Origin: Streptomyces sp. NBC_00654
GTDB taxonomy: Bacteria; Actinomycetota; Actinomycetes; Streptomycetales; Streptomycetaceae
Reading direction: 5' to 3'
Assembly: GCF_026341775.1 (NCBI RefSeq)
Contig: NZ_JAPEOB010000003.1
Location: forward strand, 992,001-1,056,000
Length of the DNA: 64,000 nucleotides
The translations under genes were made by a program, and so were the position numbers. The notes beneath the pieces are model-generated. The model searched no databases. It saw nothing but the letters and a program-made list of their open reading frames with translations, and was not told where the DNA came from. Below, piece after piece: positions 1-64,000 of this stretch (positions are counted from its first letter, which is position 1; every line of letters begins with the position of its first letter).

Positions 1-1509
1 GCAGGTTCGGCCGTCGCCACTCCCGGCGACAGCGACTCCTCGTCGCGTACGGCCTCCGTCTCCGCCTCCGCGCTCGGCGTGAACACCGCGGCGCAGCGCG
101 GCACGGCCATCAAGTCCGCCCAGGCGGACGCGGCTTCGGCGGCCGAGGCCCTCGGACTGGGCGGCCGGGAAAAGCTGATCGTCCGTGATGTGATCAAGGA
201 CGCCCAGGGCACGGTGCACACCCGCTACGAGCGCACCTACGCCGGACTGCCGGTCCTCGGCGGCGACCTGGTCACCCACGTCGCGGGCAACGGCAAGCTC
301 AAGAGCGTCGACAAGGCGACCAAGGCGCCGATATCGGTGCCGTCGACCACGCCGAAGGTGAAGAGCGCCGCAGCCGCGCGCAAGGTGATCTTCGCGGGCA
401 GCGGCAAGCCCGTCCTCGCGTTCGAGACCGTGAAGACCGGTGTGCAGAAGGACGGCACGCCCAGCAAGCTGCACATCATCACGGACGCCATCACCGGCAA
501 GAAGCTGCACTCCTTCGAGGCCATCGAGACCGGCACCGGAAACAGCCAGTACAGCGGTGAGGTCGAACTGACCACCACCCAGGGCGACTCCGGTTTCGAG
601 CTCACCGACGGCGAGCGCGGCGGCCACAAGACGTACGACCTCAACCAGGGCGAGAGCGGCACCGGCGACCTCGTCACCGACGACGACGACACCTGGGGCG
701 ACGGCACCGGCAACGACCGCCAGACCGCCGCGGTCGACGCCCACTACGGCGCCGCGAAGACCTGGGACTTCTACAAGACCGCGCTCGGCCGCGACGGCAT
801 CGCGGGCGACGGCAAGGCCGCCTACTCCCGGGTCCACTACGGCGACGCGTACGTCAACGCGTTCTGGGACGACAGCTGCTTCTGCATGACGTACGGCGAC
901 GGGGCCGACAACAAGAGCGCCCTCACCGCCATCGATGTCGCCGGTCACGAGATGAGCCACGGTCTGACCGCGGCCACCGCCAACCTGGACTACTTCGGCG
1001 AGTCCGGCGGCCTCAACGAAGCGACCAGCGACATCCTCGGCACCTCGGTGGAGTTCTTCGCGGACAACACCACGGACGCCGGGGACTACCTCATCGGCGA
1101 GAAGATCGACATCAACGGCGACGGCACCCCGCTGCGCTACATGGACAAGCCCAGCAAGGACGGCGGCTCGGCCGACTACTGGGACGCCGGCGTCGGTGAC
1201 CTGGACGTGCACTACTCGTCCGGTGTCGCGAACCACTTCTTCTACCTGCTGTCCGAGGGCAGCGGCGCCAAGACGATCAACGGCGTCGACTACGACTCCC
1301 CGACCGCCGACGGCTCGACGGTCACCGGTATCGGGCGCGAGAAGGCCTACCAGATCTGGTACAAGGCCCTTTCCGTCTACATGACGTCCTCCACCGACTA
1401 CGCGGGCGCGCGCGTCGCGACCGAGAAGGCGGCGACCGACCTGTTCGGCGCGGACAGCGCCGAGCTCAAGGCCGTGGGCGACGCGTGGACCGGCGTCAAC
1501 GTCAAGTGA
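1..1509 (+). CDS. M4 (thermolysin-like) metallopeptidase, 5' end cut off
   Basis: Secreted zinc endopeptidase of the thermolysin/griselysin family. The frame is open from base 1, so the signal peptide and start lie outside the window; 502 residues are visible. The N-terminal third resembles an FTP/PepSY propeptide. The catalytic part has the HEMSH zinc motif (visible residues 316-320) and the downstream GGLNEATSD motif, whose Glu (340) is the third ligand. This spacing is typical of M4 enzymes. The aspartate-rich stretch DINGDGTP suggests a calcium site. It is presumably exported and self-processed outside the cell. The next gene is convergent. The family call is firm; the substrate is unknown. 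Confidence 0.95.
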   Translation, partial: AGSAVATPGDSDSSSRTASVSASALGVNTAAQRGTAIKSAQADAASAAEALGLGGREKLIVRDVIKDAQGTVHTRYERTYAGLPVLGGDLVTHVAGNGKLKSVDKATKAPISVPSTTPKVKSAAAARKVIFAGSGKPVLAFETVKTGVQKDGTPSKLHIITDAITGKKLHSFEAIETGTGNSQYSGEVELTTTQGDSGFELTDGERGGHKTYDLNQGESGTGDLVTDDDDTWGDGTGNDRQTAAVDAHYGAAKTWDFYKTALGRDGIAGDGKAAYSRVHYGDAYVNAFWDDSCFCMTYGDGADNKSALTAIDVAGHEMSHGLTAATANLDYFGESGGLNEATSDILGTSVEFFADNTTDAGDYLIGEKIDINGDGTPLRYMDKPSKDGGSADYWDAGVGDLDVHYSSGVANHFFYLLSEGSGAKTINGVDYDSPTADGSTVTGIGREKAYQIWYKALSVYMTSSTDYAGARVATEKAATDLFGADSAELKAVGDAWTGVNVK

Positions 1510-1574
1510 AGTGAAGCGGGACGGTCAGCGGCTGTTCCACGGCTGCTGAGTGAGTGACATGCGGTGGGAGCCGG

Positions 1575-2960
1575 TCAGCCCTCGGGCGGCCGGCTCTCGC
1601 CGTACAGCCAGGTGTCCCACAGCTCCGTCAGGTCCTGGCCGCTCTCCTCCTCCACGTACGCGGTGAAGTCCTCGGTGGAGGCGTTGCCGTGCCGGTGGGC
1701 CTTCGCCCACCCGGCGATCAGGTCGAAGAACGCCTCGTCGTCGTCCAGGGCCAGCCGGATCTCATGGATGACCATCGCCCCGCGCCCGTACACCGGCGGC
1801 TCGGAGAGATCGGCGGCGGACGGCGGTTCGGCGGGCGGGAAGGCCCAGTTGTCGTCGTCCTCGAAGGCCTCGTCGAAGCTGTCCTGAGCCGGGATGTCCT
1901 CGTAGTCCTCCAGCCAGATCCACTCCGCGTACGTCGCGAAGCCCTCGTTCAGCCACATGTCCTGCCAGGTCCGGGGCGTGACGGAGTTCCCGAACCACTG
2001 GTGGGCCAGCTCATGGACGAGGAGCCCGGTGTCGGGCGGACCCGGGAAGTACGGCCGGTTCTGGGTCTCCAGGGCGTACCCGGCGTCGTCCCGGCGGTCG
2101 ATGACCACGCCGGTGGAGCCGAAGGGGTACGGGCCGAAGTTCTCCGCCCCCCACTCCATGACCTCGGCGAGCCGGCCCAGGGCCGGGGCGCTCGCCTCCG
2201 CCACCTCCGGGTCCACGGCCGTGAACACCGCGACGCCGTCCGCGGTGACGGACTCCTTCGTGTCGAACTTCCCGATGGCGACGGTGGCCAGATAGCTCGC
2301 CATGGGCTCGGGTGTGTGCCAGCTGAACGTGGTGCGGTCCCCGGCCGTGCGACGTGAGGTCAGTTCCCCGTTGGAGACGGCCGTCAGCCCCTTCGGCACG
2401 GTGACCTCGATGTCGTACGAGGCCTTGTCGCTCGGGTGGTGGTTTCCGGGGAACCAGGCCGGGGAACCGGCCGGTTCGCCCAGCGCGACCGAACCGTCCG
2501 CCGTCCGCAGCCAGCCCTCCTCTGACCCGTCCGCGTCGGTGATGGTCAGCGGGGAGCCCGAGTAGCGCACGACCGTACGGAACGTGCGGCCCTTGCGCAG
2601 CCGGTCCTCGACAGCGGCGGCCGGACGCAGCGTCAGCTCCTTGCCCGCGCGGTTGACGGCGGCCGGGTGCCCCTCGACGGTGACGCTCTCCACATCGAGC
2701 CCGGCGAGGTCGAGGTGGAAGGCGCTGAGGTCCTGGGTGGCGCGGGCGGTGATCTCGGCCGTCCCCCGAAGCCGGTGGGCGACGGGGTCGGCGTCGAGCG
2801 TCAGGCCGTAGTGGGTGACGTCGTAGCCGCCGTTGCCGAGTCTGGGGAAGTACGGGTCGCGCAGCCCGGCGGCGCCGGGGGTGCCGGTCACCCCGCCGCC
2901 GCCTCCCGTGCACGCCGAGCCGAGGAGGGCGAGCGCGAGCGTCAGCGCGACGACGGGCAT
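1575..2960 (-). CDS. M1 family aminopeptidase-like lipoprotein
   Basis: Gluzincin metallopeptidase of the M1 (aminopeptidase N/leukotriene A4 hydrolase) type, probably anchored outside the membrane as a lipoprotein. The start is placed at the ATG giving MPVVALTLALALLGSACTG, a short hydrophobic signal ending in a lipobox (LGSAC). The frame stays open 41 codons upstream, but that part is only proline/arginine-rich low complexity. The zinc site is HELAHQW (about residues 316-322) followed 18 residues later by the Glu of NEGFATY. The usual GxMEN exopeptidase loop reads more like ALETQN. About 461 aa, shorter than full-length PepN, so it holds the beta-saddle plus catalytic domain only. It converges on the M4 protease gene. 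Confidence 0.9.
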   Translation of the reverse strand: MPVVALTLALALLGSACTGGGGGVTGTPGAAGLRDPYFPRLGNGGYDVTHYGLTLDADPVAHRLRGTAEITARATQDLSAFHLDLAGLDVESVTVEGHPAAVNRAGKELTLRPAAAVEDRLRKGRTFRTVVRYSGSPLTITDADGSEEGWLRTADGSVALGEPAGSPAWFPGNHHPSDKASYDIEVTVPKGLTAVSNGELTSRRTAGDRTTFSWHTPEPMASYLATVAIGKFDTKESVTADGVAVFTAVDPEVAEASAPALGRLAEVMEWGAENFGPYPFGSTGVVIDRRDDAGYALETQNRPYFPGPPDTGLLVHELAHQWFGNSVTPRTWQDMWLNEGFATYAEWIWLEDYEDIPAQDSFDEAFEDDDNWAFPPAEPPSAADLSEPPVYGRGAMVIHEIRLALDDDEAFFDLIAGWAKAHRHGNASTEDFTAYVEEESGQDLTELWDTWLYGESRPPEG

Positions 2961-3124
2961 GGTGCGTCGTACGGGGGTTCGCCGCCCTGCCGCGGGCTGC
3001 CCTGCCGAGAGCCGCCCTGCCGCGGGATGCCGGGCTGCGGGCTGCCGGGCCGGGGGTCGCCGTGCCGGTGTTCGCTGATCCACACCGATGATCCTATGTG
3101 CGGAATGTCGGAGTCGGCGGGCGG

Positions 3125-4396
3125 TCAGAGAACGGCGATGCCCAGGGGACGTTCACCTGCGTCGATCCGGACCGGTGCGGCGTACCCGTCCCCGTCGTCG
3201 TGGAGGTCGACGACGGTGATGCCGTTCCAGTAGCCGTCGCGGGTGAAGCCTCCCGTGACGTACGCCGTACGGCCGTCCCGCGACACCGCCACGTCCTCGT
3301 GCGGTCCCTCCAGCGGAACGACGCGCTCCTCGCCGTCCGGGGTGCGGACGGTGAGGGAGGGGGCCTCGTCATCGGCGGCGATCGGGCCGGTGCCGACGAC
3401 GAGGAGAGTGCCGTCGGGGGCGAGCGCCGCTCCGTGCTGGTGCGTGTCGGCGGTCATCCGCTCGATCCGCACCTTGCCGGTGCGCGGGTCCAGGACCGCG
3501 AGCCGCTCGCCCTCGAAGGGCAGGAGCAGCTTTCCGTCCGCCGGGCGTACGACGGCGTAGTGCGGCTTCAGCCAGGAGCCGAGACCGCCCTCGGTGCCGT
3601 ACGGGGCGACCTCCATCCGCCGCGGCTCCAGCGTCCCCGTGTCCACCGCCGTCACATCGAAGGAGTCGTGGCCGGTGGCGTACACCTCACGGCCGTCGGG
3701 CGAGACGTCCACGTCGAAGGGGCGGCGGCCGACGGGCACGGTGGCGGTCACCTCGCGGGTCGCGGTGTCGATGATCTCCAGCGTCCCGTCGCCGCCGGGG
3801 ACGTTGACGCCGACGTAGATGTGCCTGCCGTCGGGGGCGAGGGCGATGCCCATGCCGCCGCCCCGGTATTCGCCGGTCGTGGCCGGGCCGCTCTCCGTCT
3901 CGTACGGGACGAGGGCCGACCGGGTCCGGGTCGCGGTGTCGATGACGGCGACCCCTTCCGCGGTCGCCACCCAGGCCCGCCCGTCCTCACCGACGACGAG
4001 CCCGTACGGGGCGGTGCCGGCCTTCACCTCGGCGATCGGGCCACGGCCCCCGCCGGGCTCCGGGTCGACGAACGTCACGGTGTCGCTGCCGAAGTCGGCG
4101 ACGAGGAGGGTGCCGCGCGGGGTCCTGCCGGGTCCGTCCGGGGCGGGCGAGGCGGGCGAGGCAGGCGAGGCGGAGTCCTTCGCCGCACCGGACGAGCCGG
4201 CCGCCGAGCCGGGTGCCGTGTCGCTCGCCCTGTCGCTCGCCGAGTCGTCGGCCGTACCCGTCGCGTCCGTCGCGCATCCGGCGAGCACGGCGGCGGCCGC
4301 GAGCGCCGGTACCGTCCGGCGGACGCCCTTCCGCGCGCTCCTCCGGGCGGTCTTCCGCGCGCCCTCCCCGGCGGTCCGCGCGCTCTCCCCGGTCAC
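3125..4396 (-). CDS. YncE-like beta-propeller lipoprotein
   Basis: Predicted surface lipoprotein of 423 aa. A basic N-terminus is followed by a hydrophobic core and the lipobox LAGC, then an Ala/Ser/Gly/Pro linker and repeated blade units of the 40-residue YncE/YVTN type (for example LLVADFGSDTVTFVDP, VAVIDTATRTR, ALAPDGRHIYVGVNVPGG, DVSPDGREVYATGHD). These predict a seven-bladed propeller. Its ATG overlaps the stop of the upstream ankyrin gene by 4 bases (ATGA), so the two are probably translated together. No catalytic residues are recognisable; a binding or scaffold role is likely but unproven. Confidence 0.85.
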   Translation of the reverse strand: MTGESARTAGEGARKTARRSARKGVRRTVPALAAAAVLAGCATDATGTADDSASDRASDTAPGSAAGSSGAAKDSASPASPASPAPDGPGRTPRGTLLVADFGSDTVTFVDPEPGGGRGPIAEVKAGTAPYGLVVGEDGRAWVATAEGVAVIDTATRTRSALVPYETESGPATTGEYRGGGMGIALAPDGRHIYVGVNVPGGDGTLEIIDTATREVTATVPVGRRPFDVDVSPDGREVYATGHDSFDVTAVDTGTLEPRRMEVAPYGTEGGLGSWLKPHYAVVRPADGKLLLPFEGERLAVLDPRTGKVRIERMTADTHQHGAALAPDGTLLVVGTGPIAADDEAPSLTVRTPDGEERVVPLEGPHEDVAVSRDGRTAYVTGGFTRDGYWNGITVVDLHDDGDGYAAPVRIDAGERPLGIAVL

Positions 4397-4989
4397 CGGT
4401 CGTCCCGGAGCAGTGCCACGATCTCCACGAAGCCGCGCCGCTCGGCGTGCTCCAGGGCGGTGACGCCGTCACCGTCCGGCAGACCGGGTGTCGCCCCGGC
4501 CGCCAGCAGCAGCTCCACGATCTCCTGGTGCGCCCGGCCGCCGTCACCGAGGATCACGGCTTCCAGCAGGGCGGTCCAGCCGAGCCGGTTGACGTGGTCG
4601 ACGTCGATGTCCGTGGCCCGGAGCACCTCCCGTACGTACGCGACATGGCCGCGTTCGGCGGCGGGGATGAGCGAGATGCCGCCGAACCGGTTGCGCAGTG
4701 TCAGATCCGGATCCGCCGGAAGCAGCGCACGCAGCATCGCGACGCTTCCGGTCACACCGGTCGCCAGCCAGGGGCTGTCCTCGCGCCGGTCCTGGGCATC
4801 GGGGTCGGCGCCCGCCGCCACCAGCAGCCGGGCCGCCTCCACATGGTCGCCGAGGACGGCGAGGAGCAGCGGGGTGCGCAGTTCCTCGTTCCGGGCGTCG
4901 ACGCGTGCGCCGCCCCCGATCGCGGTCCGCACTCCGTCGGTGTCGCCGGTGCGTGCGGCGGTGAGCAGGTCGTGATCGGGGGCGTTCAT
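4393..4989 (-). CDS. Ankyrin-repeat protein
   Basis: Cytoplasmic protein of 198 aa built of about five ankyrin repeats (signatures such as ARNEELRTPLLLAVLGDHVE, AARLLVAAGADPDAQD and NRLGWTALLEAVILGDGG). The ATG giving MNAPDHDLLTAARTGD was chosen because the repeats begin directly after it; the upstream frame is arginine-rich and non-coding in character. It overlaps the propeller lipoprotein gene by 4 bases. Ankyrin stacks bind other proteins, so a partner may lie nearby, but none is evident apart from the coupled lipoprotein. Confidence 0.88.
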   Translation of the reverse strand: MNAPDHDLLTAARTGDTDGVRTAIGGGARVDARNEELRTPLLLAVLGDHVEAARLLVAAGADPDAQDRREDSPWLATGVTGSVAMLRALLPADPDLTLRNRFGGISLIPAAERGHVAYVREVLRATDIDVDHVNRLGWTALLEAVILGDGGRAHQEIVELLLAAGATPGLPDGDGVTALEHAERRGFVEIVALLRDDR

Positions 4990-5017
4990 GCGTCTCTCCG
5001 TACGTACGTGGGTGCGG

Positions 5018-5575
5018 TTACTTGGCGAGTGCGGCGACGCCCGCCTCGGCGAACTTCTCGTCGAGGTCGCCGCTGGGGGCGCCGGCCACGCCGATGCCCG
5101 CCACCGGGGCACCCTTGACCTGCACCGGGGCACCGCCCGCGAGGAACAGGGTGCCAGGGATGTCCTTCAGGTTCGGGGCCTGCTCCAGGCGCTTGGCCAG
5201 CTCGGAGGTGGGCGCGTTCCAGGAGACGGCGGTGTACGCCTTCTTCACGGCCGACTCGGGGGACTGCGGGCCCGCGCCGTCGCCGCGCAGGGTCACGATG
5301 GTGTTGCCGTTGCGGTCGACGACGGCGACGGAGACGCGCTGGTTCTCCTTCTGCGCGGCGTCGAGGGTGGCCTGCGCGGCCTTGGTGGCGGCGGCCACGG
5401 TCAGGTGGGTGCTCTGCTGGAGGTTCCGGTCGGCGGTGTCGGCCTTGACGGCGGCGGCGGGGGCGGCGGCCGGAGTGGAGGCGTTCGCGGACATCGCGCC
5501 GAAGGTTCCGGCACCCAGGGCGGCGGCGGCAACGGCACCGGTCAGGACGCGGGTGCGCAGCGACATCTTCTTCAT
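5018..5575 (-). CDS. hbpS: HbpS/GlcG-family extracellular haem-binding protein
   Basis: Exported protein of about 185 aa in the GlcG/HbpS family. It has a signal peptide (MKKMSLRTRVLTGAVAAAAL, then AMSANAS) and a mature GlcG domain with the family segments VAVVDRNGNTIVTLRGDGAG and FLAGGAPVQVKGAPVAGIGV. The start is supported by AAGGAG eight bases upstream. In Streptomyces reticuli HbpS binds haem, protects against oxidative stress and signals to the sensor kinase SenS. Here a SenS/SenR-type pair lies immediately next door in divergent orientation, which strongly supports the same role. The twin-arginine motif expected for Tat export is weak (LRTRV). Confidence 0.9.
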   Translation of the reverse strand: MKKMSLRTRVLTGAVAAAALGAGTFGAMSANASTPAAAPAAAVKADTADRNLQQSTHLTVAAATKAAQATLDAAQKENQRVSVAVVDRNGNTIVTLRGDGAGPQSPESAVKKAYTAVSWNAPTSELAKRLEQAPNLKDIPGTLFLAGGAPVQVKGAPVAGIGVAGAPSGDLDEKFAEAGVAALAK

Positions 5576-5893
5576 GGTGGGCTCCTTGGTGGTTCCGGTG
5601 GCCCCGGGGGCTCCGGTGGCTCTGCGGGGCGAGCGGGCCGGTCGCCGTTTCGCTCTGATGTCGATCCTCCGGCCGGATCCGGGCCCGCACCGTCGGCATA
5701 CCGGCTGGAACGGACGCGCGGCTCGGCTGACGGCCCCATCGGCCGATCGGTTGATGCGGGGGTGGTCGCTTCGGGCCACCATGGAAAGGTCTGCGCAGGT
5801 CAGCAGAGGTCATCAGAGGCCGACGGAAGTCGGCGGAAGTCGGCAGGCCGTTCGCCGGATCCATCGCCATCGGCAGGAAGTGCGAGGTACGAG
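5576..5893. other. hbpS-senS divergent regulatory region
   Basis: This 318-base gap separates the divergent hbpS and senS genes and must hold both promoters. Its clearest structure is a run of five units repeating every 10 bases (5797-5846): aggtcagcag, aggtcatcag, aggccgacgg, aagtcggcgg, aagtcggcag. Helical phasing of this kind would suit a response regulator binding one face of the DNA, SenR being the obvious candidate. No convincing -35/-10 pair was identified. Confidence 0.5.
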
Positions 5894-7252
5894 GTGCAGC
5901 AGCACGGCGAGCCGACGCCCCCCGGCCGGTACGCCGCCGACCCCGGCCCAGGCCCCGGCCCCGACGCCGACCGGTACGCCGCCGGCCCATGCCCGGACCC
6001 CGACGCCGGCCGGTACGCCGCCGGCCCCGACCCCGACGCGCGATGGCTCGCGTTTCTCATGCACGCCGCGTTCTTCCTGCTGCTCGGCGCCTCGCTCAGC
6101 CGGTTCCTGATGCGGCACCCGGGCGAGGACCGCACACCGTGGGTCATCGCGCTGTCGGTCACCCTCGCCGTGCTCTACCTTCTGGGCCCCGTCCTCGGCT
6201 CGCGCCCGACACCCCGCAGGCTGACCTGGCTCGGGGTCCTCGTCGTCGTGTGGATGGTGCTGGTCGTTCTCGCGCCGAGCTTCGCGTGGTGCGCGGTACC
6301 GCTGTTCTACACGGGGCTGCGGCTGCTTCCGCCGCGCGCCGCGATCGCCCTGGTCATCCTGCTGACCGCGTTCGTGGTCGCCGCGCAGCTGCGGCTGGCG
6401 ACGGGCTTCGACCCGAATCTGGTGCTCGCCCCGCCCGCCGTCGCGGCCGTGGCCACCGCCGTCTTCGTCCATATGCGGCGTCAGGCCGTACGCCAACGGG
6501 AACTGGCCGCACGGCAGCGCGAACTGATCGACGACCTGCTGCGCACACGGCGCGAACTGGCCGCCACCGAGCGCCGCGAAGGCACCCTCGCCGAACGTCA
6601 GCGGCTCTCCATGGAGATCCACGACTCCCTCGCACAGGGCCTCTCCAGCCAGCAGATGCTGCTCCAGGCCGCCGACCGCACCTGGGACAACGACCCGGCC
6701 GCCGCCCGCCGGCACGTCCGGACGGCGACCGGCATCGCGGAACGCAATCTCGCCGAGGCCCGCCGCTTCGTCCACGATCTGGCCCCGGCCGACCTGGCGG
6801 AGGGCGGCGGCCTGGAGGCGGCCCTGTACGCGCTCGCGGCCCGTGAGACGGCTCAGGCGCAGGGCGCACTCGCCGTCCGCTGCCACGTGGAGGGCACCGC
6901 GCACACCCCGCTGCCGGACCGGGTGCAGTCGGCGCTGCTGCGGATCGCCCAGGGTGCCCTGGCGAACGTACGGGAGCACGCGGGGGCGACCGCGGCCGGG
7001 CTGACCCTGACGCACCTGGACGACCGGGTGGTCCTCGACATCGCCGACGACGGCCGCGGCTTCAGCCCGCCCGCTCCGGGGCTCCGCCCGCCGGCCGGTG
7101 TGCGCGGGCACGGGCTGCCCGCGATGCGGGCCCGGGTGCGGCAGCTCGGCGGAACGCTCACCATCGAGTCGGCACCGGGCGAGGGAACGGTGCTGTCGGC
7201 AGCGGTCCCCCTCACCCCCGTACCGCAGAACGCCCCGGAGGAATCCGCATGA
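5894..7252 (+). CDS. senS: SenS-like sensor histidine kinase
   Basis: Membrane sensor kinase of the HisKA_3 (NarL-partner) class, about 452 aa from the proposed GTG at 5894; the frame is open far upstream and the start is uncertain. The N-terminus is an odd near-repeat built on GRYAA and Pro/Gly/Asp-rich units. About five hydrophobic segments follow (MHAAFFLLLGASLSRFL, VIALSVTLAVLYLLGPVL and others). The phosphorylated His is in MEIHDSLAQG (about H243), and the ATPase domain carries DIADDGRGFS and GHGLPAMRARV. It overlaps senR by 4 bases (ATGA). With hbpS next door this fits the haem/redox-responsive HbpS-SenS-SenR system. Confidence 0.88.
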   Translation: MQQHGEPTPPGRYAADPGPGPGPDADRYAAGPCPDPDAGRYAAGPDPDARWLAFLMHAAFFLLLGASLSRFLMRHPGEDRTPWVIALSVTLAVLYLLGPVLGSRPTPRRLTWLGVLVVVWMVLVVLAPSFAWCAVPLFYTGLRLLPPRAAIALVILLTAFVVAAQLRLATGFDPNLVLAPPAVAAVATAVFVHMRRQAVRQRELAARQRELIDDLLRTRRELAATERREGTLAERQRLSMEIHDSLAQGLSSQQMLLQAADRTWDNDPAAARRHVRTATGIAERNLAEARRFVHDLAPADLAEGGGLEAALYALAARETAQAQGALAVRCHVEGTAHTPLPDRVQSALLRIAQGALANVREHAGATAAGLTLTHLDDRVVLDIADDGRGFSPPAPGLRPPAGVRGHGLPAMRARVRQLGGTLTIESAPGEGTVLSAAVPLTPVPQNAPEESA

Positions 7253-7893
7253 CCGCGACCGTACGCATCCTGCTCTGCGACGACCACGCCGTCGTACGCG
7301 CCGGGCTGCTCGCCCTGCTCGGCAGCGAACCGGACATCGAGGTCGTCGGCGAGGCGGGCAGCGGCGAGGAGGCCGTCGCCCTGGCCGCCGGACTCGCCCC
7401 GGACGTCGTCCTGATGGACCTCCAGCTGGGCGCGGGCATCGACGGAGTCGAGGCCACCCGCAGGATCGCCGCGGCCGGCTCCGAGCCGGGAGCCGGCACC
7501 GCGCATGTGCTGGTCCTCACGACGTACGACACGGACGCGGACATCACCCGCGCGATCGAGGCGGGCGCCACGGGCTATCTGCTGAAGGCCGAACGCCCCG
7601 AGGAACTGTTCGCCGCGATCCGCTCGGCGGCCCAGGGCCGCACGACGCTCTCCCCGCCGGTGGCCAGCCGGGTCATGGCCCGGATGCGCAAACCGCTGCC
7701 CACCCTCACCGAGCGCGAACTCGACATCCTGGGCCAGCTCTCGCAGGGGCTCGGCAACCGGGACATCGCCCGCGCCCTGTTCATCAGCGAGGCCACGGTC
7801 AAGACCCACCTGGGCCGCATCTACGACAAGCTCGGCGTCGACACCCGCGCGGGCGCGGTCGCCGTGGCGAAGGAACAGCGGCTGCTGCCGTAG
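7249..7893 (+). CDS. senR: SenR-like NarL/FixJ response regulator
   Basis: 214-aa DNA-binding response regulator. The receiver domain has the acidic pair D11-D12 (LLCDDHAV), the phospho-acceptor D57 (VVLMDLQLG) and a conserved Lys in LLKAERPEE. The C-terminal LuxR-type helix-turn-helix reads LTERELDILGQLSQGLGNRD then IARALFISEATVKTHLGRIY. It is translationally coupled to the kinase gene. In S. reticuli SenR activates hbpS and the catalase-peroxidase system; here the natural target is the divergent hbpS promoter. Confidence 0.92.
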   Translation: MTATVRILLCDDHAVVRAGLLALLGSEPDIEVVGEAGSGEEAVALAAGLAPDVVLMDLQLGAGIDGVEATRRIAAAGSEPGAGTAHVLVLTTYDTDADITRAIEAGATGYLLKAERPEELFAAIRSAAQGRTTLSPPVASRVMARMRKPLPTLTERELDILGQLSQGLGNRDIARALFISEATVKTHLGRIYDKLGVDTRAGAVAVAKEQRLLP

Positions 7894-7947
7894 GGGCTGT
7901 CCCGGTCGTGTCGGTCCCCCGTCATCGGGCATGACACCATCGACCAC

Positions 7948-8445
7948 GTGCTCGACATCGGCTACTCCCTCTCCCGGCGCTTCCCGGACCCCCCGCAGAC
8001 CGACTACCGCCGCGCGGACGTCCATGCCCTGCGGCACGATCTGTTCTCCGGTGACGTCTACCTCGCGGACACCAAGGCGGACCGTGAAGTATCCACAGCC
8101 TGGGGATGGGTTCCGGTGCTCGACTTCGCGTGGGCGCTGTGCGACATCGTCGAGCGGATCGACCAGGACCCGCGGGGCAACCGCTCACACCGTGAGCAGT
8201 ACGCCGAGCTGGACTTCACCGAGTCCACGGACCGCATGATGTTCGCGCGCCGTTTCGGCTGGGTCGACGTCGAGGCCGACTGGATGCCCGGCGACGAACC
8301 GCCGCTCACCTTCAGCCACTCCCTCCTGCGGCGCGAAGCCCGCGACTTCCTGCACGACCTGATCGCCGACCTGGGCGACATGCACGACGGGCTCACCGAG
8401 AACCCCGTGATCTGGGACCTCCAGGCACGCTTCCCCCGCCTGTGA
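7948..8445 (+). CDS. Conserved hypothetical protein
   Basis: 165-aa soluble, acidic protein with no signal peptide or membrane segment, starting at a GTG. Rich in Trp, Asp and Arg (AWGWVPVLDFAWALCD, RRFGWVDVEADWMPGDEPPL). I do not recognise a characterised domain; it looks like one of the small conserved Streptomyces families of unknown function, some of which act as immunity-like proteins. Codon use is typical of a real gene. It converges on the pentapeptide-repeat gene across a hairpin at 8451-8478. Confidence 0.75.
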   Translation: MLDIGYSLSRRFPDPPQTDYRRADVHALRHDLFSGDVYLADTKADREVSTAWGWVPVLDFAWALCDIVERIDQDPRGNRSHREQYAELDFTESTDRMMFARRFGWVDVEADWMPGDEPPLTFSHSLLRREARDFLHDLIADLGDMHDGLTENPVIWDLQARFPRL

Positions 8446-8450
8446 CCACC

Positions 8451-8478
8451 CGCGGGCCGCGCGACCGCCCGGCCCGCG
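8451..8478. terminator. Convergent hairpin terminator
   Basis: Nine-base perfect arms cgcgggccg and cggcccgcg around a 10-base loop lie between two convergent genes. There is no U-tract, as is usual in Streptomyces. It probably serves both genes. Confidence 0.55.
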
Positions 8479-8484
8479 GCGTCC

Positions 8485-9174
8485 TCACGCCTCCACCCGC
8501 ACCCCGATCTGCGCGGCGAACGCGGGTGCCAGCTCCATCAGCTGAGCCGGGCTGATCACCGCACCCGCCAGCCGCTCCACACCCCGGGCGATATCCAGCT
8601 CCGCAACCGTCCGCAGGTCCACCGACTCCATCCGTACGGAGCTGAAGTCGGCCCGCTTCAGCACACAGTCCCGGAACTCCACCCGCACCAGCTGCGCCTC
8701 ACCGAAGTCCGGCTCGGACAGCACACAGCCCTCGAACACGACGTCCTTCAGCCGGGCCTTCCGCAGATTCAGGTAGTCGATCTTCCCGCCGCGCACCACC
8801 ACCCGCTCCAGCACCGCGCCGTGCAGCTGCACCCCGCCCAGCCGGGCGTCCACGATCTCCACATCCCGCAGCGAAGCCCCCGCGAGATCGGTGCCCACAC
8901 CCCGTACCCCCGTGAGCACCGAGTCGATGAAGCGGGCTCTGACCAGCTCCGTACGGTCCAGGGCGCAGCCGTCCAGCGCGCAGTCCATGAAGCGGGCCCC
9001 CGGACCCGCTTCGTCGGCGAGGTCCACCGCCTCGAACCGCACACCGTCGTAGTCCCCGTCCGGCTCCAGCCCCACCCCGTCGTACGGAACGAGCGGCGGC
9101 AGCCGCACCTCCGGCCGACGCGCCGCCGTCAGGGTGTCCTTCTTGCCTCTGGTCCTGCCCGCACTTCCTGCCAT
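8485..9174 (-). CDS. Pentapeptide-repeat protein
   Basis: 229-aa cytosolic protein. After a basic N-terminus (MAGSAGRTRGKKDTL) it contains a long series of A(D/N)LXX-like pentapeptides (ALDGCALDRTELVRARFIDS, LRKARLKDVVFEGCVLSEPD, LKRADFSSVRMESVDLRTV) predicting a right-handed quadrilateral beta-helix. The ATG at 9174 is preferred over an upstream alternative because the upstream codons are unlike the protein. Some members shield DNA gyrase or bind DNA, but no specific function can be assigned here. Transcribed divergently from the SoxR-box gene. Confidence 0.88.
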   Translation of the reverse strand: MAGSAGRTRGKKDTLTAARRPEVRLPPLVPYDGVGLEPDGDYDGVRFEAVDLADEAGPGARFMDCALDGCALDRTELVRARFIDSVLTGVRGVGTDLAGASLRDVEIVDARLGGVQLHGAVLERVVVRGGKIDYLNLRKARLKDVVFEGCVLSEPDFGEAQLVRVEFRDCVLKRADFSSVRMESVDLRTVAELDIARGVERLAGAVISPAQLMELAPAFAAQIGVRVEA

Positions 9175-9233
9175 GACCCCATCGTGACGCACACCACTGA
9201 CAACGCCCGACCGGCAGGCGAACGGGAACCGGG

Positions 9234-9264
9234 TTGACCTCAAGAGCACTTGAGGTCACAGAGT
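9234..9264 (+). promoter_or_regulatory. SoxR box inside a 19-bp-spacer promoter
   Basis: A perfect inverted repeat, tgacctcaag (9235-9244) and cttgaggtca (9249-9258) around agca, contains the classic SoxR arms cctcaag and cttgagg with a 4-base centre, as in the known 18-bp sox boxes. It sits between a -35 ttgacc (9234-9239) and a -10 cagagt (9259-9264) separated by 19 bases. That over-long spacer is typical of promoters activated by MerR-family proteins. The controlled gene starts at 9303. Confidence 0.92.
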
Positions 9265-9302
9265 GGGGAGCGCCCACAGCACACGACTCCGGGGAGACCA
9301 CC

Positions 9303-10304
9303 ATGCGAGCCATCCGCCTCCACGCCTTCGGCCCCGCCGACAACCTGGTCCACGAATGGGCCGAGGACCCCCTGCCCGGCCCCGGCCAGGTACGGATCGC
9401 CGTGGCCGCGGCCGGCGTGCACCTCCTCGACGCCGCCCTGCGCGAAGGCATGACCGGCCCGTACGCGGCCGCCGCGGAACTGCCCACGATCCCGGGCCGG
9501 GAGGTCGCCGGAACGGTCGAGTCGCTCGGCGAGGGCACCGACCCCGCGTGGCTCGGCAAGCGCGTCGTCGTCCACATCGGCATGGCCCCCGGCGGCTACG
9601 CCGAACTCACGGTCGCCGACGCCGACCGGCTCCACGAGATCCCGGCCGGACTCGACGAGGCCGCGGCCGTCGCCATGATCGGCACGGGCCGCACGACCCT
9701 CGGCATCCTCGCGTTCACCGAGCTGGGCCCGGACTCCGTGGTCATCATCCCCGCCGCGGCGGGCGGCATCGGCACCCTGCTCGTGCAGTACGCCAAGAAC
9801 GCCGGAGCCACCGTCATCGGCCTCGCGGGCGGCCCCGCCAAGGTCGCCCGGGTCGAGGCCAACGGCGCCGACCTCGCCGTCGACTACACGCTCCCCGACT
9901 GGCCCGGCCGGGTCCGCGCCCACCTGGACAGGATCGGCCGCCGCGCCACCGTCGTCTACGACTCCGTCGGCGGGGTCACCGCCCGCGCCGCCGTCGACCT
10001 CCTCGGCACGGGCGGGGCGCACATCGTGTTCGGCTGGTCCGGCGAGGACCTCCACAAGGGCGGCCCGCTCACCTTCACCCCCGAGGAGATCGCCGAACGC
10101 GGCATCACGTCCGAGAGCGTGCTCGGCCCCGCCATGGTCCAGAAGGGCGGCGGACTGCGCGCCCTGGAGACCCTGGCCCTCGCCGAGGCCGCGGCCGGCC
10201 GGCTGCGCCCCTCCGTCCAGCGCTACCCGCTCGCCGAAGCGGCCGCGGCCCACCGCGCCATGGAAACCCGCGGCACGATGGGCAAGGTCGTCCTGGAACC
10301 GTAG
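9303..10304 (+). CDS. NADPH:quinone oxidoreductase-like MDR protein (SoxR target)
   Basis: 333-aa zinc-independent member of the medium-chain dehydrogenase/reductase superfamily (quinone reductase group). N-terminal GroES-like domain (MRAIRLHAFGPADNLVHEWA, IPGREVAGTVESLG) and a Rossmann domain with the NADPH motif AAAGGIGTLLVQYAK. No structural zinc cysteines are seen. The ATG at 9303 follows a ggggaga ribosome site. The SoxR box upstream implies induction by redox-cycling quinones or phenazine-like antibiotics. In S. coelicolor SoxR controls a handful of such oxidoreductase genes and is triggered by actinorhodin. The likely role is detoxification or modification of quinonoid compounds. Confidence 0.9.
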   Translation: MRAIRLHAFGPADNLVHEWAEDPLPGPGQVRIAVAAAGVHLLDAALREGMTGPYAAAAELPTIPGREVAGTVESLGEGTDPAWLGKRVVVHIGMAPGGYAELTVADADRLHEIPAGLDEAAAVAMIGTGRTTLGILAFTELGPDSVVIIPAAAGGIGTLLVQYAKNAGATVIGLAGGPAKVARVEANGADLAVDYTLPDWPGRVRAHLDRIGRRATVVYDSVGGVTARAAVDLLGTGGAHIVFGWSGEDLHKGGPLTFTPEEIAERGITSESVLGPAMVQKGGGLRALETLALAEAAAGRLRPSVQRYPLAEAAAAHRAMETRGTMGKVVLEP

Positions 10305-10386
10305 AACCGGAACCCCGCGCACGCCCGCGCGCCGGCAACTCCCGCCACCGGTTCCCGACGTCGGTGCCCACCGCCGGCTCCCGACG

Positions 10387-10869
10387 TCAGCTCGCGCCGA
10401 GCTCCGCCAGCGCCCCGTCCGTCAGCCGGTACACCGTCCACTCGTCCTGCGGCCGCGCGCCCAGCGACTCGTAGAAGGCGATGGACGGGGCGTTCCAGTT
10501 CAGCACCGACCACTCCAGGCGCTCGTAACCCCGCTCCCGGCAGATCCGCGCCAGTTCCGTCAGCAGGGCCTTCCCATGACCGCCGCCGCGCCGCTCCGGA
10601 CGTACGTACAGGTCCTCCAGGTAGATACCGTGCACCCCGCGCCAGGTCGAGAAGTTGAGGAACCACAGCGCGAATCCGACCACCTCGCCGTCGCCCCCAC
10701 CGTCCGCCACCGCGACATGCGCGTACGCGGCGGGCCGGTCGCCGAACAGGGCCTCGTGCAACTGCTCCTCGGTGGCGTTCGCCTCGTCGAGGGCCTTCTC
10801 GTACTCGGCCAGTTCGCGCACCATGGCGTGGATGACCGGGACATCAGCGGGGGTAGCGGTACGAATCAT
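10387..10869 (-). CDS. GNAT N-acetyltransferase (diamine-type)
   Basis: 160-aa single-domain GNAT enzyme. Starts MIRTATPADVPVIHAMVREL. The acetyl-CoA loop is in VRPERRGGGHGKALLTELAR, and the motif SWRGVHGIYLEDL-like strand with FYESLGA near the C-terminus places it close to spermidine/diamine N-acetyltransferases (the W-ST-LEDLYV signature). The frame continues upstream, but the ATG at 10869 is the only start matching the domain edge. It acetylates a small amine or peptide using acetyl-CoA; the substrate cannot be read from sequence. Converges on the SoxR-box gene. Confidence 0.88.
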   Translation of the reverse strand: MIRTATPADVPVIHAMVRELAEYEKALDEANATEEQLHEALFGDRPAAYAHVAVADGGGDGEVVGFALWFLNFSTWRGVHGIYLEDLYVRPERRGGGHGKALLTELARICRERGYERLEWSVLNWNAPSIAFYESLGARPQDEWTVYRLTDGALAELGAS

Positions 10870-10943
10870 GGGGGCAGCGTAAGCAGGCGCCCGCCCCGGC
10901 CCCCACCCCGGTCCGCCCCGTACCGGTCCGCCCGCTCCCCCGC

Positions 10944-11864
10944 CTACCCCCGGCGCGCCAGCAGCTGCCGGGCGATCTCCGCGTGGTCCCCGGACAGCCG
11001 CCGCTGCCCGCCCTCGATCGCCCACAGCCCGTTCTGCAGCACCCGGCCGAGCGTCCAGGCCCGCGCACGTGCCCGGTCCCGGTCCATGCCCAGCGCCTCC
11101 GTCAGCGCGTCGAACCGCCACCCCACCTCCGCCGCGTCGAACCGGTTGTCCAGCGCCGGGAACAGCTCGAAGCCGGGGTCCCCGGCCAGTGGTTTCGGGT
11201 CCAGCGCCACCCACTCGTGGGCCCGGCCCGTCTCCGCCCGGCCGGCCAGGATGTTGTCGTAGTGCAGGTCCCAGTGGAGCAGCCGGCCGCCCGGCTCGCC
11301 CGCCACCTCCCGTACCGCCGCCGCGCAGTCGGTCAGCAGCCGCCGCTCCGACTCCTCCGCCAGCGCCCCGACCGCCCCCGGCACCCGGTCCAGCATCCGC
11401 GCCGCGATCTGCCCGAGCCCCCGCAGCCCGTCCGGCGCCGGTACGGCGGTGAGCCGGGCCAGTACCTCCGCGAGGATCCGCACCGCCTCCCGCGCGTCCG
11501 CCACGGCCGACAGCGGGCGGCGCTCGTCCAGCCGCTCCAGCAGCAGCGTGCCGGTCACCGGGTCATGGCCGAGCAGCCCCACCGCCCCGGCCCCCGCCGC
11601 GCCCCACACCCGCAGCGCGACCGGCTCCCCCGCCGTCTCCTCGTCCGCGATCTGAAGCTTCAGCGCGGCCGGGCACCCGTCCGCCTCCCGCACCACGGGC
11701 AGCACCAGCGCGCACATGCCGGACATCGACGCGCCGTCCGGCCGCAGCCCCCACTCCTCCAGGAACCGGGCGGCCAGCCCCGGCAGCGCGGCGATGAACG
11801 CCCGCCCGGCCTCCCCGTTGTACGTGGACTGGGTATCGATCAGCTCATCCGGAATGTCGATCAC
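10944..11864 (-). CDS. Streptomycin 6-kinase-like phosphotransferase (APH(6)/HUR family)
   Basis: 306-aa kinase of the aminoglycoside/hydroxyurea phosphotransferase family. Catalytic motifs are HWDLHYDNIL (catalytic Asp and Asn) and WVALDPKPLAGDPGFEL (metal-binding Asp). The N-lobe is short, with a probable Lys in AALKLQIADEE. Family members inactivate streptomycin or hydroxyurea by phosphorylation, but many chromosomal copies have unknown substrates, so this is not evidence of resistance by itself. The start at 11864 sits only 32 bases from the divergent rhomboid-like gene, so the promoters must overlap the coding ends. Confidence 0.85.
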   Translation of the reverse strand: MIDIPDELIDTQSTYNGEAGRAFIAALPGLAARFLEEWGLRPDGASMSGMCALVLPVVREADGCPAALKLQIADEETAGEPVALRVWGAAGAGAVGLLGHDPVTGTLLLERLDERRPLSAVADAREAVRILAEVLARLTAVPAPDGLRGLGQIAARMLDRVPGAVGALAEESERRLLTDCAAAVREVAGEPGGRLLHWDLHYDNILAGRAETGRAHEWVALDPKPLAGDPGFELFPALDNRFDAAEVGWRFDALTEALGMDRDRARARAWTLGRVLQNGLWAIEGGQRRLSGDHAEIARQLLARRG

Positions 11865-11896
11865 GCTCGGGATCGTAGGCCGTGGGTCAATCGGCT

Positions 11897-12631
11897 ATGC
11901 CCCGAAACCACCGGCCGGGCCACGGGCGGGCCGACGCCACCGACACCGCGGCCGCCCCCGGTGCGGGCCCCGGTCCCGCGAAGACCACCACCGCCCTCAC
12001 CGCCGTGCGCCGCTGGGTCACCGGCGCCCCCGGCACGTACCTCTGGCTGACGGTCCTCTTCGTCACCACCGTCGTCATGCACCGGATGTCACCGGACTTC
12101 GAGGAGGACTTCCTGCGCCAGCGCTCGACCAACATCCACGAGCTGTCGCAGAACCCCGTCCGGGTCCTCGTCACCAGCGCCCTGTGGATCGACGGCGGGC
12201 GATGGCTCCCGTACGCCGTGCTGTTCACCGTCTTCCACGCCACCGCCGAACACTGGCTCGGCACCCTGCGCTGGCTCGGCGTGGCCGCCGCCGCCCACAT
12301 CCTCGCCACCCTGGTCAGCGAGGGCGTCCTGGCCTGGGCGATCCGGCACGGGCACGCACCGCAGTCCGCGGCCAACACCCTGGACGTCGGAGTCAGTTAC
12401 GCGCTCGCGGGTGTCGTCGCCGTCCTCACCTACCGGGTCCGTCCGCCCTGGCGGTACGTGTACGCCTTCGCCGTCCTCGTCTTCTACGGCATCCCGCTCG
12501 TCACCGGCCGCACCTTCACCGACCTGGGCCATTTCACCGCCGTACTGATCGGCCTCGCCTGCTACCCGCTGACCCGCAACCCGCCGGGTTCGCGTACCGC
12601 GCACAAGACGAGAACCCCTGTCGCGCAGTAA
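11897..12631 (+). CDS. Rhomboid-like membrane protein
   Basis: About 244-aa integral membrane protein with a cytoplasmic N-terminus and roughly six hydrophobic segments (TYLWLTVLFVTTVVM, YAVLFTVFHATAEHWLG, YVYAFAVLVFYGIPLV). It keeps rhomboid-like features: Ser in LDVGVSYALAG and His in DLGHFTAVLIGL on separate segments, which could form the Ser-His dyad of an intramembrane protease. A GTG five codons upstream (11882) is an alternative start. Whether it cleaves proteins is not known; some relatives are pseudoproteases. Confidence 0.75.
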   Translation: MPRNHRPGHGRADATDTAAAPGAGPGPAKTTTALTAVRRWVTGAPGTYLWLTVLFVTTVVMHRMSPDFEEDFLRQRSTNIHELSQNPVRVLVTSALWIDGGRWLPYAVLFTVFHATAEHWLGTLRWLGVAAAAHILATLVSEGVLAWAIRHGHAPQSAANTLDVGVSYALAGVVAVLTYRVRPPWRYVYAFAVLVFYGIPLVTGRTFTDLGHFTAVLIGLACYPLTRNPPGSRTAHKTRTPVAQ

Positions 12632-12680
12632 CGTCCCGTCACACAGAGTCTCGGCGCACAGCGGACACCCCAGGGGCATC

Positions 12681-14090
12681 ATGAGCACCGTCAGTACCGT
12701 CAACGGCGGCATATCGTTCTGGTACGCGCAGGAGGGCACTCCCGCCCCCCGCGAACCCCTGCCCGGCGACGCGACCGCGGACGTCTGCATCGTCGGGGGC
12801 GGATACACCGGACTCTGGACGGCGTACTACCTCAAGAAGGCCGTCCCCTTCCTCAACATCACCGTGCTGGAAGCCAGGTTCTGCGGCTACGGCGCCTCGG
12901 GGCGCAACGGCGGCTGGCTCTACAACGGCATCGCGGGGCGCGACCGGTACGCGAAGCTCCACGGCCACGACGCGGCGGTCCGGCTCCAGAAGGCGATGAA
13001 CGACACCGTCGACGAGGTCATCACCGTCGCCGCCGACGAGAACATCGACGCCGACATCCACCGGGGCGGCGTCCTGGAAGTGGCCCACACACCGGCGCAG
13101 CTCGCCCGTCTGAAGGACTTCCACTCCGTGGAGATCGCGTTCGGCGAGACGGACCGCGTCCTGCGCGGCGCCCGCGAGACCGCCGAGCGCGTCAAGGTCA
13201 CCGGAGCGGTCGGCTCCACCTGGACCCCGCACGGCGCGCGGCTGCACCCGGCCAAGCTGGTCAAGGGACTCGCCGACACCGTGGAGGCCCTCGGCGTCAC
13301 GATCCACGAGTCGACGCCCGTCACCGAGATCAAGGCCAAGCACGCCATCACTCCGTACGGCACGGTCCGCGCGCCCTACATCCTGCGCTGCACCGAGGGC
13401 TACACGGCGAACCTCAAGGGCCAAAGACGCACCTGGCTCCCGATGAACTCCTCCATGATCGTCACCGAACCGCTGCCCGCGTCCGTCTGGGACACCATCG
13501 GCTGGGAGGGCCGCGAGACGCTGGGCGACATGGCGCACGCGTACGTCTACGCCCAGCGCACCGCCGACGGCCGTATCGCCCTGGGCGGCCGGGGCGTGCC
13601 CTACCGCTACGGCTCCGCCGCGGCGCGCGTCAACGACGCGGCCCGTACCCGGCCCGCCACCGTCGAAGCCCTCCGCGACCTCCTGGTCCGCTTCTTCCCC
13701 ACCACGGCGGGCACCCGGATCGACCACACCTGGTCCGGCGTCCTCGGCGTCCCCCGCGACTGGTGCGCCACCGTCACCCTGGACCGCTCCACCGGCCTCG
13801 GCTGGGCGGGCGGCTACGTCGGTTCCGGCGTGGCCACCGCCAACCTCGCCGCCCGTACCCTGCGCGACCTGATCCAGCAGGACTCCGGCCAGGCGGGCCC
13901 CACCGAACTGACCGCCCTGCCCTGGGTCGGCCACAAGGTCCGACGCTGGGAACCTGAACCCTTCCGGTGGCTCGGCGTCCACGGCATGTACGCCGCCTAC
14001 CGCGCCGCCGACCGCCGGGAGTCGGCCTCCCCGCGGCTCGCCACCGACCCGCTCGCCAGAGCGGCGGACCGGATCGCGGGACGGGGCTGA
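12681..14090 (+). CDS. FAD-dependent oxidoreductase (DAO family)
   Basis: 469-aa flavoprotein of the D-amino-acid oxidase/glycine oxidase fold. The dinucleotide motif is VCIVGGGYTGLWTAYYLKK (residues 35-53), followed by the ARFCGYGASGRNGGWL segment typical of gamma-glutamylputrescine oxidase-type enzymes (PuuB/OrdL), and a C-terminal GWAGGYVGSGVATANLAART flavin-contact region. It probably oxidises an amine or amino acid to imine and hydrogen peroxide. Single gene, with no transporter or aminotransferase beside it. The substrate is not determinable. Confidence 0.88.
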   Translation: MSTVSTVNGGISFWYAQEGTPAPREPLPGDATADVCIVGGGYTGLWTAYYLKKAVPFLNITVLEARFCGYGASGRNGGWLYNGIAGRDRYAKLHGHDAAVRLQKAMNDTVDEVITVAADENIDADIHRGGVLEVAHTPAQLARLKDFHSVEIAFGETDRVLRGARETAERVKVTGAVGSTWTPHGARLHPAKLVKGLADTVEALGVTIHESTPVTEIKAKHAITPYGTVRAPYILRCTEGYTANLKGQRRTWLPMNSSMIVTEPLPASVWDTIGWEGRETLGDMAHAYVYAQRTADGRIALGGRGVPYRYGSAAARVNDAARTRPATVEALRDLLVRFFPTTAGTRIDHTWSGVLGVPRDWCATVTLDRSTGLGWAGGYVGSGVATANLAARTLRDLIQQDSGQAGPTELTALPWVGHKVRRWEPEPFRWLGVHGMYAAYRAADRRESASPRLATDPLARAADRIAGRG

Positions 14091-14199
14091 GCCGTGTCCG
14101 CGGCCTCCCGCCCGGACCGTCCGCGCCGGGCGGTGCGGGCCGTAGTCCGACGAGCCGTCACGGACCCCTCCCATCCACGCCAAATCACCTATATACAGC

Positions 14200-14360
14200 G
14201 CCGCGAAGAGCAGCAGGCTGGCGAAGGCGAACACATCGGCCGCGCCCGTCAGTTCGCGGTCCGCGACGGCCTGTTCGGGCGCCATGTAGGCGGGCGTCCC
14301 GATGATCATGCCGGTCCTGGTCAGCCTGCTCTGGTCGACCGCCCGCGCCACGCCGAAGTT
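14200..14360 (-). pseudogene. Remnant of a serine/threonine protein kinase
   Basis: About 54 codons on the minus strand read NFGVARAVDQSRLTRTGM, IIGTPAYMAPEQAV, then GAADVFAFASLLLFAAL: the activation segment and P+1 loop of a PknB-type kinase. The DFG Asp is replaced (NFG), the N-lobe and catalytic loop are absent upstream, and the C-lobe breaks off. Directly upstream, in another frame, are the codons SSIKL, as if a few bases had been lost inside an IKL..DFG stretch. It is clearly non-functional and abuts the ricin-domain remnant on the other strand. Confidence 0.75.
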
Positions 14361-15326
14361 TGATCGAGGAGGCCGAGCCGGAGCGAGGGACGACAGCTGC
14401 GGCGGTGCCCGCTCCCGCACCCGTCGCGCAACCCGGTCCGCCCGGGGCCGCCACGACCGGCAAGGCCGCCCGTGCGCCGCGCGAGCGCCGCACCCGGGTG
14501 CTGTTCGTCGCACTCCCCGTCGTGGTGACGGTGGGCACGACACTGACCCTGGCGCTCGGGCCCTACCGGATCGGCGCCCCGCAGGGCGCGGGCCCGGGCG
14601 GCTCGACACCGTCGGCCACCGCCGGTCCCTCCCAGTCCGCGGCGGGCGGCCGCGCACCGAGCACCATTGCCCCCGTCCCCCAGCCCCTCGGACGCCAAGC
14701 CGGGGGCGAGTTCCGCCACGCCGGGCGCCTCCTCCGGCGCACCGGAGGGCGGCGGCGCCAAGGACGGCGGCGGCGCGGGCGACGCCGGCCCCTCGGGCGG
14801 CTCCGGCAACGGCGGCGGCCCCTCGGGCGGTTCGGGTGACGGAGGCGGGTCCGACGGCTCAGGCGGTTCGGGCAGCTCCGGCGGGTCGGACGGTTCCGGC
14901 GGTGGACAGACAACCGCGCCCACGGGGCAGCGGTACCTGAAGAACGCGTCCATGAGCCGATGCCTCGCGGACTCCGCCTCGCCGTTCGGGGGCAGCGACG
15001 TACGCAACGAGGTGTGCGGTGAGCCGGCCCACAACGGAGTCACCCTGTACTACCGGTGGACGTACAAGGCCACATCCGACGGCATGTTCAAGCTCGTCAG
15101 CCAGGGCACCGGCAAGTGCCTGCGGGCGAACGGCCCGGCCGGGCTCTCCATCGAGACCTGCAACGGCTCCGAGTCGCAGACCTGGCGGATCGGGGCGACG
15201 CGGCCGAACGGCCACACCCTGATGAACGTGGCCGAGAGGACCTGCCTCCAGATGGCGAGCAGCATCGGATTCCTCACCACGACCTGCGACCCCTCGGAGC
15301 CCTCACAGCTCTGGCGCGGAGCCTGA
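14360..15326 (+). pseudogene. Frameshifted membrane-anchored ricin-type lectin protein
   Basis: Two forward frames together look like one protein. The first (from a TTG at 14360) has a Pro/Ala-rich segment, one membrane helix (VLFVALPVVVTVGTTLTLAL) and a Ser/Pro linker. The second (open from about 14667) continues with a Gly/Ser-rich linker and a C-terminal ricin B-like beta-trefoil (YLKNASMSRCLADSAS, FKLVSQGTGKCLRANG, SQTWRIG, SQLWRGA). The switch falls in a C-rich run near 14665-14695. Either this is a real frameshift or sequencing error, or only the second frame is used. No intact N-terminal effector domain is visible. Confidence 0.6.
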
Positions 15327-15435
15327 CCGCCGGCTCCCCACGCGGTGCCGCCACGCCCTCCGCGCCCGCCGGGGACAGCGCACACCAGCCCTGCGCCAGG
15401 GCGGTCAGTGCGGGGACGGTGGCGGTGGCGGTCAT
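15274..15435 (-). other. Possible truncated small ORF
   Basis: A minus-strand ATG at 15435 with a good ggaggg ribosome site starts MTATATVPALTALAQGWCAL, which reads like a genuine N-terminus. After about 25 codons it degenerates into arginine/proline-rich sequence typical of an out-of-frame shadow, and it runs into the ricin-domain coding end. Probably the stub of a gene whose remainder was deleted. I do not recognise the family. Confidence 0.3.
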
Positions 15436-15538
15436 GTCGACGCGTCCCTCCGTACGAGCCCGGGAACTCGCGCTCCGGACCATGTTCCGGGACAGCCCCT
15501 CCGTCACACGCGATGAGACCTACGCCGGTATGCCGCGC

Positions 15539-15568
15539 TTGCGAATAGCCCGCGCATGCAATTATTGT
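15539..15568 (+). promoter_or_regulatory. Candidate promoter of the aldo/keto reductase
   Basis: ttgcga (15539-15544), an 18-base spacer and tattgt (15563-15568) lie in a locally AT-rich patch 61 bases before the start codon at 15629. The elements fit the major sigma factor only moderately. Confidence 0.4.
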
Positions 15569-15628
15569 GGTCGCTGGTAAGGCGCTCAACGCACCACTCC
15601 CCCCTCGCAGCACCGAGAAGAGAACGTC

Positions 15629-16459
15629 ATGGACTCCACCCCCACCCCCACCCTCACCCTGAACAACGGCGTCACCATGCCGCAGCTCGGCTTCGGCGTC
15701 TTCCAGGTCCCCGACGAGGAGACCACCGCCGCCGTCGGCACCGCCCTCGAAGCCGGATACCGCAGCATCGACACCGCCGCGATCTACGGCAACGAGCGGG
15801 GAGTCGGCCGGGCGCTCGCCGAGTCCGGCCTCGCCCGCGACGAACTCTTCATCACCACCAAGCTCTGGAACGCCGACCAGGGCTACGACGCGGCGCTCAC
15901 CGCCTTCGACGCCTCCCTCGACAAGCTGGGGCTCGACCACGTCGACCTGTACCTGATCCACTGGCCGACCCCCGCCCGGGACCTCTACACCGACACCTGG
16001 CGCGCCTTCGAGAAGCTGCTCGCCGACGGCCGCACCCGGGCCATCGGCGTCTCCAACTTCCAGCCCGCACACCTGGAGCGCCTGCTCGCCGACGCCTCGG
16101 TCGTCCCCGCGGTCAACCAGGTGGAGCTCCACCCGGGCCTCCAGCAGCGCGAACTGCGCGCATTCCACGCCCGCCACGGCATCGCCACCGAAGCCTGGAG
16201 CCCCCTCGCCCAGGGCGCCGTACTCCAGGACGAGGCGGTCACCTCGATCGCCGCCCGGCACGACAGGAGCCCGGCCCAGGTCGTCCTGCGCTGGCACCTC
16301 CAACTCGGCAACGTGGTCATCCCCAAGTCGGTCACCGAGGCCCGCATCCGCGAGAACCTCGACGTCTTCGGCTTCGAGCTCTCCCCCCGGGAGATGGACG
16401 CCCTCGCCGGCCTGGACCGCGACATGCGCACCGGCCCGGACCCCGACACCCTCAACTGA
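15629..16459 (+). CDS. Aldo/keto reductase (2,5-diketogluconate reductase type)
   Basis: 276-aa NADPH-dependent reductase with the full catalytic tetrad: D48 and Y53 (GYRSIDTAAIYGNE), K78 (ITTKLWNADQGYD) and H111 (VDLYLIHWPTP). Also shows the family segments AIGVSNFQPAHLERL and VVIPKSVTEARIRENLDVFG (cofactor-binding). The (beta/alpha)8 barrel is complete and of normal length (AKR family 5 type). It reduces aldehydes or ketones of unknown identity. A long hairpin terminator follows at 16509. Confidence 0.93.
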   Translation: MDSTPTPTLTLNNGVTMPQLGFGVFQVPDEETTAAVGTALEAGYRSIDTAAIYGNERGVGRALAESGLARDELFITTKLWNADQGYDAALTAFDASLDKLGLDHVDLYLIHWPTPARDLYTDTWRAFEKLLADGRTRAIGVSNFQPAHLERLLADASVVPAVNQVELHPGLQQRELRAFHARHGIATEAWSPLAQGAVLQDEAVTSIAARHDRSPAQVVLRWHLQLGNVVIPKSVTEARIRENLDVFGFELSPREMDALAGLDRDMRTGPDPDTLN

Positions 16460-16508
16460 CACCCCCGGCCGACCACCAGGCACACCGCACCCGCACCCGC
16501 CCAACAGA

Positions 16509-16543
16509 AAAGCCCAGCTCAGAGCGCATCTGAGCTGGGCTTT
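16509..16543. terminator. Strong bidirectional terminator
   Basis: Perfect 15-base arms aaagcccagctcaga and tctgagctgggcttt enclose gcgca. It ends both the aldo/keto reductase transcript (+) and the tRNA-Thr transcript (-), each side carrying a short A or T run. Confidence 0.85.
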
Positions 16544-16548
16544 CGCGG

Positions 16549-16622
16549 AGCCCCCTGTCGGATTCGAACCGACGACCTACGCATTACAAGTGCGTTGCTC
16601 TGGCCAACTGAGCTAAGGAGGC
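16549..16622 (-). tRNA. tRNA-Thr (anticodon UGU)
   Basis: 74-base tRNA cloverleaf on the minus strand. The seven-pair acceptor stem joins gcctcct to agggggc with one G-T pair. The anticodon loop is cttgtaa, giving anticodon TGT (reads ACA), and the T-arm contains ggttcgaatcc. CCA is not encoded in full. It stands alone, followed directly by the terminator at 16509-16543. Confidence 0.95.
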
Positions 16623-16687
16623 GTGCCGGAGCAGTGTATCCAACGACGCGCGGGGACCGGACGAGATATTCCGGGTGACCAGGACTA

Positions 16688-16716
16688 CTGACAGATTCGA
16701 AAACGCCAGGTAGCGT
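16688..16716 (+). promoter_or_regulatory. msiK promoter
   Basis: ctgaca (16688-16693), a 17-base spacer and tagcgt (16711-16716) match the Streptomyces housekeeping (HrdB) pattern. Predicted transcription start is near 16723, about 80 bases before the ATG. Confidence 0.65.
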
Positions 16717-16733
16717 CACATCGGGCCCACTCA

Positions 16734-16749
16734 AGTGGACCAGACCACT
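16734..16749 (+). promoter_or_regulatory. DasR-like operator (dre) before msiK
   Basis: agtggaccagaccact differs at two of 16 positions from the DasR-responsive element agtggtctagaccact as I remember it. It lies just downstream of the predicted transcription start, where a GntR-family repressor would block elongation. DasR controls N-acetylglucosamine/chitin uptake, and MsiK energises the chitobiose importer, so the link is functionally sensible. Confidence 0.6.
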
Positions 16750-16800
16750 CCTTACTCGGATCGTCCGGCACGTTCCTGCCGGTGGAGGAGAAGAATCAGC

Positions 16801-17937
<1,137 letters not shown>

Positions 17938-17954
17938 TCCCGCACGCCGTACGC

Positions 17955-17987
17955 ACGGCCCCGCATCCTTCGAGGGTGCGGGGCCGT
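17955..17987 (+). terminator. msiK terminator
   Basis: Arms acggccccgcatcc and gggtgcggggccgt (one G-T pair) enclose ttcga, 17 bases after the msiK stop. Confidence 0.75.
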
Positions 17988-18160
17988 TCGCGTCGTACGC
18001 GGCGTGCTCGCGTTTCGTTCGCGGATGGCTCGAAATACCCTGCCGGACGAGACATTTCCCCCCGGTCCGTCAACCGCTAATTCGAATGACCGCCTCGAAC
18101 CATCCCTCACATGAGTGACGGAATGTCGTCAATTCCTCACTCCCCGCTACGCTCGCCTGC

Positions 18161-18574
18161 GTGACCCACACCGCGCGCCGAATCGGCCGAACTCTCGCTC
18201 TCGTCCTGCCCGTCGTCATGGTTCTCTCCGGAACCCTCGCGGTGACCCGCGTTCCGTGGGCGGCGCAGAACAACGAATCCCCGTTGCTGGCCGCCGCTTC
18301 GGAGACCATCTCCAAGCGCGCCAAGCCGCGTGCCCCGCAGGACGTCCTGCGCGACAAGCTGCTCGTGGAACTCCAGGAGAAGGACCCGGCCGCCGCGCTG
18401 ACCGATCTCCAGCGCGCCGTCGAACAGCGCCCCTCGCTCGCCCAGCACTGCATGTCCATCGCCAAGGCGCTGGGCAAGGCGGCCGTCGAGCAGTACGGCC
18501 CGACGCGCGCCCACCGCTTCTCCCGCCCGGTCTGCGACACCTCGTTCGCCTCGGGTGTTGCACAGTTCAGCTGA
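18161..18574 (+). CDS. Small exported conserved protein
   Basis: 137-aa protein starting at GTG. The N-terminus MTHTARRIGRTLALVLPVVM is a twin-Arg-flavoured hydrophobic signal or anchor. The rest is helical with two cysteines in QHCMSIAKALGKAAVEQYG and FSRPVCDTSFASGVAQF that could pair outside the cell. No domain recognised. It precedes a nucleotidyltransferase gene by 35 bases and may be co-transcribed with it. Function unknown. Confidence 0.75.
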   Translation: MTHTARRIGRTLALVLPVVMVLSGTLAVTRVPWAAQNNESPLLAAASETISKRAKPRAPQDVLRDKLLVELQEKDPAAALTDLQRAVEQRPSLAQHCMSIAKALGKAAVEQYGPTRAHRFSRPVCDTSFASGVAQFS

Positions 18575-18609
18575 GCCGGACCGTACGGGCACCGCATATC
18601 GTGCCTGAC

Positions 18610-19326
18610 ATGCATACGTATCCGACGCAGGCAGTGATCCTGGCGGGTGGCCAGGGCTCGCGACTGCGCCCGTACACCGATGACCGCCCCAAGCCGATGG
18701 TCGAGATCCCCGGAACCGGGACCCCGATCATCGGCCATCAGCTTTCCTGGCTGGCCGCCGAGGGCGTCACCGACGCCGTGGTCTCCTGCGGCCATCTCGC
18801 CGAGGTCCTCCAGGAGTGGCTGGCCTCGGCCGATCTCCCGCTGCGCGTCACGACCGTCGTCGAGACGGAGCCGCTCGGCCGCGGCGGTGGCCTGAAGTAC
18901 GCGGCGGCGCGGCTGCCCGCCCCGGGGCAGCCCTGGTACGCCACCAACGGCGACATCTGGACGCGCTTCTCCCTGCGCGAGATGGCCGCCTTCCACGCCG
19001 AGCGCGACGCCACGGCGACCCTGGCGCTGGCCCGGCCCCGGATTCCCTGGGGCGCGGTGGAGACGGACGCGTTCGGGCACATCACGGACTTCATCGAGTC
19101 GCCGCCCTCGCCGTATCTGATCAACGCGGGCGTGTACGTGTTCTCGCCCGCGTTCACGGAGCTGCTGCCCGACCGGGGCGACCACGAGCGGACGACGTTC
19201 CCCCGGCTGGCCCGGGAACGCAGCCTCGCCGGGTACCCGCTGCCGCACGGGGCCTACTGGCGCGCGATCGACACCGCGAAGGACCTCACCGAGGCCGCGA
19301 AGGAACTCGGCGCCCAGACGGGCTGA
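18610..19326 (+). CDS. Sugar-nucleotide pyrophosphorylase-like nucleotidyltransferase
   Basis: 238-aa NTP transferase fold protein with the signature VILAGGQGSRLRPYTDDRPK (residues 8-27), the metal/sugar-binding WYATNGDIWTRF, and the late motif YWRAIDTAKDLTEA. Similar to RfbA/GlmU N-domains and mannose-1-phosphate guanylyltransferases, but it lacks a C-terminal hexapeptide domain. It activates a sugar phosphate with an NTP; the sugar is unknown. ATG at 18610 is used; a GTG three codons earlier is possible. Confidence 0.88.
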   Translation: MHTYPTQAVILAGGQGSRLRPYTDDRPKPMVEIPGTGTPIIGHQLSWLAAEGVTDAVVSCGHLAEVLQEWLASADLPLRVTTVVETEPLGRGGGLKYAAARLPAPGQPWYATNGDIWTRFSLREMAAFHAERDATATLALARPRIPWGAVETDAFGHITDFIESPPSPYLINAGVYVFSPAFTELLPDRGDHERTTFPRLARERSLAGYPLPHGAYWRAIDTAKDLTEAAKELGAQTG

Positions 19327-19368
19327 CAGAGCCGCGGAGGGGGGTCGCGCGGAGGACCCCGCGCGGAG

Positions 19369-19411
19369 AGCTGCTCAGAAAGCTGCGGAAAGCTGCTCAG
19401 AAAGCTACGGA
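19369..19411. repeat. Tandem 22-bp duplication
   Basis: agctgctcagaaagctgcgg and a second copy with one change (ctacgg) lie head-to-tail just before the terminator at 19426. Intergenic, probably replication slippage. Confidence 0.8.
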
Positions 19412-19425
19412 GAGGGCGGCGCGCA

Positions 19426-19459
19426 GAGGGGCGGGCACCGGATTCGGTGCCCGCCCCTC
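19426..19459. terminator. Bidirectional terminator
   Basis: Perfect 15-base arms gaggggcgggcaccg and cggtgcccgcccctc around gatt, between the convergent nucleotidyltransferase and DoxX genes. Confidence 0.8.
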
Positions 19460-19504
19460 GCTCTGGCGCTGTGTCCGCCGTCCTGCCGGTGGCAGTCCCG
19501 CCCG

Positions 19505-21112
19505 TCAGCCGAGCAGGCCGCCGATCGGGTTCCGGCCGGCGCCGCCCGAGCCACCGCCGCCGTCGCCGCCGGACGAGCCGCCGCTGTCCGAACCGCCGCC
19601 GGTGGAGCCGCCGCCCGTTCCGGTGGAACCGGAGGACGTCGGGCCCGCGCTGCTGGACGGGGGCTGCTGCGGGGTCGTCTGCTGCGGGGGCTGCTGGCCG
19701 GTGCCCTGGGTCTGGCTGGGCTGGGTTCCCGCCCCGGCCGCGTTCCCCGATTCGCGGACGCTGTCCGTGCCCGGTGTGGACTCCTTGCTGGACGGCGTCG
19801 AGGCGGCACCGGAGCGGGAGGGCTGGGGGTGCCGCTCGTCAGGGGTGCGGGAGGCCTTCCGCCCGCCGGTGGACTCGCCGGGCAGCGGCATGCCGGGGAG
19901 CTGGTTGGTCGGGTTGTCGTGGGGGCCCGGGACGGTGACGACCTCGGTGGAGCGTACGGCGCCGCCGAGCATCGAGCCGATCAGCAGGGTGAGGCCGACG
20001 ACCACCGTGGCGACGACCGTGCCGCGCCGCAGCACACGACGGCGCAGGTCCCAGATCTCCGAGCGCGGGCCGAGCCTGCGCCAGGCCTCCCCGGCGAGGC
20101 GCGCGTCGACGGAGTAGACGGGCGCGCCCGCGATGATCAGCGGGCTCCACGCGGCCAGCATGATGATGTCGGGTGCGTCGTAGACGGCGACCGTGCGCCA
20201 GCTGACCGTGACCAGCAGGGCGGCGGAGAGCAGCGCTCCGACGACGGCGGAGACACGCTGCCAGAGGCCGAGGACGGTGAGGACACCGACGACGACCTGG
20301 AGGAAGGCGACGGTCAGGCCGGCGCCGACGGGGTGCGAGAGGGCGAAGTCGCGGAGGGGATCGGCCAGGGCCCAGGGGTGCAGCGAGTTCAGCCACTTGA
20401 CCATGGAGCCGCGCTCGCCGCCGTCGAAGTAGACGGGGTCGCACAGCTTGCCCATGCCGGCGTAGATGGAGATGAACCCGAGCAGGACGCGCATCGGGAG
20501 CAGCACGACGCCCAGATTCATCCGGCGGCCGGGGTAATAGGCGTGCCGGACCGGGTCGTTGCCGTGGCGGCGGTCCCGGGCGGCGGGGCTGTCGTCGTAC
20601 TCGTCGTCGTAACCCCCGGGTCCGCCCGGCCCGTCCGGCCCGTCGTCGACCGGATCGAACGCCCCGACGGCCTGCCGCATCGGCGGGAGCAGCGGCCCGC
20701 TGCCGTGTCCGGGCCTCGGCGGCGTCAGTACGGGGTTGGGCTGGGTCTCGTCGAGGCGCGGGATGACCTGCGTCGCCGCACGGCCGTCCCCGAACTCCCC
20801 GCCCAGTCCGCCGTCGAACTGTCCGGCGGTGGAATTGCGTACGGCCTGGAGGAGGCCGGTGGCCCCCGGGTCACCCGGGGCGGACCTCCCGCTCCAGACG
20901 ACGGGCGCCCGCCGACGGCCGCCGGAGCCGCTCATGGCGGGGATGCGGGCCGTGCCCACGGGGGCACCGCGCAGCCGTGTGCGCTGGCCCGGGGCGAGCT
21001 GCACCCGGAAGCTGGCGTGGTTGACGATGACCTGCGCGGGGTCGCTGTCCACCTTGGTCATGCTCAGGGCGGGTTGCTCGTCGAACCGAGGCGTTCTGGT
21101 GTCCACACTCAT
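19505..21112 (-). CDS. DoxX-family membrane protein with long low-complexity tails
   Basis: 535-aa protein. Residues 1 to about 195 form a soluble, disordered N-terminus (Pro/Gly/Asp-rich, ending YDDEYDDSPAARDRRHG). About residues 200-350 form the four-helix DoxX core (RVLLGFISIYAGMGKL, GAGLTVAFLQVVVGVLTVLG, WSPLIIAGAPVYSVDAR). One more helix (VVATVVVGLTLLIGSMLGG) is followed by an extracellular Ser/Pro/Gln/Gly-rich tail ending in a glycine run. DoxX proteins take part in respiratory or thiol redox balance in actinobacteria (with SodA/SseA in mycobacteria). Inverted repeats just upstream may be regulatory. Confidence 0.85.
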   Translation of the reverse strand: MSVDTRTPRFDEQPALSMTKVDSDPAQVIVNHASFRVQLAPGQRTRLRGAPVGTARIPAMSGSGGRRRAPVVWSGRSAPGDPGATGLLQAVRNSTAGQFDGGLGGEFGDGRAATQVIPRLDETQPNPVLTPPRPGHGSGPLLPPMRQAVGAFDPVDDGPDGPGGPGGYDDEYDDSPAARDRRHGNDPVRHAYYPGRRMNLGVVLLPMRVLLGFISIYAGMGKLCDPVYFDGGERGSMVKWLNSLHPWALADPLRDFALSHPVGAGLTVAFLQVVVGVLTVLGLWQRVSAVVGALLSAALLVTVSWRTVAVYDAPDIIMLAAWSPLIIAGAPVYSVDARLAGEAWRRLGPRSEIWDLRRRVLRRGTVVATVVVGLTLLIGSMLGGAVRSTEVVTVPGPHDNPTNQLPGMPLPGESTGGRKASRTPDERHPQPSRSGAASTPSSKESTPGTDSVRESGNAAGAGTQPSQTQGTGQQPPQQTTPQQPPSSSAGPTSSGSTGTGGGSTGGGSDSGGSSGGDGGGGSGGAGRNPIGGLLG

Positions 21113-21143
21113 CTAACCGAGTGATGTGTGGTTAGGACACTGC

Positions 21144-21177
21144 CTTGACGGGCCCGATGTGTCCGAGACCCGTCAAG
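21144..21177. promoter_or_regulatory. Inverted repeat upstream of doxX-like gene
   Basis: Arms cttgacggg (21144-21152) and cccgtcaag (21169-21177) are perfect complements 16 bases apart, 31 bases before the DoxX start. A second pair, ctaacc (21113-21118) and ggttag (21130-21135), lies against the start codon. Either could be an operator; neither matches a regulator site I know. Confidence 0.4.
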
Positions 21178-21277
21178 ATCGTGCCAAACTCGGGCATCTA
21201 GGAACTGTGTTCGGCGCGTCAGGCCCGACGCGGCGCGCGGGGCCGGGTCCGGCACACGGGCCCGGGTCCCCCGCGTC

Positions 21278-21312
21278 GGTTCCGGCCCCGTGACACGTAC
21301 GGGGCCGGAACC
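21278..21312 (-). terminator. rlmB terminator
   Basis: Perfect 14-base arms ggttccggccccgt and acggggccggaacc around gacacgt, 16 bases downstream of the rlmB stop. Confidence 0.8.
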
Positions 21313-21328
21313 AGGGAACGCGGTGGGC

Positions 21329-22285
21329 TCACGCCCGGCGGCGCGCCACCTCGTACAGCACGATGCCCGCCGCGACACCGGCGTTCAGCGACTCGGCGCC
21401 GCCCGGCATCGAGATCCGGACCCGGTAGTCGCAGGTCTCGCCGACGAGGCGGCCCAGGCCCTTGCCCTCGCTTCCGATCACGATGACGACCGGACCGGCC
21501 AGCTGCTCCAGGTCCTCGACCGTGTGCTCGCCGTCGGCGGCCAGACCCACGACGGTGAGGCCCGCCTTCTGGTAGCCCTCCAGGGCGCGGGTCAGGTTGG
21601 TGACGCGGGAGACCGGTGTACGGGCCGCCGTGCCGGCCGAGGACTTCCACGCACCGGCGGTCATACCGGCCGCGCGGCGCTCGGGGACGACCACGCCGTG
21701 GCCGCCGAACGCGGAGACGGAGCGGACGATCGCGCCGAGGTTGCGCGGGTCGGTGACGCCGTCGAGGGCCACGATCAGCGGGTCCTCGTTGTTGTCGTAC
21801 GCGGCCTTGGTGAGGTCCTCCGGGTGCGCGTACTCGTACGGCGGGACCTGGAGGACGAGGCCCTGGTGGTTCAGGCCGTTCGTCATCCGGTCCAGCTCGG
21901 GGCGCGGGGCCTCCATCAGGTTGATGTTGCCGCGCTCGCCCGCGAGCTTGAGGCAGTCGCGGACCCGCTCGTCGTTGTCGATGTACTGCTGGACGTACAG
22001 GGTGACCGCGGGGACGCCGTCGCGCAGGGCCTCGTAGACCGGGTTGCGGCCGACCACCATCTCCGAGGTGCCCTTGACGCCACCGCGCCGGGGCGCGGGG
22101 CGGCGGGCGGCGGCCTGCTTGGCCTGGGCGTTGGCCACCCGGTTCTTCTTGTGTCCCTTGCGGGCGGAGGCGGGCGGCGTCGGTCCCTTGCCTTCGAGAC
22201 CACGGCGTCGCTGGCCACCGCTGCCGACCTGCATGCCCTTCTTGTTGGACGTGCGGCGGTTCCTGCGCTGGCTGTTCCCGGCCAT
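21329..22285 (-). CDS. rlmB: 23S rRNA (guanosine-2'-O-)-methyltransferase RlmB-like
   Basis: 318-aa SpoU/TrmH-family methyltransferase with SAM in a deep trefoil knot. The basic N-terminal tail (MAGNSQRRNRRTSNKKGMQV) is typical of actinobacterial members. A substrate-binding domain (MVVGRNPVYEALRDGVPAVT) leads to the SPOUT motifs 1-3: TDPRNLGAIVRSVSAFGGHG, VIVIGSEGKGLGRLV, ESLNAGVAAGIVLYEVARR. It methylates a ribose in 23S rRNA, probably G2251 (E. coli numbering). Downstream of cysS on the same strand as in many actinobacteria, but a hairpin separates them. Confidence 0.93.
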   Translation of the reverse strand: MAGNSQRRNRRTSNKKGMQVGSGGQRRRGLEGKGPTPPASARKGHKKNRVANAQAKQAAARRPAPRRGGVKGTSEMVVGRNPVYEALRDGVPAVTLYVQQYIDNDERVRDCLKLAGERGNINLMEAPRPELDRMTNGLNHQGLVLQVPPYEYAHPEDLTKAAYDNNEDPLIVALDGVTDPRNLGAIVRSVSAFGGHGVVVPERRAAGMTAGAWKSSAGTAARTPVSRVTNLTRALEGYQKAGLTVVGLAADGEHTVEDLEQLAGPVVIVIGSEGKGLGRLVGETCDYRVRISMPGGAESLNAGVAAGIVLYEVARRRA

Positions 22286-22326
22286 GACCTACCTGTTTCG
22301 TTGCTTCAGAAGTACGTACGTAATGA

Positions 22327-22360
22327 AAGTGTGCCGCCCGGACGGCCGGGCGGCACATTT
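22327..22360 (-). terminator. cysS terminator
   Basis: Core arms tgtgccgcccgg and ccgggcggcaca around acgg, extended by A-T pairs, with a modest T-rich run (ctttcattac) on the transcript side. It partly insulates rlmB from cysS. Confidence 0.75.
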
Positions 22361-22392
22361 GCGCCGGTCAGGCCGGTGCCGAGAGGGGGTGC

Positions 22393-23793
22393 TCAGCGCG
22401 GTCCGAGCGTCCACCGGGGGCCGCTGGGGCTGTCCTCGATGATGAGACCGGACTGGTTGAGCTGGTCGCGGATGGCGTCGGCGGCGGCCCAGTCCTTGCG
22501 GACGCGCGCCGACTGGCGCTGGTCGAGGACGAGGCGTACGAGCGTGTCGACGACACCGTGCAGGTCCTCGCCGCGGTCCGCCTCCCCCGCCCAGTGCGGG
22601 TCGAGCGGGTCGAGGCCGAGCACACCGAGCATGGCCCGGACCTCGGCGAGGCGGGCGACGGCGGCTTCCTTGTCGTCGGCGGCGAGGGCGGAATTGCCCT
22701 GCCGGACGGTGGTGTGGACGATCGCGAGCGCCTGCGGCACGCCCAGGTCGTCGTCCATCGCCTCGGCGAACGCGGGCGGCACCTCGGTGGCGGGGGGCAC
22801 GGTCTCCCCGGCCTTCTCGGTGACCCGCTGGACGAAGCCCTCGATCCGCGCGAACGCGGACTCGGCCTCGCGCAGTGCCTCCTCGCTGTACTCGATCATC
22901 GACCGGTAGTGCGGGGTGCCGAGGTAGTAGCGCAGCACGATGGGGCGCCAGGCCTTGACCATCTCGCTGACCAGCACGGAGTTGCCCAGCGACTTCGACA
23001 TCTTCTCGCCGGACATGGTGACCCAGCCGTTGTGCACCCAGTACTTGGCGAACTCGTCGCCGAAGGCCTTGGCCTGGGCGATCTCGTTCTCGTGGTGCGG
23101 GAAGATCAGGTCGATGCCGCCGCCGTGGATGTCGAAGGCGGTGCCGAGGTACTTGTGCGCCATCGCGGAGCACTCCAGGTGCCAGCCGGGACGGCCGCGG
23201 CCCCACGGGGTGGGCCAGCTGGGCTCGCCCGGCTTGCTCGCCTTCCACATGGCGAAGTCGCGCTGGTCGCGCTTGCCGGTCTCGCCCTCGCCGGTGGGCT
23301 GGCGCAGGTCGTCCAGGTCCTGGTTGGACAGCTCCAGGTAGCCGGGGAAGGAGCGGACGTCGAAGTAGACGTTGCCGTCGGCCGCATAGGCGTGCCCGCG
23401 CTCGATCAGGCCGCTCATCATCTCGATCATCTCGGTGATGTGGCCGGTGGCGCGCGGTTCGTACGTGGGCGGGAGGCAGCCGAGCGCGTCGTAGCCGTCG
23501 TTGAACGCGCGCTCGTTCTCGTAGCCGATCGACCACCAGGGGCGGCCCTGCTCGGCCGACTTGCTGATGATCTTGTCGTCGATGTCGGTGACGTTCCGGA
23601 CGAACGTGACGTCGTAGCCGCGGTAGGTGAACCAGCGGCGCATGATGTCGAAGTTCAGCCCCGACCGGATGTGCCCGATGTGGGGGGCCGCCTGGACAGT
23701 GGCGCCACAGAGGTAGATCGAGACACAGCCCGCTGTGAGCGGGACGAAGTCACGGATCTGCCGGGCGCTGGTGTCATGCAGGCGAATAGTCAC
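22393..23793 (-). CDS. cysS: Cysteinyl-tRNA synthetase
   Basis: 466-aa class I synthetase charging tRNA-Cys, starting at GTG. Zinc/substrate Cys29 in YLCGATVQ, the HIGH motif at 38-41 (APHIGHIRSG), the ERGHAYAADGNVYFDVRSFP segment, and KMSKS at 264-268 (SGEKMSKSLGNS). Length and motif order are normal for CysS rather than the related mycothiol ligase MshC. Essential core gene; it also supplies the cysteine-handling context shared with mshA elsewhere in the window. Confidence 0.96.
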   Translation of the reverse strand: MTIRLHDTSARQIRDFVPLTAGCVSIYLCGATVQAAPHIGHIRSGLNFDIMRRWFTYRGYDVTFVRNVTDIDDKIISKSAEQGRPWWSIGYENERAFNDGYDALGCLPPTYEPRATGHITEMIEMMSGLIERGHAYAADGNVYFDVRSFPGYLELSNQDLDDLRQPTGEGETGKRDQRDFAMWKASKPGEPSWPTPWGRGRPGWHLECSAMAHKYLGTAFDIHGGGIDLIFPHHENEIAQAKAFGDEFAKYWVHNGWVTMSGEKMSKSLGNSVLVSEMVKAWRPIVLRYYLGTPHYRSMIEYSEEALREAESAFARIEGFVQRVTEKAGETVPPATEVPPAFAEAMDDDLGVPQALAIVHTTVRQGNSALAADDKEAAVARLAEVRAMLGVLGLDPLDPHWAGEADRGEDLHGVVDTLVRLVLDQRQSARVRKDWAAADAIRDQLNQSGLIIEDSPSGPRWTLGPR

Positions 23794-23822
23794 GCCTCAA
23801 GGGTAGTAGGCCCGCACCAGTG

Positions 23823-23849
23823 CCCCGCGACCCCTTGGGGATCGCGGGG
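23823..23849 (-). terminator. Hairpin between PPOX gene and cysS
   Basis: ccccgcga-cccc pairs with gggg-tcgcgggg across tt, with one bulged base. It lies 30 bases upstream of the cysS start, so it could end the PPOX transcript or act in the cysS leader. No T-box specifier features were seen. Confidence 0.5.
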
Positions 23850-23963
23850 ACAACTTTCTGATATTGGGATGTGCGGCGCCGGCCCGCGCGGACGGCCGGA
23901 GCGGGGTCCCGGCGGGCCGCGGGGCCGCCGCCGGAGCGGGCCGCAGGGCCGCCGGAGCTGGGC

Positions 23964-24368
23964 TCAGATGCGCCCGACGACCTTGCGCGGGGTGATCCGC
24001 ACGACCACCCGCGGGGCGTCGTCGACCGAGCTCGGGTTGAACTCCGCGTACTTCTTGCCGGTGTACTTCTGCGCGAGCTCGTTGATCAGCTCCTGGCCGC
24101 CGTCGGTGGTCACGGTCGCGGTGCCGCGGATCTCCGCGTACGCGTACGGGTTGTCGGCGGGCTGCACGACCACGGTGACGCGCGGGTCGCGGCGCAGGTT
24201 CTTCTCCTTGCGGCGGTCCAGGGTCGTCGAGATCAGGACGTCGTCGCCGTCCCGCTTCACCCATACCGGCGAGAGCTGCGGGCTGCCGTCGGGCTGGATG
24301 GTGGCGATGGTGACGAAGACGGGCGTGTCGAGCAGGTTCTTGAGGTCCTCGGAGAGTTCGGCGGTCAT
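23964..24368 (-). CDS. PPOX-class (F420/flavin) split-barrel oxidoreductase
   Basis: 134-aa flavin-reductase-like split barrel resembling Rv1155/PPOX-class F420-dependent enzymes. It starts MTAELSEDLKNLLDTPVFVT after a strong aggagg site and contains IATIQPDGSPQLSPVWVKRD, the KEKNLRRDPRVTVVV segment for the cofactor phosphate, and YAEIRGTATVTTDGGQ. It probably reduces a small molecule with F420H2 or FMN. It is a single short gene between cysS and the deletion scar at 24409. Confidence 0.88.
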   Translation of the reverse strand: MTAELSEDLKNLLDTPVFVTIATIQPDGSPQLSPVWVKRDGDDVLISTTLDRRKEKNLRRDPRVTVVVQPADNPYAYAEIRGTATVTTDGGQELINELAQKYTGKKYAEFNPSSVDDAPRVVVRITPRKVVGRI

Positions 24369-24664
24369 GGCGTACGTCCTCCTGATGGGCTGGCTGTCGG
24401 TTCCGCTCCTACCCGCCAACCACGGCAGGGTCCCGCTGCTTCCCGTTCCGGCCCGCCGGAAGGGTGAATGCCGGGGCGCCACCGCTCAGCGGGACGGCGG
24501 CGAGCACCGTCCACAGGACCGGCGGCCAGGACCACGGGGCGGGGCGGTAGCGGTCGGTGAGCGCGCCACCGACGACGAACAGGCCCTGCCGGCTGAAGGT
24601 AAAAGGCTGTCCCGGTGTGCCCCTCGGCCCGTGCACCGGTGTCCGCCGTGCCCGCGCCCGTCAT
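24369..24664 (-). pseudogene. Deletion scar: start of an ABC ATPase gene fused to unrelated coding
   Basis: A minus-strand ATG at 24664 overlaps the permease stop as ATGA, the usual coupling to a following ATPase gene. The reading frame begins MTGAGTADTGARAEGHTG and then loses protein character; no Walker motif follows. Another frame (24636-24409) reads RQGLFVVGGALTDRYRPAPW, resembling a membrane-transporter end. The simplest reading is that a deletion removed the ATPase gene(s) and most of the next gene. This rests on reading pattern only, not on alignment. Confidence 0.45.
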
Positions 24665-26382
24665 TCGGGAACCGCCGGCCCCCGGCCCCGTACCGCCGCC
24701 GAGGTCAGTACCGCGAGGGCCCCGAGGAGGGCGAGGGCGGCGGCGGGGGCGAGGACGGACCAGGGGGCCCGTTCCGCGTACGGCATGTTCTCGGACAGCA
24801 TCCGGCCCCACTCCGGCGCGGGGGCCTGGGTGCCCAGGCCGAGGAAGCCGAGGGAGGCGAGGGCCAGCGCGACGGCCGGGACGCGCAGGACCGCGTGCTG
24901 GACGACCGGGGGCAGGACGCCCGGCAGGACGTGGCGGCGCAGCCGATGCCATCGGCCGGCTCCGAGAGCGACGGCCGCGGCGACGTGCGGGGCGGCGCGC
25001 TCCTGGGCGTACAGCGCGCTGGTGTGGGCGGCGAGCGGGGCCCAGGCGACGGCGGCCACGGCCGCGGCGGCGCCCCAGGGGCCGGGGCCCGCGATACCCG
25101 CGACCACGAGGCCGGTCAGGACCGCGGGCAGCGCGTTGGCGGTCTCGGTGAGCGCTCCGGCGCGCAGCGCGCCGAGGACCAGGCCCAGCAGGAGGGTGAC
25201 GGCGCCGACGGCGACCGCCGTCAGGACGGTACGGGCGGCGCCGTGGCCGAGCCGGGCGAGAACGTCGCGGCCGAGCGAGTCGGTGCCCAGCGGATGCGCG
25301 GTGGACGGCGCGGCGAGGCGGACGGCGGCATCGACGTGGAGGGGATCGCGCAGCAGTCCGGCGACGGTCACCGCGACGAGGAGCACGGCCAGCAGTACGG
25401 CGGCCGCCGTGACGGGACGGCCCGCGGGCAGCGGAGGGCGGACGAGCGCGGGCAGGGCGCCGTCGGACAGGGCCCGGCCGAGGGCGGCGCGGGACGCGAG
25501 ACGGGCGGCCAGTCCGGCCGCGACACCCAGCAGGAGCAGCAGCAGGACGCAGGCCTGGAGGACCGGCAGGTCCTGGGCGAGGGCGGCGGCCAGGGCCGTA
25601 CCGCCCAGGCCCGGAATCGCGTACAGGGTCTCCACGGCGACGGCCCCGCCGGTGAGCCCGACGACGGTCAGGCCGAGCTGGGGCAGCAGCCCCGGCAGCG
25701 TACGGCGCAGGGCGTGCCGGGCGATGCGGCGTCCGGGCAGACCGGCCGCGGTCGCGGCACGGGCCCACGGTTCAGCGAACGCGGCGGGCAGCGCGTCGTC
25801 CAGCAGCCGCCCCAGGAGCGCGCCCGCCGGGATGCCCATGGCGAGGGCGGGCAGGACGAGCTGGTCCGGGGCGCCCCAGCCGAGCGCCGGGAACCAGCCG
25901 AGCTGTACGGCGACCACGGTGGCCAGGACCGCGGCGATCAGGAACTCCGGCAGCGCCGCGAGCACCGCCGCGCCCACCCCCGCCCGGTCCCGGCCGATCC
26001 GGCGCGCCGCCCCGCGCCGCAGGGTGCCCGCGCTCAGGGCGAGGGCGAGGACCACGGCGACGGCGAGCGAGACGCCCATCAGGGTGAGGGAGACGCCGAG
26101 CGCGGACGTCACGTCGGGGGCGACGGGCTGCCCGGAGACCCAGGATTCGCCGAGGTCACCGTGGAACAGCCCGCCGAGCCAGCCGCCGAGTACGTGCAGG
26201 GGTCCGCCGTCGAGCCCGGTCTCGGCGCGGATCGCGTCGAGCGTCTCGGGGGTGGGCGGCCGGTCGGCGTACCGGGCGTGCAGGATCGTCAGGGCCGGAT
26301 CGGTTCCGGTGAGCCGGGGCAGCAGCCCGATGACCGCGACGACGGCCAGAAGAGTGCCGAGCCGCCCCGCGAGGTACTTCAC
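24661..26382 (-). CDS. Fused DppB-DppC type ABC permease
   Basis: 573-aa permease (GTG start) in which two oligopeptide/nickel-type permeases are joined. Residues 1-290 resemble DppB (MKYLAGRLGTLLAVVAVIGL, GDLGESWVSGQPVAPDV, AVETLYAIPGLGGTALAAAL). Residues about 310-573 resemble DppC (TAHPLGTDSLGRDVLARLGHG, LALASLGFLGLGTQAPAPEWG). About 11 or 12 membrane helices. The EAA-type coupling loops are present, so it should engage an ATPase, yet no ATPase gene survives downstream. Separated by 4 bases from the binding-protein gene and thus in the same Zur-box operon. Confidence 0.88.
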   Translation of the reverse strand: MKYLAGRLGTLLAVVAVIGLLPRLTGTDPALTILHARYADRPPTPETLDAIRAETGLDGGPLHVLGGWLGGLFHGDLGESWVSGQPVAPDVTSALGVSLTLMGVSLAVAVVLALALSAGTLRRGAARRIGRDRAGVGAAVLAALPEFLIAAVLATVVAVQLGWFPALGWGAPDQLVLPALAMGIPAGALLGRLLDDALPAAFAEPWARAATAAGLPGRRIARHALRRTLPGLLPQLGLTVVGLTGGAVAVETLYAIPGLGGTALAAALAQDLPVLQACVLLLLLLGVAAGLAARLASRAALGRALSDGALPALVRPPLPAGRPVTAAAVLLAVLLVAVTVAGLLRDPLHVDAAVRLAAPSTAHPLGTDSLGRDVLARLGHGAARTVLTAVAVGAVTLLLGLVLGALRAGALTETANALPAVLTGLVVAGIAGPGPWGAAAAVAAVAWAPLAAHTSALYAQERAAPHVAAAVALGAGRWHRLRRHVLPGVLPPVVQHAVLRVPAVALALASLGFLGLGTQAPAPEWGRMLSENMPYAERAPWSVLAPAAALALLGALAVLTSAAVRGRGPAVPE

Positions 26383-26386
26383 CCGG

Positions 26387-27913
26387 TCACCCGACGCGGG
26401 TGTCGGCGGTGATGAGGGTGCGTTCCATCGGGTCCAGCGCGACGCCTTCGACGCGGCTGTCGTCGTAGCCCTGGACGAAGCGTTCGTGGACGAGCGGGAC
26501 GAGGGCGTCGGCGCCCAGGATGCGGGCCTCGGCGGTCATCTCGGCCCGGTGGCGGGCGTCGGTGCCGGCCAGGGAGGCGGCCTTGTCCACGTCGGCGTCG
26601 ACGCGCTCGTCGCAGAGCTGGGAGATGTTGAAGCTGCCGTCGCAGGTGAAGTCGGAGGCGAGGTACGAGACCGGGTCGGCGGTGTCGAGCAGGGTGTTGC
26701 GGGCCTGGATGAACGCGTCGTACTTCCCGGCGAGCGCGTCGGCCTCCAGCCGGGCGTAGTCGCGGACGACCTGCTTGACGGTGAAGCCGCGCTTCTCCAG
26801 CTGCTGCTGGACGATCGTGGCGACCTCGGGGAGCTCGGGCCGGTTGGTGTACGTGGCGAGGACGATCTCGCCGGTCTTCGCGACCTCGGCCCCAGTGGCG
26901 GCCTCCGCCCGGTCCACGGGTGCGGTGCGGTCGGCCGCGGCCCACGGGACGCCGGGGCCGAGCAGCCCCCGCGCGGTGTCGGCGCGGCCCTCGTAGACGC
27001 CCTTGACCAGGGCCTCGGAGTCGATGGACTCGCGGGCGGCGGCACGCATGGCCGGGTCGGCGAAGACGCCGCGAGCGGTGTTGAGCGAGAGGCCGTTGGT
27101 GCGGGCGGAGGGGAACTCGTGGACGAGCGGGTCCCCGAGGAGCGAGGCCTGCGAGATCGGTACGTACTCGGCGACGTCCACCGCCTTCGTACGCAGCGCG
27201 TTGGCGCGGGCGGTCCCGTCGGCGACGAACGTCACGTCGACGCCGGGGGACTCGGCCCGGTCCCCCCAGTAGGCGTCGTTGCGCTCCAGCGTGGCGCTGA
27301 CCGCGCCGTTGACCTCGGCGAGGGTGAAGGGGCCGGTGGCGTGCCCGGCGGGGTTCACCTTCCCGTCGCGGTAGGCGCCCGCGGACAGGATCGTCAGGGA
27401 CGGGTTGGCCAGCCGCTGGGGCAGCAGCGGGTCGGGGGTCTTCGTCGTGATCCGTACGGTGCGCGCGTCCGGGGAGGTGGCGGTGATCCGGGTGTCGCTG
27501 AGGACCCGGGGCCTGGGCGAGGCGGCCTGGGCGGCGTTCAGGGAGCGGGCCACGGCGGCCGCGTCGACCTTGTCGCCGTCCTGGAACTCGGCGTCGCGGA
27601 GCGTGAACGTCCACGCGTTGGCGCCGTCCTGCTTCCAGGAGGCGGCCAGCGCGGGCTTCGCCCCACCGTTCCTGTCGAGGGTGGTGAGCCCCTCGATGAC
27701 CGCGAGCCGGCTGAGGGTGACCGCGTCGTCCCCGTACGGCGACATGGCCTGGGCGGGCGGGAAGGCCATGACGACCCGGAGCCGTTGCCCGCCCCCGGAC
27801 GCGCCGGAGCCGTCCGGCGAGCTGCCGGAGCAGGCGGTGGCGAGCGGGACGAGAAGGGCTGCCGCGGACAGGGCCAGCGGCAGCGTGGAGCGACGGCGTC
27901 GGGACGTGGGCAT
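26387..27913 (-). CDS. Family-5 solute-binding lipoprotein (Zur-box controlled)
   Basis: 508-aa extracellular binding protein of the peptide/nickel family (SBP_bac_5). The signal MPTSRRRRSTLPLALSAAAL ends in lipobox TAC. Family segments include AVIEGLTTLDRNGGAKPALA, DGDKVDAAAVARSLNAAQ, ATGPFTLAEVNG and FIQARNTLLDTADPVSYLAS. Such proteins bring in peptides, Ni, or metal-chelator complexes (opine-type metallophores in CntA/NikA relatives). A Zur-like operator 15-31 bases before its start makes a zinc or zincophore role attractive. First gene of the pair with the fused permease. Confidence 0.88.
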   Translation of the reverse strand: MPTSRRRRSTLPLALSAAALLVPLATACSGSSPDGSGASGGGQRLRVVMAFPPAQAMSPYGDDAVTLSRLAVIEGLTTLDRNGGAKPALAASWKQDGANAWTFTLRDAEFQDGDKVDAAAVARSLNAAQAASPRPRVLSDTRITATSPDARTVRITTKTPDPLLPQRLANPSLTILSAGAYRDGKVNPAGHATGPFTLAEVNGAVSATLERNDAYWGDRAESPGVDVTFVADGTARANALRTKAVDVAEYVPISQASLLGDPLVHEFPSARTNGLSLNTARGVFADPAMRAAARESIDSEALVKGVYEGRADTARGLLGPGVPWAAADRTAPVDRAEAATGAEVAKTGEIVLATYTNRPELPEVATIVQQQLEKRGFTVKQVVRDYARLEADALAGKYDAFIQARNTLLDTADPVSYLASDFTCDGSFNISQLCDERVDADVDKAASLAGTDARHRAEMTAEARILGADALVPLVHERFVQGYDDSRVEGVALDPMERTLITADTRVG

Positions 27914-27927
27914 GGCAGCGACCTTAT

Positions 27928-27944
27928 ATGAAAACGATTGTCAT
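27928..27944 (-). promoter_or_regulatory. Zur-type operator
   Basis: atgaaaacgattgtcat is a near-symmetric 17-mer. Its 15-base core tgaaaacgattgtca differs at two positions from the Streptomyces Zur box tgaaaatgattttca as I remember it. It lies between the GNAT stop and the binding-protein start, overlapping the promoter zone (a tataag element is adjacent). The window also encodes Zur (62672-63187). Confidence 0.8.
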
Positions 27945-28538
27945 CTAACGTGTGGGGGTGCTGTCCCCGGAGTACGCGGGGGACGGCGCGGGCATCGGCA
28001 GCTCGAAGTGGATGATGCCCTGGCCGCCGCCGGGCAGCTCGCGCTCGTCGCACACCTCGTGGGCGAGCGAGCGCCAGAACGGCTCGGCACCGGGGACGGC
28101 CGGATCGGTGTGCAGGTAGAGCGAGGTGTAGCCGCCCGCCCCCGCCGCGAACCGCGCCAGCTCGCGCACCAGCCGCCGGGCCAGCCCGTGCCTGCGGTGC
28201 TCGGGGCGTACGTAGATCCGGCAGAGCTGGGCGGTGGACCCGGACGGGAAGCGGTCCGCGACCCACTGCGGATTGGGCGGCGCCTGCGGCCCGCGGTCGC
28301 GCACGGCACCCGTGGCGACGATCTCGCCGTCGTGCTCGACGACCAGCAGGGTGCAGCGGGCGGGTCCCAGATAGGCGGCGGCCGGATCGATGATGTCGCC
28401 GTGCCAGCGGGGTACGTAACCGGACCTGAGGTCGCCGTACACGGTGTCGAGCATCACGGCCCTGGCCCCGTCGACATCCTCCGCCGCGGCGGTCCGCAGG
28501 ACGTAGCCGTCCGCTTCCGTCGTCGGCGTACCGGTCAT
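27945..28538 (-). CDS. GNAT N-acetyltransferase
   Basis: 197-aa acetyl-CoA-dependent acetyltransferase. It reads MTGTPTTEADGYVLRTAAAE, then CRIYVRPEHRRHGLARRLVR (motif A with the pyrophosphate loop) and SLYLHTDPAVPGAEPFWRSL. A GTG seven codons upstream is also possible. It ends one base before the Zur-like box of the transporter pair, so it is probably not in the same zinc-controlled unit but could read into it. Substrate unknown. Confidence 0.85.
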   Translation of the reverse strand: MTGTPTTEADGYVLRTAAAEDVDGARAVMLDTVYGDLRSGYVPRWHGDIIDPAAAYLGPARCTLLVVEHDGEIVATGAVRDRGPQAPPNPQWVADRFPSGSTAQLCRIYVRPEHRRHGLARRLVRELARFAAGAGGYTSLYLHTDPAVPGAEPFWRSLAHEVCDERELPGGGQGIIHFELPMPAPSPAYSGDSTPTR

Positions 28539-28758
28539 CACCGCGGTCGTGCTCACCACCGGGCCCTCACTCTCACTTCGTACGGCACATCACCTGCCGT
28601 ACCAGCGTACGTGCAAGCGATGTGCAACAAGGGTGGAGCCGGGGAGGACCGGCAGGTCAGACGGGCGCGGGGGCCACAGCGGGCGCTGCGGAGGCGCAGG
28701 TCGGGGGCTGATGCGGGGTGTGCGGGGTGTGCGGGGGTGGGGCCGACGCGAGGCCGAT

Positions 28759-28795
28759 GCGGGGCCGGCACCTGTATGTACGTGTCCGGCCCCGC
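28759..28795 (-). terminator. ispF terminator
   Basis: Perfect 10-base arms gcggggccgg and ccggccccgc with a partly pairing 17-base centre, 47 bases after the ispF stop. Confidence 0.65.
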
Positions 28796-28841
28796 GCCTC
28801 TCCGTCAGCCCGGCCTGCCCCCGCTCGCCCGCCTGCCCCTC

Positions 28842-29357
28842 TCAGCCCACGCGGTAGACCAGCGCCGTGGCGATCCCCGCGATGCCCTCGCCGCGCCCGG
28901 TGAAGCCGAGCCCGTCGGAAGTCGCGGCGGAGAGCGAGAGGGGCGCGCCCACGGCGGCGGACAGCACCTTCTGCGCTTCCTCGCGCCGTTTGCCGATCTT
29001 CGGCCGTACGCCGACGACCTGGACGGCCACGTTGCCGATCTCGAAGCCCTCGGACCGGACGATCCGGGCCGCCTCCGTGAGCAGCGTGACGCCGGAGGCG
29101 CCGGACCACTCGGGCCGCCCCGTGCCGAAGTGCTGCCCGAGGTCGCCGAGACCGGCGGCCGAGAAGAGCGCGTTGCACGCGGCGTGCGCGACCACGTCGG
29201 CGTCGGAGTGCCCGGCGAGACCGGGGCCCTCGCCCTCCCACTTCAGGCCCGCGCACCACAGCTCGCGGCCCTCTTCGAAGGCGTGGATGTCCGTACCGAT
29301 CCCGACGAGCGGAATGACGGGGGCCGCGGGTGCGCCCCCGGTGTTCTCAGAAACCAT
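28842..29357 (-). CDS. ispF: 2-C-methyl-D-erythritol 2,4-cyclodiphosphate synthase
   Basis: 171-aa MEP-pathway enzyme that cyclises CDP-ME-2-phosphate with loss of CMP. Metal ligands D23 and H25 in [12 protein letters not shown], and [20 protein letters not shown] with the third ligand His. C-terminal [20 protein letters not shown] and [17 protein letters not shown] are diagnostic. Overlaps ispD by 11 bases, so the two are translated as a pair. Isoprenoid precursors feed hopanoids, geosmin, quinones and carotenoids. Confidence 0.96.
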
Positions 29358-30111
29358 CGTTCGCCCTCCGGCGTGCGAGTACCGCCTCGGCCAGCACCAG
29401 ATCGAGCGGCCGGGTCACCTTGAATGCCTCTTCGTGCCCGGGAACGACGACGACCGGCGCCCCGAGCTGTTCCACCATGCCCGCGTCGTCGGTCGCCCCC
29501 TCACCGTCGACGGCGACCGCCGCATGCGCCCGCACCAGGGTGTCCCGGTCGAAGCCCTGCGGCGTCTGCACGGCACGCAGCCTGGCGCGTACGGGGGTCG
29601 AGAGCACCGGCTCCGGCTCCCCCGGCCTTCCGGGCTCGACCTCCTTGACGGTATCGGCGAGCGGGAGCGCGGGGACGACGGCGGGCGCCCCGTCGCGTAC
29701 GGCCTCGACGACCGAGTCCACCGTGTCGACCGGCACCAGGGGGCGGGCCGCGTCATGGACCAGGACGATGGAGATGTCCTCGGGCAGCGCGGCGAGGCCG
29801 AGTGCCACGGACTGCTGCCGGGTCTCGCCGCCCGGCACCACCAGATAGTCGGTGCGCTCGGGCAGGGCGTGCTCGTCGAGCAGATTCTTGACCTCGGGCG
29901 CGCCGTCCGGTGGCGCGACGACCACGACCAGGGAGACGGCGCGGGAGGCGGCCATCGCGCGGACCGCGTGAATCAGCATGGGCGTACCGCTGAGCGCGCG
30001 GAGCGCCTTGGGCGCCCCCGGGCCGAGCCGCACGCCCCGGCCGGCCGCGGGGATCACCGCGGCGGTGCGGTGCGGGCGCGATTCATCGGGCGGCGGTGAC
30101 ATGGATGACAT
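29347..30111 (-). CDS. ispD: 2-C-methyl-D-erythritol 4-phosphate cytidylyltransferase
   Basis: 254-aa CTP:MEP cytidylyltransferase. Nucleotide motif [20 protein letters not shown] near the N-terminus, [19 protein letters not shown] (IspD signature VHDAARP), [18 protein letters not shown] and [22 protein letters not shown] 30111 is used; an ATG three codons later is possible. Followed by overlapping ispF, preceded by carD on the same strand after a 460-base gap, the conserved actinobacterial order. Confidence 0.95.
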
Positions 30112-30573
30112 CGGTTGTACTCCGAAGCTTCGGCAGGTTTGTTTCCACGGCCGACATGGGTATGGCCCCAGCGAGCCGGGCGTGACGACCTGACTTGATC
30201 CGGGCCCCTTCCGTGACACCCGGTCGAGTCGGTCGCCGTGCGACTCGGGGTCGGCTACTGGGGGACGGTAGCCGGGAACAACTGGCGGGGGCGGACCAGC
30301 ACAGTCTTTGCCTCCGACATGGCCGAATTGCGCCGTAGCGGTTTGGCCAAAAAGAGAAGGCGCACCGGTTCAGGATCAGACGGCCCATGAACGGCACTCA
30401 TGAACGGCCGGCATCCGCGGACCGCGCGGCTCCCGAATGCACCTGGCCACCCCTGGGGAATACGCATGGGTAACCGCGCCGGAACATGCCGCAGCGCCCG
30501 ACGACAAGCCGTTGATTCGGCTGGTCAGCGGGCGCCGCTGCACATTCTTACGACCGGTGTGATCCGATCCGGT
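30112..30573. other. ispD-carD intergenic region
   Basis: 462 bases with no plausible gene on either strand. It contains a 7-base inverted repeat cggctac/gtagccg (30252-30274) and the palindrome tttggccaaa near 30342-30351. Base composition is less GC-extreme than the genes. It probably holds the carD 3' end signals and an ispD promoter, but none is clear enough to mark. Confidence 0.4.
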
Positions 30574-31056
30574 TCAGGACGCGAGGACCTCGTCGAGCAG
30601 AGCCTCGGCCTTGTCCTCGTTGGTGTTCTCCGCGAGTGCGAGCTCGCTCACCAGAATCTGGCGGGCCTTGGCGAGCATGCGCTTTTCACCTGCGGAGAGT
30701 CCGCGCTCACGCTCGCGACGCCACAGGTCGCGCACCACTTCGGCGACCTTGATGACATCGCCGGAGGCGAGCTTCTCGAGATTTGCCTTGTAGCGACGGG
30801 ACCAGTTCGTCGGCTCTTCGGCGTACGGCGCGCGCAGCACCTCGAAGACCCGGTCCAGCCCGTCCTGCCCGACCACGTCGCGCACGCCCACGAACTCCGC
30901 ATTGTCCGCCGGCACACGAACCGTCAAGTCGCCCTGGGCGACCTTGAGCACCAAGTAGGTCTTGTCCACGCCTTTGATCTGGCGAGTTTCGATAGCCTCG
31001 ATCAGCGCGGCCCCGTGATGGGGATAGACCACGGTGTCGCCAACCTTGAACGTCAT
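30574..31056 (-). CDS. carD: CarD/CdnL-family RNA-polymerase-binding regulator
   Basis: 160-aa protein with an N-terminal RNA-polymerase-interacting Tudor-like domain ([20 protein letters not shown]) and a C-terminal helical DNA-binding domain ([40 protein letters not shown]). It contacts the beta subunit, stabilises the open complex and supports rRNA and general promoter activity. Length matches mycobacterial CarD. It lacks the HMGA-like domain of myxobacterial CarD, so it is the CdnL type. Normally essential or near-essential. Confidence 0.95.
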
Positions 31057-31847
31057 GTGACAGGTACCCCTTCCGTGGCTATCCAGAGTAACACGAGAAC
31101 CGCATCTCCTGAATGGCGTTTTCGCAGGTCAGGGCATATCTCGGGGCTTGACAACAGCGACACGAACGTGCTGCGGAAGGCTTCCGGAACGCGGTATTCG
31201 CAGGTCGGAGCCACTGTGCAGCCGACGCGAAACACACGCGTCACACCCGCCGAGACCCCCTCCGAACGGGTTGAACGTCCCGTTTTGCCGGGTTCCGGGT
31301 GGTGAACTTTACGTACTCCGTTCGGAGATCGATCACCCGTCCGGACCTAAGGGGTGATCGTCAATGAATTTGATCAACGGCGGCCCCTCGCACGGATTAT
31401 GTGTAAGGAATACGCCAAGGTCCGGGAAATTGATCACCCCCGTAATGTGAACGGCCCGCGAATCCCCGCGAATCCCCGCGGGGCCTCCGGAACGGCCCGG
31501 AGTGTCCCCGTAGCCACTCCCACGAGTCGCACGGAGCGGCCCACGGGGGCATACGGGCGACGCGGGCGAACGGCACCGGGCGGGGCGACGCGGGCGGACG
31601 GCACGGGCGACGCGGACGGCACGAGCGGCACGAGCGGCACGAGCGGGCGGGCACGTGGGCAGGCGGTCGCGGACAGGCGGGATTCCGTTCGGACAGGGCC
31701 CAGGGGGCGGGTCGGGTGCGGGGCGGAAGCGGCGGCTCGGTAGCCTGAGTTCGCTGACACACACTTAGGGCGGCTTTACACTGCCCGCGCTGGGGTCCGC
31801 AGAGTCCGAAGCCCGCAGTCCGACACGTTCAAGGAGTTGCCGCCGCC
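31057..31847. other. Long divergent intergenic region carD / DUF461-like gene
   Basis: 791 bases without a convincing gene. The first 400 bases are unusually AT-rich for this chromosome and carry repeated tgatca/gatcaccc motifs, including the inverted repeat cgatcaccc (31330-31338) and gggtgatcg (31352-31360) and a third copy near 31431-31440. A ttgaca hexamer lies at 31148. The second half is a GC-rich repeat zone (cgcgaatcccc twice; ggcacgagc three times at 31618-31644). It must contain promoters for both flanking genes. Confidence 0.5.
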
Positions 31848-32504
31848 GTGAGCCGCAGCCTTCGACACGGCGCTCTCGCCGCCACTGCCATCGTGTTCTC
31901 GATCGCCTCGATGTCCGCGTGCAGCGCGGGCAACGACGCGCAGACGCTCCAGGTCAGGCCGGACAACGCGGCCACCTCGGTCGACAGCATCAAGATCCAG
32001 AACGCGAACGTCATCACGCAGCCCGAGCACGACGCCGAAGGCCCTGCCGTGGTCTCGGCGACGCTGTTCAACGACGGCGACAAGCGCGAGATCCTGGAGA
32101 CCATCACGCTGCCGGGCTCCAACGCCCAGGTGAAGCTGCACGCCGCCGAGGGCAAGGGCCCGATCATCGTCCCGGCGGGTGGCCGGGTCATCATCGGCGG
32201 CAAGGGCAACGCCGCCGCCGTGATCGAGAACGGCCGCGAGGCCACCCGCAACGGCAACGTCCAGCAGGTCGTCTTCAAGCTCAGCCGCACCGGCGACATC
32301 GGGCTCGGCGCCACCGTCGTACCGGCGACCACCTTCTTCGAGGAGTTCGGCCCGAGCTCGCTGCCCGAGCTGCCCTCGCCGAAGCCGACGCAGACGTCCC
32401 CGACGCCGTCCGGCGAGAGCTCGCAGACCCCGGGCGTGCCCTCGGACAGCCCGTCCGGCACGCCGGCCTCCAGCACGCCGTCGGACTCCGCCACCGCCTC
32501 GTAG
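31848..32504 (+). CDS. DUF461-like exported lipoprotein (PCuAC-related fold)
   Basis: 218-aa lipoprotein from a GTG. The signal MSRSLRHGALAATAIVFSIA is followed by lipobox SAC. The middle domain (VVSATLFNDGDKREILETIT, IIVPAGGRVIIGGKGN) has the cupredoxin-like look of DUF461/PCuAC copper-chaperone relatives, though the Met/His metal-binding signature is not evident. The C-terminal 45 residues are a Ser/Pro/Thr linker. Conserved next to carD in Streptomyces as far as I recall. Function unproven. The 46-base palindromic terminator follows. Confidence 0.82.
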   Translation: MSRSLRHGALAATAIVFSIASMSACSAGNDAQTLQVRPDNAATSVDSIKIQNANVITQPEHDAEGPAVVSATLFNDGDKREILETITLPGSNAQVKLHAAEGKGPIIVPAGGRVIIGGKGNAAAVIENGREATRNGNVQQVVFKLSRTGDIGLGATVVPATTFFEEFGPSSLPELPSPKPTQTSPTPSGESSQTPGVPSDSPSGTPASSTPSDSATAS

Positions 32505-32533
32505 GTCCGAGGGCGGTCGGACCACCGGCACAC

Positions 32534-32579
32534 ACATGCGAAGGGGCGCCTCCCGGCCGGGAGGCGCCCCTTCGCATGT
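32534..32579. terminator. 46-bp perfect palindromic terminator
   Basis: Two 23-base perfect arms meet without a loop (centre tcccgg/ccggga at 32551-32562, outer ends acatg and catgt). It lies between the convergent lipoprotein and phoP genes and should stop transcription from both sides. Confidence 0.85.
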
Positions 32580-32640
32580 CACGCGTCACACATCAGACGT
32601 CACGCACCACACGCCACGCGTGTCGCGCATCGCGCGTGTC

Positions 32641-32698
32641 GGATGCCGGATGCCGGATGCCGGATGCCGGATGAGCGATGCCGCATGAGCGATGCCGG
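32641..32698. repeat. 7-bp and 14-bp tandem repeats 3' of phoP
   Basis: ggatgcc occurs four times head-to-tail from 32641, followed by two copies of atgagcgatgccgc (32671-32698). The array ends 8 bases before the phoP stop codon. Confidence 0.9.
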
Positions 32699-32706
32699 AG
32701 GTCGGT

Positions 32707-33387
32707 TTACGGCTCGAACTTGTACCCCAGGCCCCGCACCGTCACCAGGTAGCGCGGCGCCCCCGGGTCGGGCTCGATCTTGGCGCGGAGGCGCTTCACA
32801 TGGACGTCGAGGGTCTTGGTGTCGCCCACATAGTCCGCGCCCCAGACCCGGTCGATCAGCTGCATACGGGTCAGCACGCGGCCCGCGTTGCGCAGCAGCA
32901 TCTCCAGGAGGTCGAACTCCTTGAGCGGAAGGTCGACCTTGCCGCCGGACACCGTGACGACGTGGCGGTCCACGTCCATCCGGACCGGGCCGGCCTCCAG
33001 AGCGGCCGGGGTGACCTCCTCCGGCTCACCGCGGCGGCGCAGCACCGCGCGGATGCGGGCGACCAGCTCCCGCGAGGAGAAGGGCTTGGTCACATAGTCG
33101 TCGGCTCCTATTTCCAGCCCGACGACCTTGTCGATCTCGCTGTCCTTGGCGGTGACCATGATCACCGGGACGTTGGAACGGCCGCGCAGCTGGCGGCAGA
33201 CCTCGGTGCCGGGCAGGCCCGGCAGCATCAGGTCGAGCAGGACGAGATCGGCGCCGTTGCGCTCGAACTCGTCGAGACCGTCGGGGCCGGTGGCCGCCAC
33301 GGCCACCTCGAAGCCTTCCTTGCGCAGCATGTAGGACAGGGCGTCGCTGAAGGATTCCTCATCCTCGACGACAAGCACTCGGGTCAC
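32707..33387 (-). CDS. phoP: PhoP (RegX3-type) response regulator
   Basis: 226-aa OmpR-family regulator (GTG start). Acidic pocket E8-D9 (VLVVEDEESF), phospho-acceptor D52 (LVLLDLMLPGLPGTEVC), conserved Lys in DDYVTKPFSSRELVARI. The winged helix is at the C-terminus (LLRNAGRVLTRMQLIDRVWG, KTLDVHVKRLRAKIEPDPG, VRGLGYKFEP). Activates the phosphate-starvation regulon by binding 11-bp PHO-box repeats; in Streptomyces it also restrains antibiotic production. Overlaps phoR by 4 bases (GTGA). Confidence 0.96.
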   Translation of the reverse strand: MTRVLVVEDEESFSDALSYMLRKEGFEVAVAATGPDGLDEFERNGADLVLLDLMLPGLPGTEVCRQLRGRSNVPVIMVTAKDSEIDKVVGLEIGADDYVTKPFSSRELVARIRAVLRRRGEPEEVTPAALEAGPVRMDVDRHVVTVSGGKVDLPLKEFDLLEMLLRNAGRVLTRMQLIDRVWGADYVGDTKTLDVHVKRLRAKIEPDPGAPRYLVTVRGLGYKFEP

Positions 33388-34646
33388 GGAAGAGCCTCCG
33401 GGGCGGGGAATGGTTCGAAGGTATCGGTCTCGTACGAGCCCTCGTCGTCACCGTTGACGATAAGCGGCCCGCCGGTGGTGCGCTCCCGTACGACGCCCGA
33501 TTCGGGCAGTCGCAGGGTGAAGGTGGAGCCCTGTCCCTCGGAGCTCCAGACGGTGACCTCCCCGCCGTGCGAGGCGGCCACGTGCTTGACGATGGCGAGG
33601 CCGAGACCGGTGCCACCGGTGGCCCGCGAGCGGGCCGGGTCGACGCGGTAGAACCGCTCGAAGACCCTCTCGCGGTCCTTCTCCGAGATGCCGATGCCCT
33701 GGTCGGTCACGGCTATCTCGATGAGGTCCCCGCCGGGCGCGGCGATGCGGCGGGCAGCGATGCCGACGCGGGTGCGGGCGGGGCTGTAGTTGACGGCGTT
33801 CTCGACGAGATTGCCGAGCGCCGCGGCGAGCTGGCCGCGGTTCCCCCATATGAAGAGATCCGCGGTGCCGCCCGAGGCCATGGTGATCTGCTTCGAGCCC
33901 GCCTGCTGGCGGCAGCGGTCGATGGCCTCGGCGACGAGCTCGTCCACCCGGACCGGTTCGGCGTCCTCCAGCGGGTCGTCGTTCTGCACCCGGGAGAGGT
34001 CGATCAGCTCCTGTACGAGGTTGGTCAGCCGGGTCGCCTCGATCTGCATCCGGCCGGCGAACCGCTCCACCGCCTCCGGGTCGTCGGAAGCGTCCATGAC
34101 GGCCTCGGAGAGCAGCGAGAGCGCACCGGTCGGCGTCTTGAGCTCATGGCTGACGTTGGCGACGAAGTCGCGCCGTACCGCCTCTATGCGGCGGGCCTCG
34201 GTGAGGTCCTCCACCAGGAGCAGCACCAGCCGGGAGCCCAGCGGGGCGACCCGGGCGGAGACGGCGAGCGCCTCGCCCCGGCCCGTACCGCGCCGGGGCA
34301 GATCCAGCTCGACCTGTCGTATCTCCCCGTCGCGCCGGGTGTCCCTGGCCATGTGGAGCATCGCCTCGACGGCCAGGCGTCCGCCCCTGACCAGGCCCAG
34401 CGCATACGCCGCGGAGCTGGCCTTGACCACGCTGTCGCTCTCGTCGAGCACGACGGCGGAAGAACTGAGCACAGAGAGGACCGTGTCCACTCCCGGGGGC
34501 AGTGCGGCGTTGCCGTCGGGCCGCAGGGACGTACGCGTGGGCCGTTTCAGGTCGCGCTCGCTCCAGCGGAACGCCAGCATGGCGATCACACCGGTACACA
34601 GCCCGGCGATCGCTGCAGCTGCGGCGACCGCCGCGTTCACGTCCAT
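33384..34646 (-). CDS. phoR: PhoR (SenX3-type) sensor kinase
   Basis: 420-aa sensor histidine kinase with one N-terminal membrane helix (AAAAIAGLCTGVIAMLAF), a PAS-like domain (SVLSSSAVVLDESDSVVKAS), a HisKA domain with H167 (FVANVSHELKTPTGALSLLS) and a HATPase domain (NLVENAVNYSP, TDQGIGISEKDRERVFERF, GGTGLGLAIVKHVAASHGG). Two-helix PhoRs have a periplasmic loop; this one, like SenX3, does not. It phosphorylates PhoP, with signal input probably through PhoU and Pst. Divergent from phoU across PHO-box repeats. Confidence 0.95.
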   Translation of the reverse strand: MDVNAAVAAAAAIAGLCTGVIAMLAFRWSERDLKRPTRTSLRPDGNAALPPGVDTVLSVLSSSAVVLDESDSVVKASSAAYALGLVRGGRLAVEAMLHMARDTRRDGEIRQVELDLPRRGTGRGEALAVSARVAPLGSRLVLLLVEDLTEARRIEAVRRDFVANVSHELKTPTGALSLLSEAVMDASDDPEAVERFAGRMQIEATRLTNLVQELIDLSRVQNDDPLEDAEPVRVDELVAEAIDRCRQQAGSKQITMASGGTADLFIWGNRGQLAAALGNLVENAVNYSPARTRVGIAARRIAAPGGDLIEIAVTDQGIGISEKDRERVFERFYRVDPARSRATGGTGLGLAIVKHVAASHGGEVTVWSSEGQGSTFTLRLPESGVVRERTTGGPLIVNGDDEGSYETDTFEPFPAPEALP

Positions 34647-34719
34647 GCTTCAAGGTTATGCGGGTGCGCCGACACTCTCCCAGCCATCCGGGTGCCATCT
34701 CGAACACTCGTCGCCCAGA

Positions 34720-34752
34720 GTTCACCGAGGAGCAAGTACCGGTTCACTTCGG
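34720..34752 (+). promoter_or_regulatory. PHO-box direct repeats between phoR and phoU
   Basis: Three consecutive 11-base units: gttcaccgagg, agcaagtaccg, gttcacttcgg. The outer two match the Streptomyces PHO-box unit gttcacc; the middle one is weak. The exact 22-base spacing of the good units fits PhoP dimers in tandem. It implies autoregulation of phoRP and control of phoU. Confidence 0.8.
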
Positions 34753-34848
34753 GGGCCGGATCCGGACGCGTTGCGCACGCACCGTGGGAGCGTGGGGGAC
34801 GGCCCAGAGCCCGGCCCCAGGACGGTCCAAGAAACTGGAGAGACTTCA

Positions 34849-35526
34849 ATGCGTGACGCTTACCACGAGGAACTCGATTCCATCGGCGAAGGCCTGGTCG
34901 AGATGGCCCGGCTCGTCGGGTCGGCCATCGGGCGGGCCACCACGTCCATGCTCGACGCCGACCTCAAGCTCGCGGAGAGCGTGATCGCCGCCGACCAGAA
35001 GGTCGACGACCTCCAGCACGACCTGGAGGCACGTGCCATCGCCCTGCTCGCCCGCCAGCAGCCCGTGGCCACGGATCTGCGGATCGTGGTCACCTCGCTG
35101 CGGATGAGCGCGGACCTGGAGCGCTCGGGCGACCTCGCCCAGCATGTCGCCAAGCTGGCCCGGCTGCGCTTCCCGCAGTCCGCGGTACCGCACGACCTGC
35201 ACGCCACGATCCTGGAGATGGGCCAGCTCGCACAGCGGCTGATGGCCAAGGCCGCCGAGGTCATCATCACCAAGGACGTCGACCTGGCGCTCCAGCTGGA
35301 GCAGGACGACGACGAGATGGACCTGCTGCACCGCACCCTGTTCCAGCACCTGATGGACGACCGCTGGAAGCACGGCATCGAGACGGCCGTCGACGTGACC
35401 CTGCTCGGCCGCTACTACGAGCGCTTCGCCGACCACGCGGTGTCGGTCGCCAAGCGCGTCGTCTACCTGGTGACGGGCGAGCACGCGGACGAGATCCAGG
35501 CGGCGGCCCCGGTGGACGGCGTGTAG
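34849..35526 (+). CDS. phoU: PhoU phosphate-signalling protein
   Basis: 225-aa all-helical protein made of two PhoU three-helix units. Repeated acidic metal-binding segments are LARQQPVATDLRIVVTSLRM with DLERSGDLAQHVAKLA, and LLGRYYERFADHAVSVAKRV. It links the Pst importer to PhoR and keeps PhoP inactive when phosphate is plentiful. Start MRDAYHEELDSIGEGLVEM after agactt; the ribosome site is a modest ggag (34837-34840). No pst genes are in this window. Confidence 0.94.
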   Translation: MRDAYHEELDSIGEGLVEMARLVGSAIGRATTSMLDADLKLAESVIAADQKVDDLQHDLEARAIALLARQQPVATDLRIVVTSLRMSADLERSGDLAQHVAKLARLRFPQSAVPHDLHATILEMGQLAQRLMAKAAEVIITKDVDLALQLEQDDDEMDLLHRTLFQHLMDDRWKHGIETAVDVTLLGRYYERFADHAVSVAKRVVYLVTGEHADEIQAAAPVDGV

Positions 35527-35838
35527 GACCTGCGACAGGTGTACGGGAGGGGAGGCGACGGGGTACGGCGGCAGCCGCCCGGCGGGGTGCGGCAGGAGCG
35601 CGCGGCGCGGAGTACCGGGCGCGTACGGCGGGTCGGGGGTAAGCGGGGCGCCTCCGGCGCGCCGTGGTCGCACGTTTGTTCCTGCGCGTATGCGCCGTTG
35701 ATGCGCCTGCCGGGGTGGGCATGCAATGGGGTGGGGGCGGCACGCCATGCCGTACGTCCCCGGCGTGCGCACCTGGCGTACGTCCCCGGCGGCGCTCCTG
35801 GCCGTGTGCCGCCCAGCCGTACGCCCTGAGGAGGAACC
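35527..35838. other. Gap upstream of the Cys-rich small gene
   Basis: 312 bases with no gene of normal codon use. It contains two copies of gcgtacgtccccggcg-like sequence near 35748-35793 (one slightly different) and a short AT-richer patch cacgtttgttcctgcg near 35671. A promoter for the small gene at 35839 is expected here but not identifiable. Confidence 0.35.
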
Positions 35839-35988
35839 ATGGCCGATTCCCCCACGACCGAACCCCAGCAGGAGACACCGACCGATGTGGTGCGCCTGAC
35901 CGTGCTCGGCGCCTGCGGCTGCGGCTCGGGCTGCGGGTGCGGCTGCCAGTCCGGCGGCCCGTGCCAGTGCGGCGGCTGCTCCGGCTGA
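35839..35988 (+). CDS. 49-aa cysteine-rich mini-protein
   Basis: ATG at 35839 with a strong gaggaggaa ribosome site encodes MADSPTTEPQQETPTDVVRL followed by a C-terminal half with eight Cys in 23 residues (pattern CGC, C, CGC, C, CQC, C, rich in Gly). No signal peptide. The charged, Cys-free N-terminus and Cys/Gly-rich C-terminus could be a metallothionein-like metal buffer or, less likely, a leader-core peptide precursor. A strong terminator follows directly, so it is a self-contained unit beside phoU. Length would put it below many gene-calling cut-offs. I know no named family for it. Confidence 0.75.
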   Translation: MADSPTTEPQQETPTDVVRLTVLGACGCGSGCGCGCQSGGPCQCGGCSG

Positions 35989-36003
35989 GCCCGCGCGTCA
36001 ACG

Positions 36004-36040
36004 GGTGCCGCGCGGCGGAACTCTTCCGCCGCGCGGCACC
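36004..36040. terminator. Terminator after the Cys-rich gene
   Basis: Perfect 17-base arms (ggtgccgcgcggcggaa and ttccgccgcgcggcacc) around ctc. Lies between the small gene and the convergent MFS gene. Confidence 0.85.
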
Positions 36041-36075
36041 GCCGCGCGTACGGGGGGACGGTTCAGGGACCGTCC

Positions 36076-37470
36076 TCAGCCCGCCTGCCCGGCCGCCAGA
36101 TCCTTGGCCGTTCCCCCGGCGGGCGCGGCCTCGGCATCCTTACCCCCCGCAGGCACCGGACCCGCAGGCACCGAACCGGCGACCACCACTCCTGCGGGCG
36201 CGGTGCCGGCCGAAGGCTCCCCGGCCGGGACCGGCGCCGGGGGAACGGCGCCCGCCGCCCCCGGAAGGTTCCGCATCAGCAGCCAGTAGCCGAACGCGGC
36301 CACCGTGCCCAGCACCGCGCAGGTTCCCCACAGCCAGGCGGCGCCGTAGCGGTCGATCACGACGCCCGACATCAGTGGGGCGATGAGGGCGGCCACCGCC
36401 CACGACATCGTGTACATGCCCTGGTAGCGGCCGCGCCCCTGAGCCGGTGACAGCTGCACGATCAGGCCGGTCTGGATCGGGGCGTTGACGATTTCGGCGA
36501 GGGTCCAGACGCACACCGTCAGCGCGTACACCCCGACCGACCCGGCGAAGGCGGTCAGCCCGAATCCGTACCCCGCCAGCAGCGCGGAGATGATCAGCAG
36601 GCGGCGCGGGTCGCGGTGCTCGATGAAGCGGGTGACGGGGATCTGGAGCACGACGATCAGCACACCGTTGACGGCGATGGCCGTACCGAAGTCGGAGCTG
36701 GAGAGCCCGTCCGCACCCATCGCCACGGGCAGGCCCACGTACCCCTGCTGGAAGATCAGCGAGACGAGGAACGACAGCCCGACGACACCCATGAACCGCC
36801 CGTCGCGCAGCACGGTCCCGATCCGCACCCCGTCGTCCTTCCCCGGCTTCGCCCCGCCGGCCGCCGGTGCCTGCTCCGGCCGGGATTCCGGCACCTTCAG
36901 GAACACCACGACGGCGCAGAACAGGGTCATCGCGGCCTCGCCGATGAAGCCCGCGAGGTAGCTGTACTCCGCGATGAAGCCGGCCCCGGCGGAGGAGACC
37001 GCGAAGCCGAGGTTGATGGCCCAGTAGTTGAGCGAGAAGGCCCGCACCCGGTCCTCGGGCCGGACGATGTCGGCCATCATCGCCTGCACGGCGGGGCGCG
37101 AGGCGTTGCTCGCCATGCCGACCACGAACGCGACGGCGGCGATCGCGAACGGGTGCTCCATGAATCCGAGCACCGCCACGGACACCGCGGTGGAGGTCTG
37201 GGCGATCAGCATGGTGGGCCGCCGCCCGAGCCGGTCCGTCATCACTCCGGCGCCGAGCGAGGAGACGACCCCGCCGAGCCCGTGCAGCGCGGCGACAAGC
37301 CCGGCGTACGAGGCCGAGTAGCCGCGGTCCATCGTCAGATAGAGCGCCATGAACGTGGCGACGAACGCCCCGAGCCGGTTGACCAGGGTGCTGGTCCACA
37401 GCCACCAGAACTCCCTGGGGAGCCCGGACACGGTCTCGTGTGCGGCTTTTCTGAGACCGGCGACAGACAT
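36076..37470 (-). CDS. MFS drug/metabolite exporter
   Basis: 464-aa, 12-helix major facilitator with the motif GAGVMTDRLGRRPTMLIAQT after helix 2 and the antiporter-like motif in GLVAALHGLGGVVSSLG. Related to the MdtH/YceE proton-driven multidrug group. The C-terminal 60 residues are an Ala/Pro/Gly tail with repeated PAG units, probably disordered in the cytoplasm. ATG at 37470 is chosen because the extra upstream codons are not protein-like. Substrate unknown; no regulator adjacent. Confidence 0.88.
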   Translation of the reverse strand: MSVAGLRKAAHETVSGLPREFWWLWTSTLVNRLGAFVATFMALYLTMDRGYSASYAGLVAALHGLGGVVSSLGAGVMTDRLGRRPTMLIAQTSTAVSVAVLGFMEHPFAIAAVAFVVGMASNASRPAVQAMMADIVRPEDRVRAFSLNYWAINLGFAVSSAGAGFIAEYSYLAGFIGEAAMTLFCAVVVFLKVPESRPEQAPAAGGAKPGKDDGVRIGTVLRDGRFMGVVGLSFLVSLIFQQGYVGLPVAMGADGLSSSDFGTAIAVNGVLIVVLQIPVTRFIEHRDPRRLLIISALLAGYGFGLTAFAGSVGVYALTVCVWTLAEIVNAPIQTGLIVQLSPAQGRGRYQGMYTMSWAVAALIAPLMSGVVIDRYGAAWLWGTCAVLGTVAAFGYWLLMRNLPGAAGAVPPAPVPAGEPSAGTAPAGVVVAGSVPAGPVPAGGKDAEAAPAGGTAKDLAAGQAG

Positions 37471-37723
37471 GCGGGTACCCCCCCCGGGGACGTACGGAAC
37501 AGGGGCCGCCGGTAAGAGTCCCGGAAGCAATCCGAACATTACGAACAGCGGGTTCCCGGTCGCTACTCGATTGACGCCGACCGTCAAACGTCACACCGCC
37601 CGGCCGCCACGTCGGCCACGGCCACCCGGCCCGGCGCCCCGCCCCGCCACCCCGGTCGGCGTCCGTTGTCCGCCCTGTGGCCGGGCGCGCGGAGGCTGAG
37701 GGGGTTCGATTACGCTCGGGCTC

Positions 37724-38485
37724 ATGGCCGACGCACCGTACAAGCTGATCCTCCTCCGCCACGGCGAGAGCGAATGGAACGCGAAGAACCTGTTCACCGG
37801 TTGGGTGGACGTCAACCTCACCGAGAAGGGCGAGAAGGAGGCAGTCCGCGGCGGTGAGCTGCTCAAGGACGCCGGTCTGCTCCCCGATGTCCTGCACACC
37901 TCGCTCCAGCGCCGCGCGATCCGCACCGCCCAGCTGGCCCTGGAGTCGGCGGACCGCCACTGGATCCCGGTCCACCGCTCCTGGCGCCTGAACGAGCGCC
38001 ACTACGGCGCCCTCCAGGGCAAGGACAAGGCGCAGACGCTCGCCGAGTTCGGCGAGGAGCAGTTCATGCTCTGGCGCCGCTCGTACGACACCCCGCCGCC
38101 GGCCCTTGAGGACGGCACCGAGTTCTCGCAGAGCGACGACCCGCGCTACGCGACGATCCCGCCGGAGCTGCGCCCGCGCACCGAGTGCCTCAAGGACGTC
38201 GTCGTCCGCATGCTGCCGTACTGGTACGACGGCATCGTCCCGGACCTGCTCGACGGCAAGACCGTCCTGGTCGCCGCCCACGGCAACAGCCTCCGCGGCC
38301 TGGTCAAGCACCTGGACGGCATCTCCGACGAGGACATCTCGGGCCTCAACATCCCGACCGGCATCCCGCTCGCCTACGAGCTGGACGCCGACTTCCGCCC
38401 GCTGAAGCCGGGCGGCACGTACCTCGACCCGGACGCCGCGAAGGCCGCCATCGAGGCCGTGAAGAACCAGGGCAAGAAGAAGTAG
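37724..38485 (+). CDS. gpmA: 2,3-bisphosphoglycerate-dependent phosphoglycerate mutase
   Basis: 253-aa glycolytic enzyme interconverting 3- and 2-phosphoglycerate. Phospho-His H13 in [20 protein letters not shown], second active-site His H186 in [18 protein letters not shown], and the loop [20 protein letters not shown]. Length and insert after [10 protein letters not shown] are normal for the dPGM family. Single gene with a very strong terminator behind it. Confidence 0.96.
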
Positions 38486-38496
38486 GGACCGCGATC

Positions 38497-38537
38497 AGGC
38501 CCCTGGTCCCGCACCGCCGGTGCGGGACCAGGGGCCT
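38497..38537 (+). terminator. gpmA terminator
   Basis: Perfect 19-base arms aggcccctggtcccgcacc and ggtgcgggaccaggggcct around gcc, 11 bases after the stop codon. Confidence 0.85.
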
Positions 38538-38547
38538 TCGTGCGTTT

Positions 38548-38587
38548 CGGGCCCGCCTCGGTCCGGGCCCGCCTCGGTCCGGGCCCG
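38548..38587. repeat. 16-bp tandem repeat
   Basis: cgggcccgcctcggtc is present 2.5 times head-to-tail in the gap between gpmA and the next gene. Confidence 0.85.
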
Positions 38588-38678
38588 CGCGGGCGGCGTC
38601 GAACAACCGCGTGGTGAACCGTTGGCCAACGCCGTAGGCTCCCCTTGATCGACCAAGGAATCCCGTGGGGGGACGTTC

Positions 38679-39458
38679 ATGCGCACAACCACTCGTATCG
38701 CCCTGCTCGGCACCACCTTCGCGCTGGTCGCCGGCGCGGTCGGTGCCACCTCCGCCCAGGCGGCGGACGGCGGCAGCGGTGACATCACGATCGACAAGGT
38801 CGTCATCAACGGCGGCAAGCCGGTCGTGGTCGGCACCACCAAGGTGGTGTCCGCCAAGGTCTCGGTGACCGCCTCGGACAATTCGGGCATCGCCAGGACC
38901 ACGTACATCAGCGCCTTCGGCCCGACGCCCAACTACGCCCAGATCTGGGACGACGAGATCACGTGCGTCAAGGCGAGCGCCACCACCTCGACCTGCACGG
39001 GCACGCTGACGTTCGACCCGCAGGCGTCGACCGGGTTCGTCGGCAACAGCGCGGCGGCCACCTGGAAGCTCGGCACGCTGGTCTCCGCCAACGACGCCAA
39101 CTACATCCACCGGGACGCGGCCACCACGTTCAAGGTGCAGCGCAACTCGCGGCTCACCGCGAACGCCTCGCCCGAGCCCGTCAAGAAGGGCAAGACCCTC
39201 ACCGTCACCGGCCTGCTGTCCCGGGCCAACTGGGACACCCACACGTACAGGGGCTACACCAAGCAGAAGGTGACGCTGCAGTACCGCAAGAAGACCTCCA
39301 CCAAGTACACCGACGTCAAGACGGTCACCTCGTCCTCGACGGGCTCCCTCAAGGCGACGGTCACCGCGTCCGCGGACGGCTACTTCCGCTACAAGTTCGC
39401 GGGCACCTCGACCACCCCGGCCGTGACCTCCGCCGGCGACTTCGTGGACGTCAAGTAG
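38679..39458 (+). CDS. Secreted two-domain Ig-like protein of unknown function
   Basis: 259-aa exported protein. The signal MRTTTRIALLGTTFALVAGA is cleaved after AQA. Two beta-rich modules follow: one about residues 35-155 with a probable disulphide (ITCVKASATTSTCTG), and one of bacterial Ig/calcium-binding style about 160-259 (TLTVTGLLSRANWDTHTYRG, KQKVTLQYRKKTSTKYTDVK, YFRYKFAGTSTTPAV). No enzyme motif is seen. Such modules recur in streptomycete surface proteins. RBS region gtggggggacgtt. Confidence 0.85.
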   Translation: MRTTTRIALLGTTFALVAGAVGATSAQAADGGSGDITIDKVVINGGKPVVVGTTKVVSAKVSVTASDNSGIARTTYISAFGPTPNYAQIWDDEITCVKASATTSTCTGTLTFDPQASTGFVGNSAAATWKLGTLVSANDANYIHRDAATTFKVQRNSRLTANASPEPVKKGKTLTVTGLLSRANWDTHTYRGYTKQKVTLQYRKKTSTKYTDVKTVTSSSTGSLKATVTASADGYFRYKFAGTSTTPAVTSAGDFVDVK

Positions 39459-39528
39459 TCACGGGGCAGGGGCCCTTCCTACGGCTTCGCCGCGGCCGGT
39501 CCTCCCGGCCGCGGCGAAGCCGCCCCGT

Positions 39529-39930
39529 CTACCACTCCCGCCACTCGTCCGTGATCTCGTACCGGTCCATCCCGTTGCGTTCGGCCAGTGCCGTCACATC
39601 GACACCGCTCTCCGTGAGGGTCGCGTCGATGTACTCGCAGAGCAGCTCGCGCTCGCCCGTCTCGTAACCCGCTCCGCCGTGGGCCTCGTTGACCGCGTTC
39701 AGAGCGAGGACCACGCGCTCGACCGCGGAGAGAATCTCGTCGTCCGAGGGCGTGCCCAGGGTGCGTATCCCGGCCTCGAAGGAGTCGAGGGTCTCGTCCG
39801 TCGCGGTCACGAGGGATTCGGGGAACAGCTGTGTCGCGAAGGCGTGTTCCGGAGTCAGGGTGCCGGCGGCGAGTCCGGCCGCCTCCTCGGTCAGTTGTCG
39901 GCGCCAGAGGTCGCTCGGTTTCTCAGCCAT
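39529..39930 (-). CDS. Conserved hypothetical acidic protein
   Basis: 133-aa soluble, helix-rich, very acidic protein (MAEKPSDLWRRQLTEEAAGL, AVERVVLALNAVNEAHGG, TGERELLCEYIDATLTESG, ending YEITDEWREW). I recall a streptomycete family with the same VNE-TGERE-YID pattern but no characterised member. The acidic, compact form would suit an immunity or anti-toxin type protein. It converges with the secreted protein and is divergent from the small two-gene module at 40090. Confidence 0.75.
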   Translation of the reverse strand: MAEKPSDLWRRQLTEEAAGLAAGTLTPEHAFATQLFPESLVTATDETLDSFEAGIRTLGTPSDDEILSAVERVVLALNAVNEAHGGAGYETGERELLCEYIDATLTESGVDVTALAERNGMDRYEITDEWREW

Positions 39931-40089
39931 ACCGGAAATGTACGGGCACCCACTGACAGCCGGGCACGTTCCCTCGCCGTTCGACCGGGTGTCACCGCCA
40001 CCCGATAGCGTGTCCCCCACTCCCGCGCTCAGCGAGCGCCGGAGCGGGCCAACCGGGCGTCAAGGGCAAGGAGATCGGGGAGATCAGTC

Positions 40090-40338
40090 ATGGGCGAGTC
40101 CCTGAAGACCTTCGTCGGCGGCACCGAAGTCGAGGTGCCCAACAGCATTCCGGACATCCGGGCCACCCTGCCCGAGGAGAGACGCGAGGAGTTCGACCGC
40201 GCCATCAACGAGGCGGGTGTGCATGAGATCCAGGCCGTGATGCGGCACTGGATGCTGGAGGCCGTGCCCGATCCCGAGGCCGAACGGATTCTGGACCGGC
40301 TGGCGCAGGACGAGGCCGAGAGGCGGAGCGTAGCTTGA
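40090..40338 (+). CDS. Putative antitoxin of a two-gene module
   Basis: 82-aa acidic protein (MGESLKTFVGGTEVEVPNSI, then LPEERREEFDRAINEAGVHE and MLEAVPDPEAERILDRLAQ). N-terminal short beta region and C-terminal helices are typical of small antitoxins that wrap a partner toxin. Its stop overlaps the TTG start of the next gene (TTGA). The pair is assigned to toxin-antitoxin on architecture only. DNA-binding motif not obvious. Confidence 0.55.
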   Translation: MGESLKTFVGGTEVEVPNSIPDIRATLPEERREEFDRAINEAGVHEIQAVMRHWMLEAVPDPEAERILDRLAQDEAERRSVA

Positions 40339-40577
40339 GCTTCCGCATCTCCTATGCACCGCCCGCCGACGACACCCTGGCCAAGATGAGGGACGGCGAG
40401 TCCTTCCGGGACGAGATGGCCCGCACCCTGGGGAGCGATCCGTACGGACACGGGTCGTCCGCCGTCAAGAGCGAGCACGACCGGCGCGAGGCAACGGTCT
40501 TCGGCGCCATCGTCCTCTACTACGTCTCCGGTTCCGTGCTGACCGTCACCGTCGTCCGGCTCGTGCCGCTGCCCTGA
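40335..40577 (+). CDS. Putative RelE/ParE-like toxin
   Basis: 80-aa protein starting at TTG, coupled to the upstream gene. MSFRISYAPPADDTLAKMRD, then GSSAVKSEHDRREATVFGAI and VLYYVSGSVLTVTVVRLVPL. The order, an N-terminal helix with Arg/Lys then three C-terminal beta strands (VLYYVS, LTVTVVRL), matches RelE-fold toxins such as YoeB/ParE. Length is right for that fold. Low sequence identity expected; function would be mRNA cleavage or gyrase poisoning if real. Confidence 0.55.
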   Translation: MSFRISYAPPADDTLAKMRDGESFRDEMARTLGSDPYGHGSSAVKSEHDRREATVFGAIVLYYVSGSVLTVTVVRLVPLP

Positions 40578-40620
40578 ATCGACGTCAGGCCAACGGCACG
40601 GGCGCGCCCTTGGTCCCGGC

Positions 40621-41448
40621 TCAGGAGAGCTTCGCCGCCTGAGCGGTCACGATCGCGGTCGGCAGCTCGAAGCCCTCGGCCCTGCCGCCCGTCGCGGCCA
40701 GGTTGAAGGAGACGAACGTCGCGAACGTGCCCGACCGGCGCATCGCCACCAGCTTGAACGGGACCTGCTTGCCCTCGCTCTCGCTCGTCACCGTCCAGCC
40801 GATGGCCTCGTCCCCGCCGGTCACCTTCTCCTCGGTGAGCCCGGCGACCTTCTGCGTGTCCCCGTCCATCGTGATGCTGAACCCGCCGCCGCACTTGGCC
40901 GCGGACTCGCGCACGGCCGCCAGGGTCTCCGGCGCCCCCTGACCTTCGTACGAGGAGAGGGAGACCAGCGTGGACGTCAGGTCGAAGGCCGCGGCGAACG
41001 CGTCCTCGGCGTCGCCCTCCGGCATCTCGGCGAGGTCTTCCAGCGAGGTGCCCTTGTCCGTCTTCTTGGGCTCGCTGACGGCGGTGCGCTGGGTGCGCGC
41101 GACCGGCTCGCCCTGTTCGACGCCGAGGTAGGCGTGGGCGAAGGGCTCGCACTCCTTCTTGTCGACCGTGACGCTGCCCGCCTTCACCTGGTCGCCGGGG
41201 CCCGCCTGCGCGATCTTGTTGCCCTTGACGTCGCCCTGGACCAGGGACGCCTTCTTCAGTTCCGCGGCGGTCAGGGTCTTCACGGCGGGCTTCCGCCCGG
41301 CGCCGTCCCCGGCCGCGGCACCGCTCGCGCCGCCGCCCTTGCCGTCCGAGCCCGACGCATCGGACGAACCGCCGCATGCCGTGGCCAGCAGGGCAAGGGA
41401 CGCCACGGAAGCGGCGAGGGCGGTACGGCGTACAGCGGTGGCGCGCAT
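40621..41448 (-). CDS. Predicted lipoprotein
   Basis: 275-aa lipoprotein. The signal MRATAVRRTALAASVASLAL ends LLATAC, followed by a Gly/Ser linker and a globular domain starting LTAAELKKASLVQGDVKG, with cysteines in KKECEPFAHAYL and SAAKCGGGFSITM that may pair. It resembles the large actinobacterial family of lipoproteins with a PknH-sensor-like or LpqN-like fold. Ligand unknown. Confidence 0.8.
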   Translation of the reverse strand: MRATAVRRTALAASVASLALLATACGGSSDASGSDGKGGGASGAAAGDGAGRKPAVKTLTAAELKKASLVQGDVKGNKIAQAGPGDQVKAGSVTVDKKECEPFAHAYLGVEQGEPVARTQRTAVSEPKKTDKGTSLEDLAEMPEGDAEDAFAAAFDLTSTLVSLSSYEGQGAPETLAAVRESAAKCGGGFSITMDGDTQKVAGLTEEKVTGGDEAIGWTVTSESEGKQVPFKLVAMRRSGTFATFVSFNLAATGGRAEGFELPTAIVTAQAAKLS

Positions 41449-41790
41449 GGTTCATCTCTCCGTCTCATGGAGCAACGGCACGGCCCCCGTGCGGCAGTTC
41501 GTCACGCCACCGGGACGCACCGTCGCAGTACGCCACAGCCTACGATCGGACACCTGTCCGAACATCGGAATATCCGCCCACCCGGCATGATCGTGATTCT
41601 GCTGTGATCGACTTGTGAAGACGCTGTGGGGACCGCCTGCCACCCGCCCTCCGCCCCGTCCCCTGTTCGCTCCATGATCACCACGACCCTGAGCAGCCTC
41701 CACGCCTGTGGCACGACGGTCATACCTGCGGTGGCGGTGGGCATGACATGGGGCACGGCCAGGAGAATGACCGCCGCTTCGCCGAATTCG
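41449..41790. other. 342-base gap, no gene
   Basis: Open frames exist but use atypical codons. Composition is lower in GC than neighbours near 41520-41620. No palindrome longer than 7 bases or recognisable operator was noticed. It probably holds the lipoprotein promoter and the YbjN gene 3' end. Confidence 0.35.
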
Positions 41791-42303
41791 TCAGGGGGCG
41801 GACGGGCGTTGGATCAGATGGGTGAACGCGTCGAGGTTCCGCGTGGACTCGCCGCGCGACACCCGCCAGGCGTACTCCTTGCGGATCGCACTGGCAAAGC
41901 CCAGTTCCAGAAGTGTGTTGAACGAACCGTCCGCCGCTTCGAGGACGGTGCCCAGCAGCCGGTCCAGCTCCTCCGGTGTGACCACGGAGAGGGGAAGCTT
42001 GCCGACCAGATAGATGTCGCCGAGCGGGTCGATCGCGTAACTCACGCCGAAGAGGCGCAGATTGCGCTCCAGCAGCCAGCGGTGGACGGCCGCGTCGTTC
42101 TCGTCCGGATGCCGGACGACGAACGCGTTGAGGGAGAGGGAGTGCTTCCCGACGAGCAGGGAACAGGTGGTGGACAGCTTGCGGGTGCCGGGCAGTTTCA
42201 CCACGTAGCTGCCGGATCCCGGGCTCTCCCATTCGAGCCCGGCCTCGTTCAGGGTCGCTTCGATGACCTGCGCCGCTGCTGTCTCGTCGGGTACGTCAGC
42301 CAT
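41791..42303 (-). CDS. YbjN-domain protein
   Basis: 170-aa protein of the YbjN/type III-chaperone-like fold: MADVPDETAAAQVIEATLNE, VVKLPGTRKLSTTCSLLVGK, RWLLERNLRLFGVSYAIDPL, GDIYLVGKLPLSVVTPEELD, ending with the LLELGFASAIRKEYAWRVSR helix. Conserved just upstream of mshA in streptomycetes as I recall. Family function is uncertain (a small-protein chaperone or sensory role was proposed for E. coli YbjN). Separated from mshA by a repeat array. Confidence 0.85.
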   Translation of the reverse strand: MADVPDETAAAQVIEATLNEAGLEWESPGSGSYVVKLPGTRKLSTTCSLLVGKHSLSLNAFVVRHPDENDAAVHRWLLERNLRLFGVSYAIDPLGDIYLVGKLPLSVVTPEELDRLLGTVLEAADGSFNTLLELGFASAIRKEYAWRVSRGESTRNLDAFTHLIQRPSAP

Positions 42304-42382
42304 GGGGCGAGCGTACGACAGAGGAGACGGGCGCACGCATCTCGTACGCCGCCGGAGGCAGCCCTCAGCCGGGGAAGGGCTC

Positions 42383-42480
42383 AGGGCCCCGCCGGGGAAG
42401 GTCAGGGCCCCGCCGGGGAAGGTCCGGGCCCCAGCCATGGAAGGTCCGGCCTGGAAGGTCCGTCCCGGCCTGGAAGGTCA
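42383..42480. repeat. 21-bp minisatellite between ybjN-like gene and mshA
   Basis: Two perfect copies of agggccccgccggggaaggt plus c (42383-42403, 42404-42424) followed by three degraded copies sharing ggaaggtc to 42480. Each copy can form a small ggccccgccggggaagg hairpin, so the array could also act as the mshA terminator. Confidence 0.8.
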
Positions 42481-42485
42481 GGCCC

Positions 42486-43838
42486 TCAGCCGTGGTGGGT
42501 CCGGGCCCGGCGACGGTGGTCGCACATCGCGGCCGTGTACACGTCGGCCGTCGCCGAAGCCGCTGTGTCCCAGCCGAACGACTGGGCGTGCGCGGCGGCC
42601 GCCGCACCCATCCGGTCGACCAGTCCGGGCGCGTCCGCGAACCGGCCGATCGCCCGCGCGTACGCCTCCGGATCGTGCCCCGGGATCAGAAAACCGCTGA
42701 CCTCGTCCCGTACCGCCACCGGAAGGCCTCCCACCGCCGCCGCGACGACCGGGGTGCCGGCCGCCTGGGCCTCTATGGCGACCAGCCCGAAGGACTCGCT
42801 GTACGAGGGCATGACCAGCACGGACGCGGCCCGGAACCAGTCGGCGAGCTGGTCCTGCCCGACCGGCGGGTGGAACCGTACGACATCGGCGATGCCCAGG
42901 CGCGCGGCCAGCTTCTGCAGACCTTCCGGCTTGGCGAGCCCGCTGCCGCTGGGACCGCCGACGACGGGCACCACCATCCGGGTACGCAGTGAGGGCTCGC
43001 GGTCCAGGAGCACGGCCACCGCGCGCAGCAGCACGTCGGGGGCCTTGAGCGGCTGGATACGGCCCGCGAAGAGCGGGATCAGGGCGTCCTGCGGCAGACC
43101 GAGGCGGGCACGGGCGGCGGCACGCCCGTCCGCCGGACGGAAGCGCTCCAGATTGACCCCGGGGTGCACGACGGCGACGGCCGCCGGGTCGGCCTCGTAG
43201 AAGCGGACGAGCTCGTCGGCCTCCTCCGCGGTGTTGGCGATCAGCCGGTCGGAGGCGCGGACGATCTGGGTCTCGCCGATGACCCGGGCGGCCGGCTCGG
43301 GGGTGTCCCCCTTGGCGAGCGCGGCGTTCTTGACCTTCGCCATGGTGTGCATGGCGTGGACGAGCGGGACACCCCAGCGCTGGGCGGCGAGCCAGCCGAC
43401 CTGGCCGGAGAGCCAGTAGTGGGAGTGGACGAGGTCGTAGTGGCCGGGGCGCTGACCGGCCCACGCCTGCATCACGCCGTGCGTGAAGGCACAGAGCTGG
43501 GCGGGCAGGTCCTCCTTGGCCAGACCCTCGTACGGCCCCGCGTCGACGTGCCGGACCAGGACACCGGGCGCCAGCTCCACCGCCGGGGGCAGGGAGCCGG
43601 TGGTGGCCCGGGTGAAGATCTCGACCTCGATGTCGATCGCGGCGAGGCGCTTGGCCAGCTCCACGATGTAGACGTTCATCCCGCCCGCGTCGCCGGTACC
43701 CGGCTGGTGGAGCGGGGACGTGTGCACGGAGAGCATCGCGATACGGCGCGGCTTGCGGTGCGATCCGGGGAAGCCTCCGGGGAACCTGATACGCGGCGCC
43801 ACACGGGTGGGGCCGAGCCGAGAGACGTACTGACTCAC
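42486..43838 (-). CDS. mshA: D-inositol-3-phosphate glycosyltransferase (mycothiol synthesis)
   Basis: 450-aa GT4-family glycosyltransferase that joins UDP-GlcNAc to inositol-3-phosphate, the first committed step of mycothiol. Starts at GTG (43838) after aaggagg. Diagnostic N-terminus [20 protein letters not shown], then [49 protein letters not shown] and the nucleotide-binding [20 protein letters not shown]. Mycothiol is the main actinobacterial thiol; the gene is SigR-controlled in S. coelicolor and a SigR-like promoter is present here. Confidence 0.95.
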
Positions 43839-43903
43839 GTCGTCCGTTCCTCCTTGCTCAGGGCATGCCTTCGAAGGGGCACGCGGTCCCTCCGAAGGGC
43901 GAG

Positions 43904-43930
43904 AACAGCGGAATCTCACCTTTCATTTCC
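43904..43930 (-). promoter_or_regulatory. Candidate SigR promoter of mshA
   Basis: On the minus strand ggaaat (43930-43925), an 18-base spacer and gtt (43906-43904) fit the SigR pattern ggaat-N18-gtt with one mismatch in the -35 element. It lies 66 bases before the mshA start. SigR responds to thiol oxidation, which matches a mycothiol gene. Confidence 0.5.
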
Positions 43931-44054
43931 GCTTTGCCAAATAATTACGTATGAATGACCGGAAGCGGTCCGGGACGACCGGCCGTCCACCCGCCGGCCC
44001 GCCCCCGCCCGTCCACCCGTCGGCCCGCCCCCGCCCGTCACATACGCTCGGTGC

Positions 44055-44840
44055 ATGCGCCAGCGCCCCATCGGCACCGCGACCCGCGGGACCACCAACC
44101 CCAACCGGCTGCGCCGTATGGATCGCTGGATCGCCGCGGTGCACGGCCCGGCCCTGCACCGCGCCGCCTCCCCCCTCGCCGTCGACCTCGGTTACGGCGC
44201 CGCCCCCTGGACCGCCGTAGAGCTGCTGGAGCGCCTGCGCACCGTCGAGCCGCGCACCTCGGTGGCCGGTGTCGAGATCGACCCGGACCGGGTCGCCGCG
44301 GCGAAGCCGTACGAACGCGACGGGCTCACCTTTCTCCACGGCGGCTTCGAGATCCCGCTCCCGGAGCGGCCTCAGCTGATCCGGGCGGCGAACGTGCTGC
44401 GCCAGTACGACGAGGACAAGGTCGCCGAGGTCTGGGAGCGGCTGTGTGCGCGGCTCGCCCCCGAAGGGCTGCTCGTCGAGGGCACCTGCGACGAGATCGG
44501 ACGGCGGCACGTGTGGGTGGCACTGGGGCCGGAAGGCCCGCGGACGGTCACCTTCGCGACCCGGCTCGGTTCGCTGGAGCGCCCCTCCGATCTCGCGGAG
44601 CGCCTGCCGAAGGCACTGATCCACCGCAACGTTCCGGGCGAGCCGGTGCACGCCTTCCTCCGCGACTTCGACCGGGCCTGGGCCTCCGCCGCCCCGTACG
44701 CCTCACTGGGCGCCCGGCAGCGCTGGATCGCGGCCGTGCGCGCGCTCCGTACCGACTGGCCGACGACGGACGGCGTACGCCGGTGGCGGCAGGGCGAGAT
44801 CACCGTGCCGTGGACCGCCCTGCGCCCCGGCGGGGGCTGA
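44055..44840 (+). CDS. Class I SAM-dependent methyltransferase-like protein
   Basis: 261-aa protein with a Rossmann methyltransferase core: motif I AVDLGYGAAPWTAVELLERL, acidic SAM-ribose contact in VAGVEIDPDRVAAA, then LTFLHGGFEIPL. The family-specific HRNVPGEPVHAFLRDFDRAW and basic WIAAVRALRTDWPTTDG are found in a conserved actinobacterial group lying near mshA. Substrate not known. Confidence 0.85.
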   Translation: MRQRPIGTATRGTTNPNRLRRMDRWIAAVHGPALHRAASPLAVDLGYGAAPWTAVELLERLRTVEPRTSVAGVEIDPDRVAAAKPYERDGLTFLHGGFEIPLPERPQLIRAANVLRQYDEDKVAEVWERLCARLAPEGLLVEGTCDEIGRRHVWVALGPEGPRTVTFATRLGSLERPSDLAERLPKALIHRNVPGEPVHAFLRDFDRAWASAAPYASLGARQRWIAAVRALRTDWPTTDGVRRWRQGEITVPWTALRPGGG

Positions 44841-44940
44841 ACCGCGCGGCACACCGCAGATCGCCGCTCCCGGGAACGTCGCCGACTCATCGTTCGTCCC
44901 GTATCTACGGGACGTGCGTCAGCCGGGGCAGGGTGTGGCA

Positions 44941-44990
44941 GGGGGGTTTGACAGAGGGGTGTGACAGGGGGTTTGGCAGAGGGGTGTGAC
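44941..44990. repeat. 25-bp imperfect tandem duplication
   Basis: ggggggtttgacagaggggt followed by gtgaca, then a second copy with a shorter G run and gtttggcag. It sits 130-180 bases before the NlpC/P60 gene; the ttgaca within it could serve as a -35 element. Confidence 0.7.
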
Positions 44991-45122
44991 GTGTCAGCCG
45001 CGGTCGGGCCCTGTTGCTTTACGGGGTGACATGGCACGATCGCGACGTTGCCGAGAAGTTACTGACGGTAAGTCATATGCGCGATACCTGACTTTTGTTG
45101 CATTCGCCCGGAGGGGGAGCTT

Positions 45123-46187
45123 GTGAACCGACGCCACTGTGCCGCTGCCGCGATCGCTCTGGTCTGCGCGCTGGCCGTGCTGACCGCGCCGGTCCAGGCC
45201 ATGGCCGCACCGATTCCGGAGCCCTCCCCCACCGCTCCCCCGAAGCCGGGGAAGAAGAGCCTCGAAGAGGTCCGCCAGGAGATCGACACCCTCTACCGCA
45301 AGGCCGGGGCGGCGACGGACGCGTACAACCTCGCCGAGGAGCAGACCGAGAAGCAGTCCGGCGAGATCGTCAAGCTGGCCAAGGCGATCGTCGACGGCCA
45401 GGCGAGGATCGCGGAGCTGAAGAACCAGGCGGGCGCCCAGGCCCGCGAGCAGTACCGCAACGGCGGGCTGCCGCCGGGTGCGCAACTGGTCCTCAGTGAC
45501 GACCCGCAGCTCTTCCTGGACGGGGTCAACCAGGTCCGTCAGGGCCAGCAGGCCTCCAAGCAGGTCCTGGCGGAACTGAACAGGACCCAGGAGGACTTGG
45601 AGACCTACACCCAGGACGCGAGCCTCAACTGGCAGAAGCTCGAAACCAACCGGCTCAAGCAGGCCAAGGCCAAGAAGAAGATCAACGCGCAGATCGAGGC
45701 GGCGAAGAAGCTCGAATCGCAGCTGGAGAAGAAGGAACTGGCCCGGCTCCTCAAGCTGGAGCAGGAGGCCGAGTACACGGCGCAGACCGCGTGGCTCTCC
45801 TCCGGCGCGCTCAAGGACATCAACCGCGAGGCGAGCGCGAGCGGCAAGAAGGCGGTGGCCTTCGCGACCCGGGAGATCGGCAAGCCGTACGTCTGGGGCG
45901 CCGAGGGCCCCGACTCCTACGACTGCTCGGGACTGACCTCACAGGCCTGGGCGGCGGCGAAGCGTCCGATTCCGCGGACCTCGCAGGAGCAGTGGCGCCA
46001 ACTGCCGCGCATCGACATCAAGGACATGCGCCCCGGCGACCTGATCATCTACCACAGCGACGCCAGCCACGTCGGGATGTACGTGGGCGACGGCGCCATC
46101 GTGCACTCCCCGCGCCCCGGCCGGAACGTCACACTGGCGGGCGCGGGCTCGATGCGGATCCTGGGAGTGGTCCGCCCGGACAAGTAG
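45123..46187 (+). CDS. NlpC/P60 peptidoglycan endopeptidase (RipA-like)
   Basis: 354-aa exported cell-wall hydrolase (GTG start). The signal peptide ends AMAAP, a long coiled coil spans about residues 40-235 (RQEIDTLYRKAGAATDAYNL, KAKKKINAQIEAAKKLESQL), and the C-terminal NlpC/P60 domain has Cys268 (YDCSGLTSQAW), His316 (ASHVGMYVGDG) and a third polar residue in IVHSPRPG. It cleaves the D-Glu-mDAP/LL-Dap stem-peptide bond during growth or division. The coiled coil usually restrains the enzyme until partner binding (FtsX or RpfB in relatives). Confidence 0.93.
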   Translation: MNRRHCAAAAIALVCALAVLTAPVQAMAAPIPEPSPTAPPKPGKKSLEEVRQEIDTLYRKAGAATDAYNLAEEQTEKQSGEIVKLAKAIVDGQARIAELKNQAGAQAREQYRNGGLPPGAQLVLSDDPQLFLDGVNQVRQGQQASKQVLAELNRTQEDLETYTQDASLNWQKLETNRLKQAKAKKKINAQIEAAKKLESQLEKKELARLLKLEQEAEYTAQTAWLSSGALKDINREASASGKKAVAFATREIGKPYVWGAEGPDSYDCSGLTSQAWAAAKRPIPRTSQEQWRQLPRIDIKDMRPGDLIIYHSDASHVGMYVGDGAIVHSPRPGRNVTLAGAGSMRILGVVRPDK

Positions 46188-46272
46188 GGACCGGACAAGT
46201 AGGGACCGGGGGCCGGGCACGAGGTCCGGGTCCGGGTCCGGGTCCGGGTCCGTGTCCGGGTCCGGGTCCGGG
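46178..46272. repeat. Duplication at the stop codon and (GGTCCG)n microsatellite
   Basis: ggacaagtagggacc is duplicated exactly (46178-46192, 46193-46207), the first copy holding the NlpC gene stop codon. About eight ggtccg hexamers follow from 46223 to 46272 with one interruption. Purely intergenic slippage products. Confidence 0.9.
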
Positions 46273-46644
46273 ACATCGCCGCGGACGTACGGGGGTCCAC
46301 GCCGGACGAGTGGCGGCACTGGCGCAGCGGCGCGGAGCCGCTGCCGGTGTCCGCCGTACGAATCGGCCGGCCGCGTCGACCGGATCACGTGAGCGGGGCC
46401 ACGTGAGCGGGGCCACGCCCCGGCCCCACGGCGCGTGATGTTTGTCATGGCCTCCGCCCCCGCCCCGGGGCGGCGCATCTCGCCGGATCCGTGCCGGGAC
46501 GCGGCTTATGGCTGCGCATATGACAGTGGCCGATCCCCGCGCGCCATTCCGTTCCCCTGCCACGGACCGCTATGGTCCCCGTCTGGCAGGTCGTCGATCG
46601 TCGTCCCGCCGCACCCTCGGGGGGAGGGAAGGAAACCCGAACCG
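46188..46644. other. Intergenic region before the PP2C gene
   Basis: 457 bases without a gene. The left part is the hexamer array. Near 46386-46420 the unit cacgtgagcggggc occurs twice. The right part (46436-46640) is more mixed and probably holds the promoter of the PP2C gene, whose ribosome site ggaaggaaa lies just before 46645. Confidence 0.4.
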
Positions 46645-48003
46645 ATGCCCGTACCCGTACCGCAGCACCGTGCCGTTCCCGCTGCGGAGACCACCCATGG
46701 CGCCGACCTCACCCTTCTGGTGATCGAGGACGACCCGGCGGGCACCATCGCCGTACCCGAACTGTCGGCCGGGACCCGGGTCCGTATCCGTACCGCCCGC
46801 AATCTCACCGAGGCGGAACGGCTCCTCACCGACGACGTCGACTGCATCCTGCTGGACCTGGCCCTGCCCCTGCCCCTGAGCGCCGAGGCGCGCCACAGCG
46901 ACACCGGGACGGGGCCGGAAGCCCCCTCCGGGCGCGCGGACGAGCTGACGGCGCTCACCCACGTACTGCGGATCGCACCCCGGCACGCCGTCCTCGCGCT
47001 CACGGCCGAGGACGACGCGGAGCTGGCCGCCGAGGCGGTACGGGTCGGCGCGCAGGACTACCTCTTCCGGGACGAACTCGACGCCCGGCTGCTGAGCCGC
47101 GCCATCCGCTACGCCGTGGAGCGCAAGCGGGCGGACATCGCCCAGCACCAGCTGACCGAGTCCCGTCTCCGCGCCCAGGAGAACGCCCGGCTGGAACGCG
47201 GACTGCTGCCCACCCCGCTCCTGGACGGCTCCGATCTGAGCTTCGCCGCCCGCTACCGGCCCGGCCGGAGCCGCGCCCTGCTCGGCGGGGACTTCTACGA
47301 CACGGTCCGCACCCCCGACGGCACGGTCCACGCGATGATCGGCGATGTCTGCGGACACGGCCCGGACGAGGCGGCGCTCGGCGTCGAACTGCGCATCGCC
47401 TGGCGGGCGCTGACGCTGGCGGGACTGTGCGGGGACGAACTGCTCTCCACGCTCCAGCAGGTCCTGGAGCACGAGCGGGAGAGCGAGGAGATCTTCGCGA
47501 CGCTCTGCACCGTCGACATCTCCCCCGACGGCCGCCGCGCCGGACTCTGCCTGGCGGGCCACCCCGCACCGCTGATCGCCCGCCGCGGACAGGACGCGAA
47601 GCTGCTCCCGTACGAGGACGGCGGCCCGGCCCTGGGTCTGCTGCCGCGCGCCCGCTGGCCGCGACGCCAGGTCGAACTGGGCGGCTCCTGGAGCCTGATG
47701 ATGTACACGGACGGGCTGATCGAGGGCCGCGTCGGGCCGACCGGCACCCAGCGGCTCGGTCAGGAAGGCATGGTCGCCATGATCAACGGCCAGCTGGACC
47801 GCGGGCTGGCCGGCGAGGAACTGCTGGAGGCGGCGGTCACGCAGGTGCGGGAACTGAACGGCGGCGAGCTGACCGACGACGTGGCGGTGCTGCTGCTCGA
47901 CCGCGACCAGGAGCGGATACGCCGACGGGGCGGCAGCGCACCGCGCTCCCGCCCCGTACCGGCGTCCACCCGCGCGGCGAGCGCTCAGCGCCCGCCGTTG
48001 TAG
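46645..48003 (+). CDS. Receiver-domain PP2C (RsbU-type) serine/threonine phosphatase
   Basis: 452-aa protein with an N-terminal response-regulator receiver (LTLLVIEDDPAGTIAVPELS, CILLDLALPLPL with the acceptor Asp, AQDYLFRDELDARLLSRAIR), a coiled linker (ADIAQHQLTESRLRAQENAR) and a PP2C/SpoIIE catalytic domain (LLGGDFYDTVRTPDGTVHA, MIGDVCGHGPDEAALGVEL, ending ELTDDVAVLLLDRD) with the metal-binding aspartates. Such enzymes dephosphorylate anti-anti-sigma factors and release stress sigma factors. No kinase or anti-sigma gene is adjacent. Its last 19 bases overlap the convergent DUF2516 gene. Confidence 0.9.
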   Translation: MPVPVPQHRAVPAAETTHGADLTLLVIEDDPAGTIAVPELSAGTRVRIRTARNLTEAERLLTDDVDCILLDLALPLPLSAEARHSDTGTGPEAPSGRADELTALTHVLRIAPRHAVLALTAEDDAELAAEAVRVGAQDYLFRDELDARLLSRAIRYAVERKRADIAQHQLTESRLRAQENARLERGLLPTPLLDGSDLSFAARYRPGRSRALLGGDFYDTVRTPDGTVHAMIGDVCGHGPDEAALGVELRIAWRALTLAGLCGDELLSTLQQVLEHERESEEIFATLCTVDISPDGRRAGLCLAGHPAPLIARRGQDAKLLPYEDGGPALGLLPRARWPRRQVELGGSWSLMMYTDGLIEGRVGPTGTQRLGQEGMVAMINGQLDRGLAGEELLEAAVTQVRELNGGELTDDVAVLLLDRDQERIRRRGGSAPRSRPVPASTRAASAQRPPL

Positions 48004-48320
48004 GGGCCGTACGGGCCGTCACTGCTGGACCCGCCGCGACGGCCGCCGCCGCCCGAGACCGCCTTGAGCGCGGGCCGTACGTCGACCATGAACACGATCG
48101 ACGCGACCGTGCCCGCGAGCTGGAGGAACAGCATCGGGACGAAGAGGTTCACGGCCACCGTGATGCCGAGAATGATCAGCCAGAACGACTTCTTCTGCTT
48201 GTCCGCCGCACGGTAGGCGTCCTCGCGGGCCGTCACCGCGAAGAACAGCGCGATCACGGCCAGCACCAGCATGGCCAGGTAGAGCAGCCCGACGAGTGTG
48301 CCGAAACCTGTGAGCAACAT
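47985..48320 (-). CDS. DUF2516-family membrane protein
   Basis: 111-aa protein with three membrane helices (LLYLAMLVLAVIALFFAVTA, SFWLIILGITVAVNLFVPML, LAGTVASIVFMVDVRPAL) and a short Gly/Arg/Tyr tail. The KQKKSFWLIILG turn is characteristic of DUF2516. Lies downstream of the HbhA-like and XRE genes on the same strand, an arrangement common in streptomycetes. Function unknown. Confidence 0.85.
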   Translation of the reverse strand: MLLTGFGTLVGLLYLAMLVLAVIALFFAVTAREDAYRAADKQKKSFWLIILGITVAVNLFVPMLFLQLAGTVASIVFMVDVRPALKAVSGGGGRRGGSSSDGPYGPYNGGR

Positions 48321-48451
48321 GGTGTCTACCGCCTAGTGAGTGGATGGGCGCCCTGCGGCCAAGCTACCCGGAGAACGAACCGGCCACCGGTATAGGTGCC
48401 CGGTCCGCGCCCCGGCCACTCGGCCGACGGCTCCGCGTGGACCGCCCGGGG

Positions 48452-49171
48452 TCACTTCCCGGCGGGCGGGGTGGGCTTCTTCGCCGCGGGCTTGCGCGGG
48501 GCGGGCGCCTTCCGGGCGGGCGCGGCCTTGGCCTCGGCGGGCTTGACCGAGGCGGGCTTCGCCGTGGCAGCGGGCTTGGCGGTGGTGGCAGGCTTCGCGG
48601 TGGCAGCGGGCTTGGCAGTGGTGGCAGACGCGGCCTTCGGCTCGCTCTTCGCGGCGGGCGCGGGCTTGGCGGCTGACGCGGGACCCGCCGCCGGCCCGGC
48701 CGCGGGCTTCGCCTTCGGCCCGGCATCCACCACGGCGGCGATCTCGACGATCTCGTCGGCCGTCTCACCGCGCCAGGTCTTCACACTCTGCTCGCCGCGC
48801 TCGGCGACCTTCTCGTACGTCTCACGGGCCCTGACCGCGTACTCGGCGGCCACGCCCAGGCTGCGCAGCGCCAGGTCCTGAGCGCTCTCGCCCAGCTTCT
48901 TCAGGTCGGTGTCGAACGATCCGAACACCTCGGTGACCTTCGCCTGCACGGTGGCCTGGGCCTCCTTGGCCTGCGTGGTCACCTTCTCCTGCACGGCCTT
49001 GGGGTCGGTGTTGCGTACGGCCTCGATCCGCTCGGGCGCCTCGGCCCGCAGCTGCTCGATCAGCGCCGGGACCTTGCGCGCCTGCTGCACGGCCAGGTCC
49101 GCCGTACCGGCGGCGAAGTAGAGGGGGGTGGGGTCGGTGAGGGTCTTGCGCAGGTCATCGGTGATGGCCAT
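48452..49171 (-). CDS. HbhA-like helical protein with Lys/Ala-rich tail
   Basis: 239-aa protein. The N-terminal 150 residues are helical (MAITDDLRKTLTDPTPLYFA, AGTADLAVQQARKVPALIEQ, EVFGSFDTDLKKLGESAQDL) like mycobacterial heparin-binding haemagglutinin. The C-terminal 85 residues are repeats of AAKPA/TAKPA ending KKPTPPAGK, as in the basic tail of HbhA. In streptomycetes relatives may act on membranes or DNA rather than in adhesion. No signal peptide. Follows the XRE gene on the same strand after 27 bases. Confidence 0.82.
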   Translation of the reverse strand: MAITDDLRKTLTDPTPLYFAAGTADLAVQQARKVPALIEQLRAEAPERIEAVRNTDPKAVQEKVTTQAKEAQATVQAKVTEVFGSFDTDLKKLGESAQDLALRSLGVAAEYAVRARETYEKVAERGEQSVKTWRGETADEIVEIAAVVDAGPKAKPAAGPAAGPASAAKPAPAAKSEPKAASATTAKPAATAKPATTAKPAATAKPASVKPAEAKAAPARKAPAPRKPAAKKPTPPAGK

Positions 49172-49198
49172 GACTGTGGTCCTCCCGGATCATCAGAA

Positions 49199-49606
49199 CT
49201 AGCTGTGAGGGTGTGTGGCTGCGTCGGTACCGGCATCGGACCCGGGCTCGGGATCGGGCTCGAACCCGTTCTCCTTGCGGAAGGAGTCGTAGATCTGGAG
49301 CAGCACGTTCTTCTGGCGCTCGTTGATCGACGGGTCGGCCAGGATCACCGCCCGCGTCTCCAGCTCCTCCCGCTCCCGCTCGTCGAGGATCCCGGCCCGT
49401 ACGTACAACGTCTCGGCGGAGATCCTCAGTGCCTTGGCGACCTGCTGCAGAACCTCCGCACTGGGCTTGCGCAGGCCGCGCTCGATCTGGCTGAGGTAGG
49501 GATTGGACACCCCGGCGGCATCGGCGAGCTGCCGCAGTGAGAGCTGCGCCGCGCGTCGTTGGTCGCGCAGGTACTCGCCGAGATTGCCGACGTTGAGTGA
49601 TGCCAT
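49199..49606 (-). CDS. XRE-family helix-turn-helix regulator
   Basis: 135-aa regulator with an N-terminal Cro/CI helix-turn-helix (LGEYLRDQRRAAQLSLRQLA, DAAGVSNPYLSQIERGLRKP) and an acidic C-terminal tail with AETLYVRAGILDEREREEL. ATG 49606 chosen; a GTG five codons upstream would extend it slightly. Probably co-transcribed with the HbhA-like gene. The perfect palindrome 28-53 bases upstream is a likely autoregulatory site. Confidence 0.9.
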   Translation of the reverse strand: MASLNVGNLGEYLRDQRRAAQLSLRQLADAAGVSNPYLSQIERGLRKPSAEVLQQVAKALRISAETLYVRAGILDEREREELETRAVILADPSINERQKNVLLQIYDSFRKENGFEPDPEPGSDAGTDAATHPHS

Positions 49607-49633
49607 GACTCGATACTGCAACAGGTCTGCTAA

Positions 49634-49659
49634 CTATTGCAAGCAGGTGCTTGCAATAG
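49634..49659 (-). promoter_or_regulatory. Perfect operator-like palindrome before the XRE gene
   Basis: Arms ctattgcaagca and tgcttgcaatag are perfect complements around gg. The palindrome overlaps ttgcaa hexamers usable as -35 elements for the XRE gene. A half-site-like ttgcag recurs at 49613-49618 on the minus strand. Confidence 0.7.
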
Positions 49660-49762
49660 TGTCGCCTGCCACCCGCACGGAGCAGTCGCCCACCACCCGC
49701 ACGGAGCAGCGGCGTGCCGGGGGGACCGGAAGGGGCTCGCCCGTCGCCTCGCGGTGGACGGG

Positions 49763-49799
49763 AAAAAACAAAAGGCAAGGAGATCGCTCGCTCCTTGCC
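49763..49799 (-). terminator. Intrinsic terminator with U-tract on the minus strand
   Basis: Hairpin arms ggcaaggag and ctccttgcc around an 8-base loop, followed on the minus strand by ttttgtttttt. A textbook U-tract is rare in this genome. No minus-strand protein gene lies upstream of it, so it may end a small RNA or be a relic. Confidence 0.7.
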
Positions 49800-49821
49800 A
49801 CTCTCAACGTATAGCGCACCC

Positions 49822-49842
49822 GGGGCCTTGCGGCAAGACCCC
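49822..49842 (+). promoter_or_regulatory. Rifamycin-associated element (RAE)
   Basis: ggggccttgcggcaagaccc plus c is an inverted repeat centred on cttgcggcaag, matching the RAE found upstream of rifamycin-inactivation genes in actinomycetes (consensus recalled as ggggcttgcggcaaggcccc). It lies 145 bases before the rox start and implies induction by rifamycins. Confidence 0.85.
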
Positions 49843-49971
49843 GGTCATGATGCAGAATCCCCAACCGAAGCCGGAACCTGAGGAAATCAGGTATTCGCGA
49901 AGTACGAGTGCTTTTGCCCCGATGGCGGGACTCGCGCGGAGCGGAGCAGCCGGCACGATGCGGTTCATTGA

Positions 49972-51414
<1,443 letters not shown>

Positions 51415-51438
51415 GCCCGGCCCGCCACGTCCCCGGCG

Positions 51439-51879
51439 CTACTTCGCCGTTGTCCCGCGCGTCCCGACGGCGGTCGCCGTGGCGGCGGCCAGCGCCAGAC
51501 ACAGCGGCGAGTAGGCGACGCGGTCGAGGCGGCGGAAGCGGGCCGAGGCCGAGCCCGGGGACAGCAGGTCGGTACGGCCCGAGAGCCCGGCCGCGCCGCG
51601 CAGTGCCAGTACGCCCGCGACACCGGCCGCGCCGAGGCGGGACAGCGCCGGGGTGCGCCGGGGCCGCCCCGCGACCAGGAGGGCGGCGGTTCCCAGCGCC
51701 CCCGCGACCGCGAAACACGCCCCCGGGCCGGGCGGGGACGGCCGGCCGGCCAGCGCGTCGGCGAAGGACTCCCGGTCGGGCAGGGGCCACGACGAACCCA
51801 GCCCCCAGGCGACGTGCAGCCCGGCCAGAGCGGTCAGCGTCGCGACGGAGGTGCGGGTGGCGGCACGTTCGAGGCTCAT
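51439..51879 (-). CDS. DUF3995-like membrane protein
   Basis: 146-aa protein with four predicted membrane helices (VATLTALAGLHVAWGLGSSW, GPGACFAVAGALGTAALLVA, LGAAGVAGVLALRGAAGL, PLCLALAAATATAV). The HVAWGLGSSWPLPD segment is typical of DUF3995. Function unknown. Convergent with rox, 24 bases between stops. Confidence 0.8.
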   Translation of the reverse strand: MSLERAATRTSVATLTALAGLHVAWGLGSSWPLPDRESFADALAGRPSPPGPGACFAVAGALGTAALLVAGRPRRTPALSRLGAAGVAGVLALRGAAGLSGRTDLLSPGSASARFRRLDRVAYSPLCLALAAATATAVGTRGTTAK

Positions 51880-51987
51880 GCCGTTCACGCTACGCCCGCG
51901 CCCGGCACCGCCACCCTGTGCTCTGCGTCCGGTGCTCTGCGTCCGGTGCTCTGAGTCACTGTCATACCCGGCTGGCACAGTGCGGTC

Positions 51988-52599
51988 ATGGAAGAAGAGA
52001 GCTTCGAGGACTTCTGGGCGCTGATCGAGGACTCGCGGCGGCGGGCGACCGGCCGTGACGAACGCGAGGAACTGCTCGGCGACCGGCTCGCCGAACGGCC
52101 GTTGCGCGAGGTCGTGCGGTTCCAGATCCAGCTGCACCGCCTCCGGCAGCGGGTCGACACCTGGGAGATGTGGGCGGCCGCCGAGCAGATATTCGGCGGC
52201 TCGTGTTCCGACGACAGCTTCTGGTACTTCCAGTTCTGGGTGGTGGGCCTCGGCCGCGAGGACTTCCACAAGGTGGTGGCCGATCCGGACGCGCTGGCGG
52301 ACATCGCCGAACTGCGCCGGCTGGCCGGCCGGCCCCTGAGCGCCTGGCCGGACGACGAGTGGCCCGAGTGGGAGGGCCTCGACTACGTCGCGGCCGGGGC
52401 GTACGAGAAGCTGACGGGCGAGGAGGAGGGGCTGGAGGCGGCACTGGACGCCGAGGGCATCGAGCACCCCTGCAACCCCGAGCCGGACGGTGAGGCGTGG
52501 GACGTACGGCACACGGAGGAAGCGGCCCGTCGACTGCCCCGCCTGAGCACGATGTTCCCGCTCCCGGAACGCACCGCCGGATGGCAGCGCGCCGAGTGA
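51988..52599 (+). CDS. DUF4240 protein
   Basis: 203-aa acidic cytosolic protein with the DUF4240 pattern: FWALIEDSRRRA near the N-terminus, then DTWEMWAAAEQIFGGSCSDD, FWYFQFWVVGLGREDFHKVV and ADPDALADI. This family is frequent near polymorphic-toxin or WGR-domain genes and may be an immunity or regulatory module, but no partner is adjacent here. Divergent from the DUF3995 gene. Confidence 0.85.
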   Translation: MEEESFEDFWALIEDSRRRATGRDEREELLGDRLAERPLREVVRFQIQLHRLRQRVDTWEMWAAAEQIFGGSCSDDSFWYFQFWVVGLGREDFHKVVADPDALADIAELRRLAGRPLSAWPDDEWPEWEGLDYVAAGAYEKLTGEEEGLEAALDAEGIEHPCNPEPDGEAWDVRHTEEAARRLPRLSTMFPLPERTAGWQRAE

Positions 52600-52710
52600 A
52601 GCCGGGTGAAACGGGGGGCGGTACGGCCTGTCGTCGCGCGCCCGCCAGGGATTGCGGGACAGCCCTTACGATGCGAGCACCTACGCGAACGATCTGAAAC
52701 GGAGCCCGGG

Positions 52711-53547
52711 ATGTGGCCCTGCTCAACGGGATCGCCGCCCGAGGCGGGCGCCCCGTACGCCCCCTTCGACGCGGTGCTGTGCGATCTGGACAACGTGATC
52801 CGGTTCTACGACCTGGCGGGGCTGGCCGAACTGGAACGGGCCGCGGGCCTGGCGGCGGGCACCACGACGGAGGTGGCGTACGCCCCCGAGGTCGACCTGC
52901 CCCTGCTCCTCGGCCGGATCACCCCGGACGAATGGGTGGAGGCCATCGCCCGGGGGCTGATGGACCTCCCGGCCGGCCGGCGGGCGCACGGCCGGGGCAC
53001 GGACCACCCGGTGACGGACGAGCCGGTGACGGACCACCCGGTGACGGACGAGCCGACGGCGGGGGCGGGCGGTGCCGGGGCGGGAAGCCGCAGGCCTGAC
53101 GCGTGGGCCCGTGAACTGGGCCGGGCGCTCGCGCGGGCACCGTTCCGGGCGGACCCGGCGGTGGTCTCGCTGCTGCGGCGGGCCAGGGCCCGCGTCCCGC
53201 TGGTGCTCGTCACCAACGCGTCCCTCCAACTGGACGACGACCTGGCCTCGTTGGGGCTCACGGATCTGGCCCACGAGATCGTGAGCAGCGCCGCGGAGGG
53301 TGTGGCCAAGCCGGACCGGGCCATCTACGAGATCGCGGCGGCGCGGGCCGGCGTACCGATGGAGCGGTGTCTGTTCGTGGACGACCGGCGGGAGAACATC
53401 GCTGCCGCCGTCGCGCTGGGGATGACCGGCGTACTCTTCCGTGAACCCGCGGACCTGGAGCGTGCGTTGGGCCCCGTGCTGGACGACGCTCCGCAGGACG
53501 CGGCCAGTGACGGCACGGCGGAGGAGGGCACATGGGCGGCGAGGTGA
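52711..53547 (+). CDS. HAD-superfamily hydrolase
   Basis: 278-aa HAD phosphatase-like protein. Motif I is FDAVLCDLDNVIRFYDLAGL (DxDN rather than DxDGT), motif II VPLVLVTNASLQLDDDL, motif III Lys in GVAKPDRAIYEIAAARAGVP, motif IV CLFVDDRRENIAAAVALGMT. Between cap and core sits a tandem insert of DHPVTDEPVT units coded by a 30-bp repeat. Overlaps the following phosphotransferase gene by 16 bases, suggesting a joint job in a small-molecule phosphorylation/dephosphorylation step. Confidence 0.87.
   Translation: MWPCSTGSPPEAGAPYAPFDAVLCDLDNVIRFYDLAGLAELERAAGLAAGTTTEVAYAPEVDLPLLLGRITPDEWVEAIARGLMDLPAGRRAHGRGTDHPVTDEPVTDHPVTDEPTAGAGGAGAGSRRPDAWARELGRALARAPFRADPAVVSLLRRARARVPLVLVTNASLQLDDDLASLGLTDLAHEIVSSAAEGVAKPDRAIYEIAAARAGVPMERCLFVDDRRENIAAAVALGMTGVLFREPADLERALGPVLDDAPQDAASDGTAEEGTWAAR
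53002..53055 (+). repeat. In-frame 30-bp tandem repeat inside the HAD gene
   Basis: gaccacccggtgacg and gacgagccggtgacg alternate, giving almost two 30-base units (the second one cut short) and the peptide DHPVTDEPVTDHPVTDEP. Length is a multiple of three, so expansion or loss keeps the frame. Confidence 0.9.
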
Positions 53548-54320
53548 TGCCGGGCGGGATGGCCAACGCCGGGGCCGTCGTCCGGCACGGCGACATCGTG
53601 GAGCGGCCCGCCCCGCCGCACGCCGCCGCCCTGCACGCCCACCTCCGGGCGCTGGCCGCCGAGGGCTTCGACGGGGTTCCCGTACCCCTGGGAATCACCG
53701 GCTCCGGCCGCCGCGAACGCCTCTCGTACGTGCCCGGGGACGTCGCGGTCCCGCCGCACCCGCCGTGGGCGTGGACGGACGGCGCGCTGCGTTCGGTGGG
53801 TGCCCTGCTCCGGCGGCTGCACTCGGCCGCGGCGGGCCTCCCCCTCGATGCCGCCGCCGGGTGGTCCGCCGAGCTGGCCGATCCACAGGGCGCAGGCGCC
53901 GCCGGGGCGCTGCTGTGCCACAACGACGTGTGCCTGGAGAACGTGGTGTTCCGCGACGGCCGTGCCGCCGCCCTCATCGACTTCGACCAGGCCGCCCCCG
54001 GCCGGCCGCTGTGGGACGTCGCGATGACGGCCCGCTACTGGGTGCCGATGTCGGGCCGCGACGGCCTCGACCGGGCGCACCGGCTCCGGGTGCTGGCCGA
54101 CGGCTACGGGCTGGGACGGGCGGACCGGGCCGCGCTGCCGCGTGTGATCGAAGAGGCGACGGGCGTGTGCCGGGCCTTCGTCGAGCGGCGCGTGGCGGGC
54201 GGGGATCCCGTGTATGCGGAGGCACTTGAGCAGGGCGGCGGCTGGGGGCGCTGGGACCGGCATCAGGCCTGGCTGGCCGACCGCCGTGACGAGCTGGCCA
54301 CCGCGCTGCTGGCAGGCTGA
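53532..54320 (+). CDS. APH-fold phosphotransferase
   Basis: 262-aa aminoglycoside-phosphotransferase-like kinase with catalytic loop LLCHNDVCLENVVFRDG (HND..N) and metal Asp in AALIDFDQAAPGRPLWDVA. The N-lobe is reduced (no clear Lys-bearing strand). Similar proteins act on small molecules such as choline, homoserine or antibiotics; the substrate is open. Overlaps the HAD gene and is presumably translated with it. Confidence 0.85.
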   Translation: MGGEVMPGGMANAGAVVRHGDIVERPAPPHAAALHAHLRALAAEGFDGVPVPLGITGSGRRERLSYVPGDVAVPPHPPWAWTDGALRSVGALLRRLHSAAAGLPLDAAAGWSAELADPQGAGAAGALLCHNDVCLENVVFRDGRAAALIDFDQAAPGRPLWDVAMTARYWVPMSGRDGLDRAHRLRVLADGYGLGRADRAALPRVIEEATGVCRAFVERRVAGGDPVYAEALEQGGGWGRWDRHQAWLADRRDELATALLAG

Positions 54321-54432
54321 CCCCTCGGGCCCCTCCCGCACGGGCCTCCCGGCCGGGGCTCCCGCACGGAACTTGCGGGCACCCCTCCCGCCCGGGAGCC
54401 GGGCACCGCGCCGCCCGGAAGGCCGCCCCCGC

Positions 54433-55110
54433 CTACTCCAGCCCCGTCCTCAACTGCGCGAACGCCAGCTCGGCCGCCCGTACCGCCGACTCGTACACCT
54501 GCTCCGCGCTCTCCCCCGCGTCGATCCGCCGCCAGTTCTCCATGGCCAGAATGCGCAGTACGGCGACGATCTGTCCGGCGGCGAGCCGCTCGGCCGTCCC
54601 GTCGCCCAGGGCGCGGGCGAGCGCCGCCTCGGAACGCCCCTGGTACGCGTACATCCGGGCCACCAGGGACGGCGTCCCGTACAGCAGCCGTTGGTAGGCG
54701 AGCACCTGCGGGACGTCGCAGAGCCCGGTCACCGGGTCGCGCCGCTCCAGCCCGTCCAGGCAGTTCCGGCGCAGGGCGTCCAGCGGGGTCTCCCCGGCCG
54801 GCCGGCCCGTCACCACCCTGGCCGACTCGTCCTCGTGGTCGGCGAACCGGTGCAGGACCAGGTCCTCCTTGGCGGGGAAGTACCGGAACAGCGTCGGCTT
54901 GGAGATATCGGCGGCGGCCGCCACCTCCGCCACCGAGACCTTGTCGAAGCCCCGTTCCAGGAACATCGCGATCGCGGCGTCGGAGACCGCCTGATAGGTC
55001 AGCTGCTTCTTGCGCTCCCGCAGTCCGGCGGGCTCCCGCGCCACCGCCCCGGCCGCTGCATTCTGCCCGGTCGCGGACTTCTCGCCGCTCTCGGCCTTCT
55101 CTCCACCCAT
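54433..55110 (-). CDS. TetR-family regulator
   Basis: 225-aa regulator. After a low-complexity N-terminus the helix-turn-helix reads AVSDAAIAMFLERGFDKVSV, AEVAAAADISKPTLFRYFPA. The C-terminal ligand domain contains RDPVTGLCDVPQVLAYQRLL. An upstream GTG two codons earlier is possible. Same strand as, and 25 bases from, the second TetR gene. It may control the exporter or be under its own control. Confidence 0.9.
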   Translation of the reverse strand: MGGEKAESGEKSATGQNAAAGAVAREPAGLRERKKQLTYQAVSDAAIAMFLERGFDKVSVAEVAAAADISKPTLFRYFPAKEDLVLHRFADHEDESARVVTGRPAGETPLDALRRNCLDGLERRDPVTGLCDVPQVLAYQRLLYGTPSLVARMYAYQGRSEAALARALGDGTAERLAAGQIVAVLRILAMENWRRIDAGESAEQVYESAVRAAELAFAQLRTGLE

Positions 55111-55135
55111 GACCACGCAGCCTACGCCCTTGACC

Positions 55136-55966
55136 TCAAGCGGCCTTGACGTCCGTGCCGTCGCCCACGGCGCCGGGAGTCCCTTCCTCGGCCCGGTTCG
55201 CGTCCGCGCGCCGGGCGAGCACCTCCACCCCGTCCAGCACCCGCGCGAGGCCGAAGGTGAACTCGTGGTCGGGCTCGTCCGGCTGGCTCATCACGCCCGC
55301 CTCCAGCAGTCGGGACAGCGACGGATGCCGTACGGGGTCGGCGAGCCGTTTCACCGTGCGCTCCCACCCCGCCATGACCTCCTCGGCGGGAATGCCGCGC
55401 TCCTCGACGGCGGCGGCGAGATCACTCATCAGCAGCGCCTCGTTCCGCACGAAACCGCCGACGAGGAGGATCACGGAGATCTTCTCGCCCTCCGCCAGCC
55501 CGCTGCCCTCCAGCGCCTGGAGGCCCTGCTCCCACCAGGCGATCGAGTGCGGACTCGCGGGCGGGCCCGCGATCGGGATGCGGAGCATCCACAGGTTCCG
55601 GTGGTACATCTCGCGCTGCGACCGGGCCCACTGGCCGATCGCCTCGCGCCAGCCCGCCCCGGTCTCCAGGGCGGGCAGCGGCGACGGCAGCCCCATGGCC
55701 GCCTCCTGCATGAGGACGAACAGCTCGTCCTTGGCGGAGACGTACCGGTAGAGCGACATCGTGGACGCGCCCAGGTCCTTGGCGACGCGCCCCATCGACA
55801 CCGCCGCGATCCCCTCGGCCGCCGCCACGGCCACGGCCGCGTCCACGATCCGCTCCAGGCTCAGACCGGGCTTGGGGCCCTTGACCGGACGCTCGCGCAG
55901 CCCCCAGGCGGCCTCGATGCTGGGCGGCAGGTCACTGCCTCCGGGCACGCCACTCTTCTCCGCCAT
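55136..55966 (-). CDS. TetR-family regulator divergent from the DrrAB-like exporter
   Basis: 276-aa repressor with helix-turn-helix VDAAVAVAAAEGIAAVSMGR, VAKDLGASTMSLYRYVSAKD and a TetR_C_1-type ligand domain (GWREAIGQWARSQREMYHRN, WWEQGLQALEGSGLAEGEKI). It faces the ABC exporter genes across a 111-base AT-rich gap, the typical layout of a drug-responsive repressor and its pump. Confidence 0.92.
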   Translation of the reverse strand: MAEKSGVPGGSDLPPSIEAAWGLRERPVKGPKPGLSLERIVDAAVAVAAAEGIAAVSMGRVAKDLGASTMSLYRYVSAKDELFVLMQEAAMGLPSPLPALETGAGWREAIGQWARSQREMYHRNLWMLRIPIAGPPASPHSIAWWEQGLQALEGSGLAEGEKISVILLVGGFVRNEALLMSDLAAAVEERGIPAEEVMAGWERTVKRLADPVRHPSLSRLLEAGVMSQPDEPDHEFTFGLARVLDGVEVLARRADANRAEEGTPGAVGDGTDVKAA

Positions 55967-56077
55967 CGAATCCCCTTTTCCGCTTCCGGAACCCCTGCCC
56001 CCCGCTTGACCACCATTCTAGTTTTGCGTAATGCTTACACAGTAACGCGTATGACATACACAGAAGGGGGACCGGCC
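55967..56077. promoter_or_regulatory. Divergent TetR / exporter control region
   Basis: Conspicuously AT-rich for this genome. The segment gcgtaatgcttacacagtaa (56026-56045) continues to cgc, giving an imperfect inverted repeat with gcgt/acgc ends. It is the best operator candidate for the TetR protein. Promoter hexamers are not clear. Confidence 0.4.
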
Positions 56078-57103
56078 ATGATCGCCGAGAACAGCAGAAG
56101 CAGCAGAAGCAGCGGCGGGAGCACCGGGAACGGCGGCGCCCGCGGAAACCGCGCACCCGCCGGCTCACGGCCCGCCATCGAGGCCCACGGCCTCACCAAG
56201 TCCTACGGAAAACCCGCGGTACGGGTCCTGGACGGCATCGACCTGAGCGTCGAACGCTCCACCGTCCTCGCCCTGCTCGGCCCCAACGGCGCGGGCAAGA
56301 CCACCACCGTGCGCATCCTCGCGACGCTCACCACCGCGGACTCCGGCACCGCCCGCGTGGCCGGGTACGACGTCGTCGCCGACCGCGCCCGGGTGCGCCG
56401 CACCATCAGCCTCACCGGGCAGTTCGCCGCCGTCGACGAGACACAGACCGGCGAGGAGAACCTGCGCATGATGGCCCGGCTGACCGGCCTCCCGCGCACC
56501 GCCGCACGGCACCGGGCCGAGGAACTCCTCGCCCGCTTCGACCTCACCGACGCGGCCCGCCGCCAGGCACGTACGTACTCCGGGGGCATGCGCCGCCGCC
56601 TCGACCTGGCGGCCGGGCTGGTCGGATCACCCGAGCCCGGCGTCTTCTTCCTCGACGAGCCCACGACCGGCCTCGACCCGCGCAGCCGTCAACAGCTCTG
56701 GCAGGTCGTGCGCGACCTCGCCGCCCGCGGCGCGACGGTCCTGCTCACCACGCAGTATCTGGAGGAGGCCGACCAGCTCGCGGACCGGATCGCCGTCCTG
56801 GACAAGGGCCGGATCGTCGCCGACGGCACCGCCGACACCCTCAAGTCGCGCGTCGCCGGGCACCGCCTCGACCTCGTCCTCACCAGCCACGAGGGCTACC
56901 TCCGGCTGGCCGGCCGGGCCGTGCACCACTCCCCCGGGACGCTCACCCTCGGGCTGCCCACCGACGGCACGGCGGCCCATGTCCGCGCCCTGCTCGACGA
57001 GATCGACCCCGCCGGCACCGAAGTGGCGCGCTTCAGCGTGCACAGCGCCACCCTCGACGACGTCTTCCTGGCCCTCACCACGGAGGTACCGGCCCATGTC
57101 TGA
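56078..57103 (+). CDS. DrrA-like ABC exporter ATPase
   Basis: 341-aa ATPase of the daunorubicin-resistance (DrrA) export group. An extra Ser/Gly-rich N-terminus (about 30 residues), Walker A GPNGAGKTT (68-76), Q-loop in TGQFAAVDETQTGEENL, signature YSGGMRRRLDLAAGLVGSP, Walker B VFFLDEPTTGLDPRSR, H-loop LLTTQYLEEADQLADRIAVL, and the DrrA C-terminal region ending VHSATLDDVFLALT. Overlaps the permease gene by 8 bases. Exports a lipophilic drug-like compound, probably under TetR control. Confidence 0.94.
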   Translation: MIAENSRSSRSSGGSTGNGGARGNRAPAGSRPAIEAHGLTKSYGKPAVRVLDGIDLSVERSTVLALLGPNGAGKTTTVRILATLTTADSGTARVAGYDVVADRARVRRTISLTGQFAAVDETQTGEENLRMMARLTGLPRTAARHRAEELLARFDLTDAARRQARTYSGGMRRRLDLAAGLVGSPEPGVFFLDEPTTGLDPRSRQQLWQVVRDLAARGATVLLTTQYLEEADQLADRIAVLDKGRIVADGTADTLKSRVAGHRLDLVLTSHEGYLRLAGRAVHHSPGTLTLGLPTDGTAAHVRALLDEIDPAGTEVARFSVHSATLDDVFLALTTEVPAHV

Positions 57104-57869
57104 CGCACCCGGAGTGCTCACCCACGCGGCGGTCATGAGCGCCCGCAGCCTGCGCGTCAGCCGCCGCAACATCGACGCCGTCATCACCTCGATGATGCTC
57201 CCGGTCATGCTGATGCTGATCTTCGTCTACTTCTTCGGCGGCGCGATCGACACGGGCGCGGACCACGGCCCGTACGTCATGTACGTCGTTCCCGGGGTCC
57301 TGCTCCTGTGCGCCGGCTTCGGCTCCGCCACCACGGCGGTGGCCGTCAGCGAGGACATGAAGGGCGGCATCATCGACCGGTTCCGCTCACTGGACGTGGG
57401 CGGTACGCCGGTGCTGGCCGGACATGTCGTGGCGAGCACCGTGCGCAACCTGGTCTCCACCACCCTGGTCTTCGGCGTCGCCGTACTGATCGGCTTCCGC
57501 CCGGCGGCCACCGGGGCGGGCTGGCTCGCCGTGGCCGCCGTACTCCTCGCGTACATCCTGGCGCTGTCCTGGATCTCGGCGGCGATCGGCCTGCTCGCCA
57601 GGACCCCGGAGGCGGCGGGCGGGTTCACGTTCTTCATGTCGTTCCTGCCGTACCCGAGCAGCGCGTTCGTCCCGATCGACTCGATGCCGGGCTGGCTGCG
57701 CGGCTTCGCCGACCACCAGCCGATCACCCCGGCCATCGAGTCCCTGCGCGGACTCCTGCTGAACCAGCCGGTGGGCAACGCCCCCTGGGTCGCACTGGCC
57801 TGGGCGGCGGGCATCCTGGTGGTGGCGGTGGGGCTCTCCGGGGTGCTGTTCAGGCTGCGGACCCGATGA
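57096..57869 (+). CDS. DrrB-like ABC-2 exporter permease
   Basis: 257-aa ABC-2 permease with six helices (MMLPVMLMLIFVYFFGGAID, YVVPGVLLLCAGFGSATTAV, VVASTVRNLVSTTLVFGVAV, AILALSWI-type segment, FTFFMSFLPYPSSAFVPIDS, VALAWAAGILVVAVGLSGVL). The EDMKGGIIDRFRSL and SSAFVPIDSMPGWLRGFADHQPI-type segments are DrrB hallmarks. Translationally coupled to the ATPase. Confidence 0.92.
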   Translation: MSDAPGVLTHAAVMSARSLRVSRRNIDAVITSMMLPVMLMLIFVYFFGGAIDTGADHGPYVMYVVPGVLLLCAGFGSATTAVAVSEDMKGGIIDRFRSLDVGGTPVLAGHVVASTVRNLVSTTLVFGVAVLIGFRPAATGAGWLAVAAVLLAYILALSWISAAIGLLARTPEAAGGFTFFMSFLPYPSSAFVPIDSMPGWLRGFADHQPITPAIESLRGLLLNQPVGNAPWVALAWAAGILVVAVGLSGVLFRLRTR

Positions 57870-57894
57870 GCCACAGGACGGAAGCCGCCCCGCC

Positions 57895-59148
57895 TCAGAA
57901 GCTGTCCGGGCACCACGGGCGCCGCGCCGTCCGCAGCGCGCGGTCCGCCGACCGGGCGGCGCCGGTGCGGTGCTCCTCGGCCCGGCCGAGCGCGACCAGC
58001 CGCTGGACCGACTCGTCACCCAGGTAGAGCGTGCCCAACTCCCGTACGTCCAGGGTCAGATCGGCGCTCCGCGTGGTGGGGGTGCAGCTCGCCCCGGACG
58101 GGGAGACCTCCAGCAGGAAGCGGCCCCCGGCCAGGCCCGCGGAGTCCTGGACGTCCAGCACCAGGCCCGCCTCGTCCTCGTAGCCACGGGCCTCCAGGGC
58201 GCGGACCACATCCAGGACACGCACCCACAGCCAGTCCACCTGGGTGACGATGCGGGCGGCGCGGGGGTCCGGGAGGAACAGGGGCAGCGGGTCATCGGGG
58301 GCGCGGAAGTCCGAGCGGACCGTGGTGATCCAGTCGATCGAGCAGATGAAGTGCCACAGCGCCCGCTCCGCCCGCGGGGTCACCGCGATCATTTCCTTCA
58401 CCGTCGCCTTGTTCAACGGCTGCTTCGCGTCACCCCAGTTGGCGTCCGCGGTGTAGGCGGCAAGGCCGTCGACGGTGCCGTCGGCGGAACGGTGGAGCGC
58501 GTAGAACGGCTCGGTCCAGGCGGTGTGCGCGGAGGGGACCGTGCCCGTGTTGACCTCCCACCAGCGCTCGTCCCGGCTGACGGCACCGGGCCGGCGGGCC
58601 GCGAAGCGGGCATGCAGTTCGGGGCCCAGCTTGCGCACCTCCGCGCCGTCGATCAGCTCGATCCTGCCCCCGCCGTCCGCCTCGGACGGACCCGCCCAGC
58701 GGGGGTCCAGCCCGGCCCGCGGGACGTCGATCTCCCACTGGGTGGCCCAGGTCGCCGGACCGAACCCGTACCGCCCGTAGATCGGGTACTCGGCCGCTAC
58801 CAGGGTCGCGACCACCTCGCCGCGCTCCTTCGCCGCCGCCAGGTCCGCGGCCATCATCCGGCTCAGCAGCCCGCGGCGGCGGTGCGTGGGCGTCACCGTG
58901 ACCCCGCTGACCGCGTCGGCCGGCACCGTGGCGCCGCCGACGACGGTCAGTTCCTGGGCGAACGAGCGGAACGTCGCCACCCAGCGCCCGTCGTCGAACG
59001 CCCCCCGCACGCGGGACAGATCGGTGTGTGCCAGCCGGCCGGCGATCTCCTCCTCGGTCGCCTTCGCCGTACGGAGGAAACCGGTGGACACGGCGCGCAG
59101 CCAGTCGGGGTACTCGGACGCGGTGACAGTGCGGACCTCAAGGCTCAT
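57895..59148 (-). CDS. Eis-like GNAT acetyltransferase
   Basis: 417-aa enzyme of the Eis (enhanced intracellular survival) family, with two fused GNAT domains plus an SCP-like C-terminal domain. Acetyl-CoA loop [20 protein letters not shown], substrate region [20 protein letters not shown], middle domain [12 protein letters not shown], and a C-terminal SCP2-type part [20 protein letters not shown]. The very C-terminus ends in Phe after a basic tail, as catalysis in Eis uses the terminal carboxylate. Relatives acetylate aminoglycosides and peptides; native substrate here unknown. Confidence 0.9.
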
Positions 59149-59172
59149 GCGCCCACGCTAGACACACGTCCG

Positions 59173-60165
59173 TCAGAATGTCGCGCGGATTTCGCCGACC
59201 TCCGCCGCCCCGCCCAGCAGCGGCGCCCGGCCGATCCGGGACACCACCGGAGCGTCGACGCCGAGCAGTTCGAGCGCGCGGGCCAGCACCGGGCCGAGCG
59301 CCCGCGTCGCACCGTCGTCGATCTTGAAGGCCAGCGCCCGGCCGTCCGCCAGCGCCACCGCCTGCACCGCCTCCGCGCCCATCTTCGAGAGCGTGCCCGG
59401 CACTTCGCGCATCAGCCAGGTGTCGGGACGCCGGGTGCCCGCGACGTACTCCGGGTGGGCGCGCATCGCGTCCGCGACCCGGCGCTCCGCCGTTCCCGGC
59501 TCCGCCAGCACGAACGACCGGAACGCCCGCGCCAGCCCGACCAGACCGATCGCCATCAGCGGCGCCCCGCAGCCGTCCGTACCGACCGCCGGGACGCTCT
59601 CGCCCGAGGCCTCCTCGACCACCTGGAGCACCAACCGCTGGAGCGGATGGGCGGGGTCGAGATACGTCTCGGTGTCCCAGCCGTTGAGCACACAGGCCGC
59701 CAGCATCGCCGCGTGCTTGCCGGAGCAGTTCATCGTGATCCGCTCGCGGACGTGACCGGCGGCGAGGTACGCCTCCGCCTCCACCGGGTCCAGCGGCAGG
59801 TCGGGCGGGGTCCGGAGGTCGTCGGTGCTCAGCCCGTGCTCGGCCAGCACCGTGCGTACGAGTGCGAGGTGGAAGTCCTCCCCGGAGTGGCTCGCGGCGG
59901 CCAGGGCCAGGCGCTCCCCGGACAGGTCGAGCCCGGCCCGCAGGATCGCGGCGGCCTGCATCGGTTTGTTGGACGAGCGCGGGAAGACCGGCGCGGCCGG
60001 ATCGCCCCAGGTCCGCTCCACACTGCCGTCGGCGGCCAGCAGGACCAGCGAACCCCGGTGATGGCCCTCGACGAAACCGGACCGGACGACCTCGGCCAGC
60101 ACGGGCGGGGCGGGAGCGGTGGCGGCTGTGGCGGCGGTGGCAGCGGTGGCGCCGGTGGACGTCAT
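59173..60165 (-). CDS. Asparaginase (type II actinobacterial/Rhizobium-like)
   Basis: 330-aa member of the thermolabile L-asparaginase family typified by Rhizobium etli AnsA. VLAEVVRSGFVEGHHRGSLV, the catalytic PRSSNKPMQAAAIL, ASHSGEDFHLALVRTVL, NCSGKHAAMLAACVLNGWD and VGTDGCGAPLMAIGL. Deamidates L-asparagine to aspartate and ammonia. The first 18 residues are an ATAATA alanine/threonine repeat coded by a ggcggcggt-type slippage tract. Single gene. Confidence 0.93.
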   Translation of the reverse strand: MTSTGATAATAATAATAPAPPVLAEVVRSGFVEGHHRGSLVLLAADGSVERTWGDPAAPVFPRSSNKPMQAAAILRAGLDLSGERLALAAASHSGEDFHLALVRTVLAEHGLSTDDLRTPPDLPLDPVEAEAYLAAGHVRERITMNCSGKHAAMLAACVLNGWDTETYLDPAHPLQRLVLQVVEEASGESVPAVGTDGCGAPLMAIGLVGLARAFRSFVLAEPGTAERRVADAMRAHPEYVAGTRRPDTWLMREVPGTLSKMGAEAVQAVALADGRALAFKIDDGATRALGPVLARALELLGVDAPVVSRIGRAPLLGGAAEVGEIRATF

Positions 60166-60215
60166 GGTGGGCCTTCCGGGGACGGGGGGCGGGACCCGTG
60201 CCCGGAAGGATCGCT

Positions 60216-60929
60216 TCAGGCGAGCAGGTCGTCTACTTGTGCTTCCCCGTCACGGTACCTGCGGGCGATCTCCGCGCTGCAATCGTCAGCGGTGCGCTGG
60301 AGCTGGTGACGACGACGGGAAACCTGCTGCTCATAGCGGACCAGCCGTCCCATCGCCGAGTGCAGTTCCTCGTCGGTCCGCGCGTCCAGATCGGACAGCT
60401 CGACCTCGGCGAGCGTCTCCGCGGCCAGCCGCCGGTACTCGTCGCTGCGCGGCGTGGTCAGCGTGACGTGCCGGGCGGAGGTGCGGTGCTGCGAGGGAGC
60501 GTCGGCCAGGATCTCCGAGAGCCGGTCCACCACCGGCGCCTCCGGGTCCCGGCGGCGGGCCAGCTCGGCCCGCAGGATGTCGATCCGGCCCTGTACCAGG
60601 CGGCGTACGTAGCTGAGGTCGGCCTCGTCGCGCTGCGCGTCACGGCGCAGGGTCCGCAGCTCCGGCAGCCGCAGCCCGCCGAAACCGGCCGGCACCCGCC
60701 CGGTGGCCGGCCCGTCCGCCCCGGGAACGGCCACGACCGGCGGCAGCAGGCCCTGTTCGGGTACGGACGCGGCGGCCGCGCCGCCCGGACCGGGCAGGCA
60801 CAGTGGCGCGGGGCTCTGTCCTGACTGTCCTGACTGCCCCGGCAGGCTCCGTTGCACGGGTGGCCGCATGGTGCTGGCACGTGGCACCGGTACGGCCCCG
60901 GGAGATTGTCCGGCTCCATATGTACTCAT
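60216..60929 (-). CDS. rsiG: RsiG, c-di-GMP-dependent anti-sigma factor of WhiG
   Basis: 237-aa regulator. The N-terminal 80 residues are low complexity (QSGQSGQSP, Pro/Ala-rich); the rest is an antiparallel coiled coil. Helix 1 carries exactly the c-di-GMP signature E-x3-S-x2-R-x3-Q-x3-D: E102, S106, R109, Q113, D117 in [16 protein letters not shown]. The second helix keeps only part of it (E187, S191, then G194, R198, Q202). In S. venezuelae RsiG with c-di-GMP holds the sporulation sigma factor WhiG inactive. whiG is not in the window, which is normal. Confidence 0.92.
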
Positions 60930-61044
60930 GCTGTTCCGTCCCCTCGACCGGTGCGTCGGCACACCGACATCGTGCATCGTGCCACTTGGCGGGGTGCCCA
61001 CGCAGGTGCTCTGTACCCGTTCAGCCCAAGATAGGTTGGTCTGT

Positions 61045-61494
61045 ATGCGTGCAGTGGTACAGAGAGTGGACGGCGCGAGCGTCTCCGTGGCAGGCGCCGC
61101 GGACGGCTCGCCGGAGACCGGAATCGTCGGCGAGATCGTCGGCGAAGGACTGTGTGTGCTGGTCGGGGTCACCCACGGGGACACACCCGAGAAGGCGGCG
61201 CAGCTCGCCCGCAAGCTCTGGTCGGTGCGCATCCTGGAGGGCGAGAAGTCCTGTTCGGATGTGAATGCCCCCCTCCTGGTGATTTCGCAGTTCACTCTCT
61301 ACGGGGACGCCCGGAAGGGCCGCCGGCCCACCTGGAACGCCGCCGCGCCCGGCGAGATCGCCGAGCCGCTGGTCGATGAGGTCGTGGCGCAGCTGCGGGC
61401 GCTCGGAGCACAGGTGGAGACGGGCCGGTTCGGCGCGGACATGCGCGTCTCGCTCACGAACCACGGGCCGTTCACGGTACTGATCGAGGTGTGA
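61045..61494 (+). CDS. dtd: D-aminoacyl-tRNA deacylase
   Basis: 149-aa DTD-family proofreading enzyme that removes D-amino acids (and Gly) from tRNA. Family start [37 protein letters not shown], catalytic [20 protein letters not shown] (SQFTL) and [14 protein letters not shown] (NxGPxT-type). Start codon matches the domain edge; divergent from rsiG across 115 bases. Confidence 0.95.
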
Positions 61495-61544
61495 CCGCGC
61501 GGCACGGCACGGCGCAGATCAGTACGGCGCGGCACAACTCGGTC

Positions 61545-61650
61545 GAGCCCGGCCCGGGTCAGCCTGGGCCCGGGTCAACTCGGCCCGGCTCGACTCGGCT
61601 CGGCTCAGCCCAGCTCGGCTTGGCTCGGCTCGGCTCGGCTCGGCCCGGCT
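61545..61650. repeat. Degenerate GGCTC pentamer array
   Basis: About 20 units related to ggctc/ggcccgggtca fill the space between dtd and the ygfZ stop codon, with a purest core of ggctcggctcggctcggc near 61623-61645. Non-coding slippage tract. Confidence 0.85.
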
Positions 61651-61657
61651 TGGCGAA

Positions 61658-62623
61658 CTACGGCTCGACGACCGTCTCCTGGGCCGCCGCCGTGTCCCCC
61701 GCGATCAGCTCCGCGTCCACCGCCACGTTCCGCTTCACCAGCGCCAGGGCGATCGGCCCCAGCTCGTGGTGCCGGGCCGAGGTGGTGATGAAGCCGAGCT
61801 GCCGGCCCTCCGCCCCGTCGGCCGCCAGCCGCACCGGCGTACCGTGTCCGGGCAGGTGCACCTCGCTGCCGTCCAGATGCAGGAAGACCAGCCGGCGCGG
61901 CGGCTTCCCCAGGTTCTGCACGCGGGCGACGGTCTCCTGGCCCCGGTAGCAGCCCTTCTGGAGGTGGACGGCGGAGCCGATCCAGCCCAGCTCGTGCGGG
62001 ATGGTGCGGTGGTCGGTCTCGAAGCCGACGCGCGGGCGGTGCGCCTCGACGCGCAGTGCCTCGTACGCCAGGATGCCCGCGACCGGACCGTGGCCGGCCG
62101 CGTACTCCTCCAGATCGGCACGGGGCAGGAACAGGTCCCGGCCGTGCGGGGTCTCCCGTACGGCGATGCCCTCGGGCGCCTGGGCGATGGAACCGGCCGG
62201 CAGATGGACGACGGCGATGTCGTCGGTACGGTCGGCGACCTCGACCCGGTAGAAGAACTTCATCGAGTCCAGATAGGCGATGAGCTCGCCCTGTGTATCC
62301 GGCTCGACGTGCATCCAGACCCGCTCGCCGTCGTCGACCAGATACATCGCGTGTTCGATGTGCCCGTTCGAGGTCAGGATCAGCGCCTCGGTGGCCTGGC
62401 CGGGGGGGAGCTCGCTGACGTGCTGGGTGAGCAGCAGGTGCAGCCAGGCCAGCCGGTCGTCGCCGCTGACGGTGACGACGCCCCGGTGCGACAGGTCGAC
62501 GAGACCGCTGCCGTCGGCGAGGGCTCGTTGTTCGCGGAACAGATCGCCGTAGTGCGCGGCGACACCTTCGTCGCGGCCCTCGGCGGGGACGGCGCCGGGC
62601 AGGGACAGCAGGGGGCTCTTCAT
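61658..62623 (-). CDS. ygfZ: YgfZ/CAF17-like tetrahydrofolate-binding protein
   Basis: 321-aa GcvT-fold protein that helps maintain iron-sulphur enzymes. Signature K-G-C-Y-x-G-Q-E is present (LQKGCYRGQETVARVQNLGK) with its conserved Cys. N-terminal SLVDLSHRGVVTV-type and LLLTQHVSELPPGQATEALI segments are typical. Same strand as zur, 49 bases downstream of it; conserved linkage in actinobacteria. Confidence 0.93.
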   Translation of the reverse strand: MKSPLLSLPGAVPAEGRDEGVAAHYGDLFREQRALADGSGLVDLSHRGVVTVSGDDRLAWLHLLLTQHVSELPPGQATEALILTSNGHIEHAMYLVDDGERVWMHVEPDTQGELIAYLDSMKFFYRVEVADRTDDIAVVHLPAGSIAQAPEGIAVRETPHGRDLFLPRADLEEYAAGHGPVAGILAYEALRVEAHRPRVGFETDHRTIPHELGWIGSAVHLQKGCYRGQETVARVQNLGKPPRRLVFLHLDGSEVHLPGHGTPVRLAADGAEGRQLGFITTSARHHELGPIALALVKRNVAVDAELIAGDTAAAQETVVEP

Positions 62624-62671
62624 GCGCCCAGCCTACGACCCGGCGGCGGGAAGCCGCCTCGGCCTTGAGCC

Positions 62672-63187
62672 CTAGGCCTTCTCGGCCCTGCCGGCGTTCT
62701 TGAGCTCGTCGGCCTTCCCGGCCCTGCCGGGCTCGTCGGCGTTCTCGGGCTTCTGTTCCGCCGCCCGCTGCGCCTTCGCCGCACAGCCGTCGCAACGGCC
62801 GAAGATCGCGAAGTGCTTCATGTCCGTCTCGAAGCCGAAGGTGTCCCTGAGCTTCGCGGTGAATTCCGCGACCACGTCGACATCCGCCTCGATGACGTCC
62901 GCGCAGTCCCGGCAGACCAGGTGGATGTGGTGGTGGCGGTCGGCCAGGTGGTACGTCGGGGCGCCGTGCCCGAGGTGGGCGTGGCTGACCAGTCCGAGCT
63001 CCTCCAGGAGCTCCAGGGTCCGGTACACGGTGGAGATGTTCACGCCCGACGCGGTCCGGCGCACCTCGCAGAGGATGTCGTCGGGCGTCGCGTGCTCCAG
63101 CGTGTCGACGGCCTCCAGGACAAGCTGGCGCTGAGGCGTCAGCCGGTAGCCACGCTGCCGAAGATCGGTCTTCCAGTCGGTGCTCAC
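62672..63187 (-). CDS. zur: Zur, zinc-responsive Fur-family repressor
   Basis: 171-aa Fur-family regulator (GTG start; a second GTG directly before it is possible). Winged helix WKTDLRQRGYRLTPQRQLVL, VNISTVYRTLELLEELGLVS; metal sites in THYHL-like APTYHLADRHHHIHLVCRDC, and the structural zinc Cys pairs CRDC and CDGC. The C-terminal 35 residues are a charged low-complexity tail. Represses zinc uptake and zinc-free ribosomal protein genes; a matching Zur-like box stands before the family-5 transporter at 27.9 kb. Confidence 0.95.
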   Translation of the reverse strand: MSTDWKTDLRQRGYRLTPQRQLVLEAVDTLEHATPDDILCEVRRTASGVNISTVYRTLELLEELGLVSHAHLGHGAPTYHLADRHHHIHLVCRDCADVIEADVDVVAEFTAKLRDTFGFETDMKHFAIFGRCDGCAAKAQRAAEQKPENADEPGRAGKADELKNAGRAEKA

Positions 63188-63287
63188 CACACGGCCAGTG
63201 TAGGTCCGGATGAGCACCTCCCCGCAGCCCCCGGGAACTGCCGGACTCGGGAACCGCCGTCCCCGGAACCGCCGTCCCTCCCCGGGA

Positions 63288-63860
63288 CTACTTGAAGAAC
63301 GCGATGCCGTCGTCGGGCATGTCCTCGAGGTTCCGCGCCATCTCGGCGACCTCTTCCGGCGTGACGACCTTCTTCAGGTGCGCCGACATGTAGGGGCGCA
63401 GCTCGACCTCGGGGGTCGCCTTCTCGCCGACCCACATCAGGTCGCTCTTCACATACCCGTAGAGCCGCTTCCCGCCGCTGTACGGGCCGGAGGCCGCCGT
63501 CCGGGCCACCGCGTCGGTGACCAGGTCGATCTGCGGCTTCTGGTCGGCCAGCTCGCCGTACCAGATCTCGACGATGCCCTGGTCACGGACCATGACGACC
63601 TCGACCTTGCGGTCCTTGTCGATGCGCCAGTAGCCGGACTCGGTCTCCAGCGGCCGGACCTGGTTGCCCTCGTCGTCGAGCACCCAGGTGTGCGAAACGT
63701 ACTCCAGGAAGTCCCGGCCGTCGTGGCTGAAGGTGACCTCCTGGCCGAAGTTGCACTTCTCGGCACCGGGGAAGTCGGAAACCCCCGCGCCCGCCCAGTT
63801 GCCCAGGAGGAAGGCCAGCGGAACGAGGTCCGGGTGGAGGTCGGACGGAATCGAGATCAT
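63288..63860 (-). CDS. Nitrobindin-type haem protein (peroxynitrite isomerase)
   Basis: 190-aa ten-stranded beta-barrel protein of the FABP/THAP4-nitrobindin family. Signature GNWAGAG at residues 20-26 (LLGNWAGAGVSDFPG) and the proximal haem His161 in PYMSAHLKKVVTPEEV. Actinobacterial nitrobindins bind ferric haem and isomerise peroxynitrite to nitrate. No signal peptide. Adjacent to zur and ygfZ, so the area groups metal and oxidant homeostasis. Confidence 0.92.
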   Translation of the reverse strand: MISIPSDLHPDLVPLAFLLGNWAGAGVSDFPGAEKCNFGQEVTFSHDGRDFLEYVSHTWVLDDEGNQVRPLETESGYWRIDKDRKVEVVMVRDQGIVEIWYGELADQKPQIDLVTDAVARTAASGPYSGGKRLYGYVKSDLMWVGEKATPEVELRPYMSAHLKKVVTPEEVAEMARNLEDMPDDGIAFFK

Positions 63861-63906
63861 GGGCGTCTCAGACGATCTGTGAGGGAGCGGCGGAGTTCGA
63901 CGAGGG

Positions 63907-64000
63907 TCAGCGCTGGCCCTGGTACAGCTTCTTCACGGTCACACCGGCGAAGGCGAGCACACCGACGCAGACCAGGACCAGCAGGGCGGAGAAGAATGCC
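63907..64000 (-). CDS. C-terminal end of a small membrane protein (cut by window)
   Basis: The last 30 codons on the minus strand read AFFSALLVLVCVGVLAFAGV followed by TVKKLYQGQR and a stop: a C-terminal membrane helix with a short basic cytoplasmic tail. The start lies beyond the window. Probably a one-helix protein conserved next to nitrobindin genes; no function assignable. Confidence 0.65.
   Translation of the reverse strand, partial: AFFSALLVLVCVGVLAFAGVTVKKLYQGQR

Follow-up and report, generated by a model that had tools for sequence, protein, structure and literature searches.

A cysteine-rich gene beside phoU in Streptomyces sp. NBC_00654 is almost certainly mtpA and probably encodes a thiolate metal buffer

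The gene mtpA, which lies within the central phosphate-control locus of Streptomyces, has been in print under this name since 2006, the founding study being cited as Ghorbel 2006. A table in PMC2267785 gives the "Metallothionein protein (mtpA)" as SCO4227, between SCO4226 and phoU (SCO4228), and a passage in PMC11019849 places mtpA immediately 3' of phoU and divergent from phoRP. The latter study used promoter-gfp fusions, RNA-seq and a deletion of the mtpA-phoU-phoRP locus in strain WAC07094, and describes for mtpA both a promoter of its own and read-through from phoU. In that strain the mtpA promoter-gfp signal rose with Mg and did not answer to Mn or Zn, and the saquayamycin phenotypes did not need mtpA. 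The literature reports more mtpA RNA in phosphate limitation, and accounts of PhoP control conflict, one having it "independently of PhoP" whereas PMC4991794 describes SCO4226 and SCO4227 as regulated by the two-component system PhoRP. In PMC6283541, PMC7244524, PMC8981147 and PMC4433243, mtpA appears only in the reference lists. Across the mtpA passages of the papers cited here there is no report of metal binding by MtpA.

Described metallothioneins provide further points of comparison. The SmtA/BmtA proteins (the prokaryotic metallothionein family of Pfam) are, like MtpA, small, Cys-rich and intracellular, with His ligands beside Cys and a Cys spacing unlike that of MtpA. MymT, the copper metallothionein of mycobacteria, is likewise a small actinobacterial Cys-rich protein and seems to differ from MtpA in spacing and context. 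In fungi, the Neurospora-type copper thioneins are short, Gly/Ser-rich proteins with CxC motifs and no aromatic residues.

The gene studied here was singled out in a sequence-only reading of the window (the whole stretch of 64,000 nucleotides that was analysed), which described a 49-codon gene beside phoU and offered it as a candidate for something undescribed. It occupies positions 35839 to 35988 of the forward strand, stop codon included, and is supported by its ORF, its homologues and coding selection; from an ATG start it encodes the 49-residue protein MADSPTTEPQQETPTDVVRLTVLGACGCGSGCGCGCQSGGPCQCGGCSG. A ribosome-binding site, GAGGAG (35828 to 35833, forward strand), stands ahead of the ATG, as the same reading had noted. 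Following an acidic N-terminus, a core with the pattern CxCxxxCxCxCxxxxxCxCxxC (35914 to 35979, forward strand; residues 26-47) holds the eight Cys that had been counted, although over 22 residues rather than 23. The protein is short and Gly-rich, has several CxC motifs, and lacks both His and aromatic residues. A six-frame scan of the window found a second Cys-dense stretch (7 Cys in 25 residues) on the minus strand near 56058, so Cys density alone is not decisive for calling mtpA a gene.

The surroundings of the gene correspond to those described for mtpA. It lies directly 3' of phoU (34849 to 35526, forward strand; PhoU domains, PF01895), on the same strand, and divergent from the genes for the sensor kinase PhoR (33384 to 34646) and the response regulator PhoP (32707 to 33387), both assigned by domain search on the reverse strand; its product is small with a conserved CxC-rich core, in line with the small, predicted metal-binding protein of SCO4227. 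On the other side, a gene for an MFS transporter (36076 to 37515, reverse strand, predicted start; domain search) converges on it, and beyond that lies a histidine-phosphatase-superfamily gene that is phosphoglycerate-mutase-like by eye. Here the order differs from S. coelicolor, where SCO4226 rather than an MFS gene follows SCO4227; a search of the own genome for a SCO4226-type protein (PF14026) gave no match, and the control likewise matched nowhere. We infer orthology with SCO4227 from the order of the genes and the widespread occurrence of this one in the family and, the likeness being one of place and type, we regard it as almost certainly the local copy of mtpA. The idea of an undescribed gene is therefore rejected, since a gene of this position and type is in print (PMC2267785, PMC11019849). 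What is added here to the cited mtpA passages is a promoter element, a copy in a metal island and relatives linked to cydAB.

Linkage to phoU was assessed in 80 named mtpA loci, which represent 80 of 99 confirmed relatives, S. coelicolor not being among them. In 72 of these, phoU was directly upstream on the same strand, with 105-428 bp between the end of the phoU match and the start of the MtpA match. The eight exceptions comprised seven loci without phoU in the fetched DNA (one of them at a contig start) and one with phoU on the opposite strand. Three loci with mtpA-family copies and no phoU in the fetched DNA (L055, L074 and L085; the records of two carry the name Kitasatospora) come from genomes that each have a second match.

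A protein search retrieved 362 MtpA homologues at E up to 1; among the best 120 of these, all those with a species name were from Streptomyces. Most named homologues are called "hypothetical", and several bear the name "Metallothionein" in UniRef. In an alignment of 23 sequences (the window's own and 22 homologues) the same seven Cys were invariant, and the profile built from it found a match in 284 of the 297 genomes searched in the window's own family and none in the remaining 13. When genomes were sampled across the class, 43 of 296 gave a match, 27 from the own family and 16 from outside, the latter made up of 15 in one family (f17) and one in another (f19). The spacing of the first seven Cys, CxCxxxCxCxCxxxxxCxC, was found in 125/125 distinct phoU-linked MtpA sequences, which had been collected with a looser Cys pattern. 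Their Cys totals were 8 (60 sequences), 7 (36) or 9 (29), and His occurred after the core start in 8 of the 125. The seven-Cys part is hence the constant unit of the family, and the last one or two Cys are variable or shifted by one residue.

Substitution rates were compared between the window sequence and 56 ungapped relatives with a Met start and identity at 35 or more of the 49 residues; once pairs whose dS was zero or undefined had been removed, 55 comparisons remained for the whole gene, 54 for the N-terminus and 52 for the core. For the core (residues 25-49) the median dN was 0.018 and the median dS 0.188, with a median ratio of 0.14, as against a median dN/dS of 0.79 for residues 1-24. 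Selection thus keeps the Cys core, which is the part of MtpA under purifying selection. Together with the matches in 284 of 297 family genomes, the core ratio leads us to reject a chance ORF: mtpA is a real, strongly conserved coding gene, and the 49-codon gene of the sequence-only reading is borne out. That reading had let its proposal depend on relatives keeping the Cys pattern at this locus, and they do keep it.

Searches of family and structure collections gave no match for MtpA. No Pfam family was matched at E up to 10 (few matches above about 0.1 survive the HMMER filters), nor was any NCBIfam model or PHROGs entry, and neither the protein, its core nor the profile matched a PDB sequence. 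Unlike SmtA/BmtA, then, MtpA has no Pfam match and no His, and so far as compared, the sequence-only reading was correct in finding no fit with a classic bacterial metallothionein. With the fungal copper thioneins it would share a working principle rather than a sequence match in PDB, and this likeness is likely convergent. Annotation of the "hypothetical" homologues would gain from a profile based on this core.

Another possibility raised from the sequence was a ribosomally made precursor peptide, giving a lanthipeptide or another thiol-derived product. The short length of MtpA would suit such a role, as would its acidic, variable N-terminus, a possible leader ahead of a fixed C-terminal core. 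However, none of the five neighbours with a domain assignment (phoP, phoR, phoU, the MFS transporter and the histidine-phosphatase-superfamily enzyme) encodes a modification enzyme, and the conserved neighbour is phoU. The core, moreover, has 8 Cys but just 3 Ser and lacks Thr, and presence in nearly all genomes of the family is unlike the distribution of natural-product clusters. A precursor peptide was rejected on account of these neighbours and the phoU context, and we consider it highly improbable.

Between phoU and mtpA we found a conserved element, TGCGCCGTTGATGCGCC (35691 to 35707, forward strand), in which TGCGCC is repeated at 11 bp. Its conserved second half, GGGCATGCAATGGGG (35717 to 35731, forward strand), is a candidate −10 region, and TTGATG within the element is possibly the −35 box. 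The 16-mer GCGCCGTTGATGCGCC was present exactly in 87 of 127 distinct phoU-mtpA intervals, with one mismatch in 21 more and in weaker form in 19; these counts are unselected by the promoter pattern, and the best match in 635 base-shuffled intervals had 13 of the 16 bases. Across 61 genomes of the genus, 38 carried the exact 16-mer (once in 35 and twice in 3, making 41 sites) and 23 did not, whereas a control pattern had 3 sites in the same table. Thirty of the 41 listed sites were fetched, and 27 of them were followed by an mtpA core within 450 bases; the sites without one were L206, L211 and L216, and the own-genome one was viewed in L176. A sequence logo was drawn from 96 sequences picked by a pattern lying within the element, and free evidence therefore comes only from positions beyond this pattern; the second half, which had no part in the selection, was conserved as well. 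These data point to a putative promoter element that is conserved and nearly mtpA-specific.

We also considered a wider regulon for the 17-mer. In the own genome, 13 sites with up to two mismatches were found against 17 for a backward control, and a wider regulon is rejected for now. One site with a single mismatch (C1:1806244-1806260, in L176) lies upstream of a gene that is ferritin-like by eye, with a tyrosinase-like gene farther on; this is a single case and may be chance.

The GTTCAYY motif of PHO boxes is described in PMC6283541. Two such units, 22 bp apart and PHO-box-like, lie on the forward strand in the phoR-phoU gap (34720 to 34752, units at 34720 and 34742), and within 34600-36050 units of the GTTCACC type were found only before phoU. 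Between phoU and mtpA the window has no GTTCAYY unit on either strand, and we therefore reject a direct action of PhoP on the mtpA promoter of the window; on the coding strand the motif occurred in 8 of the 127 distinct phoU-mtpA intervals. The TGCGCC element itself differs from the GTTCACC unit of PhoP. An 11-bp phasing of repeats is typical of winged-helix response regulators. An mtpA promoter that is not directly bound by PhoP, supplemented by read-through from phoU, would fit both the conserved element and the missing PhoP unit.

A consensus scan of 35500-36100 found no sigma-70-type promoter and no T-run terminator. Downstream of the stop codon, a 17-bp hairpin (36004 to 36040) lies between the two convergent genes as a putative terminator without a T-run. 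The 65 bases from 35986 to 36050 fold at −49.4 kcal/mol (z −5.4; none of 200 shuffles as stable). From its location, the hairpin may serve both genes; the "own long terminator" described earlier therefore stands as a strong hairpin 3' of the stop, though it lacks a T-run and is possibly shared. A single sub-threshold match of the hairpin to a microRNA family in Rfam was taken as chance.

Of the three roles offered by the sequence-only reading (metal buffer, redox peptide and precursor peptide), a metal buffer is best supported. MtpA is most likely a cytoplasmic thiolate buffer for Zn(II)/Cu(I) made during phosphate limitation, and the account as a whole, in which this buffer is the product of the mtpA gene of the phoU-phoRP locus, seems to us probable. 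It is favoured by the absence of His and aromatic residues, the CxC motifs, the selection on the core, the linkage to phoU and a copy in a metal island of S. mashuensis (see below); it is weakened by the response of the promoter to Mg but to neither Zn nor Mn, and by the conflicting accounts of PhoP. In the cytoplasm, seven to nine thiolates would enclose soft metal ions, Zn(II) and/or Cu(I), as a small cluster, with the acidic N-terminus as a loose tail; transcription would start from the TGCGCC-repeat promoter, with some read-through from phoU. MtpA would then buffer metals once phosphate and polyphosphate, which otherwise bind them, are depleted. Metal-thiolate binding itself is very likely, while the role in phosphate depletion is proposed tentatively, at somewhat short of an even chance. 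Why a metal-thiolate peptide should be tied to phosphate limitation is the question this raises, and the promoter element and the metal-island copy provide handles on it.

The genome of S. mashuensis, in addition to its phoU-linked mtpA, carries a second mtpA-family copy of 34 amino acids (L063, 3462-3566). This copy lies 3' of genes for an ABC ATPase, two ABC-3 permeases and a FUR-family regulator, with a CobW GTPase gene and an Nramp gene beyond it on the opposite strand, in what appears to be a metal-handling island (L063:24-6897). Zinc handling commonly involves ABC-3 permeases, FUR-type repressors and CobW proteins. The island with the second copy was found in one genome only, with remnants in one more: a near relative labelled Streptosporangium nondiastaticum (L067) retains the remnant of one permease and, by eye, a FUR gene. 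These observations bear on a narrower form of the metal-buffer reading, overlapping with it, in which MtpA would be a dedicated Cu(I) thionein, like the short Gly-rich ones of fungi, rather than a zinc protein. Such a specialization agrees with a short, Gly-rich protein that has only Cys as ligands and no His, but the company of the S. mashuensis copy (ABC-3, FUR-family, CobW) looks like zinc handling, and we regard an exclusive copper role as possible yet doubtful. By eye, the same island also holds a His-rich ORF (2995-3300, reverse strand).

Closely spaced CxC motifs accompanied by Gly are found more typically in metal clusters than in dithiol redox motifs. Outside the window's family, short MtpA relatives of family f17 (loci L143-L157) lie downstream of the cytochrome bd genes cydA/cydB in 10 of 15 loci, a setting that favours another reading, in which the cysteines of MtpA would form a thiol reserve or an oxidative-stress sensor tied to PhoU. 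A review (PMC7866108) suggests that PhoU and the mtpA metalloprotein take part in oxidative-stress sensing or resistance. However, in wild-type S. coelicolor the RNA of SCO4227 fell to 0.14-fold under oxidative stress (PMC4991794), which weakens the redox reading and leaves it, in our estimate, improbable.

Returning to the metal buffer, a broader version would have MtpA replace the metal buffering of phosphate and polyphosphate, a regulator separate from PhoP read TGCGCC-N5-TGCGCC, and the family be recruited twice more, in the metal island and beside cytochrome bd. This version is speculative and on balance unlikely; if true, MtpA would connect phosphate, zinc and respiration in actinobacteria as a common buffer. 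At E 1e-8, a search of about 4 kb around each of the 16 loci from other families found no phoU relative. Thirteen of these 16 loci have in common one small uncharacterised gene close by, and Pfam confirmed both CydA and CydB for L144 and CydA for L154. A SecA-type gene was close by in 11 of the f17 loci.
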